Shown: in pieces, positions 1 through 45,743 of the stretch
Layout of the letters: each line of letters begins with the position of its first letter
Position numbering within the stretch: position 1 is the first letter of the stretch
Assembly: GCA_011369465.1 (NCBI GenBank)
Contig: DRQG01000131.1
Location: 1 to 45,743 of the forward strand
DNA from: Caldithrix abyssi
GTDB lineage: Bacteria > Calditrichota > Calditrichia > Calditrichales > Calditrichaceae
Direction: 5' to 3'
Length of the DNA stretch: 45,743 bases
Program-made: the position numbers and the translations under genes
Notes under the pieces: generated by a model
What the model was told of the DNA's origin: nothing
Database searches by the model: none
Seen by the model: only the letters and a program-made list of their open reading frames with translations

Positions 1-200
1 AAAACCCTTTCAGGTTTTCGTTATTATATAAATTCCTTTCTTTATCATAGGGCGTTGCCCTATGCTCTATTATGTTTCCCCTACCGGGGAATGTTATTAA
101 TTCATCGTACAGAAACTCTCTCTGAAAGAGAGATAGAATAAAGCACAGGGCAACGCCCTGTGTTAAAAACCAATCAGTTTTTGATTTCCCTGAAAGGGTA
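1..200. repeat. Mirror-arranged array of six small hairpins
   Basis: Six short perfect stems can be read: 1-6/13-18, 46-53/57-64 (8 bp, loop gtt), 76-81/86-91, 116-121/127-132, 144-151/155-162 (8 bp, loop aac) and 188-191/195-198. They are arranged symmetrically about position ~104: hairpin 2 is close to the reverse complement of hairpin 5, and hairpin 1 of hairpin 6. The block therefore looks like two three-hairpin units placed head to head. No gene lies inside. It may extend left of the window. A related pair of hairpins sits upstream of metH (4273-4318). The family is not identified; REP/TIR-like non-autonomous repeats are one possibility. Confidence 0.7.
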
Positions 201-686
201 ATAGAAGAGAACAGATTTCATCACAAACACCCACTCTATTCGACATAGGTCCTTTTAAATTATATCATGCCAATCAACATGCAAATTTACAGCCGGTTAT
301 TTATCCTCGGTAATTTTTTTTGAAACGTATGGAACCATACCGGGGTAAGTACGTTGAAAACGGTTAGTTACCTATTTGGAATACTCCAATTCTTTCTTGC
401 TTTGCATAGTAATTACAATAATTATAGATACAGTTCGTTTTGTTTTTGCCGGGTTTAACTTACTAAGTTATTCGTTTTTATTGAGGTATATGACGAAACA
501 AAAAAATATTGTTTAGGCGTTTTCGAGTTTTCCGTTTTCCCGGACAGTATGAAATTTTCCCGGGGTACTTTTACCGTACCGTTGTTTGGTTAAATCACAT
601 ATTTCTGTTACAGCGTGACCGGCTTGAATAACAGTGTTTCCTGCACAAGTAACGCATGTCTTACCAACATTAAAGGAGTATGCACA
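201..686. other. AT-rich non-coding leader region
   Basis: There is no convincing coding frame between the hairpin array and the start codon at 687. The stretch is AT-rich and probably holds the promoter of the following beta-barrel gene, but I see no clean -35/-10 pair. A good ribosome binding site (aaggag, about 672-677) lies just before 687. Confidence 0.5.
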
Positions 687-1289
687 ATGAGAAAGTATTC
701 ATTTACGGTTGTCCTTCTGTTGAGTTTTTTTGTAACAATCGTTCCGCTGTCAGCCCAGGAAGTAACCGAAAGTTCGGGGACGGATAACAGTGTTCAATTT
801 GGTATCGGCGTCGCTCTTAACAGTTTTTTAAAGAATTTTTCGTATGGCGATAATCTGCCAACCATTTATATCCCGATGAACATTAGCGACAAATTTAAAA
901 TTGAACCGGAACTGAGTTATTATAGCAGTTCAGGGAAAAACGAGAATGTTGAGCAGGAAAATACGTCAATGGCCATTGGTGTCGGTTTGTTCGGGACTAC
1001 AAATTATGAAAAAAGTTTATTCTATTACGGATTTCGTTTTTCCTATCTGAATTCAAAAACGAAATACTCCTTTCAAAATGAAACTGATCGGGAGAGAACA
1101 TCGAACCGATTTATGTTAGGGCCTGCCGTTGGCGGGGAGTATTTTTTTATAAAACATTTTAGTGTGGGCGGAGAAATTGGGTTTCAATTCACCGTCAAAA
1201 AAGATGAAGAAACCAATTTCGAGGATTATTTGCCCGGCAATAGTGTAAATGGTACAGATGTCAGAATCTTTTTAAGATTTTATTATTAA
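687..1289 (+). CDS. Predicted outer-membrane beta-barrel protein
   Basis: This is a 200-residue protein with a typical Sec signal peptide: basic start MRKYS, a hydrophobic core, and a likely signal peptidase I site after PLSA. The mature part is rich in alternating polar and hydrophobic strands with aromatic ends and closes with FLRFYY, a terminal aromatic as in outer-membrane barrels. Size and pattern fit the broad OMP_b-brl / porin-family group of small eight-strand barrels. I chose the ATG at 687 because aaggag lies about 10 bases upstream and the signal peptide begins there; the same frame is open back to 615 but without a signal. It is a single gene with no partner nearby. Ligand and function cannot be told from sequence. 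Confidence 0.75.
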   Translation: MRKYSFTVVLLLSFFVTIVPLSAQEVTESSGTDNSVQFGIGVALNSFLKNFSYGDNLPTIYIPMNISDKFKIEPELSYYSSSGKNENVEQENTSMAIGVGLFGTTNYEKSLFYYGFRFSYLNSKTKYSFQNETDRERTSNRFMLGPAVGGEYFFIKHFSVGGEIGFQFTVKKDEETNFEDYLPGNSVNGTDVRIFLRFYY

Positions 1290-1801
1290 CAGAATAACGG
1301 TTAGGGAGCGTTTCATTGGATTTGATGAAACGACTTTCGTCCCAAACGATATTTTATTGGGAAACGCGGTTGTTTCCAAAACCGGAGTGCGGGCGTTATC
1401 CTTCATCTTCCTTTAAATAAGAAATTTTTAAAAAGAAGGGGATGCCGATCTGTTGCGCGGGGAAAAATTTTTACGGATGTCGTTCCCTTATACAGGATGT
1501 ATCGCTACGGTACAGCATCCCGCTTGAGATGACGCTCTCACTCCATTACCGGCTTCATAAAAACGATGAATTAAAAAGTGTAAACTGGTTTGAACGATTA
1601 AGGACGTGATACCTTGAAAAAAGGTACTCAATAAATCCGCCTTTCCCTTATTTTTAACAGAAATTTTACACCCGCCCGTAAATCTATAGCCTTATATTGT
1701 GAATACCTCTTGCTCCATGTCCGGATAACATGTAATTTATTCTATCCGAAATTTGGAATGAATTGGATTCCGCTGCTTATTTTTAACGGATAGTCAGACC
1801 T
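1290..1801. other. Intergenic region, no gene seen
   Basis: This gap of about 510 bases has no convincing coding frame. A stem cgtttcat/atgaaacg occurs near 1309-1333, shortly after the beta-barrel gene, and a second possible hairpin (ggatg/catcc) near 1495-1520. Neither is followed by a T tract, so I do not call a terminator. Confidence 0.4.
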
Positions 1802-2314
1802 ATGCCTGAAAAAACAGAGAAAAAACTCCCCATCAATATCGATGAATTGGCTTTTGTCCTGCATCGCGGGCCGCGGTTGGAAATGGAATGTTTTCTCAAT
1901 CTGGATACCGGAGCCATCGTCAATGTCCCCACCAATCGCCAATTTTTGAAACAAGTACTGGATGTGGATGTGGATTTGATACGCGAAGATGCTTTGATGC
2001 AGATGCTGCTGCCCAAAGAAGGTCGTTTTCTGCATATCCCCGATCAGTTTTCCCTGCATTTGTTTGAACTGCAATCCGGGTTTGCCGAAGAAATAAAACG
2101 TTCTTATCCCAAAATTTATAACCGGTTGTGGCAGCTGATCCAGCACGAAGGAATCTATGATGATTTCAGACAAATTATTAAAGAGGTTCAAGGCTTGAAT
2201 GATCGCTTTATTAGATTCCGCGATGCATTGTATGAGAAATTTGCCCTGGAATGGCTGGAAGAGAATAAAATAGAGTATAGTCTAATCAATAATAGCGCGC
2301 ATAACAGCACCTAA
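1802..2314 (+). CDS. UPF0158-like protein
   Basis: This 170-residue soluble protein shows the look of the UPF0158 family: an early CFLNLDTGAIV stretch (a strand describing a 'conditional' residue), a middle LHIPDQFSLHLFELQ segment, and a C-terminal part with a short helix, FRDALYEKF and then EWLEENKIEY. No function is established for that family to my knowledge. The start ATG at 1802 has only a weak binding site (ggata). Its 3' end overlaps the convergent membrane-protein gene by 33 bases, so the last residues of the two genes are read from opposite strands of the same DNA. The family assignment is by recalled pattern and is moderate. Confidence 0.6.
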   Translation: MPEKTEKKLPINIDELAFVLHRGPRLEMECFLNLDTGAIVNVPTNRQFLKQVLDVDVDLIREDALMQMLLPKEGRFLHIPDQFSLHLFELQSGFAEEIKRSYPKIYNRLWQLIQHEGIYDDFRQIIKEVQGLNDRFIRFRDALYEKFALEWLEENKIEYSLINNSAHNST

Positions 2315-2932
2315 CCGTCTCTGTAGGTACAATAACGGGATTATTCGCGATACCTGCCGTTTGTACTCGGCGTATTCTTTTGGGAAAACGGTTTCCATCC
2401 TGCGCTCTTCCCATATCGACCCGATATGAAAATAAACAACCAACCAAATAAAGACAAGAAGATCGAACAAAGTCATATAGGGTCGAAACAGGAAAATAAG
2501 AAGGGTAAAAAAATATATCGGATGCCTTGAGATGGCGTACATACCGCTACGATTTAATTGGTATATCTCGTCGTCATATACGGGAGATTGGTTTGATAAA
2601 AACCGATCGAGCCCCGCCATGCCCGTGAATTCTTTCAGGCTAAAATCAGAAAAGGCCAGCAACAAGCCGATAAACGCCAGCCCTTGTATGATCCGAAAAA
2701 GCCAATACCATATACCCGATAAATTCCATATAATGTCGGCAGGCTTTGGCACGATTATCCATAATAAAATAAAAAGAAACGCTTGCATTATGGTATAAAT
2801 CAGTCTGTAGAGAGTGAAAAATTTCGGAAGATACTTGCGAAACAATTTTTTAATCCGGATAGATGCGAAAAAACTGTGTTGTAAAGAATACATAAAAAAA
2901 AGAAAAATTGTTCCTGATATTTGGCTTAGCAC
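2282..2932 (-). CDS. NnrU/isoprenylcysteine methyltransferase-like membrane protein
   Basis: This 216-residue integral membrane protein has about five or six hydrophobic segments. The C-terminal third carries the signature of the ICMT/PEMT/NnrU fold: SRHPIYF, then two adjacent hydrophobic segments, then EERRMETVFPKEYAEY and a terminal IIPLL. In characterised members this region binds S-adenosylmethionine, and some relatives methylate small thiols or lipids (methanethiol S-methyltransferase MddA). The substrate here is unknown. Translation probably begins at GTG 2932, with ggag eight bases upstream; an internal ATG sits at residue 14. It stands alone, convergent with and overlapping the UPF0158-like gene. 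Confidence 0.65.
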   Translation of the reverse strand: MLSQISGTIFLFFMYSLQHSFFASIRIKKLFRKYLPKFFTLYRLIYTIMQAFLFILLWIIVPKPADIIWNLSGIWYWLFRIIQGLAFIGLLLAFSDFSLKEFTGMAGLDRFLSNQSPVYDDEIYQLNRSGMYAISRHPIYFFTLLIFLFRPYMTLFDLLVFIWLVVYFHIGSIWEERRMETVFPKEYAEYKRQVSRIIPLLYLQRRLGAVMRAIID

Positions 2933-3063
2933 AGATGACGCTCCGGTAGAATAAACACAGTAATAAATAATACTTTAAACTTCTTTGTTATTCGCTTATA
3001 TTCCCAAAAGCTTTTTAAATAGAAGCGCATACGGAAGTGGTTATTTGGCAGAATGATAAGAAT

Positions 3064-4056
3064 ATGAAAAGAAATCTTAAAAAAATCGGTATTACGCTGG
3101 GGGACCCGGCAGGGATCGGCCCGGAGATTGTGCTTAAGGCCTTATCCGGTCATCCCGAAATTTACGAAAATACGCTTCCGGTCGTTTTTGGCAGTCGCGC
3201 TGTTTTGGATGCGGCGATGCGGAACCTGGGCCTGCAGTTGGAAATCAAAGAAACCACCCGTTTGGATGAATGGCCTGCCGGTCCGCAGCGGATTGCCCTA
3301 TTTCCTGCGACGGAACCGGATACCTTACCGAGGCCCGGTAAAATCGATCCGTTGGCCGGTCGATTGGCCTTTTCCTGGATAGAAGCGGCCGCTGCTGCCG
3401 CCAACTTAAAAAAGATCGATGCCGTGGTTACCGCTCCCATAAACAAAGGCGCTTTAAAACAGGCCGGCCTGCCTTTTCGCGATCATACGGAAATGTTTGG
3501 CCGACTCTCCAACAGCGCCGCGCCGATGACGCTGTTTGTTACCGGGGAGCTGCGTATCTTTTTTTATACCCGTCACATCGCTTTTAAAGATATTACCGCG
3601 CATCTGGATAAAAAAACGTTGGTGCAAACCATAAACCGATGTCTGAGCCATCTGCGCCGTTTGGGCTTCGGGCAGCCTCGATTGGCCGTGGCGGCGCTCA
3701 ATCCCCATGGCGGTGAAGGCGGCTTAATGGGCCGGGAAGAGATCGATATCATTGAACCAGCCATAGGCCAGGCAAAAGTGCAGGGGGCAGAGGTGAGCGG
3801 ACCCATACCGGCCGACTCTGTTTTTCATCTGGCCAAAGAAGGCGCTTACGACGCTGTGCTTTCATTGTACCATGATCAGGGGCATATTGCCGCCAAAACA
3901 CTGGATTTTCACCGCACGGTCAGTTTAACCATGGGTCTGCCCTTCTTGCGCACCTCGGTGGATCACGGCACGGCAATGGACATTGCCGGTAAAAATGTAG
4001 CGGATGAAACAAATATGGTGCAGGCCATTCTGGCCGCCGCCAAATACAGTTGGTAA
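3064..4056 (+). CDS. pdxA: 4-hydroxythreonine-4-phosphate dehydrogenase
   Basis: PdxA oxidises 4-phosphohydroxy-L-threonine with NAD(P)+ in the DXP-dependent route to pyridoxal 5'-phosphate and is a metal-dependent dimer. The 330-residue protein opens with the family hallmark GITLGDPAGIGPEI. It carries DHTEMFG around residue 140, the predicted metal-binding histidines H171 (TRHIAFKDI), H215 (NPHGGEGG) and H270 (LYHDQGH), and the C-terminal TSVDHGTAMDIAGK segment. Length is normal. The reading frame is open from a GTG at 3037, but PdxA proteins start just before GITLGDP, so I use ATG 3064. No other pyridoxine gene is adjacent. Confidence 0.95.
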   Translation: MKRNLKKIGITLGDPAGIGPEIVLKALSGHPEIYENTLPVVFGSRAVLDAAMRNLGLQLEIKETTRLDEWPAGPQRIALFPATEPDTLPRPGKIDPLAGRLAFSWIEAAAAAANLKKIDAVVTAPINKGALKQAGLPFRDHTEMFGRLSNSAAPMTLFVTGELRIFFYTRHIAFKDITAHLDKKTLVQTINRCLSHLRRLGFGQPRLAVAALNPHGGEGGLMGREEIDIIEPAIGQAKVQGAEVSGPIPADSVFHLAKEGAYDAVLSLYHDQGHIAAKTLDFHRTVSLTMGLPFLRTSVDHGTAMDIAGKNVADETNMVQAILAAAKYSW

Positions 4057-4390
4057 AACAATCGTACCACGATTTTTAAATCGCGATAGCGCATAAAAGA
4101 TATTTCATTAATTTAATATAGATCTTTAAAAATGATTTATACGCACTAAAGCGGTTTAACATATTTTACGGGTCTTCCGGCAGATCTATGGGTGAAATTT
4201 AGAGATCAAACTGTTAATATTGTAAGACAAAACAAGCTTTAATCCGCCGGTACTTACGAGTCATTGTTTTATTTCCCCGAAGGGGAATATGCCCATAGCC
4301 CACCGATTCATCGGTGGGAAAAAGAAAGAGAGCCCAAAATAGAACTGGATTCGTTAAAAGTTTAAAGAATGATCCTGAGGATATTTGGCA
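4057..4390. other. pdxA-metH intergenic region
   Basis: About 330 bases without a gene. The first half is AT-rich; the second half carries the paired hairpins at 4273-4318. I looked for a cobalamin or SAM riboswitch ahead of metH and found no B12 box or other conserved core. A metH binding site (gagg, 4377-4380) ends the region. Confidence 0.5.
4273..4318. repeat. Paired hairpins upstream of metH
   Basis: Two perfect stems lie close together: ttcccc/ggggaa at 4273-4278/4282-4287 with loop gaa, and cccaccga/tcggtggg at 4299-4306/4311-4318 with loop ttca. The first has the same stem as the third hairpin of the array at the start of the window. There is no T tract on either strand, so a plain terminator is unlikely. 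If transcribed with metH, the structures would sit about 75 bases ahead of its start codon. Confidence 0.65.
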
Positions 4391-7300
4391 ATGAAACAAA
4401 AATTTTATCCCAACCATCCCATCCATAAACATTTACGGCAGCGCATCCTCATCATGGACGGGGCGATGGGGACCATGATCCAGCGTTACAATTTGGATGA
4501 AGCGGCTTACAGAGGCGAGCGTTTCAAAAACCATCCCGGTGAGTTAAAAGGCAATAATGATCTGCTCTCGCTCACTCAGCCGCAGATTATAGAAGAAATC
4601 CATCGGGCCTATCTGGAAGCGGGCGCGGATATAATAGAAACCAATACATTTAACGCCAACGGTATTTCTCTGCGCGATTACGGTATGAGCGATCTGGCCT
4701 ATGAACTGAATTTGGCCTCCGCCCGGTTGGCCCGACAGGCCGCGGACGATTTCACGAAGGGCAATCCCGCCAAACCCCGTTTTGTGGCCGGCGCGCTGGG
4801 GCCTACCAACCGCACGCTGTCTCTTTCTTCCAAAGTGAACGATCCCGGCCATCGTGATGTGACCTTTGACGAGGTGGCGGAAGCCTATTATCAGCAGGCG
4901 CGGGGGTTGGTGGAAGGCGGCGTGGATCTGCTGCTGGTGGAAACCATTTTCGATACGCTCAACGCCAAAGCGGCTCTGTTTGCCATCGAAAATTATTTTG
5001 ACGCCTGCGGCAAACGCCTTCCCATAATGCTTTCGGTGACCATCATCGATCAAAGCGGGCGCACTTTGTCCGGGCAAACGCTGGACGCTTTCCGCATTTC
5101 GATGAAATCGTACGATTTGCTCAGTATCGGTTTAAACTGCTCCCTGGGCCCGGAACAGATGCGGCCGTTTTTGCAGGAATTACATGAGACCACGCCGCTG
5201 TATGTAAGTTTATATCCCAACGCCGGGCTGCCCAACGCCTTTGGAGAATACGAGGAATCGCCGCAGCAGATGGGGAAAGTTCTGCGCGATTTCGCCCAAA
5301 AAGGCTGGCTGAATCTGGCGGGCGGCTGCTGCGGTACCACTCCGGAACATATCCGTTTTTTTGCCGAGGCTATGCAAAATGTGCCGCCGCGAGTTTTACC
5401 GAATATTGAACCCCGTTCCGAGTACAGCGGTCTGGAAGGACTGACTGTCCGACCCGATTCCAATTTTATCAATATCGGCGAGCGCTGCAACGTAACCGGT
5501 TCGCGCCGCTTTGCCCGGCTGATCAAGGAAGAAAAATATGATGAAGCCCTGAGCGTGGCTCGCGCGCAGGTGGAAAACGGCGCTCAGATACTGGATATCA
5601 ACATGGATGAGGGATTGATTGACGCGCCCAAAGTGATGACCCGCTTTCTCAATTTGATGATGGCCGAACCGGATATTGCCCGGTTGCCGGTTATGATCGA
5701 TTCTTCCCATTGGGAAACGATTGAGGCCGGCTTAAAATGTTTGCAGGGGAGAAGCATTGTCAACTCGCTGAGCCTTAAAGAAGGGGAAGCACGATTTAAA
5801 GAGCAGGCCCGTACCGCTTTGCAATACGGCGCCGCCGTCTTGGTGATGGCTTTTGACGAGCAGGGACAGGCCGATACCGTGGAACGACGGGTGAGTGTTT
5901 GTCGGCGGGCCTATCAGATCTTAACCGAAGAAGTGGGCTTCCCTCCGGAAGATATTATTTTTGATCCCAATATTTTTGCTGTGGCCACCGGCATGGACGA
6001 GCACAAAAATTATGCGCTGGATTACATCGAAGCGACCCGGCGCATCAAAGCCGCTCTGCCTCTGGTAAAGATAAGCGGCGGGGTGAGTAATCTGTCGTTC
6101 TCTTTCCGGGGCAATGAAACGATCCGCCAGGCAATGCACTCGGCCTTTTTATACCACGCCATCCAGGCCGGTATGGATATGGGCATCGTTAATCCGGGGC
6201 AGATTATCGTTTATGAACAAATCGAACCCGAACTGCTGAACAGAGTGGAAGATGTGTTGTTCAACCGCCGGGATGACGCCACGGAACGCTTAACGGAAAT
6301 GGCGCATTCGGTTAAAAAGCAGCCCGGCGAGGAAAAGCGCAAAGAAGAATGGCGCAGCCTGTCTGTGGAAGAGCGACTGGCCTATGCTCTGGTTAACGGC
6401 ATAGCCGATCATATCGAAGCCGACACAGCCGAAGCGCTGAACAAACTGGAAGATCCGCTGCTGGTTATCGAGGGCCCGCTCATGGCCGGTATGGATCGGG
6501 TGGGGGAACTGTTTGCTTCGGGTAAAATGTTTTTGCCGCAGGTGGTCAAAAGCGCGCGGGTGATGAAAAAAGCCGTGGCCTATCTGACGCCCTATCTGGA
6601 AGAGCGCCGCGCGGCCAACGCTTCGCAAAAAGGAAAAATATTGCTGGCCACCGTAAAGGGCGACGTGCACGATATCGGCAAAAACATCGTAGGCGTGGTG
6701 CTGGGCTGCAATAATTACGATATCATCGATCTCGGCGTAATGGTTCCCGCGGAAAAAATCGTGGAAACCGCGCTGAAGGAACGGGTGGATGTGGTTGGCT
6801 TGAGTGGGTTGATAACGCCCTCGCTGCAGGAAATGGTGCATGTGGCCGAAGCAATGAAGGAAAGAAAGATAACCGTCCCGCTGCTGGTGGGCGGCGCAAC
6901 CACTTCGCGCAAACACACCGCCGTTAAAATAGAGCCCGTGTATGACGGCGACGCAGTGGTGCATGTACACGACGCTTCGCGTGCCGTAACCGTAGTTTCC
7001 AGCCTGCTCAGTACGGAACAGCGCTCCAAATACATCCGGCAGATTAAAGATGAGTACGATAAAATCCGTCGGCGTTTTGCAGAACAGAAGAAAGGAAGCG
7101 CCTTAATTTCCATAGAACAGGCCCGAAGCAACCGCCTGCGTACAGATTGGCAAAAGGCAGATGTTGTCCGGCCTAAAAAATTGGGTGTACACACCTTTTC
7201 CAACTATCCGTTGCAGGAAATCAGCGAAAAAATCGACTGGACGCCTTTTTTTAAGGTTTGGCAGATCAAAGGTCGTTTTCCCGGTTTACTGGAAGACCCG

Positions 7301-8179
7301 AAATCGGGTAAAGAAGCGCTGCGTTTGTACGAAGAGGCGCGGGAGATGCTGCAACACATTATAAAACAGCAGTGGCTGGAAGCCCGGGCCGTGGTCGGTC
7401 TGTACCCGGCCAACAGCGTGGGAGACGATATCGAAATTTACGAAGATGAAAGTCGGGAAAAAGTTGTGGCGGTAATTCATACCCTGCGCCAGCAGCTACC
7501 CAAGCGGGGGATGGTTAAAGGGGAAAGGATACCGAAACAAGTTCAGCACAACGCAGATCACCGTCATTCCGAACTTGTTTCGGAATCCTCACAAAAGAAT
7601 GCCAACTATGCCAACCTGGCCCTGGCGGACTTTATCGCTCCCCGCCAAAGCGGAATATCCGATTACATGGGATTTTTTGTGGTTACGGCTGGGATTGGGC
7701 TGGAAACGCTCCTGCAAAGATTTCGGGAAGACCATGATGAATATAAAAGCATTATGGCCAAAGCACTGGCCGACCGTCTGGCCGAAGCCTTTGCCGAACT
7801 GATGCACGAAAAAATACGCCGTGATATTTGGGGCTATGCACCAAATGAGCATTTAAGTAATGAGGATTTAATCCGAGAAAAATATCGTGGTATTCGTCCC
7901 GCACCCGGTTACCCGGCCTGCCCGGATCACAGTGAAAAGCAAACACTGTTTAACCTGTTGAACGCACCGGAAAACAGCGGCGTATCCCTTACGGAATCTT
8001 TCGCCATGATACCGGCTGCTTCGGTAAGCGGTTTTTATTTTGCCCATCCGATGGCACGCTATTTTGGGGTGGGTAAAATCGGAAGAGATCAGGCGCGAGA
8101 TTATGCCCGTCGTAAGGGCGTATCACTAAAACAGGTGGAAACGTGGCTGGCCAACAATCTTGCATACGAACCGGAATGA
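4391..8179 (+). CDS. metH: Cobalamin-dependent methionine synthase
   Basis: MetH transfers a methyl group from 5-methyltetrahydrofolate to homocysteine through enzyme-bound cobalamin. All modules are present in order. The homocysteine domain (about 1-325) has zinc ligands C250, C313 and C314. Next come the pterin-binding domain (about 350-620), the cap, and the cobalamin domain with DVHDIGKN and lower-ligand H760. The reactivation domain (about 930-1262) carries [12 protein letters not shown], which binds SAM. The protein has 1262 residues, about 35 more than the E. coli enzyme. The excess is one insertion at residues ~1044-1071 in the reactivation domain, encoded by a palindromic repeat (separate entry). 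ATG 4391 has gagg 10 bases upstream. No adjacent metF or B12 riboswitch is seen. Confidence 0.97.
7524..7590 (+). repeat. Palindromic repeat inserted in frame in metH
   Basis: Two arms, 7532-7544 and 7571-7583, are perfect 13-base inverted copies (ccgaaacaagttc / gaacttgtttcgg). They extend outwards to about 19 bases with one mismatch and enclose 26 bases. The translated segment reads KQVQH ... SELVSESS. Aligned by eye to E. coli MetH, which passes from LRQQ to NY.LADF in a few residues, the segment is extra by about 32 residues. The arm text, gtcattccgaacttgtttcgg, is a palindrome type I have seen dispersed in unrelated bacterial genomes, comparable in behaviour to Rickettsia palindromic elements. 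Confidence 0.8.
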
Positions 8180-8260
8180 TTATAAAACTATTCCGGATGA
8201 GAATTTAGTAAAGAGTAAATACAACCATCTTTCGGCAACAGATAAAAAGGAAAGGCGATT

Positions 8261-8959
8261 ATGAGCGAACAGTTGACCTTCGATTATGAATTTACCTTCC
8301 AATCAGGGCGTAAAAGTCGATTCTTGATTTCTCTCGATAGGACATCGTTAAAATATATCCCTCCGGAAGAACCGGTTACAGCGGAATGGGCGCGGCTGGA
8401 AAATCATCGATGTGCCAATTGTACGCTCAGTACGGCTGATCACCCCTGGTGTCCGATCGCATTGAATCTGGTCGATATTCTACCCGAATTTATGGATGTG
8501 TTTTCGTATGAAAAAGTGGATGTAACGGTTAAAATTGACCAGAGAACATACAGTACCAATACCAGTATCCAGCAGGCCTTGAGTTCCATGCTTGGTATTT
8601 ATATGGTAAGCAGCGGTTGTCCGATTATGAGTAAACTGCGGCCGATGGTACGTTTCCATCTGCCTTTTGCCTCCGTGGAAGAAACAATTTATCGTTCGGT
8701 AAGCACCTATTTACTCGGACAATATTTCAGGCACATCCGGGGTGAACAAGGTGATTGGGACCTGAAAGGTTTGATTCAAATTTACGAGAATATACAACAG
8801 GTTAATCTGGATATGGCCGAGCGGTTGCGCTCCATCCCGGCGAAAGACGCTAACGTGAACGCCCTCATAGTTCTTGATGTATTTGCCAAAGAGTTGCCGC
8901 ATAATATCCAGGACAGTTTAAAACGGCTGGAATATCTGTTTGCCGAACAAACGGAATAG
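8261..8959 (+). CDS. Conserved cysteine-containing protein of unknown function
   Basis: This 232-residue soluble protein has no signal peptide or membrane segment. It shows a cysteine cluster C51-x2-C54-x9-C64 (CANC ... WCPIAL) and a further C120 in SSGCPIMSKLRPM, followed by RFHLPFAS and SVSTYLLGQYF. Four cysteines in this spacing could hold a metal or an iron-sulphur cluster, but that is inference. The pattern matches a family of unknown function that I recall as DUF6901, without certainty. Start ATG 8261 is preceded by an aaagg-type site. It lies 81 bases behind metH in the same direction and may be co-transcribed with it. A composite repeat begins right after its stop codon. Confidence 0.6.
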   Translation: MSEQLTFDYEFTFQSGRKSRFLISLDRTSLKYIPPEEPVTAEWARLENHRCANCTLSTADHPWCPIALNLVDILPEFMDVFSYEKVDVTVKIDQRTYSTNTSIQQALSSMLGIYMVSSGCPIMSKLRPMVRFHLPFASVEETIYRSVSTYLLGQYFRHIRGEQGDWDLKGLIQIYENIQQVNLDMAERLRSIPAKDANVNALIVLDVFAKELPHNIQDSLKRLEYLFAEQTE

Positions 8960-9255
8960 AACAGGGACTAAGGCACAAAGTACCGCAAGATTTATCTTGC
9001 GATAAGTACATAGTACATAGTAATTAGTACAGAGAGGATAACGGAAATTGGGAACTTGGAACTGGGAACTGGATGCCGGAAAGAGGGAATTGACTGATAA
9101 CCGAAAACTAATTGCCAATCTTTTGACTTCGCTCAGGACAGGCACCTTCGACCCCGACAAGTCGGGATCAAAGCCGATAATTCTTTTCACCAAACTCAGG
9201 ACAGGCAGCCAAAAGCTGATAGCCGACAGCTGACAGCCAATAGCCAACAGCCCCC
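8960..9255 (-). repeat. Composite modular repeat, copy 1
   Basis: Read on the minus strand, the modules are ggct-type words, a cagttatcag-type segment, cagttcccagttcc-type words, a run of gtact/tactatgtac words, the palindrome at 8984-9001 (cgcaagat-tt-atcttgcg on the plus strand), and gtactttgtgcctt. The palindrome end lies about 25 bases past the stop of the upstream plus-strand gene. A different palindrome family is nested within: cccgac/gtcggg at 9153-9166 and cttcgctcagg near 9128. The last part ends in nine consecutive C at 9251-9259. About 60 bases around the palindrome are nearly identical to copy 2. Confidence 0.75.
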
Positions 9256-9263
9256 CCCCGCCT

Positions 9264-9941
9264 TCATCCCCTTGTTACATATTCTATCGGGTCTTCCACA
9301 CCGGCTTGTTCAAAACCGCGTAAACGTAAGGCACAACTGTCGCAAATGCCGCAGGCCTTAGTCTCGTTTTGATAACAGGACCAGGTCAGTTCCAGGGGGG
9401 CGTTGAGTTCCAATCCTTTACGCACAATATCGGCTTTGGCAAGATGGATTAACGGGGTAATGATGTGCAGATGTGTTTGCGGTTTTGTCCCTAAGTTAAG
9501 GGCTTTTTCGAAAGCGCTGAAAAAATCTTCCCGACAGTCGGGATAACCGGATGAATCTTCTTCCACCGCACCGATAAAAATTTTACCCGCTCCGATAACT
9601 TCGGCCCAGCTTGCGGCGATAGAAAGAATGTTGCCGTTGCGGAAAGGCACATAACTGCTGGGTATTTCCTGTGATTCCAAATCCGCTTTACTTACTGAGA
9701 TGCGGGTATCGGTTAAACTGGAACCGCCGATTTGGCTAAAATATCCCACATCCACGACCAACCGCTCTCTCACATTGTAGAAATCGGCGATATTGTTAAA
9801 GGCTTTTAATTCGCGCTGTTGGGTACGCTGGCCGTAATTGAGATGTAAAAAAGCCAACTCGCACTCCGTGTGGGCTATGGCGGCCGTAACACAGCTGTCC
9901 ATCCCTCCGGAAACCAGAACAACCGCTTTCTCTCTGCTCAT
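9264..9941 (-). CDS. queC: 7-cyano-7-deazaguanine synthase
   Basis: QueC converts 7-carboxy-7-deazaguanine and ammonia to preQ0 with ATP, the third committed step toward queuosine. The 225-residue protein has the PP-loop SGGMDS at residues 11-16 and a C-terminal zinc site with C189, C197, C200 and C203 ([13 protein letters not shown]). Length is normal for the family. It overlaps queF by four bases (ATGA), so the two are almost certainly translated from one message. It is the last gene of the minus-strand que cluster. A run of nine C lies four bases past its stop codon. Confidence 0.96.
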
Positions 9942-10297
9942 CGGAATCCGCCCCGTTTGTGCGGATCATACACAGCCACAACCGTGGAATTCATTCCACC
10001 TCGGGTGGTGAAATCGCCGGTGATTTCCATATATCGTGGTTTGCAGGCTTCCACAAGGTCGTCCAGAATCTGATTGATAACCGCTTCATAAAAAATGCCT
10101 TTGTTACGGAAATCCAGAAAATAATATTTTAACGATTTTAATTCGAGGCAAAGTTTATCGGGAATATATTCCACGGTAATTGTCCCGAAATCGGGCAGGC
10201 CGGTTTTGGGGCATACCGAAGTGAATTCCTCATTTACATGGGTGATAAAATAATCCCTGTCGGGAAATTGGTTGTCGAAAACTTCTATTTTACTCAT
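9938..10297 (-). CDS. queF: NADPH-dependent preQ0 reductase, unimodular type
   Basis: QueF reduces the nitrile of preQ0 to the amine of preQ1 using NADPH. The 119-residue length is that of the short YkvM-type enzyme with a single tunnelling fold. Visible features are the catalytic cysteine in SVCPKTG, the nearby PDFG aspartate, the QueF signature ELKSLKYY, and a C-terminal FTTRGG segment. Its stop overlaps the start of queC. Upstream, a composite repeat of about 400 bases separates it from queE, so queF-queC may need its own promoter or depend on read-through. Confidence 0.95.
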
Positions 10298-10309
10298 AGT
10301 TGCCTCTGA

Positions 10310-10714
10310 TTGGTTTTTAGTTGACAGTTATCAGTCGTCAGTTCTCAGTTATCAGTTACTAAGTTATTGAGTTATTGAATTTGCTGTAGGCTGTCAGCTC
10401 TCGGCCATTGGCTATTTGCTGTTGGCTATTGGCATTTGTAATTCCCAGTAATTCAACAATTCTCCAATTCATCAATTCATTAATTGTTGGCCATTGGCTA
10501 TAGGGATTCGTAATTCGTAATTGACTAATTCGTAATTCTTTCCCAGTTTCGAGTTTCCAGTTTCTAATTTCTCGTCACGCGTTACCTGTTACCTACTACT
10601 CTGTACTAATTACTATGTACTAAGTACTGATCGCAAGATAAATCTTGCAGTACTTTGTGCCTTTCAATTCGTAATTCGTAATTAACTCCCTGTCACTCAA
10701 CGCTCTGCACTGCA
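10310..10714 (+). repeat. Composite modular repeat, copy 2
   Basis: Modules in plus-strand order: cagttatcagt words; ggctatttgct/ggccattggct words; aattcaacaattc/caattcatcaattc words; gtaattcgtaattg words; cccagtttc; tcgtcacgcg; tactatgtactaagtact; then the palindrome at 10632-10649 (cgcaagat-aa-atcttgca, one arm base changed) and gtactttgtgcc. About 170 bases of the middle are nearly identical to copy 4. The copy fills the whole queE-queF gap. The palindrome end lies about 70 bases past the queE stop. No coding frame is supported here. Confidence 0.75.
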
Positions 10715-11383
10715 TTATACGCCCCTCTGTTCCGGAGGCCAGATATATTTGTGCATCTGCAACTGGAAGCGTACGTTCAACCGATCTTCCAAAATCCATT
10801 CGGCCAGATGCTTGTTCTTCAATTGACCAAACACCGGAGCAAACAATACGGGACAACGTTCGTTCAGGTTATATTTTTCAAGAATAGCCTTAGCCCATTC
10901 GTAGTCCTCACGATCCCCGATAACAAATTTGACCTCATCAAGGTCGGTTAACAAGGCTATGTTATCCCAGTGCACCTTATCCGACTCTCCGCTGGAAGGA
11001 CACTTGATATCAACAATGCGGCGCACCCGGGGGTCCACTTGGGCTATATTTAAATGTCCGCCGGTTTCTAGTAAAACGGTGTAACCGGCGTCGGCTAGGT
11101 TCGTCATCAAAGGATACACATTTTTCTGGATAAGCGGTTCGCCACCGGTAATCTCCACCAGATCACAGGCGTACTCTTTTATCTCCTGCATGATCTGTTG
11201 CAGCGTTCGTTCTTCACCTTCATGAAAAGCGTACTCCGTATCGCAGTAAGTACAGCGTAAATTGCAGTATGTCAGGCGCACAAAAATACAGGGACGCCCG
11301 GCAAAAGTGGATTCGCCCTGAATGCTGTAAAATATTTCATTGATTTTCAGGGTGTTTTGCAAAGCATCACTTGCGCTATTCAC
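10715..11383 (-). CDS. queE: 7-carboxy-7-deazaguanine synthase, radical SAM enzyme
   Basis: QueE rearranges 6-carboxytetrahydropterin to 7-carboxy-7-deazaguanine with SAM, a [4Fe-4S] cluster and Mg2+. The 222-residue protein has the cluster ligands C40, C44 and C47 (YCNLRCTYC), the substrate-side segment YSIQGES near residues 19-25, and the SAM-binding GGEPL. Length matches the proteobacterial type. It overlaps queD by eight bases, which places both on one transcript. The product passes to QueC, encoded at the far end of the cluster behind a repeat-filled gap. Confidence 0.96.
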   Translation of the reverse strand: MNSASDALQNTLKINEIFYSIQGESTFAGRPCIFVRLTYCNLRCTYCDTEYAFHEGEERTLQQIMQEIKEYACDLVEITGGEPLIQKNVYPLMTNLADAGYTVLLETGGHLNIAQVDPRVRRIVDIKCPSSGESDKVHWDNIALLTDLDEVKFVIGDREDYEWAKAILEKYNLNERCPVLFAPVFGQLKNKHLAEWILEDRLNVRFQLQMHKYIWPPEQRGV

Positions 11384-11741
11384 TGTACTCGACCATATAT
11401 TTGTCCGTTTCCCACAGGCTTATTTTATGCATCCGTATTGGCGGGGGTAAAAGTTTACCGATTTCCTGGTAAAAATATCGCGCCAGATTTTCCGCCGTAG
11501 GATTCATTGTATCAAACGGGGGAATACTGTTGATTTCCTGATGATCAAATCGTCCCACCACTTGCCAGGACAGATCGGTCAGCTCTTTGAAGTCGATGCC
11601 CATTCCCAGCTCATTGAGCGTATCGGTTTTAACTTCCACGCGAATTTTCCAGTTGTGGCCGTGGATGCGCACGCAATTCCCGTCATATTCCCGCAGCCGG
11701 TGGGCCGCCGAAATCATCGTTTCTATAGATAAAATATACAT
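11376..11741 (-). CDS. queD: 6-carboxytetrahydropterin synthase
   Basis: QueD makes 6-carboxy-5,6,7,8-tetrahydropterin from 7,8-dihydroneopterin triphosphate, the first dedicated step toward preQ1. The 121-residue protein has the zinc ligands H14 (SAAHRL), H27 and H29 (RIHGHNW), the catalytic cysteine C23, the DHQEIN segment, and PTAENLAR followed by LWET near the C terminus. Size and motifs are those of the small QueD/PTPS-I group. The gene overlaps queE. It starts 94 bases downstream of the HAD gene on the same strand. Confidence 0.95.
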   Translation of the reverse strand: MYILSIETMISAAHRLREYDGNCVRIHGHNWKIRVEVKTDTLNELGMGIDFKELTDLSWQVVGRFDHQEINSIPPFDTMNPTAENLARYFYQEIGKLLPPPIRMHKISLWETDKYMVEYSE

Positions 11742-11835
11742 CTTTTTTCCCTTATCGATTAAAAATTTTAGAGTCGTGGAATTTAAACAATTTTTAAAGT
11801 GGTATCAAAAAAAGAGGACAAAACAGTTTGTACAT

Positions 11836-12477
11836 TTAAGACCTTATTAGGGAGCGTATAATTTTTTCCACTTCTCTGAAATCATCTGCAATATAGTCGG
11901 CCTGGCTCAGATGCCCGGGATGAAGAGTAGTCGTGACGGCAATGACCGTCATGCCCGCCTTTTTAGCGCCCTCAATACCCAATGGCGCGTTTTCCACAAC
12001 AATGCACTGTTCCGGAGGCAGTCCCATCAACTCGGCGCCTTTCAGGAAAGGATCGGGATGTGGTTTGCCACGTTCGATATCATCCACCGTGACCAAGGCC
12101 TTAAAATCATTGTTAAAATGTTGGTTGATAATTTTTTCAACCCGTGAACGGTTGCCGCCGGTAACCACGCCCATCGGAATGCCAGAATCGTGCAAATGGT
12201 TCAGCATTTCCCTGAAATAATCATAAAACTCCAGGCGCATAAATTGATTATAGTAGTTCATTTTTCGTTGGATGATTTGCTCCACATCGCTTTCGCTCAG
12301 GCCGTGTTTTTTACCTAAAGCATAGGCAATGATATGCACACCCTGTCCTTCCAGAATGAAAAAGTCATCGGCTTTGATATGAATATTTTTTTCGGCAAAA
12401 GCCTTCTGCCAGGCCGCAAAATGTTGTTCCATACTTTTTACCACAACACCGTCGAAATCGAAAAGCACACCTTGCAA
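11836..12477 (-). CDS. HAD-superfamily phosphatase, beta-phosphoglucomutase-like
   Basis: This 213-residue HAD subfamily IA hydrolase has nucleophile motif DFDGVVV (D7, D9), motif II in GVVTGGNRSR, a lysine in KPHPDPF, and motif IV in VENAPLGIEGAKKAGM. A helical cap follows motif I. Such proteins dephosphorylate or isomerise small sugar phosphates; the substrate here is unknown. The likely start is TTG 12477, which has aaggag about ten bases upstream; a GTG lies three codons further in. It heads the minus-strand que run, but that may be chance neighbourhood rather than pathway membership. Confidence 0.8.
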   Translation of the reverse strand: MQGVLFDFDGVVVKSMEQHFAAWQKAFAEKNIHIKADDFFILEGQGVHIIAYALGKKHGLSESDVEQIIQRKMNYYNQFMRLEFYDYFREMLNHLHDSGIPMGVVTGGNRSRVEKIINQHFNNDFKALVTVDDIERGKPHPDPFLKGAELMGLPPEQCIVVENAPLGIEGAKKAGMTVIAVTTTLHPGHLSQADYIADDFREVEKIIRSLIRS

Positions 12478-12487
12478 AGTAGTTTTA

Positions 12488-12831
12488 CTCCTTTAAAAAA
12501 GTTGAAGCTATTGGTTTTTGGCTGTTGGCTATTGGCTATCGGCTGTCAGCTATCGGCCGTCGGCTGTTGGCTTTCAGTTGTCAGTTATCAGTTTTCGGTT
12601 ATTCAGTTATTAGTTCCCAGTTTCCAGCATCCAGTATCCAGTTCCCAGTTCCCAGTTCCTAATTTCAAGTTTCCAATTTCCAATTTCTCATCACGCGGTA
12701 CTTTGTGCCTTTGTCCCTTTGCTCCTTTGTGCCTAATTAATTCCAGCATCCAGTATCCAGTTCCCAATTTCCGGTATCCGCTTTGTACTAAATACTCTGT
12801 ACTATGTACTTTTCGCAAGATAAATCTTGCG
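12488..12831 (+). repeat. Composite modular repeat, copy 3
   Basis: Modules in plus-strand order: ggctattggctgtc words; cagttgtcagttatcag words; ccagtatccagttccc words; tttccaatttcc words; catcacgcggtactttgtgcc; a second ccagcatccag block; tactctgtactatgtact; and the perfect palindrome at 12814-12831 (cgcaagat-aa-atcttgcg). The palindrome directly abuts the stop codon (12832-12834) of the minus-strand gene. About 80 bases before it are nearly identical to copy 4. The opposite end reaches to within about ten bases of the HAD gene start. Confidence 0.75.
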
Positions 12832-13740
12832 TTACATCACCGGTTTCCGTTTTTTGCGAAAGCGGGCGTAAAGCAGGGTGTCGAGTTTTTCCATGTAGTT
12901 TTCCTGCTCATTAATCAGACCTTTATCGGTTCGTTTAAACAGGCGGCAATACTCGGCGATGAACAGACAGTGGGCAAAATGTCTGTAACGTTCCGCCGCG
13001 GTGTATTTTATTTGTAAAATACGTTCGTTCTGTTCCCTTTTGCGCATCAGGGAAAAAAAGCGGGCGTCCTCCTCGATGATCAACCAATTGCGATACCACG
13101 ATTCAAAGGTAAGCAGCCAGGCCGCGCCGGATGGATCGCCCAACTGAGTGTGCAGCCGTCCGAAGAGCAGTCGAAACTGGCTGAGGTAGAGCTCTTCACT
13201 GTCAAGCTGATCGGCGGCAAAATACAGATTTTGTGACAAATGAACGATCGCTTTACGCTGATCCTTGAGTTTCAGATATGCGAAACCGAGATAAATACGC
13301 GCCGTAACGGATTCATAGTCCTCTTGCAGCGCCTTTTCCAGTAATTCGACCGACGCGGCAGTATTTCCGGAAAGATATTCGAATACGCCTTTTTCCAGCA
13401 GCGCGTTTTTGGCAGCAGTCTTCTGAAATTTTTCCGTATATATTTTAACAAAAAGTTTTAAATACAGATTATATATATAGTGGCTTATTTTTTTACTGCG
13501 ATAGTAGTCGCGGTATTCCAAAAAGATGATAAACAGACCGGGCAGGGAAGAGATTTCACGGAAACGTTCTTCGTCCCAATAGCGGGCCACCTCTGCAGGA
13601 ACAGACTCATATTCTTTGCGGGCCGTAATGCGAAAATACTGTTCCCATTCGGCCAATGCCTTTTCGAAGCGAAAGTTGAGAAAATGCTCTTCCGCGTTTT
13701 GCAGCAGATAGTCGAACGAATCCCAAAATGTAGCGCTCAT
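12832..13740 (-). CDS. Helical-repeat (TPR-like) protein of unknown function
   Basis: This 302-residue soluble protein has no signal sequence. It is almost wholly helical and contains segments of TPR character, notably EYLSGNTAASVELLEKAL followed by ARIYLGFAYLKLKDQRKAI at about residues 125-175, and a looser LFGRLHTQLGDPSGAAWL unit. The C-terminal part is basic (RFRKKRKP). TPR folds mediate protein contacts, so a scaffold or adaptor role is possible, but no partner is evident. It is transcribed divergently from the large lipoprotein gene, with 126 bases between start codons. The composite repeat touches its stop codon. Confidence 0.6.
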   Translation of the reverse strand: MSATFWDSFDYLLQNAEEHFLNFRFEKALAEWEQYFRITARKEYESVPAEVARYWDEERFREISSLPGLFIIFLEYRDYYRSKKISHYIYNLYLKLFVKIYTEKFQKTAAKNALLEKGVFEYLSGNTAASVELLEKALQEDYESVTARIYLGFAYLKLKDQRKAIVHLSQNLYFAADQLDSEELYLSQFRLLFGRLHTQLGDPSGAAWLLTFESWYRNWLIIEEDARFFSLMRKREQNERILQIKYTAAERYRHFAHCLFIAEYCRLFKRTDKGLINEQENYMEKLDTLLYARFRKKRKPVM

Positions 13741-13804
13741 AATCGCTTTAATTTAAATAAGTTAACGGGAACCCACTGTTTTTTCTAAAATAACGGTACA
13801 AAGT

Positions 13805-13833
13805 TTGTGATTCAACTGAAAAATAGCTAAAAT
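13805..13833 (+). promoter_or_regulatory. Candidate sigma-70-type promoter of the 13867 gene
   Basis: TTGTGA at 13805-13810 and TAAAAT at 13828-13833 are separated by 17 bases, matching the consensus at four and five of six positions. Transcription would begin near 13840. This excludes the in-frame ATG at 13834 and supports translation from 13867. Confidence 0.5.
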
Positions 13834-13866
13834 ATGATTTCCGTACATTATTCAGAAGGAAGCCGT

Positions 13867-16800
13867 ATGCTGCGTTTTAAAATTTTAGGTTTAGCTGTCG
13901 TGCTAGTTACCGTCATTTTGTCCTGCCAGCCGGAATGGGTGAAAAAGGCCCCCAAATATGATTACAGCGGTATGGATAAATACACCATCGAAGCTCATAA
14001 GGAGGTGGAAGAATTTTTGTATAAGGCGGTTACGGGGCAATATACATTTCGTTTTCCCAAAACCGTCCGGATTGACAGCCTACTGCTGGATCGCGAGGCA
14101 GAATATATGGAAATTCATCTCAATAAAAGCGCCTCGTTTATCCCTTTGCGTGAAGACAACCTTCGGGCCATCTATGCGGCTCTGCGCGAAGAGATGGATG
14201 ACTATGAGGACTGGCATATTACAATCTGGTCGTTAGGTGTGCCCCTGAGAGAACTCATCCCCAATTATTTCCGCGGTGATCCTTCGCGATACGACAGAAG
14301 CCGTCTTCCGGTTAAGAGAGAACGGCCGTTGCCTTTGGTACGCCGTTTGGATCAGCCGGAATTTAACAGCGGTTTGTACGGAAACAACATTGCACTCTGG
14401 CATAGCCACGGCTGGTACTATAATGTGAACAGGAAACGCTGGGAATGGCAGCGTCCTCGCCTGTTCCAAACCGTAGAGGATTTGCTGCCGCTTTCCTTTG
14501 TGGTGCCCTATCTGGTGCCTATGCTGGAAAATGCCGGGGCCAATGTGTTTTTACCGCGTGAACGGGACTGGCAGATCCATGAAGTGGTTGTCGATAACGA
14601 TTCCTTTCCGCAGGAATACGGACGTTACAAAGAACAGTGGATTGGGGAAGACGTGTTCAACACGAAGGCTGCCGGGCCGGGTTTTGCCGTGGGACAGCCT
14701 CCCTATGGCCGCGGCGATAATCCTTTTTTGCAGGGAACGTTCCGCGCCATGCGCAGCGATACGTTATCCGGTGCAGCCATTGAGTGGATTCCAAACATTC
14801 CCGAAGAGGGACGCTATGCGGTCTATGTCTCTTTTTATGCGGATTCGAACAATGTGGACGATGCGCATTATACCGTATATCATCAGGGCGGAAAAAGCCG
14901 GTTTCTGGTTAATCAGCAAATTGGCGGTTCCACCTGGGTATATCTGGGTACCTTTCTTTTTAAAAAAGGGACGCATCCGGACAGCGGACGGGTGGAATTA
15001 ACCAATCAAAGCGCGAAATCGGGTTTACAGATTACGGCCGATGCGGTGCGTTTTGGCGGCGGGATGGGTAATATTCAACGCGATGGTTACACCAGCGGCC
15101 GTCCCCGGTATCACGAGGGCAGCAAATATTATTTGCAGTACGCCGGTTTTCCCGATTCTCTCATTTTTGAATTGGATGATGAAGAAGACGATTACAAAGA
15201 CGACTACCGGGGACGACCGGAATGGGTTAATTATTTGGTTGGCGCGCCCTTCGGACCCAATAAAAACCGGCAGGCCAAAGGGCTGGGCATTCCCATCGAC
15301 GTCTCTCTGGCTTTTCATACCGATGCCGGCATTGCTCATACCGATACCAGTATCGGCACGCTGGTTATTTACAGCATCGAAGACGCCGAAACCCTGCGCG
15401 TTTTCCCCGATGGCGTCTCGCGGTTGGCCAATCGTGATTTTGCCGACATCCTGCAAACGCAGATTGTGGATGATATTCGCGCTGCATACGATCCCGAATG
15501 GACGCGCCGGGCCCTGCGTGAAGATCAATACAGTGAAGCTTTCCGACCGAACGTTCCTGCGGCTTTGCTGGAACTGCTTTCGCATCAGAATTTTCAGGAT
15601 ATGAAATTTGCTCAGGACCCGGGCTTTCGTTTTCTGGTGGCGCGGGCCATATACAAAAGCATGCTGCGTTTTATCGCTCATAGATACGACCGAAATTTTA
15701 CGGTGCAGCCCTTGCCGGTCACCCATTTTAGCGCCGTATTCGATACTTCGGGCGATATTCGATTGAGCTGGCAAGCTCAGGAAGACCCGTTGGAGCCGGG
15801 CGCCGAACCGCAAGCGTACAAGGTGTATATACAACAAAACGACAATGATTTTGATACCGGCCGGTTGGTCAAGGGCAATACCTTTGTTTTTCGGGACTGG
15901 CAACCGGAAGTGATGTACAGTTTTAAAGTGACCGCTCTGAATGATGGCGGGGAGAGTTTTCCCTCGGAAGTGTTGTCTGTTTGTAAAAAGGCCGATGACG
16001 CTCCTGTCGTATGCATCGTTAATGCCTTTGACCGGGTTTCCGCACCGCAAATTGTGGAAACCGAAGGCTGGCACGGTTTTATGAATATGTTGGATAACGG
16101 TGTTGCGGACGGATACGACGTGAGTTTTGTAGGCGAGCAATATGCTTTCTCGGATTCGGTTCTTTATAAAAGCAATGATTTTCCCGGACACGGCGCCAGT
16201 TTTGCCGATTACGAAACCACGATCATCCCGGGTAACACCCATAATTTTCCCCTCATCCACGGTTGGGCCATAAAGGAAGCTGGATATTCCTTCGTTTCCT
16301 GCAGCGATGAAGCGGTGGAAGACAGTCTGATCGATCTTAAAGACTATCATTTTGTGGATCTGATTTTGGGAGAAGAAAAGGCTACCCCATCGCTCAGGAA
16401 AATCCCCGGCAGAGAAGCGGTGCGTTTTCGAGCCTTTTCCAAAACGATGCAGCATCGTCTTACTCAATATTTGTCAGAGGGGGGTAATCTTTTCCTTTCC
16501 GGCGCTTATATTGCCACCGACCTGATGCAGGGAACTTTCAGCGATGAAGAAGACAGAATGTTTGCCGAAAATGTGCTCAAAGTAAAATGGGATGCTAATT
16601 ACGGCAGCCGAAAAGGGTATGTTTTTAGCGTGCAGGATTCGTTTCTGGCGCGCAATGATATTTTCCGATTTAACACGGGATATGATCCCAACATCTACAC
16701 TGTGGAAGCCCCGGATGCGATAAATCCCGCAAACGGGGCCGAGATGCTGCTCCGCTATCGGGAAAACCGCTACGGGGCCGGCATCGGCTATAGGGGAGCG

Positions 16801-16899
16801 TATGGATTGGTCTTGTTGGGTTTTCCGTTCGAAACGGTGCTGAAAGAAGCGGACCGTGTCAAATTGATGAAAGCGGTGTTGAATTATTTAAAAAATTAA
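13867..16899 (+). CDS. Large lipoprotein with amidase-like, golvesin and FN3 modules
   Basis: This 1010-residue secreted protein has a lipoprotein signal (VILSC, lipidation at C20). Residues ~150-240 resemble the start of an N-acetylmuramoyl-L-alanine amidase domain (LWHSHGWYY, then VEDLLPLSFVVPYL). A golvesin/xanthan-lyase C-terminal-type beta domain is inserted at ~240-400 (YAVYVSFYADSNN ... ADAVRFGGG). The amidase part resumes with SLAFHTDAG at ~484, plausibly a metal-site segment. A fibronectin type III domain follows at ~616-711, then an unassigned C-terminal domain. It is probably an envelope-anchored hydrolase or binding protein; activity is unproven. ATG 13867 has agaagga upstream and begins the signal peptide; the frame is open from 13834. 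Confidence 0.7.
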   Translation: MLRFKILGLAVVLVTVILSCQPEWVKKAPKYDYSGMDKYTIEAHKEVEEFLYKAVTGQYTFRFPKTVRIDSLLLDREAEYMEIHLNKSASFIPLREDNLRAIYAALREEMDDYEDWHITIWSLGVPLRELIPNYFRGDPSRYDRSRLPVKRERPLPLVRRLDQPEFNSGLYGNNIALWHSHGWYYNVNRKRWEWQRPRLFQTVEDLLPLSFVVPYLVPMLENAGANVFLPRERDWQIHEVVVDNDSFPQEYGRYKEQWIGEDVFNTKAAGPGFAVGQPPYGRGDNPFLQGTFRAMRSDTLSGAAIEWIPNIPEEGRYAVYVSFYADSNNVDDAHYTVYHQGGKSRFLVNQQIGGSTWVYLGTFLFKKGTHPDSGRVELTNQSAKSGLQITADAVRFGGGMGNIQRDGYTSGRPRYHEGSKYYLQYAGFPDSLIFELDDEEDDYKDDYRGRPEWVNYLVGAPFGPNKNRQAKGLGIPIDVSLAFHTDAGIAHTDTSIGTLVIYSIEDAETLRVFPDGVSRLANRDFADILQTQIVDDIRAAYDPEWTRRALREDQYSEAFRPNVPAALLELLSHQNFQDMKFAQDPGFRFLVARAIYKSMLRFIAHRYDRNFTVQPLPVTHFSAVFDTSGDIRLSWQAQEDPLEPGAEPQAYKVYIQQNDNDFDTGRLVKGNTFVFRDWQPEVMYSFKVTALNDGGESFPSEVLSVCKKADDAPVVCIVNAFDRVSAPQIVETEGWHGFMNMLDNGVADGYDVSFVGEQYAFSDSVLYKSNDFPGHGASFADYETTIIPGNTHNFPLIHGWAIKEAGYSFVSCSDEAVEDSLIDLKDYHFVDLILGEEKATPSLRKIPGREAVRFRAFSKTMQHRLTQYLSEGGNLFLSGAYIATDLMQGTFSDEEDRMFAENVLKVKWDANYGSRKGYVFSVQDSFLARNDIFRFNTGYDPNIYTVEAPDAINPANGAEMLLRYRENRYGAGIGYRGAYGLVLLGFPFETVLKEADRVKLMKAVLNYLKN

Positions 16900-17101
16900 C
16901 ACGTTGGTAAAAAAAACAAAAAAGTGTTCGCAAGATCACAGCGGGACGAAACAAAAAAAGTATATTAGTCGTAACAATAATAACTGTCCGGTTAACTCCG
17001 ACGGTTATTTAATGACTTCTGTTTCAATATCGCTTTAAGGGAACGGAAGTAGTTAGCTCTTATTAGAGCCTCCTTGGTTAGGTTGTACGGTTGGGACGTA
17101 A
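16900..17101. other. Intergenic stretch, possible leader or small RNA
   Basis: No coding frame is convincing. The region includes a short stem gctct/agagc near 17056-17068 and leads directly into the strong terminator at 17102-17132. The terminator stands about 200 bases from the preceding stop codon, with a gene start 60 bases beyond it. It could end the lipoprotein transcript, a small RNA, or a leader of the next gene. I recognise no known riboswitch or 6S/4.5S core. Confidence 0.35.
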
Positions 17102-17132
17102 GGGTTGCAGATTGTTCTGCAGCCCTTTTTTT
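17102..17132 (+). terminator. Rho-independent terminator
   Basis: A nine-pair stem, 17102-17110 with 17117-17125 (gggttgcag/ctgcagccc, one G-U pair), has a six-base loop and is followed by seven T. The stem is GC-rich and the T tract is on the plus strand. Confidence 0.85.
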
Positions 17133-17192
17133 GTTTATATCCGAATATTCCTGTAAATTAGGGACATACCCTGTAAAAGTGCGGATGTATTG

Positions 17193-17438
17193 ATGCTCTT
17201 TGAAGTCGTTGAAGTAAAAACCAAAGCCGGCTACAGGTCGGTAGAACGTCCGGCGGCATTTTTCTATCAGGAACAACGGTATGAAATTGACGAAGTGATC
17301 GACCGTTGGTATGAAGGCGGGCTTGATCCGCGTCGGCCGATTATGACCTATTTTAAAGTACATACCACCGACGATCAAATCTTTCTATTGCGTTACAATC
17401 AGAAACGCGACGTCTGGGCGCTGATGATTTCTTCCTGA
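17193..17438 (+). CDS. Small conserved protein, DUF6504-like
   Basis: This 81-residue cytoplasmic protein is predicted as mainly beta strands: an N-terminal FEVVEVKTKAG strand, then RPAAFFYQEQRYEIDEVIDRW, a GG turn with LDPRRP, and TYFKVHTTDDQIFLLRYN ending in WALM. The order (a sequence resembling an RNA- or nucleotide-binding small barrel, a conserved W, then the GG turn) resembles short proteins grouped as DUF6504, whose function is unknown. The match is by memory only. ATG 17193 has a poor binding site. A terminator lies just upstream, so it probably has its own promoter in the short gap or is expressed by read-through. Confidence 0.5.
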   Translation: MLFEVVEVKTKAGYRSVERPAAFFYQEQRYEIDEVIDRWYEGGLDPRRPIMTYFKVHTTDDQIFLLRYNQKRDVWALMISS

Positions 17439-17462
17439 TTTTGGCGGATTTCCCCATTCGTA

Positions 17463-17690
17463 TTGAGTGAGCTTTCGGATTCATGTTCACTGAGCTCTGC
17501 CTGTCCTGGGCCCGGTCGAAGGTGCCTGTCCCGACTTGTCGGGATCGAGGGGAACAGGCATCGGCTTCGACAAGCTCAGCCTCCGTTTCTTGAGCTCTGC
17601 CTTCGTTCCCTGAGCCTGTCGAAGGGAACGGAGAGCCTGTTGAAGGGAACGTGAAATGGAGCTTTCCGAAGGGAACAATTTCCATAAGGG
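17463..17690. repeat. Cluster of nested palindromic repeats
   Basis: The yjbQ-side intergenic gap is filled with palindromic words: cccgac/gtcggg at 17530-17543, and the pair ttcgacaagctcag (17566-17579) with its near-inverse ctgagcctgtcgaa (17610-17623), plus repeated gaagggaac words up to about 17680. The same words occur at 9128-9166 and 29320-29500. Frames that appear open through here are made of repeat text and are not supported as genes. Confidence 0.7.
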
Positions 17691-17728
17691 TTACCAGTAA
17701 AAACAAACGGCCTGCTTAGCCTTCGTCT

Positions 17729-18148
17729 TTATTCACCAATAATCTTTACCAATACCCGTTTGCGCCGCCGACCATCAAATTCGGCATAAAAAATCTGTTC
17801 CCACGGACCGAAATCCAGCCGCCCATCGGTTACGGCTACCACGACTTCACGGCCCATGATCTGGCGTTTTAAATGAGCGTCGCCGTTATCTTCCCCGGTG
17901 CGGTTGTGACGGTAATGGGAAATCGGTTCGTGCGGCGCCAGCTGCTCCAGCCAGTCGTCATAATCCTGGATCAAGCCGCTTTCCGCATCGTTAATATAAA
18001 CGCTGGCTGTGATATGCATGGCATTTACCAGGCATAAACCTTCTTTAATCCCGGACTCCCGCAATACGTTTTCCACCTCGCCGGTAATATTGATATAATC
18101 CCGACGATGTGGGGTGTTAAACCACAATTCTTTGCGATAGGATTTCAT
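17729..18148 (-). CDS. YjbQ-family protein (UPF0047)
   Basis: This 139-residue protein belongs to the YjbQ/UPF0047 family. Members are annotated as secondary thiamine-phosphate synthases because E. coli YjbQ can weakly replace ThiE; the physiological role is unsettled. Family marks are [18 protein letters not shown] (a histidine on the central strand), the [19 protein letters not shown] signature in the middle, and [18 protein letters not shown] near the end. Length is typical. The gene stands alone on the minus strand. The region upstream of its start codon is occupied by composite repeat copy 4, so its promoter must lie within or beyond repeat DNA. Confidence 0.9.
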
Positions 18149-18159
18149 CGGAACCTCGT

Positions 18160-18632
18160 TTGGTTGTCAGTTAGTAGTTGTCAGTTTTTAGTTGTTAGTT
18201 TTGGCTATCGGCTGTCGGCTATCAGCTCTCGGCCATTGGCTATTTGCTCTTGGCTATTTTCATTTGTAATTCCCAATAATTCAACAATTCACCAATTCAT
18301 CAATTCATTAATTGTTGGCCATTGGCTATAGGCATTCGTAATTCGCCGTGCCTGCGGCAGGCATGTAATTGACTAATTCGTAATTCTTTCCCAGTTTCTA
18401 ATTTCAAGTTTCCAATTTCCAATTTCTCATCACGCTGTACTTTGTGCCTTTGTCCCTTTGCCCCAATGTGCCTGTGTGTTCGTAAATCGTAAATCGTAAA
18501 TCGAAAATCGAAAATCTGTTTTTTGGGCCATCGGTTATCAGCTTACAATTCGTAATTCCTAATTGACCAATTCGTAATTGACTACCCGTCACTTCCTGTC
18601 AGGCGCTATTCACAACATAAATATTGTGTTAC
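18160..18632 (+). repeat. Composite modular repeat, copy 4 with nested insertion
   Basis: Module order follows copy 2 closely: cagtt-type words, ggct-type words, caattcatcaattc words, gtaattcg words, tttccaatttcc words, catcacgctgtactttgtgcc, a local cgtaaatcgtaaatcg run, more gtaattcg words, then a palindrome at 18611-18628 (cacaacat-aa-atattgtg). That palindrome keeps the 8+2+8 plan with altered sequence; seven of eight pairs hold. Twenty bases at 18346-18365, holding a tgcctg/caggca hairpin, interrupt a stretch that is continuous in copy 2. The palindrome end lies about 40 bases past the stop of the next minus-strand gene. Confidence 0.75.
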
Positions 18633-18668
18633 AAAAATCAGCCTGTCAATCATTCGTTTTTCCGGCTA

Positions 18669-21026
18669 TTATAAGTTTTCCGTAAACTTACGCAGTTTCG
18701 CCGAATTCTGATAAAACTCATCCAGATTCATCACTTTTAAAAATACAAAACCGCGCGTGGATCGAATCCGGGAATCCGGATTTTGATAAAAATAATCTCG
18801 GCCGAGTAAGGTTTTCATTTGCTGATACTGTTCTACCTGAATTTTCTGTGCCAAACCGGAAAAAGGCCCATCGTATTCGTAGCTGGGGAAAGAAGCATCG
18901 CGCTGAGAACCGAAGGCGTTCAGAAAGGCATCATTCAGGATTGCGCGGGTGTTATGGGTAACCGGTACAAACAAATTGGCCTCGCTGGGATGAAAGCGGT
19001 ACCAAACATTCCGGTAGCCCCATACCTGAATGTCATCACGTCCGGTTTCTTCCTGATACATGCGCAGAGCAGTGGATACGGCTTGTAAAACCTTATAGTG
19101 TGTATCCGGACCGCTGCCTTCCGGATCAAAGGCGACCGTCACAACGTCGGGTCGTGTTTTGTGTAAAACGTCGAGCACGGGTTTTACGTCGCGTTCCATC
19201 GTGGGTTCCTCGGTAAAAATATCCCCTTTGTAAAAACCAAGACGGGAGTGGATAACCGATTCGCAGGTATAACCGAAATATCCCCACAGAATGTCCGCTT
19301 CCCATTCACGGGTCATACCTTTCAATTGCTGGATATACGGCAAATCTTTTTTACCGGGATATTGAGTGCGGAAATAACTGGATAGTTCCTCGATGCGGAA
19401 CTGCAGATTGTCGAATGAATCTTCTTCGAATATTTCTACCAGATTGCGCAGCAATCGCCGGGCGGTTCCTTCGTCCATAGCATGCGGATCGCTGGCGGCG
19501 ATGCCGTCCAGATATTGAAATACATCGCGATTGCGGCACTGGATATTGTTGGGGTCAAAATAATTCTCATCAATTAAATATTTGAAATTGGGATCTTTCA
19601 GGAAGCGCTGGGCATTTTCCATCAGACGCAACATATATTTATTGGTGACGGCCGTAAAACCACTGGTGAGATAGTTGAAAAAATGGGTGTTACTGCCCTC
19701 GCGCATCAGCCGTACCAAATAGGGCAGATAGGCCAGCATAATATCGTCATGGTGGGGGGCCGTGTGCAAGAAACGTGTGTTCTTAGGCACCTGTAAGGAT
19801 CGGTTAATCCGATCAATAAAAATTTGTTCACATTGGCCCAAAAGTTCAGCAATTCCATCTCCTTCCCGTTCCAGCAGCAATTTACTGGAACGAATTTCAC
19901 GCATATCCTTTTTGTTCAGGTCTTTAAGACGTTTATGTTTGGTCATTGCCAGGTCGGTAAGGATATGCACTTTATCTTCCTGAGAGAGTTCCTTTTTATT
20001 CTTTAGTTCCAGGTAGCGCCGTTCGTTGAGTAATTTGGCTGCGCCTTTGGTAAGGTAAAAACAGGAATTGGGCAAAACCTGCAAAACCGAAGCGGGCACT
20101 TCGTTGGTCAAATGGGATTGAACGGCTTGCTTGATCACTTTGGCCTTGGCCTCTCCGGCGGCAATAATAATGGCCGTGGTAGAAGGATTATGGACAATAG
20201 TCTGCAAGCCAATGGTAATGACCAGTCGGTTACGGCTGATTTCGATACCGCCCAAATCGGTTGCGGCGGCCGCTTGCGTTTCGTAGTTGGTAGGCGTAAG
20301 CCTTGTGGTGGCAAAATGATCGGATCCCTTTACGTTAAAACCGATATGGCCATCCGGACCAATACCGCCAAGAAAGAAGCCGATACCGCCCAGGGCGCGG
20401 ATTTTTTTCTCATAGTCGGTACAAAACTGATCGACAGCGCCAAGTACCCGTTTTTGTTTTTCTTCGAGGGTATTGCGCGGAAATTGAGTGCGCAAATTCA
20501 AATTCACGATATGATCGGGCCAGATATCTTCCAATTGTTCGTGAGGCAACAGACCGATAGCGTTAGGATTGATGAGCAGCGCTTTTTTCTTATCGAAGCC
20601 GAACTGTTTTAAATAAAATTTGTTAACATAATAATAAAAGCTATTATGTTGAGACGAATTGATCGGATAAAATTCATCAATCTGGATAAAATGAAAACTG
20701 CTTAAATCCGGCTTTTTGGCCGGATCCACACCGCTCTCTTCCAGCAGTTTCTGTGTTTTTTTATCTTCCCAGGTCTGTAACAGATGGCTCACCCAACGTA
20801 TAAAATGTTCGGGGGTTTTTCCCGTGGGTAAAGAAACTGTCCAGCCCTCATTTTGCTGAGCCCATTCCAAAAAACGCATTGCGGTTAATTTACCCAATGC
20901 GGGAAAATTGTCCACTATAATTGTGCTGATTTTTTCCGTGGGCGGATAGATACGTGCCTGGCCGGTCTGGTCTAATATAGTTTGTTCAACTCGCGAACTT
21001 ATTGAATAATTTTTTTTCCTGCTCAT
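18669..21026 (-). CDS. Glucosamine-6-phosphate deaminase-like domain fused to LmbE/PIG-L deacetylase domain
   Basis: This 785-residue cytoplasmic two-domain protein combines two enzyme folds. The N-terminal part (about 35-345) is NagB-like: LPTGKTPEHF, the active-site segment QIDEFYP, and the GGIGPDGHIGFN signature. The C-terminal part (from about 415) resembles LmbE/PIG-L zinc deacetylases, with APHHDDIM in place of the usual PHPDD and a later VAFDPEGSGPDTHYK metal/substrate loop. NagB turns glucosamine-6-phosphate into fructose-6-phosphate and ammonia; PIG-L enzymes remove N-acetyl groups from GlcNAc-containing substrates. The fusion suggests successive deacetylation and deamination of an amino sugar (inference). 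Similar long 'nagB-II' proteins exist in Bacteroidetes. No nag genes adjoin it. Confidence 0.85.
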   Translation of the reverse strand: MSRKKNYSISSRVEQTILDQTGQARIYPPTEKISTIIVDNFPALGKLTAMRFLEWAQQNEGWTVSLPTGKTPEHFIRWVSHLLQTWEDKKTQKLLEESGVDPAKKPDLSSFHFIQIDEFYPINSSQHNSFYYYVNKFYLKQFGFDKKKALLINPNAIGLLPHEQLEDIWPDHIVNLNLRTQFPRNTLEEKQKRVLGAVDQFCTDYEKKIRALGGIGFFLGGIGPDGHIGFNVKGSDHFATTRLTPTNYETQAAAATDLGGIEISRNRLVITIGLQTIVHNPSTTAIIIAAGEAKAKVIKQAVQSHLTNEVPASVLQVLPNSCFYLTKGAAKLLNERRYLELKNKKELSQEDKVHILTDLAMTKHKRLKDLNKKDMREIRSSKLLLEREGDGIAELLGQCEQIFIDRINRSLQVPKNTRFLHTAPHHDDIMLAYLPYLVRLMREGSNTHFFNYLTSGFTAVTNKYMLRLMENAQRFLKDPNFKYLIDENYFDPNNIQCRNRDVFQYLDGIAASDPHAMDEGTARRLLRNLVEIFEEDSFDNLQFRIEELSSYFRTQYPGKKDLPYIQQLKGMTREWEADILWGYFGYTCESVIHSRLGFYKGDIFTEEPTMERDVKPVLDVLHKTRPDVVTVAFDPEGSGPDTHYKVLQAVSTALRMYQEETGRDDIQVWGYRNVWYRFHPSEANLFVPVTHNTRAILNDAFLNAFGSQRDASFPSYEYDGPFSGLAQKIQVEQYQQMKTLLGRDYFYQNPDSRIRSTRGFVFLKVMNLDEFYQNSAKLRKFTENL

Positions 21027-21450
21027 GTTATCCCTCTGTTTTTATCTGGATTGCCACCCTTTGTTGGCAGATAAACTTAATAAATTTTGGTAGTTTATCC
21101 AATTTAATTTAATAAAGATATGGGCTGTTTATAGTAAAAACATCCTGGATGGAATTTTGCTACAGATTTGAAATAAAGGCACATTTCCGTGTAAATATAA
21201 TATTATGATTCGTTAAGGTATATTTAAGTTGTAGGGAAAAAGAACTTTTTATCCAATTTTGTTAGAAATAATAGAGAATTATATTTAAAATCTGAAAAGG
21301 CGTTAATAGGGGTGAATGAATTAACTTTTCAAGAAAGAATGAATTTTTTCTTGCTTTTAAGCTCAGAAGTATAGAAATTTACCGTGTTCCGCTCAGACAC
21401 AACCTAATTTATCACATAAATACTACTAACTAATGGGAGGATAGTGTATA
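21027..21450. other. Divergent AT-rich promoter region
   Basis: This gap of about 420 bases lies between the divergent nagB-type and HU genes. It is strongly AT-rich. A perfect TATAAT occurs at 21196-21201 but I find no matching -35 at usual spacing. An excellent ribosome binding site (gggagg, about 21434-21440) precedes the HU gene. No coding frame is supported. Confidence 0.5.
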
Positions 21451-21720
21451 ATGACTAAACAAGAACTTGTTGCAAAAATGGCAGCTGATGCGAATATCTC
21501 TAAAAAAGAAGCTGAAGCAGCATTGAATTCATTTGTAGCTTCGGTTAAAGAAAGCCTGGGAAAAGGCGAAAGCGTTTCTCTGGTTGGCTTTGGTACTTTC
21601 GGCGTATCTCATAGAAACGCACGTAAAGGCCGTAATCCTCAAACCGGTGCAGAAATCAACATTCCCGCCCGCCGCGTACCTACTTTTAAAGCCGGCAAAG
21701 GCTTAAAAGACGCTGTTTGA
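21451..21720 (+). CDS. hup: HU-family DNA-binding protein
   Basis: HU-type histone-like proteins bind and bend DNA as dimers and organise the nucleoid. The 89-residue protein begins MTKQELV.KMA and has the helix pair followed by the core [21 protein letters not shown]. The DNA-intercalating proline arm follows ([18 protein letters not shown]). Length is standard for HU; nothing points to the IHF subunits specifically. A strong ggagg site lies upstream and a rho-independent terminator just downstream, so it is a single-gene transcript. The codon choice is cleaner and more uniform than in its neighbours, as expected for a highly expressed gene. Confidence 0.95.
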
Positions 21721-21731
21721 TGAAATTCATT

Positions 21732-21761
21732 AAAAGGCGGGACTTATTTTCCGCCTTTTTT
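21732..21761 (+). terminator. Rho-independent terminator after HU
   Basis: A nine-pair stem, aaaaggcgg (21732-21740) with ccgcctttt (21751-21759), has a ten-base loop. It merges into a T tract and starts 12 bases after the HU stop codon. Confidence 0.85.
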
Positions 21762-21783
21762 AATTCCTAATATTCCATATTCT

Positions 21784-23283
21784 ATGTTTAATAAAACGAA
21801 AACGGTATTTTTTACTCTTCTTCTGATTCTTCTTTCCGGTTGTACATATCAGATAGTACTTCGCTATCCTGTAGAAAATAAATATCGCCTGCAGCAGGAA
21901 TTATCCGCGGTTTTGGAAGATCCGAATTTGCAGTTTGCTCACATCGGTATTTATGTGGAAGACCTGCAAAGCGGCGAGGTCATTTTCCGGCATAATATCC
22001 GTAAACTTTTGGTACCGGCCTCCAATATGAAACTGTTTACCTCTGCAGCGGCGTTGGTTAAGCTGGGGCCGGACTTCCACTTTCTTACTGAATTTTATTA
22101 CGGGGATTCTTTGCGCAACGGGCATTTGCAGGGAGATCTGATCGTTCGTGGAAAAGGTGACCCGACGATCGGCGGCCGTTTTTATGGCGACAGTACCCTT
22201 GCCGTTTTTGAAGGCTGGGCCGATAGTCTGCACAATTTAGGGATAAATACCATCGAAGGCGATTTGGTTGGCGACGTATCTTATTTTAGCGGTCCACCTC
22301 TGCGTTACGGTTGGGAATGGGATGATGAGCCCTTTTATTACGCCCCGCAAATTGATGCTTTATCCTTTAACGAAAACTGTGTGGATTTAACCATCTCTGC
22401 CGGAAAAAATATCGGTGACAGCGTAGAGGTCGGAATTAATCCGCTTACGGATTATGTCCGCATTATTAATACGGCACGTACGGTATCGTCGGATTCGCTC
22501 AGCCGGTTACGGGTTTTCCGTGAACGCGGGCAAAATGTTATATTTGTTCAGGGTACGGTTAAACAGGGCCAAACGTTGACTGAGTCGATAACTGTGGAGC
22601 GCCCTGCATTGTATTTTCTTCAAGAACTGAAAAAAGTACTATTTAAAAAAGGTATCGAGGTACAGGGCGATATCCGGATCACCTCACACAATCAGTTGCA
22701 GCAAAATCCGACATTAAAGCAACTCTTTGCTTATGCTTCCCCATCCCTGAAAGATATTGTGCGGGAACTGAATAAAAAGAGCAATAATTTTTATGCCGAG
22801 CAAATTCTAAGCACACTGGGCGCCGAAATACTCAAAGAGGGCAGCGCCGAAAAAGGCAGGGAAGTGGTGACATCCTGGTTGAGTTCGATGGGCGTGGCCA
22901 AAAATGAATTCATTATGGCCGACGGGTCCGGTTTGGCCCGTAAAAATATGATTGCCCCCATCGCCACGGCAACCTTGCTGCGTTATATGTACCATAGAAG
23001 CGAATTTACCGACTATCTGGCCAGTCTGCCCATAGCCGGCGTGGACGGTACCATCAGCCGTCAATTAAAGGGCACTGTGGCCGAGGGCCGTATATTTGCC
23101 AAAACCGGTACTGTTACACGTGTTCGCGCGCTCTCCGGTTATGTGAAAACCACATCCGGCAGAATGCTGTTGTTTGTAACAATGTTCAACAACTATCCCG
23201 TACCCACCTCTTACATAAAACAGATCCAGGATCGTATTTGTCTGTTATTAAGTACCTGGGACCCTGCATCCGATCGACTCTAA
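21784..23283 (+). CDS. dacB: D-Ala-D-Ala carboxypeptidase/endopeptidase, PBP4 type, lipoprotein
   Basis: PBP4-family (peptidase S13) enzymes trim and cleave peptidoglycan peptide cross-links in the periplasm. The 499-residue protein has a lipoprotein signal (LLSGC, C20), so it is probably membrane-tethered. All three penicillin-binding motifs are present: SxxK as S80-N-M-K83, SxN as S333-N-N335, and K440-T-G442. A long insert between the first two motifs is typical of class C PBP4. The start ATG at 21784 directly follows the HU terminator with only 22 bases between, so its promoter probably overlaps that terminator or it relies on read-through. Confidence 0.9.
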   Translation: MFNKTKTVFFTLLLILLSGCTYQIVLRYPVENKYRLQQELSAVLEDPNLQFAHIGIYVEDLQSGEVIFRHNIRKLLVPASNMKLFTSAAALVKLGPDFHFLTEFYYGDSLRNGHLQGDLIVRGKGDPTIGGRFYGDSTLAVFEGWADSLHNLGINTIEGDLVGDVSYFSGPPLRYGWEWDDEPFYYAPQIDALSFNENCVDLTISAGKNIGDSVEVGINPLTDYVRIINTARTVSSDSLSRLRVFRERGQNVIFVQGTVKQGQTLTESITVERPALYFLQELKKVLFKKGIEVQGDIRITSHNQLQQNPTLKQLFAYASPSLKDIVRELNKKSNNFYAEQILSTLGAEILKEGSAEKGREVVTSWLSSMGVAKNEFIMADGSGLARKNMIAPIATATLLRYMYHRSEFTDYLASLPIAGVDGTISRQLKGTVAEGRIFAKTGTVTRVRALSGYVKTTSGRMLLFVTMFNNYPVPTSYIKQIQDRICLLLSTWDPASDRL

Positions 23284-23383
23284 TCATTTTTCGTACCCGA
23301 TATTTACAAATGATGTTATTTGACTGTGATATATTTGTGATCTTTTTTTTCTATTCTTCAAAACAATTATATGCGAGGAAATG

Positions 23384-24103
23384 ATGTCTAAAAAAGTACT
23401 CATTATAGAGGACGATCCCGATATAGCCGATCTATTGCAGATACACCTTCGTGATCTGGACATGCAGCTCGATTGTGCCGAAAAAGGCCCGGAAGGACTG
23501 AAGAAAGCGCTGGACAACGACTATGAGCTGGTTATATTGGATATCATGCTTCCCGAAATGGATGGGCTGGAAGTGTGTCGTCGTATAAGGGAAAGAAAAA
23601 GGAGTTTACCTATCCTTATGCTTACCGCGAAATCCGAGGAATTTGACAAAGTATTGGGACTGGAACTGGGAGCGGATGACTATCTGACCAAGCCCTTCAG
23701 CATACGGGAATTGATCGCCCGCATCAAATCGATTATTCGCAGAGTAAACTCTCTTAAGGAAGAAACAAAACAAAAAGATGAACCGGTTACCCTGGAATTT
23801 GCCGATCTTAAAATAGATATGGAAAAAAGGAAAGTAACCTTAAAGGGTAAAACGATCGAATTGACCGCGAAAGAATTCGACTTATTAGCCCTTTTTGCTT
23901 CACATCCGGGTAAGGCCTATACACGCGAGAACCTGCTCAATATTGTCTGGGGATATCAATTCAGCGGATATGATCACACCGTCAATTCGCATATCAACCG
24001 TCTGCGGGCCAAAATAGAAAACGATCCATCCAATCCGACTTATATTAAAACGGTATGGGGGGTTGGTTACAAATTTGCCGAAGAAGAGGATATTAAAGAT
24101 TGA
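23384..24103 (+). CDS. OmpR/PhoB-family response regulator
   Basis: This 239-residue two-domain regulator has an N-terminal receiver with acidic EDDPD, phospho-acceptor D53 (VILDIMLPEMDG), the threonine in LTAKSEE, and lysine in LTKPFS. The C-terminal winged helix (about 135-235) ends in the typical TVWGVGYKF. It should act as a dimeric transcription factor when phosphorylated by the kinase encoded directly after it, whose start overlaps its stop. Two ATGs are adjacent (23381, 23384); gagg spacing favours the second. Target genes are unknown; the downstream lipoprotein gene is a possible one. Confidence 0.93.
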   Translation: MSKKVLIIEDDPDIADLLQIHLRDLDMQLDCAEKGPEGLKKALDNDYELVILDIMLPEMDGLEVCRRIRERKRSLPILMLTAKSEEFDKVLGLELGADDYLTKPFSIRELIARIKSIIRRVNSLKEETKQKDEPVTLEFADLKIDMEKRKVTLKGKTIELTAKEFDLLALFASHPGKAYTRENLLNIVWGYQFSGYDHTVNSHINRLRAKIENDPSNPTYIKTVWGVGYKFAEEEDIKD

Positions 24104-25620
24104 AACAGTTTTTCCGGACATTATTTGGCAAGATTTCTCTAATTTTTCTATTGCTTATTTTTATTTTGGGTGCTACGGAAGTATTCATTTCGGTTAAATC
24201 TTCGGTGAATTATGTTTGTGAAGCCAGCCAGAAGCTGAATTATTCTTTGGCCAGAGATTTGGCCCACCGTTTTGAACCCATGCTGAAAGATAGTCTGAAT
24301 TATAATGCCATAAATTCTACCATAAAAGAACTAATGGTAATGAATCCCAAAGTGGATATTTATCTCGTTGATAAGCATGGTCATTTGATCGCCTATTTCG
24401 AGAAACCCGAAAAAATAAAACGTAAAATGATCAACATCGAACCGATTCGGGATTTTGTCAAGGAATCTTCCTACGGTTCTTTGCCGATTTTCGGAGATGA
24501 TCCTTTGGATAAAACCAGGCGCAAAGTTTTTTCGGCGGCGCCGATTACCATTGGGAAAAATGAACAGGGATATCTGTATGTGATTTTAGCAAGCGCGCGG
24601 TATGAACTGGCGGCGGAAGGCATCCGTGGCAGTTATATTTTAAAAACCAGCGCCATTGCACTGTCTACTATTCTTGTGTTTGGCGCGGTTGTAGGTATGA
24701 TCTTTTTCTTTTTCGTAACCAAAAGATTGCGCCAGGTTACGCATACCGTACGGGCCTTTGAGCAAGGCGATTATAGTCAACGTTTACCGGTCACTTCGGA
24801 TGACGAGGTGTCCGAACTGGCCGCAGCCTTCAATCGCATGGCCGACACCATTCAAAAAAATATCCGTGATATGGAAAGAAACGCCATATTACGACGAGAG
24901 CTAATCGCTAATATATCCCATGATTTGCGCAGCCCGTTGTCTTCCATCCAGGGCTATATAGAAACCGTTTTAATGAAGGATGATCGGTTGTCAAAAGACG
25001 AACGGAAAAAATTTCTGGAAACCATACTTAAAAATGTAACTAATTTAAGTCAGCTGGTACAAGAACTATTCGACTTATCAAAATTTGACGCCAAAGAGAG
25101 CAAGCCAAACCGGGAACCGTTTTCCATCGCCGATTTAACACAGGATGTCGTTCTGAAATTTCAGCCCATTGCCGAAGGCCTGAATATCCATCTGGTTACC
25201 AAATTACCGGTAAACCTGCCCTTTGTTTATGCGGATATAGGGATGATTGAGCGTGTCCTGTCCAATTTGATTGATAACGCTCTTAGATATACCGAAAGCG
25301 GAGGTAAAGTGACGGTTAGACTGGAGCGTATAAATGCGGATTGTGTACGCATTAGCATAAGCGATACGGGAAAGGGGATACCGGAAAAAGATTTACCCTA
25401 TGTTTTTGATCGGTTTTACAGGGTGGAAAAAAGTCGTACCCGTAATTCGGTGGAAGGCAGCGGTCTGGGATTGGCGATCGCCAAAAAGATAGTCGAAGCG
25501 CATAACAGTATTATAAAGGTAGAGAGTAAGTTGAACAGTGGTACCGTATTCTATTTTGATCTGAAAACGTATCAAAAAGAAAAAGACAAAAATCCCCGTT
25601 TGTTTGTCCATCGCCTCTAA
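24100..25620 (+). CDS. Membrane sensor histidine kinase
   Basis: This 506-residue kinase has two transmembrane segments (about 8-30 and 180-207) flanking a periplasmic sensor of roughly 150 residues. HAMP (about 208-260), HisKA with phospho-acceptor H274 (NISHDLRSP), and HATPase with N-, G1- and G2-box segments (NLIDNALRYT, DTGKGIP, GSGLGLAIAKK) follow. The start appears to be TTG 24100, overlapping the regulator's stop as ttga, with agagg ten bases upstream; there is no ATG before the first membrane segment. Signal unknown. The pair is a complete two-component system of envelope-sensing type. Confidence 0.93.
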   Translation: MKQFFRTLFGKISLIFLLLIFILGATEVFISVKSSVNYVCEASQKLNYSLARDLAHRFEPMLKDSLNYNAINSTIKELMVMNPKVDIYLVDKHGHLIAYFEKPEKIKRKMINIEPIRDFVKESSYGSLPIFGDDPLDKTRRKVFSAAPITIGKNEQGYLYVILASARYELAAEGIRGSYILKTSAIALSTILVFGAVVGMIFFFFVTKRLRQVTHTVRAFEQGDYSQRLPVTSDDEVSELAAAFNRMADTIQKNIRDMERNAILRRELIANISHDLRSPLSSIQGYIETVLMKDDRLSKDERKKFLETILKNVTNLSQLVQELFDLSKFDAKESKPNREPFSIADLTQDVVLKFQPIAEGLNIHLVTKLPVNLPFVYADIGMIERVLSNLIDNALRYTESGGKVTVRLERINADCVRISISDTGKGIPEKDLPYVFDRFYRVEKSRTRNSVEGSGLGLAIAKKIVEAHNSIIKVESKLNSGTVFYFDLKTYQKEKDKNPRLFVHRL

Positions 25621-25786
25621 TTTTTTGCTCTTTCCGAGATAGATATTTTATTCCCGGACGTATGTTTCACTCATTTATATTTCTTTTGCTGTTCTTAATG
25701 AATGTTTGTAATTTTTAAAAGCATTGCAACAATTTGGTATTCTTTCCGTTTTTAGATTAAAAAAGGGACAAATCCGGAGGCATACA

Positions 25787-26410
25787 ATGAAACATGTATC
25801 TATTTTATTTTTATTGGCAGCTTTGGCTGCCTGCACAGCCAGTATTAACGAATCGGTCTATGTTAAAGACGGAAAAACTCAGAAAGGAGATATTAATACG
25901 ATAAACGGAAGTATTTTTATCGGAAACGGCAGTACGGTAAAAGGCGACTGCAGAGCCGTAAACGGCGTCATTGAGGTAGGCGACAACAGCACGGTGGATG
26001 GTTTAACCACAGTTAACGGCACTATTAATGTAGGAAAAAATTCAATTGTCCGGGATGATGTTACAACAGTGAATGGGGCAATTACAATAGGAAATGGAAG
26101 CAAAGTTGCCGGAGAGGTGAGCACTATAAACGGCAATATTGATTTAACCGGAAGCGTAGTGGATGAAAACGTGGAAACCATAAACGGTGATATCGATCTC
26201 AGTAAAGGTACGGTGGTTGGAGGAAATATCGTAATCAGAGAAACCGACAGCAATCAGGGAAAACGACGCATCGATATTTATTTGCGGGACAGCTCGCTTG
26301 TAAAAGGCGATATCATTGTAAAAGACAAATACGTAACGGTAAAAGTTCATCTTTTGGACGAAAGTAAAATTGAAGGCGATGTCATCGATGCGGAAGTGGT
26401 TTATGAATAA
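25787..26410 (+). CDS. Lipoprotein built of short beta-helix-like repeats
   Basis: This 207-residue lipoprotein has signal LAALAAC, lipidation at C16. From about residue 40 to 155 it is made of repeats of roughly 20 residues with a T-[IV]-N-G core followed by GNxSxV spacing (TINGSI, TVNGTI, TVNGAI, TINGNI, TINGDI). This periodicity is that of a right-handed beta-helix, as in polymer-forming bactofilin-type or hexapeptide proteins, though the sequence is not a standard bactofilin. The C-terminal 50 residues change pattern. ATG 25787 follows ggagg at a good distance. It lies 166 bases after the kinase gene and 35 bases before cmoA. Function unknown; a surface or periplasmic scaffold is a guess. 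Confidence 0.75.
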   Translation: MKHVSILFLLAALAACTASINESVYVKDGKTQKGDINTINGSIFIGNGSTVKGDCRAVNGVIEVGDNSTVDGLTTVNGTINVGKNSIVRDDVTTVNGAITIGNGSKVAGEVSTINGNIDLTGSVVDENVETINGDIDLSKGTVVGGNIVIRETDSNQGKRRIDIYLRDSSLVKGDIIVKDKYVTVKVHLLDESKIEGDVIDAEVVYE

Positions 26411-26445
26411 GCGGGTTGGTTTAAGATTATTTTGATTGCGGTAGT

Positions 26446-27171
26446 ATGAACAAAGATAACATATTTGCTGAATACAAGGAAAAAATCACCGATTTTCAGT
26501 TTGATGAAAATGTGGCTTCCGTATTTGAGGATATGCTGCGTCGCTCGATACCGGGTTATGATTTAACGCTGGATATTGTGGGATTGTTTGCCGCTAATTA
26601 CGTGCAGGCCGGTACCAACTGCTACGATTTAGGGTCTTCATTGGGTGCGGTTAGCAAATCTATCCGGGAAAACATCCGTCATGAAGGATGCCGAATTTTT
26701 GCCGTAGATAATTCCCCGGCGATGATCCGACGTTCCGGAACATTTTTAAAACAATCCGATTCACGGGTCCCTATCCATCTCATTTGTGCGGATATACAGG
26801 ACATTAAAATCAGGAACGCCTCACTTGTCGTACTCAACTTCACCTTACAGTTCATTTTACCCGAACATCGTCTGACCATATTAAAACGCATCTATGACGG
26901 TTTGTTACCCGGAGGTATCCTTTTGCTTTCCGAAAAAACGGCGTTTATAAAACCCGATGAACAAGATTTCCAGACCAGGATGTATTATGATTTCAAGAAA
27001 CTGCACGGTTACAGTGAACTGGAAATAAGCCAGAAACGCACCGCTCTGGAAAAAGTTCTTATTCCGGATACGCTGGAAACCCATTGCCAGCGACTGCAGC
27101 AGGCGGGCTTTAAACGCTGCTATTCCTGGTTTCAGGCTTTTAATTTCCGCTCGGTAGTGGCCATAAAGTAA
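26446..27171 (+). CDS. cmoA: Carboxy-S-adenosyl-L-methionine synthase
   Basis: CmoA makes carboxy-SAM from SAM and prephenate for wobble uridine modification. The 241-residue protein shows the family features: FDENVASVFEDMLRRSIPGY near the start, the SAM-binding YDLGSSLGA (residues 60-68), VDNSPAMI, and the LNFTLQFI core. R198 in SQKRTALEKV corresponds to the E. coli R199 that binds the carboxylate. Length is close to the E. coli enzyme. It is followed 21 bases later by cmoB, so the pathway pair is complete. cmoA-cmoB is best known from Gammaproteobacteria. Confidence 0.95.
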   Translation: MNKDNIFAEYKEKITDFQFDENVASVFEDMLRRSIPGYDLTLDIVGLFAANYVQAGTNCYDLGSSLGAVSKSIRENIRHEGCRIFAVDNSPAMIRRSGTFLKQSDSRVPIHLICADIQDIKIRNASLVVLNFTLQFILPEHRLTILKRIYDGLLPGGILLLSEKTAFIKPDEQDFQTRMYYDFKKLHGYSELEISQKRTALEKVLIPDTLETHCQRLQQAGFKRCYSWFQAFNFRSVVAIK

Positions 27172-27192
27172 AGCGAAACCCCAGTACAGAAC

Positions 27193-28158
27193 ATGTTTAA
27201 TCTGAAAACAGTCCTGAATCAAATTAACGATACCGACTTGCAGGAATGGCTGCTGCCCCTGGATGGGGCAATCACAAAGGCTCTAAATCATGGTGACTGG
27301 CCCCGCTGGAGATCAATCCTGGAACAATTACCCCTTATAACGCCCTCCGTAATCAATCTGCAAAGCGACTGCATACAAATCGGGACTCCCAATGATGCCC
27401 CGGCGGCGGAAATTACCCGATTGGAGCAGTTGTTAAAAAAGCTGCAACCATGGCGCAAGGGGCCGTATAATCTGTTTGGCATCCATATCGATACGGAATG
27501 GCACTCCGATTTTAAATGGCGCCGTTTTGTCAATCATATCCTGCCGCTCAAGGGTCGGACGGTGCTGGATATCGGCTGTGGAAGCGGATACCACGCCTGG
27601 CGGATGGTTGGCGCCGAAGCGAAAACAGTTATCGGAGTGGAACCGTACCTGTTAAGCACCGTGCAGTTTTTGGCCGTACAAAAGTATGTCCGTAATTATC
27701 CGCTCTATTTTTTACCGGTAGGTGTGGAAGCTTTATCCAAAAACCGCCCGCTCTTTGATACTATTTTTTCATTAGGTTTGCTTTACCATCGGCGCTCACC
27801 GCTGGATCATCTTCTTGATGTGAAGGCAATGCTAAGGGAAAACGGAGAGTTTGTGCTGGAAACGCTTGTAATAGAAGGTGAGAAAGGAGAAGTGCTGGTT
27901 CCGGAAGGCCGCTATGCCAAAATGCGCAATGTCTGGTTTATTCCTACGCCGCTTACTCTGGAATCCTGGCTGGCGCGTTGCGGTTTCACCCAAATCCGGC
28001 TGATTGATGTAAGTAAAACCACCATTCAGGAACAGCGTTCCACCGCCTGGATGCCTTATGAGTCGTTGCCGGACTTCTTAGACGAAAAAAATCCGCACCT
28101 CACCGTAGAAGGATTGCCGGCACCGACAAGAGCGGTATTTATTTGCCGTAAGCCGTAA
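27193..28158 (+). CDS. cmoB: tRNA U34 carboxymethyltransferase
   Basis: CmoB transfers the carboxymethyl group of carboxy-SAM to 5-hydroxyuridine 34, giving cmo5U in tRNAs that read four-codon boxes. The 321-residue protein has the family N-terminal region, WRKGPYNLFGIHIDTEW in the middle, the SAM-binding VLDIGCGSGYHAWRM, and the FSLGLLYHRRSP and AWMPYESLPDFLD segments typical of CmoB. It follows cmoA closely and ends in a short convergent gap with a HAD hydrolase gene. The enzyme that forms ho5U (TrhO or TrhP) is not in the window. Confidence 0.95.
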   Translation: MFNLKTVLNQINDTDLQEWLLPLDGAITKALNHGDWPRWRSILEQLPLITPSVINLQSDCIQIGTPNDAPAAEITRLEQLLKKLQPWRKGPYNLFGIHIDTEWHSDFKWRRFVNHILPLKGRTVLDIGCGSGYHAWRMVGAEAKTVIGVEPYLLSTVQFLAVQKYVRNYPLYFLPVGVEALSKNRPLFDTIFSLGLLYHRRSPLDHLLDVKAMLRENGEFVLETLVIEGEKGEVLVPEGRYAKMRNVWFIPTPLTLESWLARCGFTQIRLIDVSKTTIQEQRSTAWMPYESLPDFLDEKNPHLTVEGLPAPTRAVFICRKP

Positions 28159-28197
28159 AAGATATGCTGTATAAACTTCCAGTATTTACTGAAAATA

Positions 28198-28908
28198 TTA
28201 AAAAATATTTTTTAAATCACTAAACCGTTCCACCACCAATAGCTTACCGTTTTCGTCTTCGATCGGTTCGTCATCCAGTTTCCAGGTGTCGGTATAAGGA
28301 ATGTAAATAGCATACATTCCCGCCCTCAACGCCGGGTTGATGTCGGATTTTGGGCTGTTACCCACCATGCAGGTTTCTTCAGGTTTCCAGCCGTTTTCTT
28401 CAATCAGTTTTAAATAAGCCCGGTCATTCTTCTCGGGTAAAATAAAATACTTTTCCACCAAATCGGCCACCCCTGCGCGGATGATCTTTCCCTCCTGCTC
28501 GTTGTATTCACCTTTGGTTAAAATAAACAGGTGATAATGATGATTCAGATATTTGAGCGTTTCGATAACTTGTTCGAATAAATTTGGTTTATTTACCGGA
28601 TGCGCCTTAAAACGACGGATAATTTCTTCCAATCGTTGCCTATCAAGCGGATTTTTGCTGCGTTTGGTGAATTGCCGAAATAATTCTTCCAGTATGTATA
28701 CAAAATTATGGCTGCCATAGCCGCGTTCCCGTACCACTTTCAGTTCGAGATCATCAAAGGCTTTGATAATATCTTCGCGGGGGAATCCGCCTTCTTCGAT
28801 TAAATCGAAAAAATCATTACTGGCCTGTACGTAATAGATATTGTTTTCCCACAATGTATCGTCCGCATCAAAAATGATCTGTTTGATCTTATACTTTAAG
28901 TCTCTCAT
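28198..28908 (-). CDS. HAD-superfamily hydrolase
   Basis: This 236-residue HAD protein has motif I DADDTLW (an alanine where D-x-D usually shows a small residue), motif II in FILTKGEYNEQ, and motif III/IV in MVGNSPKSDINPALRAGM. A cap of about 80 residues follows motif I, as in subfamily IA phosphatases acting on small phosphate esters. Substrate unknown. I set the start at the ATG at 28908 because agagg lies just upstream and the HAD core begins there; the frame is open back to 28959, but that extension is not typical. It faces the small lipoprotein gene divergently. Confidence 0.75.
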   Translation of the reverse strand: MRDLKYKIKQIIFDADDTLWENNIYYVQASNDFFDLIEEGGFPREDIIKAFDDLELKVVRERGYGSHNFVYILEELFRQFTKRSKNPLDRQRLEEIIRRFKAHPVNKPNLFEQVIETLKYLNHHYHLFILTKGEYNEQEGKIIRAGVADLVEKYFILPEKNDRAYLKLIEENGWKPEETCMVGNSPKSDINPALRAGMYAIYIPYTDTWKLDDEPIEDENGKLLVVERFSDLKNIF

Positions 28909-28976
28909 TTGAACCTCTGTTTTTGAATATAAACTTACGAAAAAGGGTATTATCAGCAAACTTTTTATTTAATACA

Positions 28977-29005
28977 TTGACAATATTATAGTTCGATAAT
29001 ATATT
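28977..29005 (+). promoter_or_regulatory. Strong sigma-70-type promoter of the 55-residue lipoprotein gene
   Basis: TTGACA at 28977-28982, perfect, is followed after 17 bases by TATATT at 29000-29005. The start codon lies 42 bases downstream. This is the best vegetative promoter seen in the window. Confidence 0.7.
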
Positions 29006-29046
29006 AAACGCTTACAGTCCAATATACTTATATATGGGAGGTAGGG

Positions 29047-29214
29047 ATGAAGAAGGTACTTTTAATTATTGCTGCGTTCATACTATCCATTTCTGTTGTG
29101 GCTTGTGGCCAGAAAAAAACCGAAGAACAGCAGCAAGCGCCTCAGGTAGAAGAACAGGTAACTCAGGACACAGCGGCTGCAACTGCAGACACAACACAGG
29201 CTCCGCAAGAGTAA
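29047..29214 (+). CDS. Small lipoprotein of 55 residues
   Basis: This is a very short secreted lipoprotein: MKKVLLIIAAF, a hydrophobic core, and lipobox SVVAC with lipidation at C20. The mature part is about 35 residues, low in complexity and rich in Q, E, T and A, with no fold. The gene has every sign of real expression: a TTGACA/TATATT promoter, a ggagg/aggg site before ATG 29047, and a rho-independent terminator 33 bases after the stop. Small lipoproteins of this sort are common in the envelope of Gram-negative bacteria, but function cannot be read here. Another frame across the same DNA is longer but lacks these signals. Confidence 0.8.
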   Translation: MKKVLLIIAAFILSISVVACGQKKTEEQQQAPQVEEQVTQDTAAATADTTQAPQE

Positions 29215-29246
29215 GTGAAAACAAAACACACTCTTAAAATCAAACT

Positions 29247-29272
29247 AAACCCCTTTTAATAGGGGTTTTTTT
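29247..29272 (+). terminator. Rho-independent terminator after the small lipoprotein
   Basis: The stem aaacccc (29247-29253) with ggggttt (29262-29268), loop of eight bases, ends in a T tract to 29272. Confidence 0.85.
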
Positions 29273-29279
29273 ATTGGTA

Positions 29280-29690
29280 TAAGAAACAAAGTATCGCAAG
29301 ATTTATCTTGCGCTCAGAAAGCAGGCACCTTCGACCCCCACGAGTCGGGACAGGCAGAGCTCAGGATTCGGAGGCTGAGCCCGTCGAAGCCGATAGATGT
29401 GTTCCCTTCGACAAGCTCACCCTTCGACAGGCTCAGGGTTCGGTGGCTGAGCTTGTCGAAGCCAAATATGTTCCCTTCCACTACGCTCAGGGCAAGTAGC
29501 CAACAGCTTACAGCCTATAGCCAAAAGCTAAAAGCCGATGGCTGATCCTTCGACATCGCTCAGGGCAAGTAGCTGATAGCCGACAGCCGATAGCCAAAAC
29601 TAATAACTGATAACTGAAAACTGAAAACTGTCGTAGCGAAGCGAAGAACCCTCCGCAATGGAAAGAAGATGAACCGAGTATTAAAAAATG
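29280..29690 (-). repeat. Composite modular repeat, copy 5, with nested palindromes
   Basis: The perfect palindrome at 29295-29312 (cgcaagat-tt-atcttgcg on the plus strand) lies just past the small lipoprotein's terminator. Beyond it is a block of cttcgacaggctcag / ctgagcttgtcgaag-type palindromes (about 29320-29500), then agccgatagcc words and a final ctgataactgaaaactg run. Read from the minus strand, cagtt words precede ggct words, which precede the palindrome, as in copies 2 and 4. No gene is supported between 29273 and 29717. Confidence 0.7.
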
Positions 29691-29717
29691 TTAAATCTCA
29701 ATGATGAAAACATACCG

Positions 29718-32354
29718 TTATGATGTTTCGGTTTCCAGAATGGAACGAATTTTATGAGAAAGCTCTCTGATAGAGAACGGTTTGTGCAAAAAATTAATCC
29801 CGTCATCTAAAACACCGTTATGAACAATGGTATCCTCCGTGTAGCCGGAGGTAAAAAGGATTTTTAAATCATCCCACTTTTGGACTAATATATCAGCCAA
29901 TTCCTTCCCGCTGATTTCCGGCATAACCAGATCGGTTATCAAAAGATCAAAGCGAATGTTTTCGTCATTGATCATTTTCATGGCCTCCCGGGCATCGGCA
30001 GCTTCCAATACCGTATAGCCTAACGATTTCAGAGCGTTTCCGGTAAATTCACGTACACCCTGATCGTCTTCGACAAATAAGATGGTTTCCTTTCCACCTG
30101 TTATCTCGTTTTCTTCCGGTTTTTTATCCGGTTCTTTATCCTTTTTTGTAACGGCAGGCCAATATATTTTGAAGGTCGTTCCTTCCCCCGGTTCACTGTA
30201 AACATCGATCGAACCATCGTTTTGTTTTACAATGCCATAGGTTGTGGAAAGTCCTAATCCTGTGCCTTTATCCACCTCTTTGGTGGTAAAAAACGGTTCG
30301 AATATTTTTTTTCTGATTTCGTCGTCCATTCCTATTCCCGTATCACTTACCGAAAGAAGAATATGGGCGCCTTTCCGACTTTCGGAATGCAATCTGGTAT
30401 ATGTTTCATCCAGATAAACATTGGAAGTGCTAACGAGAATCCGTTTTGGTTTTTGCGGATCATCTTGCATAAGAATGGCATCGCGGGCGTTAACAATAAG
30501 GTTCATTATTATTTGTTCCAACTGCCCGGGATCTGCCTTGATCGGTGCAACGTCGTCGTTAAGGGATAGCAATAATTCTATATTTTCCCCGATAAGACGT
30601 TGCAGCATTTTGTTCATTTCCTTAATAACTGCATTGATGTTCAGTACTTTAAGATCGATGATCTGTTTACGACTAAAAGCCAGTAACTGACGCGTTAGGT
30701 TTTGAGCACGGTGGCCTGCCTTTTGAATCTCTTCCACATGCCGGCGCAAGGGGTCATCCGTCCTGCTTTTTATCAGGAATAGTTCCGCCTGTCCGCTTAT
30801 CACGGTAAGCAAATTGTTAAAATCGTGGGCAACACCGCCTGCCAGCGTACCTACTGCTTCCATTTTTTGAGAATGACGCAGTTGTTCCTCCAAAGTTTTC
30901 TTTTCGGTTACATCACGCAAGATACCCAGTATGGCCGGCATTCCATCCCATATAATTTTAGATAGATTAACCTCCAACTCGTACGTTTGTCCGCTTTTGG
31001 ACAGGCCTTTAAATTCATACTGGGCCGGAACAAATTCACCTCGTTGGTTTTTTTCTCTTCGCTGTCGAATAAAATCCAAACTTTCGGGCGCCACCAGCCG
31101 CAAAATATCAAAATTCTCTGAATAAAGTTCTTTTTCCGAATATTCAAATATCTTTATAAAACTTGGATTAACCATTACAAGGCGGTTGTCCTGCACAACG
31201 TAGATGGCGTCGTTTGATTGCTCAATAATCTGTCTTAACCGCATCTCGCTATGCAATAAAGCGTCCTGAGCTTTAAGACGCTCCGTAACATCCTGTACCA
31301 CGGTTAATACCATTTGCTCATTATTAAACTGCATCGGAACGCTTGTAATTTCACCGGTTCGGACTTTTCCGTCTAAACACAAAAACTTAGCTTCCGTAAG
31401 AGGAGCGATCTGTCCTTTAGCGACAATGTCCGATAGTCGGCTTTTAAGCAAAACATGATAATCGGGATGAACAAAATCAAATACGTTCTTGCCTGTAAGA
31501 GTTTCCTCATCTGATAAACCAATTAACCGATTTGTGGCCTGGTTGGCGTATAAAATAACGCCCTCTCTATGGGCTACAATAGCATTGGGCGAGGTTTCCA
31601 CTAATTGGCGGTAGCGGTCTTCGCTTTCAATTAAGGCCTTTAAGGCCTTGTTACGTTCAGCCTCGCGTTTTTCCAGATGCTCCAGCATAGCATTAAAACT
31701 TTTGAACAGCTCGCCTATTTCATCATCGCTGTCAGCGTGGACCCGAACACTGAAATCTTCGTTTTCGGTGATTGTTTTAGCCGTATTGGATAAGGACAAA
31801 ATGGGTTCGGTAATCAGGTTTTGCAAACGATTGGCTAACAGCAGTGTAATGAATATAAGTACTAAGAAAATAAGAAACTGAGTTATTATATAGTTTCTGA
31901 TCTTGATATTGAGATTGTCCATTGATGCACAAATAAGCAAACCACCCTTAACCTCATTCAGTAAACGTACGGAATGATAAAGGTACAGATTGCTATTCCG
32001 AATGATCTGCATGCCGTCTTTAAGCTCCAAATCATTCTCCAGTTGCATGTTAAAGCGGGTGTACTTGGCAAAAAGATTTCCGGACTCATCATAAACCGCT
32101 GCATATTGGATATAGGGGATGGACTGCAACCGGGAGAGGATTTGTTCCACGGAATTTTTATTTTTTAATGTGAGTTCGCTTACAATATTATCTCCGATAA
32201 CCCGGGTCATCAGTTCTACATTATCGCTCATTTCCCGTTTGAAAATACGGATATCATTGTATGTTATAATGCCAAACCCGATTATAAGAACAGACACGGA
32301 TACAAGCAGAATCACTGCAATAAGTTTATCCTTAACGGAATTTAAACGGATCAT
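29718..32354 (-). CDS. Hybrid PAS sensor histidine kinase with receiver domain
   Basis: This 878-residue membrane kinase has TM1 (about 11-31), a periplasmic sensor of ~120 residues, TM2 (about 157-176) and HAMP (to ~230). Two PAS domains follow (about 245-360 and 372-490, each closed by a VTE(R/K)-type end), then HisKA with H510 in [11 protein letters not shown], the HATPase domain with GTGLGLST, and a C-terminal receiver with D808 (LLITDLVMP). The HDFNN phospho-acceptor box and fused receiver are typical of hybrid kinases that signal through a phosphorelay or separate regulator. None is encoded alongside; uvrB is divergent. The 3' end faces the repeat-filled gap. Signal unknown. Confidence 0.92.
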
Positions 32355-32662
32355 GTATCAGAGTCCCTTACACCAGAAAGACCGTATTTTTGATAAATTC
32401 AGGCCAAACAATGTGTAAACCAAATTGACTTATTTAACCGACCGTAGTATTAAAAAGTTCTGCCAACCGCCCGGATATGAATTATGTTCCCGATTTGTAT
32501 TACGGATTAGAGTATGAAAATCGACATAAATTCAGATTTCATTAACTTAAATTGCGGATAGTATCTTGAACTAATATATTCAAAACATAGTAAGATTACA
32601 GAATAGAAAAAGCATTGCAGATATTTCCAATGGAAGCAGACTGGTTTAATAAGGAATATTAG
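32355..32662. other. Divergent promoter region between kinase and uvrB
   Basis: An AT-rich gap of about 310 bases. A possible plus-strand promoter is TTGACT at 32425-32430 with TATTAA at 32448-32453 (17-base spacing), roughly 210 bases ahead of uvrB; it is only a moderate match. I found no convincing LexA box. No coding frame is supported. Confidence 0.35.
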
Positions 32663-34645
32663 ATGAATCGTTTCAAACTCATATCTAAATATAGTCCACG
32701 CGGCGATCAACCTCAGGCTATTGATGAATTGGTGCGCGGTATCGAACAGGGAAACCGTTTCCAGACTCTTCTTGGGGTAACGGGCAGCGGGAAAACCTAC
32801 ACCATGGCCAATGTGATTGAGCGGGTCAATAAACCCACGCTGATAATTTCACATAATAAAACGCTGGCGGCTCAATTATACGGCGAGTTCCGCTCGTTTT
32901 TCCCCGAAAATGCGGTGGAATATTTTATCAGCTATTATGATTACTACCAGCCGGAGGCCTATTTACCCACTACGGACACCTATATCGAAAAGGACGCCTC
33001 CATCAACGAGGAAATTGATCGTTTGCGTTTGCGGGCTACCAGCTCGGTACTGACCCGCCGTGATGTGGTGGTAGTGGCCAGCGTAAGCTGTATTTACGGC
33101 ATCGGTTCGCCGGATGATTACCGGCAGATGCTGGTGGAAATCAGAAAAGGGATGGAATACAATCGCAGGGAATTACTGCTCAAACTGGTGGATATTCAAT
33201 ATACCCGGAATGATTTTGATTTTCAGCATGGTACATTCCGGGTGCGCGGGGATATCGTGGATATTTATCCGGCTTATGATGACCGGGCCTATCGGCTGGA
33301 ATTCTTTGGAGACGAACTGGAAGCGATCAAAACGTTGGATCCGTTAACAGGCAAAACGGGATCGGCGCCGGACGAGATTACCATTTTCCCCGCCAAACTG
33401 TTTGTAACCACCAGCGAAAAAATGGATCGCGCTAAAACAGCCATTCGCCGGGAGCTGGAAGAACAGTTAAAAAAATTACGCGCTCAGGGAAAGCTTCTGG
33501 AGGCGCAGAGGCTGGAAATGCGCACCAATTTTGACCTGGAAATGATGGACGAAATCGGATACTGTTCCGGAATCGAAAACTATTCCCGCCACATTTCCGG
33601 CCGCGCGCCCGGGCAGCCGGCTTATACGCTGCTCGATTTCTTCCCGGAAGATTTTCTGGTTATCATTGACGAGTCGCATCAGACTATCCCTCAGATTCGG
33701 GCGATGTATAACGGCGATCGTTCACGCAAGGAAACGCTGGTACAGTATGGCTTCCGCCTGCCCAGCGCACTGGATAACCGTCCGCTAAAATTCCACGAGT
33801 TCGAAGAACATTTGCATCAGGTTATTTTTGTTTCGGCAACGCCGGCCGAATACGAACTGGAAAAAAGCGGGGGCGTTATTGTGGAACAGGTCATCCGGCC
33901 CACGGGTTTGATCGATCCGGAAATAGAAATCCGTCCCGTTGCCACCCAGATAGACGACTTGATACACGAAATAAAAGAACGGGCGGCCAAAAAAGAGCGC
34001 ACTCTTGTAACCACACTGACCAAACGTATGGCCGAAGATCTGACCGAATATCTGCAAGCCGCCGGTATCAAAGTGCGGTACCTGCACTCGGAGATAGACG
34101 CTCTGGATCGCGTGGGAATTTTGCGCGATTTGCGTCTGGCGGAATTTGATGCGCTGGTTGGCATCAATCTGCTCAGAGAGGGATTGGACTTGCCCGAGGT
34201 GTCTCTGGTGGCCATTCTGGATGCCGACAAGGAAGGATTTCTGCGTTCTTATGTATCTTTGATGCAGACCGCCGGCCGGGCTGCGCGTAACGTGGGCGGC
34301 AAGGTAATCTTTTACGCCGACCGAACGACCGAGTCTATGCGTCGTACCATGGATGAGTGCAACCGCCGCCGTGCCAAACAGATGCAATACAACCGTGAAA
34401 AAGGCATTACGCCCCAAACCGTATATAAAACCGCCGAAGAAATTTTACAAACCACCTCGGTAGCGGATGTGCGCAAATCGCTGCCTGTGGCAGCCGAACC
34501 GGCGCCGGAATACGACGCCGGAATGGATCGGGAAGAGCTGATTGAGCGGTTAACAGCGGAGATGAAGGCCGCAGCGGCCAATCTGGAGTTTGAGCGGGCC
34601 GCCATATTACGTGACGAGATTGAACAACTGCGCGCTAAGCAGTAA
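32663..34645 (+). CDS. uvrB: Excinuclease ABC subunit B
   Basis: UvrB is the damage-verifying helicase-like subunit of nucleotide excision repair, loaded by UvrA and bound by UvrC. The 660-residue protein has the Walker A GVTGSGKT at residues 38-45 and the damage-probing beta-hairpin region [12 protein letters not shown]. Walker B IDESH, the motif V/VI segments [13 protein letters not shown] and QTAGRAARN, and a C-terminal UVR motif ([18 protein letters not shown]) follow. Length is normal. ATG 32663 is preceded by aagga. Its stop is four bases from the stop of the convergent phosphatase gene. Confidence 0.98.
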
Positions 34646-34649
34646 AGAA

Positions 34650-35576
34650 TTATCCGTTGAATGAAAGACCGATGAGTGAAATATCATCTTCAATGGATTC
34701 GCGTCCGGTGAAGGATTTGACGTCGCTTATGAGGCGGTCGAGCACATCATCCAATGGGAGCGCCCGGTTCTTATCGACGATATTTACGATCCGTGCGGTA
34801 GAATATTGCTCATCGGATTCATTCACCGCTTCGTTGATACCGTCGGAATAGAGATACACGCGGTCGCCTTTTTCCATATCCAGTTCCACAACCGTATCTT
34901 CACGCGGAAAATCGAGTCCCACCGGCAAGCCGCCGCTTTTGGGGATTTCTATATGGCCGTTTTGCCGAACGATAATGGGCGGATTATGACCGGCGCGGGT
35001 ATATCGGATACGATTGTTCTTTATGTCGATGATCATATACAACATGGTAAAATAGATGCCCAGTTTATCCAGATAATGGTCTTCGTTGAGGGCGGCAATC
35101 ACCTGATCCGGCGGATTTATTTTATAATAGGGCGGCTCCTGTACCGGTATTTTAAGCAGATTTTTTTGCGACACATTGGTATTTAGAATTTGCGAAAGAC
35201 TCACGCTAAACAGAGCGGCGGGTACACCGTGCCCGGATATATCGATATGGTACAGGCCGATATTGTTCTCATCTAAGCGAAATATATTATAAATATCTCC
35301 GGATACATATTGGGAAGGGAAAAAACGCGCTCTAAATGTGATTGGTTGAACGCCCCGCAATTCCTTGGGCAGCAAACTCATCTGGGCGTCGCGCGCCGCC
35401 GAGAGATCTTTGTCGATTTTAACTAATGCGTTTTTCAGATGTTGGTTTTGCCGCTCCAGTTCTTGTTGTTGCTGCTGCATCTTCTCCAGTAAATAGATTA
35501 AATCGAAACGGCTCATCTGGCTGATATCCGATGGGATATCTCTGATAACTTGCTCCGGTTGCTGCATTCGGGTCAT
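34650..35576 (-). CDS. SpoIIE/PP2C-type serine phosphatase with N-terminal coiled coil
   Basis: This 308-residue cytoplasmic protein has a short N-terminal coiled coil rich in Q and E (about 30-65), a linker with QMSLLPKE, and a SpoIIE-type PP2C domain (about 85-305). Metal-binding acidic residues are visible in SGDIYNIF, YHIDISGHG, YSDGINEA and EDDISLIGL. Such phosphatases often act on anti-anti-sigma factors in partner-switching circuits, the QMSLLPKE linker being typical of RsbU/RsbP-like proteins. No sigma-factor regulators are nearby, so the partner is unknown. A second ATG three codons in has better spacing to aagg and may be the real start. Confidence 0.88.
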   Translation of the reverse strand: MTRMQQPEQVIRDIPSDISQMSRFDLIYLLEKMQQQQQELERQNQHLKNALVKIDKDLSAARDAQMSLLPKELRGVQPITFRARFFPSQYVSGDIYNIFRLDENNIGLYHIDISGHGVPAALFSVSLSQILNTNVSQKNLLKIPVQEPPYYKINPPDQVIAALNEDHYLDKLGIYFTMLYMIIDIKNNRIRYTRAGHNPPIIVRQNGHIEIPKSGGLPVGLDFPREDTVVELDMEKGDRVYLYSDGINEAVNESDEQYSTARIVNIVDKNRALPLDDVLDRLISDVKSFTGRESIEDDISLIGLSFNG

Positions 35577-35743
35577 CCTTGGTAAAATGATCGGTTTTGG
35601 GAATATCGATTTCTATTTGAATAGTCGAACAGTTTGAGAACTACTTTACCATCGCTGACATAAATAAGTGAAAGGGAGCAAAGAACTTTGCGCTGTTTAA
35701 AATTCGGGCAGTTATCCAGGCAAATTTAGAACGAATAATGCAT

Positions 35744-35771
35744 TTGACATAAAATAGACTTAAATTGTAAT
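35744..35771 (+). promoter_or_regulatory. Candidate promoter of ndk-selB
   Basis: TTGACA at 35744-35749 (perfect) is followed after 16 bases by TGTAAT at 35766-35771 (five of six). It is placed 60 bases upstream of the ndk start, in an otherwise gene-free AT-rich stretch. Confidence 0.6.
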
Positions 35772-35830
35772 TTTTATTATTGTTGCTTAAAAACAAAACA
35801 ACCTGTATTGCACATTGAAAGAATAACAAT

Positions 35831-36247
35831 ATGGAACAAACCTTTGCGATTATCAAACCCGATGGAGTGGCCAACGGCCTGGTGGGAGAAATCATCAAAC
35901 GGATCGAAGAGGACGGCATCCGGCTGGCGGCCATGCGGCTAACCAGGTTAGACCGGCGCCGAGCCGAAGGATTTTACTACGTGCACCGATCCAAGCCGTT
36001 CTTTTCTTCTCTGATCGACTATATGACCTCCGGACCCTGCCTGTTGATGGTGTTAACGGCGCCGGACGTAATCAATCGCTGGCGGGAACTTATGGGGCCG
36101 ACAAATCCGGACGAGGCACCGCGGGGCACCATACGGGGCGATATGGGGCTGAATATCGAGCGCAATGTGGTACACGGTTCCGATTCACCGCAATCAGCAC
36201 TTTATGAAATCAATTATTTCTTTCGGGGTACGGATATCGTTGTATGA
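35831..36247 (+). CDS. ndk: Nucleoside diphosphate kinase
   Basis: Ndk equilibrates nucleoside di- and triphosphates through a phosphohistidine. The 138-residue protein has AIIKPDGV at the start, the active histidine H115 in NVVHGSDS, and RGTIRGDMG before it. The order and length are those of the standard bacterial enzyme. The stop overlaps the selB start by four bases (ATGA), so ndk and selB share a message. Confidence 0.97.
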   Translation: MEQTFAIIKPDGVANGLVGEIIKRIEEDGIRLAAMRLTRLDRRRAEGFYYVHRSKPFFSSLIDYMTSGPCLLMVLTAPDVINRWRELMGPTNPDEAPRGTIRGDMGLNIERNVVHGSDSPQSALYEINYFFRGTDIVV

Positions 36248-38151
36248 ATAAACACACCATTATCGGCATGGCCGGTCATATCGACCACGGCAAAACCGCG
36301 TTGATCCGCGCTCTTACCGGCATCGAAACCGACCGCTTAAAGGAAGAACGGGAACGGGGTATCACCATTGATATCGGGTTTGCCTACTGGCTGGATAATG
36401 TAACCATTATCGATGTTCCGGGTCACGAGAAGTTTGTCCGCAATATGGTGGCCGGGGTGAGTACGGTGGATTTATTTCTGCTGGTCATCGCTGCCGATGA
36501 CGGCGTGATGCCGCAAACCCGCGAACATCTGGATATTCTAAAATTTTTCGGCGTCCGATCGGGAATTGTGGCTTTGAATAAAATCGATCTGGTGGATGAA
36601 GAATGGTTGAGTCTTGTGGAAGAAGATATCCGTACCTTAATGGAAGATAACGGATTTATGAATGTTCCGATTATTCCTGTTTCCGCCGTCAGCAAGCAGG
36701 GTATCGATCGGCTGGAAGCGGAGTTAAAATCGGCCATTGCCCGAACCGAACGGCCGGAAAATGACCGACCCTTTCGCATGCCTGTCGATCGCAGCTTTTT
36801 GTCCAGGGGCTTTGGTCGTATCGTAACCGGCACGGTACTTTCGTCGCGGGTGGCGGTGGGAGACACGTTACAAATTTTACCGGCCGGGGACGAATGCAAA
36901 GTACGCGGCGTGCAAGTACATCAAAAAAGCGTTGCCGAAGCTTCCGCAGGACAGAGGGCGGCCATAAATCTGAGCGGGGGCGAAAAAAGTAAACCGGAAC
37001 GGGGCTCGGTTTTGGTTCCGCCCGGTTCAATGGATACCTGCCGGGAACTTCTGGCGGTCATTCACACAACGGCCCAACTGCCCTATCGCATTAAACGGCA
37101 TCAATCGGCGCATGTGCATCTGGGAACGGCGGAATATCTGGCCAAAATGACCTGGTACGAAGAAGACTCCGCGATGAATCCCAACCAAACGTACCATATC
37201 CGTGTACGGTTCGATGAGGAAGCCGTGGCCGCGCCGGGAGACCCTATTCTGATCCGCTCCTTTTCTCCGGTAACCACCATTGCCGGAGGCCGGGTTCTGG
37301 AAATTAATCCGCCAAGATTAAAAAAGAATGAAACCGATTGGGCAGAATACTGCCGCATACTGGAAGGGGATTCGCTAAATGATACACTCCGGCTGTTGTT
37401 CGATCATTTCGGTTACCGTTCCGTTACGACGGGCGATATTTGCCGGAAACTCTTCCAGAGCGAAGATCGTATTCAGTCTTTGTTAACGAAAATGGTTCGG
37501 CAAAAAACAGTGCACCGCTTTGAATATCAGGACGCTTTGCACTTTATTGACGCCAAAAAACTGGAAGAAGCGGTGGGCATCATCCGTCAAAAAATGGAAC
37601 AGGAGCTCAACCGACAGAAAGCCAAACGCGGGCTAAACTTCGGAGAATTGTTCAATATTTTAAAACCCTACCGCGTCAGCGAACCTTTTCTGCAGCGTGC
37701 CCTTGCCTACGGGGTAAACAAAGGGCTTCTTTTTAAAGAAAATGAATACTATTCCCACCGGGATATGGCCGCGGCCGGGGAACGCGCCCGATTGCAAAAT
37801 GAGGTGGAACAAATTTATCTGCAAAACCGTTTTTCCCCGCCTGATTTGGATACCGTGGCCGCACAGCTTGAAAAAGACGTCAAAGACATTAAAACGATTG
37901 CGCTGGATTTAGCCCGGCAGGAAGTGCTGCAATCCATTGGCGGAAAATATTATTTACACAGGCAGGTGATAAATGACCTGTTTGAATTCCTGCGGCGTCA
38001 TTTTTCCAAAAACGAACGGATTGAAATCGCCGCCATCAAAAGTTTTGTGGACAGTACCCGCAAATATGTAATCCCCCTGCTGGAATTTTTGGATAATAAA
38101 GGCTACACCATCCGGCAAGGCGACGCCCGCATAAAAGGAAACCGATTGTAA
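36244..38151 (+). CDS. selB: Selenocysteine-specific elongation factor
   Basis: SelB carries Sec-tRNA to UGA codons marked by a SECIS hairpin. The 635-residue protein starts with the G domain: GHIDHGKT (G1), the switch region [20 protein letters not shown] (G3) and NKIDLV (G4). It continues with beta-barrel domains (from about residue 175) and then the long C-terminal winged-helix array that reads the SECIS element (from about 370). EF-Tu would stop after the barrels. It shares a transcript with ndk. selA, selC and selD are not in the window, so the rest of the machinery must lie elsewhere. No selenoprotein gene is evident here. Confidence 0.95.
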
Positions 38152-38293
38152 GGCAGCACCTGAACTGTTCAGGGTTTAGAGAATGAAGAGTAAAGGGTAA
38201 TTTTGTTTTCTCTCTTCGTTTGTTTCGTATGCCAAGTTTGGCTATATTATTGATAAACAATACATTGGTCTGTATAAAAAGCGAGGGGCAAAA

Positions 38294-38776
38294 ATGGAAC
38301 TAAAGATCGTTGAAATAGAAAACCCCAATGAACTGAATTTTATCCTGGGACATTCACATTTTATCAAAACGGTGGAAGATGTGCACGAGGCTATTGTCAA
38401 CATCAATCCGGATATCAAATTCGGGCTGGCTTTTTGCGAAGCCTCGCAGGACGCCCTGGTGCGTTACAGCGGAACAGACGACGAATTGATTGAATTGGCC
38501 AAGAAAAACGCCTTTAATCTGAGCGCGGGTCACAGTTTTATCGTCTTTCTGGGAAATGCCTTCGCCATCAATGTGTTAAATACCATAAAAAATGTGCCCG
38601 AGGTGGTGCGTATTTTTTGCGCCACAGCCAATCCGACGCAGGTCGTTATGGCCGAAACAGAACAGGGACGGGCCATATTGGGCGTTGTGGACGGCATACG
38701 AACCAAAGGGATAGAGACAGAAGAAGATATTCGGAAAAGAAAAGCCTTTTTACGAACCATAGGATATAAGTTTTAA
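38294..38776 (+). CDS. Adenosine-specific kinase family protein
   Basis: This 160-residue protein belongs to the family often annotated 'adenosine specific kinase' (Pfam PF04008, formerly DUF355), first seen in archaea such as Pyrobaculum. Recognisable parts are IKFGLAFCEASQ (an adenosine-contacting strand), RYSGTDDEL, NLSAGHSFIVFLG, and the tail IFCATANPTQVVMAETEQGRAILGVVDG. The catalytic role is poorly tested. Start ATG 38294 follows gcgagg; a TTGATA/TATAAA pair at 38250-38278 could be its promoter but would leave a very short leader. It heads a co-directional gene run that reaches the window end. Confidence 0.85.
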   Translation: MELKIVEIENPNELNFILGHSHFIKTVEDVHEAIVNINPDIKFGLAFCEASQDALVRYSGTDDELIELAKKNAFNLSAGHSFIVFLGNAFAINVLNTIKNVPEVVRIFCATANPTQVVMAETEQGRAILGVVDGIRTKGIETEEDIRKRKAFLRTIGYKF

Positions 38777-38804
38777 AGCGGATACTGAGACGAACGGAGT
38801 ATAG

Positions 38805-39437
38805 ATGCGCAGTTTACAGGATTTATATGATTATTATTTGGCAACCAAACCGTCACGCGGCAAAGTGAAATCTGCCACGACGCTGTTGATACATATATGT
38901 AAAGCGTTGAGAGTGAATTCCCCGGAAGATGTGGATTCCGCCATGTATCACCGCATCCCGCAAGCCCTGGATGAATTGTTCTATTCCGCACGTCATAAAT
39001 CCATACAGGATAAAAGTATTCTGGCGGAAATGATCGGGCGATACGGGCCAAAAGACGGCTGGGACGAAGCCTTCGATATTCTATTGGATGACCATGACGA
39101 AAATCTGCGACAGTTTACCCTTTATGCCCTTCAATATATTGGCAGGTCAGAAGCGGAACTGGTTCTGCCCTACATTAACCGCTATCGTAAATCTTCCGAT
39201 CCTTTGATGAAGAACGTTTCCGCCAATCTTGCCGGGAAAATTTTATGCTCCGACGGTGCAGATGTTCTCAAACGCAGTTTACGCCGCTGGGCCGAAGAAG
39301 GTGACATGGATTATATCGAAGAAATTGCTCTGTCGTTGACCAAGTTTATGGGACGCAGCAATCCACTGGAGGACAAACAGAGATGTGACGTCGCTTTATC
39401 CTGGCTCAAAGGTCAGTTTAACCTCAAAGAAAAATAA
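38805..39437 (+). CDS. Helical-repeat (HEAT-like) protein of unknown function
   Basis: This 210-residue cytoplasmic protein is almost entirely helical. The middle has paired helices of HEAT-repeat character (DENLRQFTLYALQYIGRSEA, then PLMKNVSANLAGKILCSDGA), and the C-terminal part has a third helix pair. There is no signal or membrane segment. It follows the adenosine-specific kinase gene after 28 bases, with an acggag site, so the two are probably co-transcribed. Such repeats usually bind proteins; the partner is unknown. I recognise no family by name. Confidence 0.55.
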   Translation: MRSLQDLYDYYLATKPSRGKVKSATTLLIHICKALRVNSPEDVDSAMYHRIPQALDELFYSARHKSIQDKSILAEMIGRYGPKDGWDEAFDILLDDHDENLRQFTLYALQYIGRSEAELVLPYINRYRKSSDPLMKNVSANLAGKILCSDGADVLKRSLRRWAEEGDMDYIEEIALSLTKFMGRSNPLEDKQRCDVALSWLKGQFNLKEK

Positions 39438-39500
39438 CCGGGATACTTTTTATTTTATGCAACGCAAATCCCGGAAATGGAATAGATTCTGCCAGTAAAA

Positions 39501-40511
39501 ATGAAAAAAAACGAACAGGCGCATATTTCGCTGATCAAAGGGGGTACACGATCCCACATTGTGATATTCCTTTCCGTTCTATTGACGATGGCTTGTTCTC
39601 AGGTTAAACAGACCGCCCCGATTTCAACCGGACAATCAGCTTACCGGCATTATTCGCAGGCGCTCAATTATTTAACAGCCGACCAACTTCCCTCCGCCCT
39701 GGATGAGATTGAACGGGCCATACACATCAATCCGGATATTTCCACATTTTATCAGTTAAAAGGACAGATTTTATCCCGTATGAATAAGCCGGAAGAGGCT
39801 TTGCAGGCCTATTCTAAAGTATTGGAGTTTCGTTCCTATAATCCGGTTGTTCTCGAACAAATGGCCTATCTGCATGCCGGACAGGGGCGTTTTTTACAGG
39901 CCGCCCATCTTATGAAAAAGGTGCTGGCTCAGGCTCCGGAAAAAAATATTTTGTGGTTAAAAGTGGCTGAATACTATTTACAGCTGGATAAACTGGGATT
40001 TGCCGATAATGCCGTACAAAGCTACCGTATCCGTTTGAATAAAGAAAACAAGCCGCCCGATCCCGAATATTTTCGAATGAAGGGACGTATTGCCTATCGC
40101 AGGGGGGAGTATAAGGAAGTGGCGGAAAACCTGCAAAAGTGTCTGCGGTCAATGCAACTACCTGCCGAAGATCTTATCATTCTTGTTAAATCATTATTCC
40201 TCAGCGGGCAAAACAACCGCGCGTACGATACGTTAACAGCCTCCGGCCTCTCCGTGTTAAAAGAATGTGAAGTTTATTTTTTGAGGGGCTGGTACTATTT
40301 TACGCTGCGGAACTATAAAGACGCCCGCCGTCAATTGGAACTGGCCTTGCAGGGCGATTGTGATGACGTTTTGATCTATTTTTATTTGGGAAAGAGCTAT
40401 CTTCGGCTCAATCTGCCCGAAAAAGCCCGGCAAATGTTTGATATTTACCGGCAGCGCAGCGACAAGCCGGAACTGATCAAACAACTGGATGAGGAATTGC
40501 ATCTGGAATAA
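39501..40511 (+). CDS. TPR-repeat lipoprotein
   Basis: This 336-residue exported protein has a hydrophobic stretch at about 19-31 followed by a cysteine at 32 (LLTMAC), a slightly irregular lipobox preceded by a long polar start; GTG at codon 21 could be an alternative start. The mature part is a series of tetratricopeptide repeats (ALNYLTADQLPSALDEIERA, KGQILSRMNKPEEALQAYSKV, YLHAGQGRFLQAAHLMKKV and more), about six to seven units. Proteins of this kind often scaffold envelope assemblies; no partner is evident. It lies 63 bases after the HEAT-like gene and 18 before the next, in one direction. Confidence 0.7.
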   Translation: MKKNEQAHISLIKGGTRSHIVIFLSVLLTMACSQVKQTAPISTGQSAYRHYSQALNYLTADQLPSALDEIERAIHINPDISTFYQLKGQILSRMNKPEEALQAYSKVLEFRSYNPVVLEQMAYLHAGQGRFLQAAHLMKKVLAQAPEKNILWLKVAEYYLQLDKLGFADNAVQSYRIRLNKENKPPDPEYFRMKGRIAYRRGEYKEVAENLQKCLRSMQLPAEDLIILVKSLFLSGQNNRAYDTLTASGLSVLKECEVYFLRGWYYFTLRNYKDARRQLELALQGDCDDVLIYFYLGKSYLRLNLPEKARQMFDIYRQRSDKPELIKQLDEELHLE

Positions 40512-40529
40512 GTAAACACGGAGCGGGTT

Positions 40530-40937
40530 TTGTTTAACGAAATAGACGCTCAATTCCTTAAAAATAATCGGACTCCCGGAGAACCGGAAAAACGATGGTT
40601 TCGGGATGCGGAACAAGAGTCCGACTTATTTGTCTGGATAGATTCATCCGGGCAGGTTGCTCGGTTCCAATTCTGGTTAAAAGAATATCTTATTGAGTGG
40701 GATGAGGAACACGGCCTGAAGACCGGACTTCTGGATCGGGAAACCGGCTCGTTCAGTAGTATTCAAACGCCCGTGTTCAACTATCATCTCAAACCGCAAA
40801 CGGATATTATTCCATCTTTTTACAACCTCATCAAAGAACAAGTTTCCACGCAAAAGGAACAACCGTTATTTCGGCACATACTGGCCGTGTTGGATAAAAC
40901 CCGTCGGCCGGACAGCGAAGGAAAATTAAATCGTTGA
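40530..40937 (+). CDS. Conserved hypothetical protein with RWFRD...DLFVW motif
   Basis: This 135-residue cytoplasmic protein starts at TTG with ggag seven bases upstream; no ATG is available in the frame nearby. The N-terminal half shows KRWFRDAEQESDLFVWIDSSGQVARFQFWLKEYLIEW, a pattern I associate with short uncharacterised proteins of several Gram-negative groups. The second half is helical and polar. Eighteen bases separate it from the TPR lipoprotein gene, so the two may be translationally coupled. Function unknown. Confidence 0.6.
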   Translation: MFNEIDAQFLKNNRTPGEPEKRWFRDAEQESDLFVWIDSSGQVARFQFWLKEYLIEWDEEHGLKTGLLDRETGSFSSIQTPVFNYHLKPQTDIIPSFYNLIKEQVSTQKEQPLFRHILAVLDKTRRPDSEGKLNR

Positions 40938-41049
40938 ATCAGGTGATGCCGAGCCTCATTTAAATTATTTCCGGGTTTGGAATATTCAGCGATTATTTTT
41001 AACTTCGGTTCTGATTCGCAAGTAAAATCTCAATATATTTTAGGTAAAA

Positions 41050-41862
41050 ATGCCCGAATTGCCGGAAGTGGAAACCGTTGCCCGCGAGTTAAGGGCGCAG
41101 CTTCTCAATAAACGCATCATCAAACTACAGGTTTTGTGGCCCAAAACCTACATCCCTTTAAGTCGGAAGGAAATAGAGGGGCAAAGCATCCTTTCGGTGG
41201 GGCGTCGCGGGAAATATTTGCTGATTCATCTGGATAAAGCGGTCTTGATTGTCCACCTGAGAATGACCGGCCAATTGTTGTTTGTATCTGACGGCGCAGC
41301 AGATGAACCGGGGGATCATATTCGGGTCATCTTCTATTTCAGTGACGACAGCCGTCTGCTGTTCCGCGACGTTCGCAAATTCGGCCGGATATGGTTTACG
41401 GATAAGCCGGAAAGCGTTTTAAAGAACGTGGGGCCGGACGCCCTTGATGCGCGGGTGGATTTTACCTATTTTTTTGAACAATTACAGAGCCGCAGGATGA
41501 ACGTCAAGGCCTTTTTGCTGGCGCAGCGCTTTATTTCCGGGCTGGGAAATATTTATACGGATGAAAGTTTGTTCCGGGCAGGCGTACATCCGGCTTCGGT
41601 TACCAACGCCATAGACAAAAAGACGGCCCGGGCATTACTGTCCGAAATACGGCAGGTACTCAAAGAAGCTTTGGATAATATGGGCAGCACCATTTCCGAT
41701 TACAGAAATCCGCAGGGTAAAAAGGGTAATTTTCAGAATTATTTTACCGTGTACAGCCGGCAGGGCTTGCCCTGCAAACGCTGCGCTGCAATCATAAAAA
41801 AGGAAAAAATGGCCGGCCGGGGCACGCACTTTTGTCCGGAATGTCAAAAGGTTTATGTCTGA
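41050..41862 (+). CDS. mutM: Formamidopyrimidine-DNA glycosylase
   Basis: MutM/Fpg removes 8-oxoguanine and ring-opened purines and nicks the strand by beta/delta elimination. The 270-residue protein begins MPELPEVETVAREL, where the N-terminal proline and E3 are the catalytic residues. K55 (GRRGKYLL) and the later helix-two-turn-helix region match the family. It closes with the zinc finger C-x2-C-x16-C-x2-C (CKRC ... CPEC). Length is standard. Its stop lies 53 bases before the start chosen for the SAM hydrolase gene, and overlaps the alternative upstream start of that gene. Confidence 0.96.
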   Translation: MPELPEVETVARELRAQLLNKRIIKLQVLWPKTYIPLSRKEIEGQSILSVGRRGKYLLIHLDKAVLIVHLRMTGQLLFVSDGAADEPGDHIRVIFYFSDDSRLLFRDVRKFGRIWFTDKPESVLKNVGPDALDARVDFTYFFEQLQSRRMNVKAFLLAQRFISGLGNIYTDESLFRAGVHPASVTNAIDKKTARALLSEIRQVLKEALDNMGSTISDYRNPQGKKGNFQNYFTVYSRQGLPCKRCAAIIKKEKMAGRGTHFCPECQKVYV

Positions 41863-41914
41863 AAAACCCGGGCGGAGCGCCGCTTTTTTTGAAAATATAA
41901 ATCAGGCAAGCAGC

Positions 41915-42715
41915 ATGAAGCGAAAACCAATCATTACATTTCTAAGCGATTTTGGCACGCAGGACGGGTACGCAGGAAGCGTTAAAGGCGTAATCAAAAC
42001 AATTGCTCCCCAAACGGAAATCATTGATATTACACACGATATTGAACCGTTTGCGATTCACTCAGCGGCTTTTACTCTGCTCAACTACTACCGGCAATAC
42101 CCGTCCGAAACTATCCATTTGTTGGTTGTTGATCCCGGGGTGGGTGGGGCGCGTAAACCGGTCATCGTGCGTACGGCGCACTATTATTTTGTCGGTCCGG
42201 ATAACGGCATTTTCCAATATCTGCTCTCGCGGAAAGCCTACACCCTGTACGCCATCGATGTGGAAAAACTGCCCGGCGGCGCAAAATCAGCCACTTTTCA
42301 TGCGCGGGATGTCTTCGGGCCGGCGGCGGCTTTGCTGGCCAACGGTACCCATCCGCAGGAGATCGGCAAAAAGATCGACAATCACACCCAAACGACCAGC
42401 GGTATCCGCAAACAAAAGGAAGGAACCTATGAACTGGATTGCGTCACTGTGGATCGCTTCGGTAATATCATCAGTACGCTGGAACGTTCCGTGCTGGAAC
42501 GATTAAAAGGAAAAAGAATCCGTGAAATCCGGGTCAAGGGCCGCAAACTGACTTCGGTAAGCCAATATTATAGCCAGGTGGAAAACGGGGCATTGCTGGC
42601 CTTGTGGAACAGCCAGGATTTTCTGGAAATCGCCGTATGCTGCGGATCGGCGCAAAAAATACTGGATTTTGATCCGCAAAAAGATCATATTGAAGTGGAT
42701 CTGGAAACAAAATAG
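41915..42715 (+). CDS. S-adenosylmethionine hydrolase (adenosine-forming), DUF62 family
   Basis: This 266-residue protein belongs to the SAM hydroxide adenosyltransferase/fluorinase fold (formerly DUF62). Characterised relatives hydrolyse SAM to adenosine and methionine. Visible motifs are FLSDFGTQDGYAGSVKG near the start, VVDPGVGG, YFVGPDNGIF, HARDVFGPAA and DRFGNIIS, the last with the conserved D-x-F-G-N. The protein lacks the long loop of fluorinases as far as I can tell, so a hydrolase is likelier. ATG 41915 begins just before the conserved core; the frame is also open from 41855, overlapping mutM. It is followed after one base by ybbR. Confidence 0.85.
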   Translation: MKRKPIITFLSDFGTQDGYAGSVKGVIKTIAPQTEIIDITHDIEPFAIHSAAFTLLNYYRQYPSETIHLLVVDPGVGGARKPVIVRTAHYYFVGPDNGIFQYLLSRKAYTLYAIDVEKLPGGAKSATFHARDVFGPAAALLANGTHPQEIGKKIDNHTQTTSGIRKQKEGTYELDCVTVDRFGNIISTLERSVLERLKGKRIREIRVKGRKLTSVSQYYSQVENGALLALWNSQDFLEIAVCCGSAQKILDFDPQKDHIEVDLETK

Positions 42716-42716
42716 T

Positions 42717-43667
42717 ATGAAAGCCATATTGGATTTTTTTGTTAAAAATTATAAACCTCTGCTCACATCTTTTGTGCTGGCTGTTTTGCTGTGGGTCGTG
42801 GTAACAACGGACAAGGTTTACAACACCCGTATTGAGGTGCCGTTAAAAATCGTCCGGCTGGCCAAAAACCGGGTGCTGCTCAATCCCGTGCCCGAGAAAG
42901 TGGTGTTGGAAGTACGCGGCAAAGGCCGGGCCCTGATCGGGCTGAATTTCTTCAACACGGCTTTTAAACTGGAACTGCCCGAGGCGGATCATTCCTTGAC
43001 CATCGATCTGATGGATTATAAAAACAGTTTTAACATCCCCCGCGAAATGAATATTACCGTTGTGGATATCATCGAGCCCAAAAAATTAAAGCTGGAAATC
43101 GATAAATACAGCGAGGAATACAAACCCATCAAACTCATCAGCGAGGTAATCCCCAGCGCCGGTTATATTTTAATGGATGTGAAACCGGAACGCGATTCGG
43201 TTTTGCTCAGCGGCCCGCAATCGATTGTGGAACAGGTGGAGTATATTTCCAACGAATCGTATAACCGCAAAGACGTTAAATATCCCTTTACCGAAAAAAT
43301 AAAGCTGGTTGAACCCAAACCGGGGATCACCCGCCTGGATCCCGAAACCATCGAAGTGACATTTGTCATCGAACAGCTTGTGGAACGATCGGTGTATAAC
43401 ATCCCCATCCAAATGGTTGGCATTCCGGATAACTTAATTGCTTCGGCCATTCCGCCGGCCGTGTCTTTGCGGGTGAAGGGCGGGGAGAGTTTGGTTTCCG
43501 CGTTGAAAGCGGATGAGATCACCGTTTTATTTAATTATGCCCGCGATTATCAACAGGGACGGGTACAGTACCCGATGCAGGTGGAAACGCCTCCCGGCAT
43601 CAGCGTAGTGGAAATGAGTCCTTCTCTCTTTCGCTTACAGCTTAAAAAGAAGGAAACAAAAAAATGA
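42717..43667 (+). CDS. ybbR: YbbR-domain membrane protein
   Basis: This 316-residue protein has one N-terminal membrane anchor (about 10-30, LLTSFVLAVLLWVVV) and a large extracytoplasmic part made of YbbR repeats of about 80 residues. Repeated units begin near EVPLKIV, YKPIKLISEVIPSAGYIL, and SVYNIPIQMVG, with the typical proline and valine pattern. In Firmicutes the homologue (CdaR) regulates the diadenylate cyclase CdaA; no cdaA is adjacent here, though it could lie outside. The gene starts one base after the SAM hydrolase stop and overlaps tsaD by four bases. Confidence 0.85.
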   Translation: MKAILDFFVKNYKPLLTSFVLAVLLWVVVTTDKVYNTRIEVPLKIVRLAKNRVLLNPVPEKVVLEVRGKGRALIGLNFFNTAFKLELPEADHSLTIDLMDYKNSFNIPREMNITVVDIIEPKKLKLEIDKYSEEYKPIKLISEVIPSAGYILMDVKPERDSVLLSGPQSIVEQVEYISNESYNRKDVKYPFTEKIKLVEPKPGITRLDPETIEVTFVIEQLVERSVYNIPIQMVGIPDNLIASAIPPAVSLRVKGGESLVSALKADEITVLFNYARDYQQGRVQYPMQVETPPGISVVEMSPSLFRLQLKKKETKK

Positions 43668-44680
43668 TTGTTCTCGGTGTTGAGACATCCTGCGACGAAA
43701 CCTCCGCCGCCGTGATCGATGATAATCGCGTATTGTCCAATGTTATTTCTTCTCAGGAAGTGCACGCCCAATTTGGCGGGGTGGTGCCGGAACTGGCCTC
43801 AAGAGCGCATATCCGGGCCATAGTGCCTATTGTGCAAAAGGCGCTTACTGAAGCCGGTTTGGCAGCCGATCAGGTAGATGGTTTGGCTGTAACCTTTGGC
43901 CCCGGTTTGGTGGGCGCCCTTCTGGTTGGTCTTAATTTCGTAAAGGGTCTTTCCGCCGCCGTGCAAAAACCCTTTATCGGCGTTAACCACATCGAGGGGC
44001 ACATCTATGGAAATCTGCTTACTCAAAAAGAGGTGCGTTTCCCCATCCTCTTTCTGGTGGTCTCCGGCGGTCATACTCAGCTGGTGCTGATGAAGGATCA
44101 TCTGTCCTACGAAATTATCGGTCAAACCCGCGACGACGCCGTAGGCGAAGCTTTCGACAAAGGGGCGAAAATGCTGGGGTTGGGCTATCCCGGCGGCCCG
44201 GTTATCGATAAGCTGGCGGCGCAGGGTGATCCGATGTTCACCCGCTTTCCCATCGCCAAACTGAAAAACGCGCCCTTCGATTTTAGCTACAGCGGTTTAA
44301 AAACGGCGCTGCTCACTTATCTGAACGGCATTGATGAAAAAACCAGGGAAACCCATCTGACCGACATTTGCGCTTCTTACCAGAAAGCGGTGGTGGACGC
44401 TTTGCTGGAAAAAACCGTGCGGGCGGTGGAAACCTTCGCCGTAAAACGCATTGCTGTAGCCGGCGGCGTAGCAGCCAATTCGCTGCTGCGCAAACGGCTG
44501 GCCGATGAATGCGCCAAGCGGGGGCTGGAATTTTATCAACCCGAACTGGCCTACTGCACCGACAACGCGGCGATGATTGCCCGCGCCGGAATGGAATATT
44601 TGCGCAGGGGGCGCCGCTCGCCTATGACGCTTAACGCCTTTCCATCGCTTAAACTCGGATCGAATGGTTTCTATGAGTGA
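43664..44680 (+). CDS. tsaD: tRNA N6-adenosine threonylcarbamoyltransferase
   Basis: TsaD transfers the threonylcarbamoyl group to A37 of ANN-reading tRNAs, with TsaB and TsaE as partners. The 338-residue protein begins GVETSCDETSAAVI and has the metal-binding H109 and H113 in NHIEGH, then SGGHTQLV, AFDKGAKMLGLGYPGG and AVAGGVAANS, the ASKHA-fold nucleotide-binding segments. Length matches the family. The start overlaps the ybbR stop (ATGA) and its stop overlaps the following VWA gene by eight bases, so it sits in the middle of a tightly packed operon. Confidence 0.97.
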   Translation: MIVLGVETSCDETSAAVIDDNRVLSNVISSQEVHAQFGGVVPELASRAHIRAIVPIVQKALTEAGLAADQVDGLAVTFGPGLVGALLVGLNFVKGLSAAVQKPFIGVNHIEGHIYGNLLTQKEVRFPILFLVVSGGHTQLVLMKDHLSYEIIGQTRDDAVGEAFDKGAKMLGLGYPGGPVIDKLAAQGDPMFTRFPIAKLKNAPFDFSYSGLKTALLTYLNGIDEKTRETHLTDICASYQKAVVDALLEKTVRAVETFAVKRIAVAGGVAANSLLRKRLADECAKRGLEFYQPELAYCTDNAAMIARAGMEYLRRGRRSPMTLNAFPSLKLGSNGFYE

Positions 44681-45743
44681 TACATTGCCCCAATTCTTCC
44701 GCTTAAATATCCCTTTTTTAGTGGTTTTGGGTCTGGCCCTCGTTGCAGGTCTGGCCGCCTGGTGGCAGTATCGCTACCGCTTTTCCACGGAAGGCACGGC
44801 GGTTACCATAGCGCTCATTGCTTTGCGGGCATTGGTTGTGTTCGCGGTTCTGTTGCTTTTGTTCGCACCGGTACTGACGATCTTTTCCGTTAAAAAACAG
44901 ACGGCTCGGATTGCCGTGTATGTGGATAATTCCGCTTCGATGTCACAAAACCGGCTGGATTCCACACGCTGGGAACGGACGGAACGGATTATACAAAATT
45001 TGCCGCGGCAAACCCCGGATGATGTACAGTTGCACTGGTTCACATTCAATCAGTCCGTACAGGCGGTTCGTCCGGATAGCGTCGTCCCGTCGTCGAGGGG
45101 CACTTCTTTTGGCGCCTTGCTGCAACATATCCGCAAAAACAAATTTCCCAAAGCGATTATTCTTAGTGACGGTTTGAACACGGATACGGAATTTGGCCTG
45201 GATGCATTCACGCTGGAAAGCGCACGGGTCTTTACCGTCGGGATCGGCCGGGGGCAGGGCGGCAGAGATATTTTTATCGCCGATGTAATCCGGCGGCCGG
45301 CGGTGTACGCATCCCAGGAACAAAAAGTGGAAGTGCGTGTACGCGCGACCGGTCTAAAAAGCGCTCGCGAATCGGTGGTAACGCTGTATATGGGCGGCAA
45401 ACGTATCGGCCGCCGCCAGGTGAATATGGGAGCGGACGGCGCCCTGCAAAATCTGATCTTTACCTACACACCCGAAAAACCCGGTATGATCCGCTTTACG
45501 GCGCAAGTGGATACTTTATCCGGGGAAATAAACACGATCAATAACCGCGTTCATTTCGTGCAAAAGGTATTGAAAAACCGTTTGCGCATCGCCCTGTTTG
45601 CTTCCGCGCCGGGGTACGAATCGAAATTCATCCGTCTGCTGCTGCAGGCCTATCCCGATATGAATCTGCAAACGTTCGTGGAAAAATCCCCCGGCGTCTT
45701 TTATTCCGGCCATAGGTTTGATCCGAGAACGGAATACGATCTG
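44673..45743 (+). CDS. VWA-domain membrane protein, truncated by window end
   Basis: The frame is open from ATG 44673 to the last base, giving 357 residues without a stop. Two transmembrane segments (about 11-31 and 45-70) are followed by a von Willebrand A-type domain with MIDAS D85-N-S-A-S89 in YVDNSASM and a later IILSDGLNT. After that come immunoglobulin-like extracytoplasmic stretches. The layout is that of large Bat/DUF1355-type membrane proteins, whose C-terminal region often carries a glutamine-amidotransferase-like domain, here outside the window. It overlaps tsaD by eight bases, so it belongs to that operon. Function unknown. Confidence 0.8.
   Translation, partial: MSDTLPQFFRLNIPFLVVLGLALVAGLAAWWQYRYRFSTEGTAVTIALIALRALVVFAVLLLLFAPVLTIFSVKKQTARIAVYVDNSASMSQNRLDSTRWERTERIIQNLPRQTPDDVQLHWFTFNQSVQAVRPDSVVPSSRGTSFGALLQHIRKNKFPKAIILSDGLNTDTEFGLDAFTLESARVFTVGIGRGQGGRDIFIADVIRRPAVYASQEQKVEVRVRATGLKSARESVVTLYMGGKRIGRRQVNMGADGALQNLIFTYTPEKPGMIRFTAQVDTLSGEINTINNRVHFVQKVLKNRLRIALFASAPGYESKFIRLLLQAYPDMNLQTFVEKSPGVFYSGHRFDPRTEYDL

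Follow-up and report, generated by a model that had tools for sequence, protein, structure and literature searches.

The left end of the window (the whole 45,743-nt stretch of Caldithrix abyssi DNA that was analyzed) is probably occupied by a chimeric MITE, in which a body of Y1-type hairpins is set between ISL3-type (DDE) ends, and which was likely moved by an ISL3 transposase. Positions 1–252 would be a left-truncated copy of a miniature element of about 336 bp with two ancestries. Directly recognizable in sequence are the copies of the repeat, the relatedness of the hairpin units, the TIRs and the target duplications of related elements. We infer that the body derived from a Y1 element, and that it was an ISL3 transposase, and not the Y1 protein, that moved the copies now seen; the Y1 protein may possibly use the hairpins, either now or at the time the body originated.

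When hairpins are defined as perfect stems of at least 6 bp with loops of 3–8 nt, positions 1–205 hold six that do not overlap (1–18, 46–64, 76–91, 117–133, 144–162 and 165–182), as the initial annotation had described for the start of the window. Six hairpins were reached by one of 911 stretches of 205 nt (one every 50 nt), this being the array itself, and the runner-up, with four, overlaps it. None of 2000 dinucleotide shuffles of 1–205 had six, the maximum being four. The array is symmetric about a center near position 104, as had been proposed, with arms 41–78 and 130–167 showing 82% complementarity and 4–14 and 189–199 showing 100%. The outer hairpins had been read as mutual reverse complements; the first hairpin is mirrored not by the perfect stem at 165–182 but by CCCT-GAA-AGGG at 187–199, which has a 4-bp stem in the window copy and brings the number of small stems in the array to seven. 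The suggested arrangement of two facing three-hairpin units is upheld by alignment of the reverse-complemented unit U with its inverted partner iU, which gives a half-unit of about 95 nt with the order outer, middle and inner hairpin, the middle one having an 8-bp stem and a 3-nt loop. The element extends past position 200 to a right end near 252, while its left end is estimated, from a complete copy on contig C15, to lie about 85 nt beyond the contig start. No gene is found inside it. Its parts are as follows.

1–252, + strand: truncated copy of the non-autonomous element, about 85 nt of the left end lying beyond the contig start
1–96, + strand: unit U, hairpins H1, H2 and H3
1–18, + strand: H1 (AAAACCCTTTCAGGTTTT), inner type
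46–64, + strand: H2, middle type, 8-bp stem and 3-nt loop (CATAGGGC GTT GCCCTATG)
76–91, + strand: H3 (TTCCCC TACC GGGGAA), outer type
92–115, no strand: spacer between the units, with the center of symmetry
109–206, + strand: unit iU, the inverted partner, hairpins H4, H5 and H6
117–133, + strand: H4 (TCTCTCT GAA AGAGAGA), outer type
144–162, + strand: H5, middle type (CACAGGGC AAC GCCCTGTG), inverted partner of H2
165–182, + strand: extra perfect hairpin (AAAAACCAATCAGTTTTT) that has no mirror counterpart across the center
187–199, + strand: H6, inner type, inverted partner of H1; 4-bp stem here, 7 bp in the copy downstream of tnpA on contig C98
228–252, − strand: right TIR of ISL3 type (GGACC-TATGTCGAATAGAGTGGGTG on the − strand)
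253–260, + strand: presumed 8-bp target duplication TTTTAAAT, deduced from the right end, the left copy lying off the contig

Positions 1–260 of the window are the start of contig C131 in an assembly (G000) of 4.31 Mb in 161 contigs. The expectation that the unit would recur in this genome was confirmed by four U-iU pairs and by fragments. Copies of the window element lie at C107:1–253 (98% identity), C15:10366–10611 (92%) and C72:3–212 (89%), in unrelated surroundings, and fragments of the array occur on C34, C106, C98 and C72. A covariance model of the half-unit, built from 12 sequences and with only the middle and inner stems modeled, detected at least 14 halves, a lower bound, given that scoring covered 150 of the 2354 first-look candidates. 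These comprise the four U-iU pairs (C131, C107, C15 and C72), three halves around the tnpA gene on C98, and isolated halves or fragments on C106, C72 and C34; the unit on C106 is single, and no TIR was seen with it. The bases at the feet of the middle hairpins in this genome are AAAG, AGAG, ATAG and others, and GT[AG]G is not among them.

The array occupies the first bases of its contig, and C107 begins with 145 bases identical to those of C131, both contigs starting at the same base of the element. Such a pattern could point to an artefact of assembly at a contig end, or the array might have arisen by chance, but the complete copy on C15 is internal (336 bp in the middle of a 112-kb contig, locus L016 2282–2617) and refutes an artefact, while the shuffles never reach six hairpins, so that an origin of either kind is scarcely credible. 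The shared start base fits an assembly break at a repeat, and C131 and C107 are presumed to begin inside the element for this reason.

An early reading of the array as a plain REPIN ending at its hairpins was demoted once the longer copy on C15 showed TIRs. The copies are alike past the hairpins up to the sequence CGACATA, and on the left those on C15 and C72 have a stretch past H1 in common as well. The right end TATGTCGAATAGAGTGGGTG is exact in C131 (228–247), C107 and C15. At the two ends of the C15 copy, left GGCTTTATGTCGTTTTGAGTGGGTA and right GGTTTTATGTCGAATAGAGTGGGTG, 20 of 25 positions are alike, and the flanking 8-mers, CTTTTTTT and CATTTTTT, match at seven of eight positions; they lie in a run of T, and there are two mismatches if the right end is shifted by one base in either direction. 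The contigs break off before the left end of the element in C131 and C107 and before its right end in C72, so that in this genome the flanking 8-mers were compared at C15. C72 has a strongly diverged left TIR, and a further TIR-like match on C22 (three mismatches) has no hairpin array beside it.

The same type of end is found on ISL3 elements of related genomes. With up to two mismatches allowed, a search of 40 genomes of the class met this end in five others, as the two-mismatch variant TATGTCGAATAGTGTGGGTA (the reversed-pattern control gave one match, in G029). In L262/L289 this variant end adjoins a fragment of an ISL3 transposase (PF01610, E = 1.1e-25), while L272 is an ISL3 element of 1288 bp with GGCTCTATGTGAAATAGTGTGGGTA at both ends and a perfect 8-bp duplication, AAATAAAA. 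Two gene-less elements, L268 and L263, are also flanked by perfect 8-bp duplications, ATTTTTTA and AGAAACAA. Only two of 30 ISL3 loci examined (L272 and L289) carry the TIR of the window at two mismatches or fewer, and it was absent from the eight ISL3 copies examined of the 16 in G005; the TIR thus marks one subgroup of ISL3. Genes matching PF01610 were found in 10 of the 40 genomes of the class, and the search of G000 gave no candidates. L268, in G004, is a gene-less element of 504 bp that has several short GC hairpins besides its ISL3 ends, and is possibly a third case of TIRs combined with a hairpin array.

The hairpins might act at the RNA level, as terminators, attenuators or transcript ends, and be kept for that reason, with mobility being secondary. 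They are intergenic and have GC stems, and REPs elsewhere have such roles according to Di Nocera et al. (2013, PMC3733652), but the window gave no match to Rfam families, the copies with TIRs lie in varied surroundings, and single copies have lost the integrity of one or more hairpins (H1 and H6 in the window copy, H5 in that of C72). We consider a role in RNA improbable as the main explanation. The initial annotation had the element recognized by its hairpins, which is not supported in that form: the copies end in ISL3-type TIRs, and elements bounded in this way show target duplications of 8 bp, a hallmark of DDE transposases, so that the hairpins are more likely a body derived from a Y1 element than the sites of present movement.

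The annotation had also advised looking for a REP-associated (Y1) transposase gene in the genome, and such a gene was found. The PF01797 profile detected two Y1 genes in the genome, on C98 and C51. The gene on C98 is intact, starts with GTG and encodes 150 aa (PF01797, E = 7.1e-27), with the motifs DHVH, WQ and YIENQKSHH (that is, Y---Q--HH) and with sequence matches to Pfam, NCBIfam and two sequence groups of solved TnpA proteins of the IS608/ISDra2 type. It is flanked on both sides by the three-hairpin unit of the array, in the order iU-tnpA-U with a further iU downstream, and its flanks are inverted copies of each other; the U-iU order of the window is inside-out relative to this. A TIR of the MITE kind was not seen on reading the surroundings of the gene. 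By its motifs the C98 protein appears to be subclass-1.2-like, the signature given for TnpAY1 subclass 1.2 by Quentin et al. (2018, PMC6006769) being Y---Q--HH, DH[VI]H, WQ and a length of about 148 aa.

The second Y1 gene, on C51 (locus L015 1500–3000), encodes 144 aa, also has Y---Q--HH and shares 34% identity with the C98 protein. It was rejected as a partner of the array, as the palindromes around it (CCCACGATTTCAGTCGTGGG type) are unlike those of the window. A short frame upstream of it resembles what we take to be the start of an IS256-type transposase.

The units flanking the C98 gene favor a REPIN-like alternative, in which the Y1 transposase recognizes U-iU and moves it via single-stranded DNA, and the TIRs are incidental, left by an old ISL3 MITE that received the array. 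Genome G022 lends this some weight. Four iU-U pairs were detected there by the covariance model (C258, C192, C80 and C149) and one by eye (C232); the C80 pair contains a C-terminal piece of tnpA, and on C232 the start of a tnpA-like frame remains between the units. The two thus resemble internal-deletion derivatives of the tnpA element, and the pairs are consistent with elements that have lost tnpA. Flanking direct repeats of 7 or more were absent in the four G022 elements examined, an intact-length tnpA element among them, and C299 of the same genome carries a U-iU pair, as in the window, without the ISL3 TIR pattern. However, the nearly identical copies in G000 remain alike as far as the ISL3-type right end, some 50 nt past the last hairpin, and to our knowledge target duplications are not known for HUH Y1 transposases. 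We therefore regard movement by the Y1 protein as unlikely, if less so than a role in RNA. Also in G022, the tnpA gene at L024 (C258), which after the C98 gene is the closest flanked relative from another genome, is interrupted by one in-frame stop, and its hairpin arrays are intact.

Under the preferred reading, a chimeric MITE, the ISL3-type TIRs (GGnnCTATGTCG...) would be acted on in trans by a DDE transposase of the ISL3 family, which would produce the 8-bp target duplication, and the mobilizing transposase would be one that is no longer detected in the own genome. The body would be a head-to-head U-iU pair of the three-hairpin unit that flanks the Y1 gene. It may have come from the junction of two neighboring elements or from an opened circular form, either of which would give U-iU.

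A second TIR family encloses similar hairpin arrays in another genus, in G028 and G038. Its sequence, GGGCGCAGCACAAATTGCAC, differs from that of the window and gave 24 forward and 27 reverse matches in G028, 12 and 11 in G038 and one in G036, while controls gave 0. Among 20 distinct elements of G028 and G038 with both ends, 14 have flanking repeats of 9 bp and three more have repeats of 8 bp, in each case with one mismatch at most; in a control of 380 mismatched 9-bp pairings the minimum was three mismatches. The bodies of 17 of the 20 contain a hairpin with a stem of at least 7 that is TAG-footed (or followed by CTA), and are of two array types. Taken together with the window, these elements are most simply accounted for as DDE-type MITEs with a body made of a Y1-type array.

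Homologues of the C98 Y1 gene are present in 34 of 60 genomes searched, the own genome included. Of 14 tnpA loci inspected, several, such as L024, L025 and L026, have arrays of two or three hairpins on either side of the gene, and others, such as L028 and L029, have poorer arrays or none. A sample from named genomes was made up of the best 80 homologues of at least 584 stretches, 77 of these 80 having 120 nt or more on each side. The best 80 come from Bacteroidota, Verrucomicrobiota, Planctomycetota, Calditrichota, Acidobacteria, Lentisphaerae and others. The motif Y---Q--H[HQ] is kept in 75 of the 77. Perfect hairpins number 2.84 per tnpA gene, compared to 0.45 in shuffles; at least one lies on each side at 54 of the 77 loci, and at the other 23 they are missing from at least one side (stem of at least 6).

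When the upstream flank is compared with the reverse-complemented downstream flank, likeness exceeds that of 20 shuffles in 67 of the 77 relatives. At 34 of the 77 loci the own flank is a better partner than any of the 76 from elsewhere (p = 3.5e-13 in a Wilcoxon comparison with their mean, over all loci). Own inverted pairings lie above the 99th percentile of cross-locus pairings in only 24 of 77, since middle hairpins are similar from one locus to the next. Own pairings in direct orientation are also raised (mean 41, nine above the cross-locus 99th percentile), as the hairpins are palindromes. Middle hairpins were found on both sides at 51 of the 77 loci when one mismatch was allowed and the best candidate taken, a count made without a control, and at 17 when perfect 8-bp stems were required. 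In the tnpA flanks, the foot (three bases) before strict middle hairpins is TAG or CAG in 32 of 57. The Y1 gene of Bacteroides xylanisolvens XB1A has an array on both sides, and its genome contains five copies of the footed middle hairpin, two of them being the flanks of the gene (reversed-pattern controls, zero); a dispersed copy, L302, comprises three hairpins.

A broader and tentative proposal is that Y1 genes of subclass 1.2 may own an inverted three-hairpin repeat with a long, N[TC]AG-footed middle hairpin, which would be widespread, its range taking in Bacteroides, Verrucomicrobiota and Planctomycetota. Within Calditrichota it would have been packaged at least twice in unrelated DDE-type ends, giving MITEs of dual ancestry with a body perhaps still read by the Y1 protein and ends served by DDE transposases.

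Other arrangements were also seen. L104, L105 and L216 (G028) have another type of array, symmetric and with TAG feet, in which the middle stem is 15 bp or interrupted (CCCAGGGTTCCCCGG...). The arrays at L207 and L208 in G023 (C49 82.7–85.9 kb and C11 95.9–97.2 kb) are long and repeat several hairpin types in blocks of some 600 bases, a size well beyond that of the three-hairpin unit.

The window element shares features with several known systems. A REPIN is described in PMC3116915 as two REP units, inverted, that disperse as one. Like REPINs and BIMEs (served by RAYT/TnpAREP), the array is a gene-less, intergenic, inverted hairpin doublet, and its units flank a Y1 gene of the genome; unlike them, its units are about 95 nt long with three hairpins, lack the GT[AG]G foot and lie within ISL3-type TIRs. 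REPIN copy numbers are often over 100, compared with at least 14 half-units here. The C98 protein, with Y---Q--HH, DHVH, WQ and 150 aa, is like TnpAY1 subclass 1.2, for which Table 1 of Quentin et al. (2018, PMC6006769) gives ‘no’ under REPs and the text reports that terminal IS200 structures are generally absent; in contrast, many of the genes examined here are flanked by symmetric hairpin arrays. The automatic REP search of that study, which was supplemented by inspection by hand, required GT[AG]G at the foot. In IS200/IS605 elements, hairpins are asymmetric and subterminal and there are no inverted terminal repeats, whereas the C98 flanks are mutually inverted, as in the 67 of 77 relatives.

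Terminal repeats of GGnnCTATGTCG type, the 8-bp duplications of relatives and the lack of an internal gene are as in ISL3-family MITEs, from which the element differs in its body of Y1-type hairpin units and in a genome where PF01610 is not detected. TIRtrons/TIRYT (PMC3733652) also have Y1-type genes with longer inverted repeats and form head-to-head and tail-to-tail dimers, but here the TIRs bound gene-less elements and none were seen around the C98 gene. Tobes and Pareja (2006, PMC1525189) likewise link DDE insertion sequences with REP-like palindromes; there, the IS lands in the REP, while here the hairpins lie inside the TIRs. In titles and the beginnings of abstracts, a survey that covered neither subscription journals nor preprints, repeats for subclass 1.2 and hairpin-bodied ISL3 MITEs were not found, and a search with the sequence GGGCAACGCCC returned only unrelated matches. 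If the proposal holds, a Y1 subclass set apart as REP-less would have cognate repeats with a foot missed by a GT[AG]G search, and DNA recognition by subclass 1.2 would become directly testable. Dispersal of REP-like bodies by DDE-type ends would also mean that REP copy counts alone need not measure Y1 activity.

Elsewhere in the window, a metH-like ORF (4385–8179) contains a palindromic stretch at 7527–7631, which looks like an intergenic-type repeat inserted in frame in a conserved gene.
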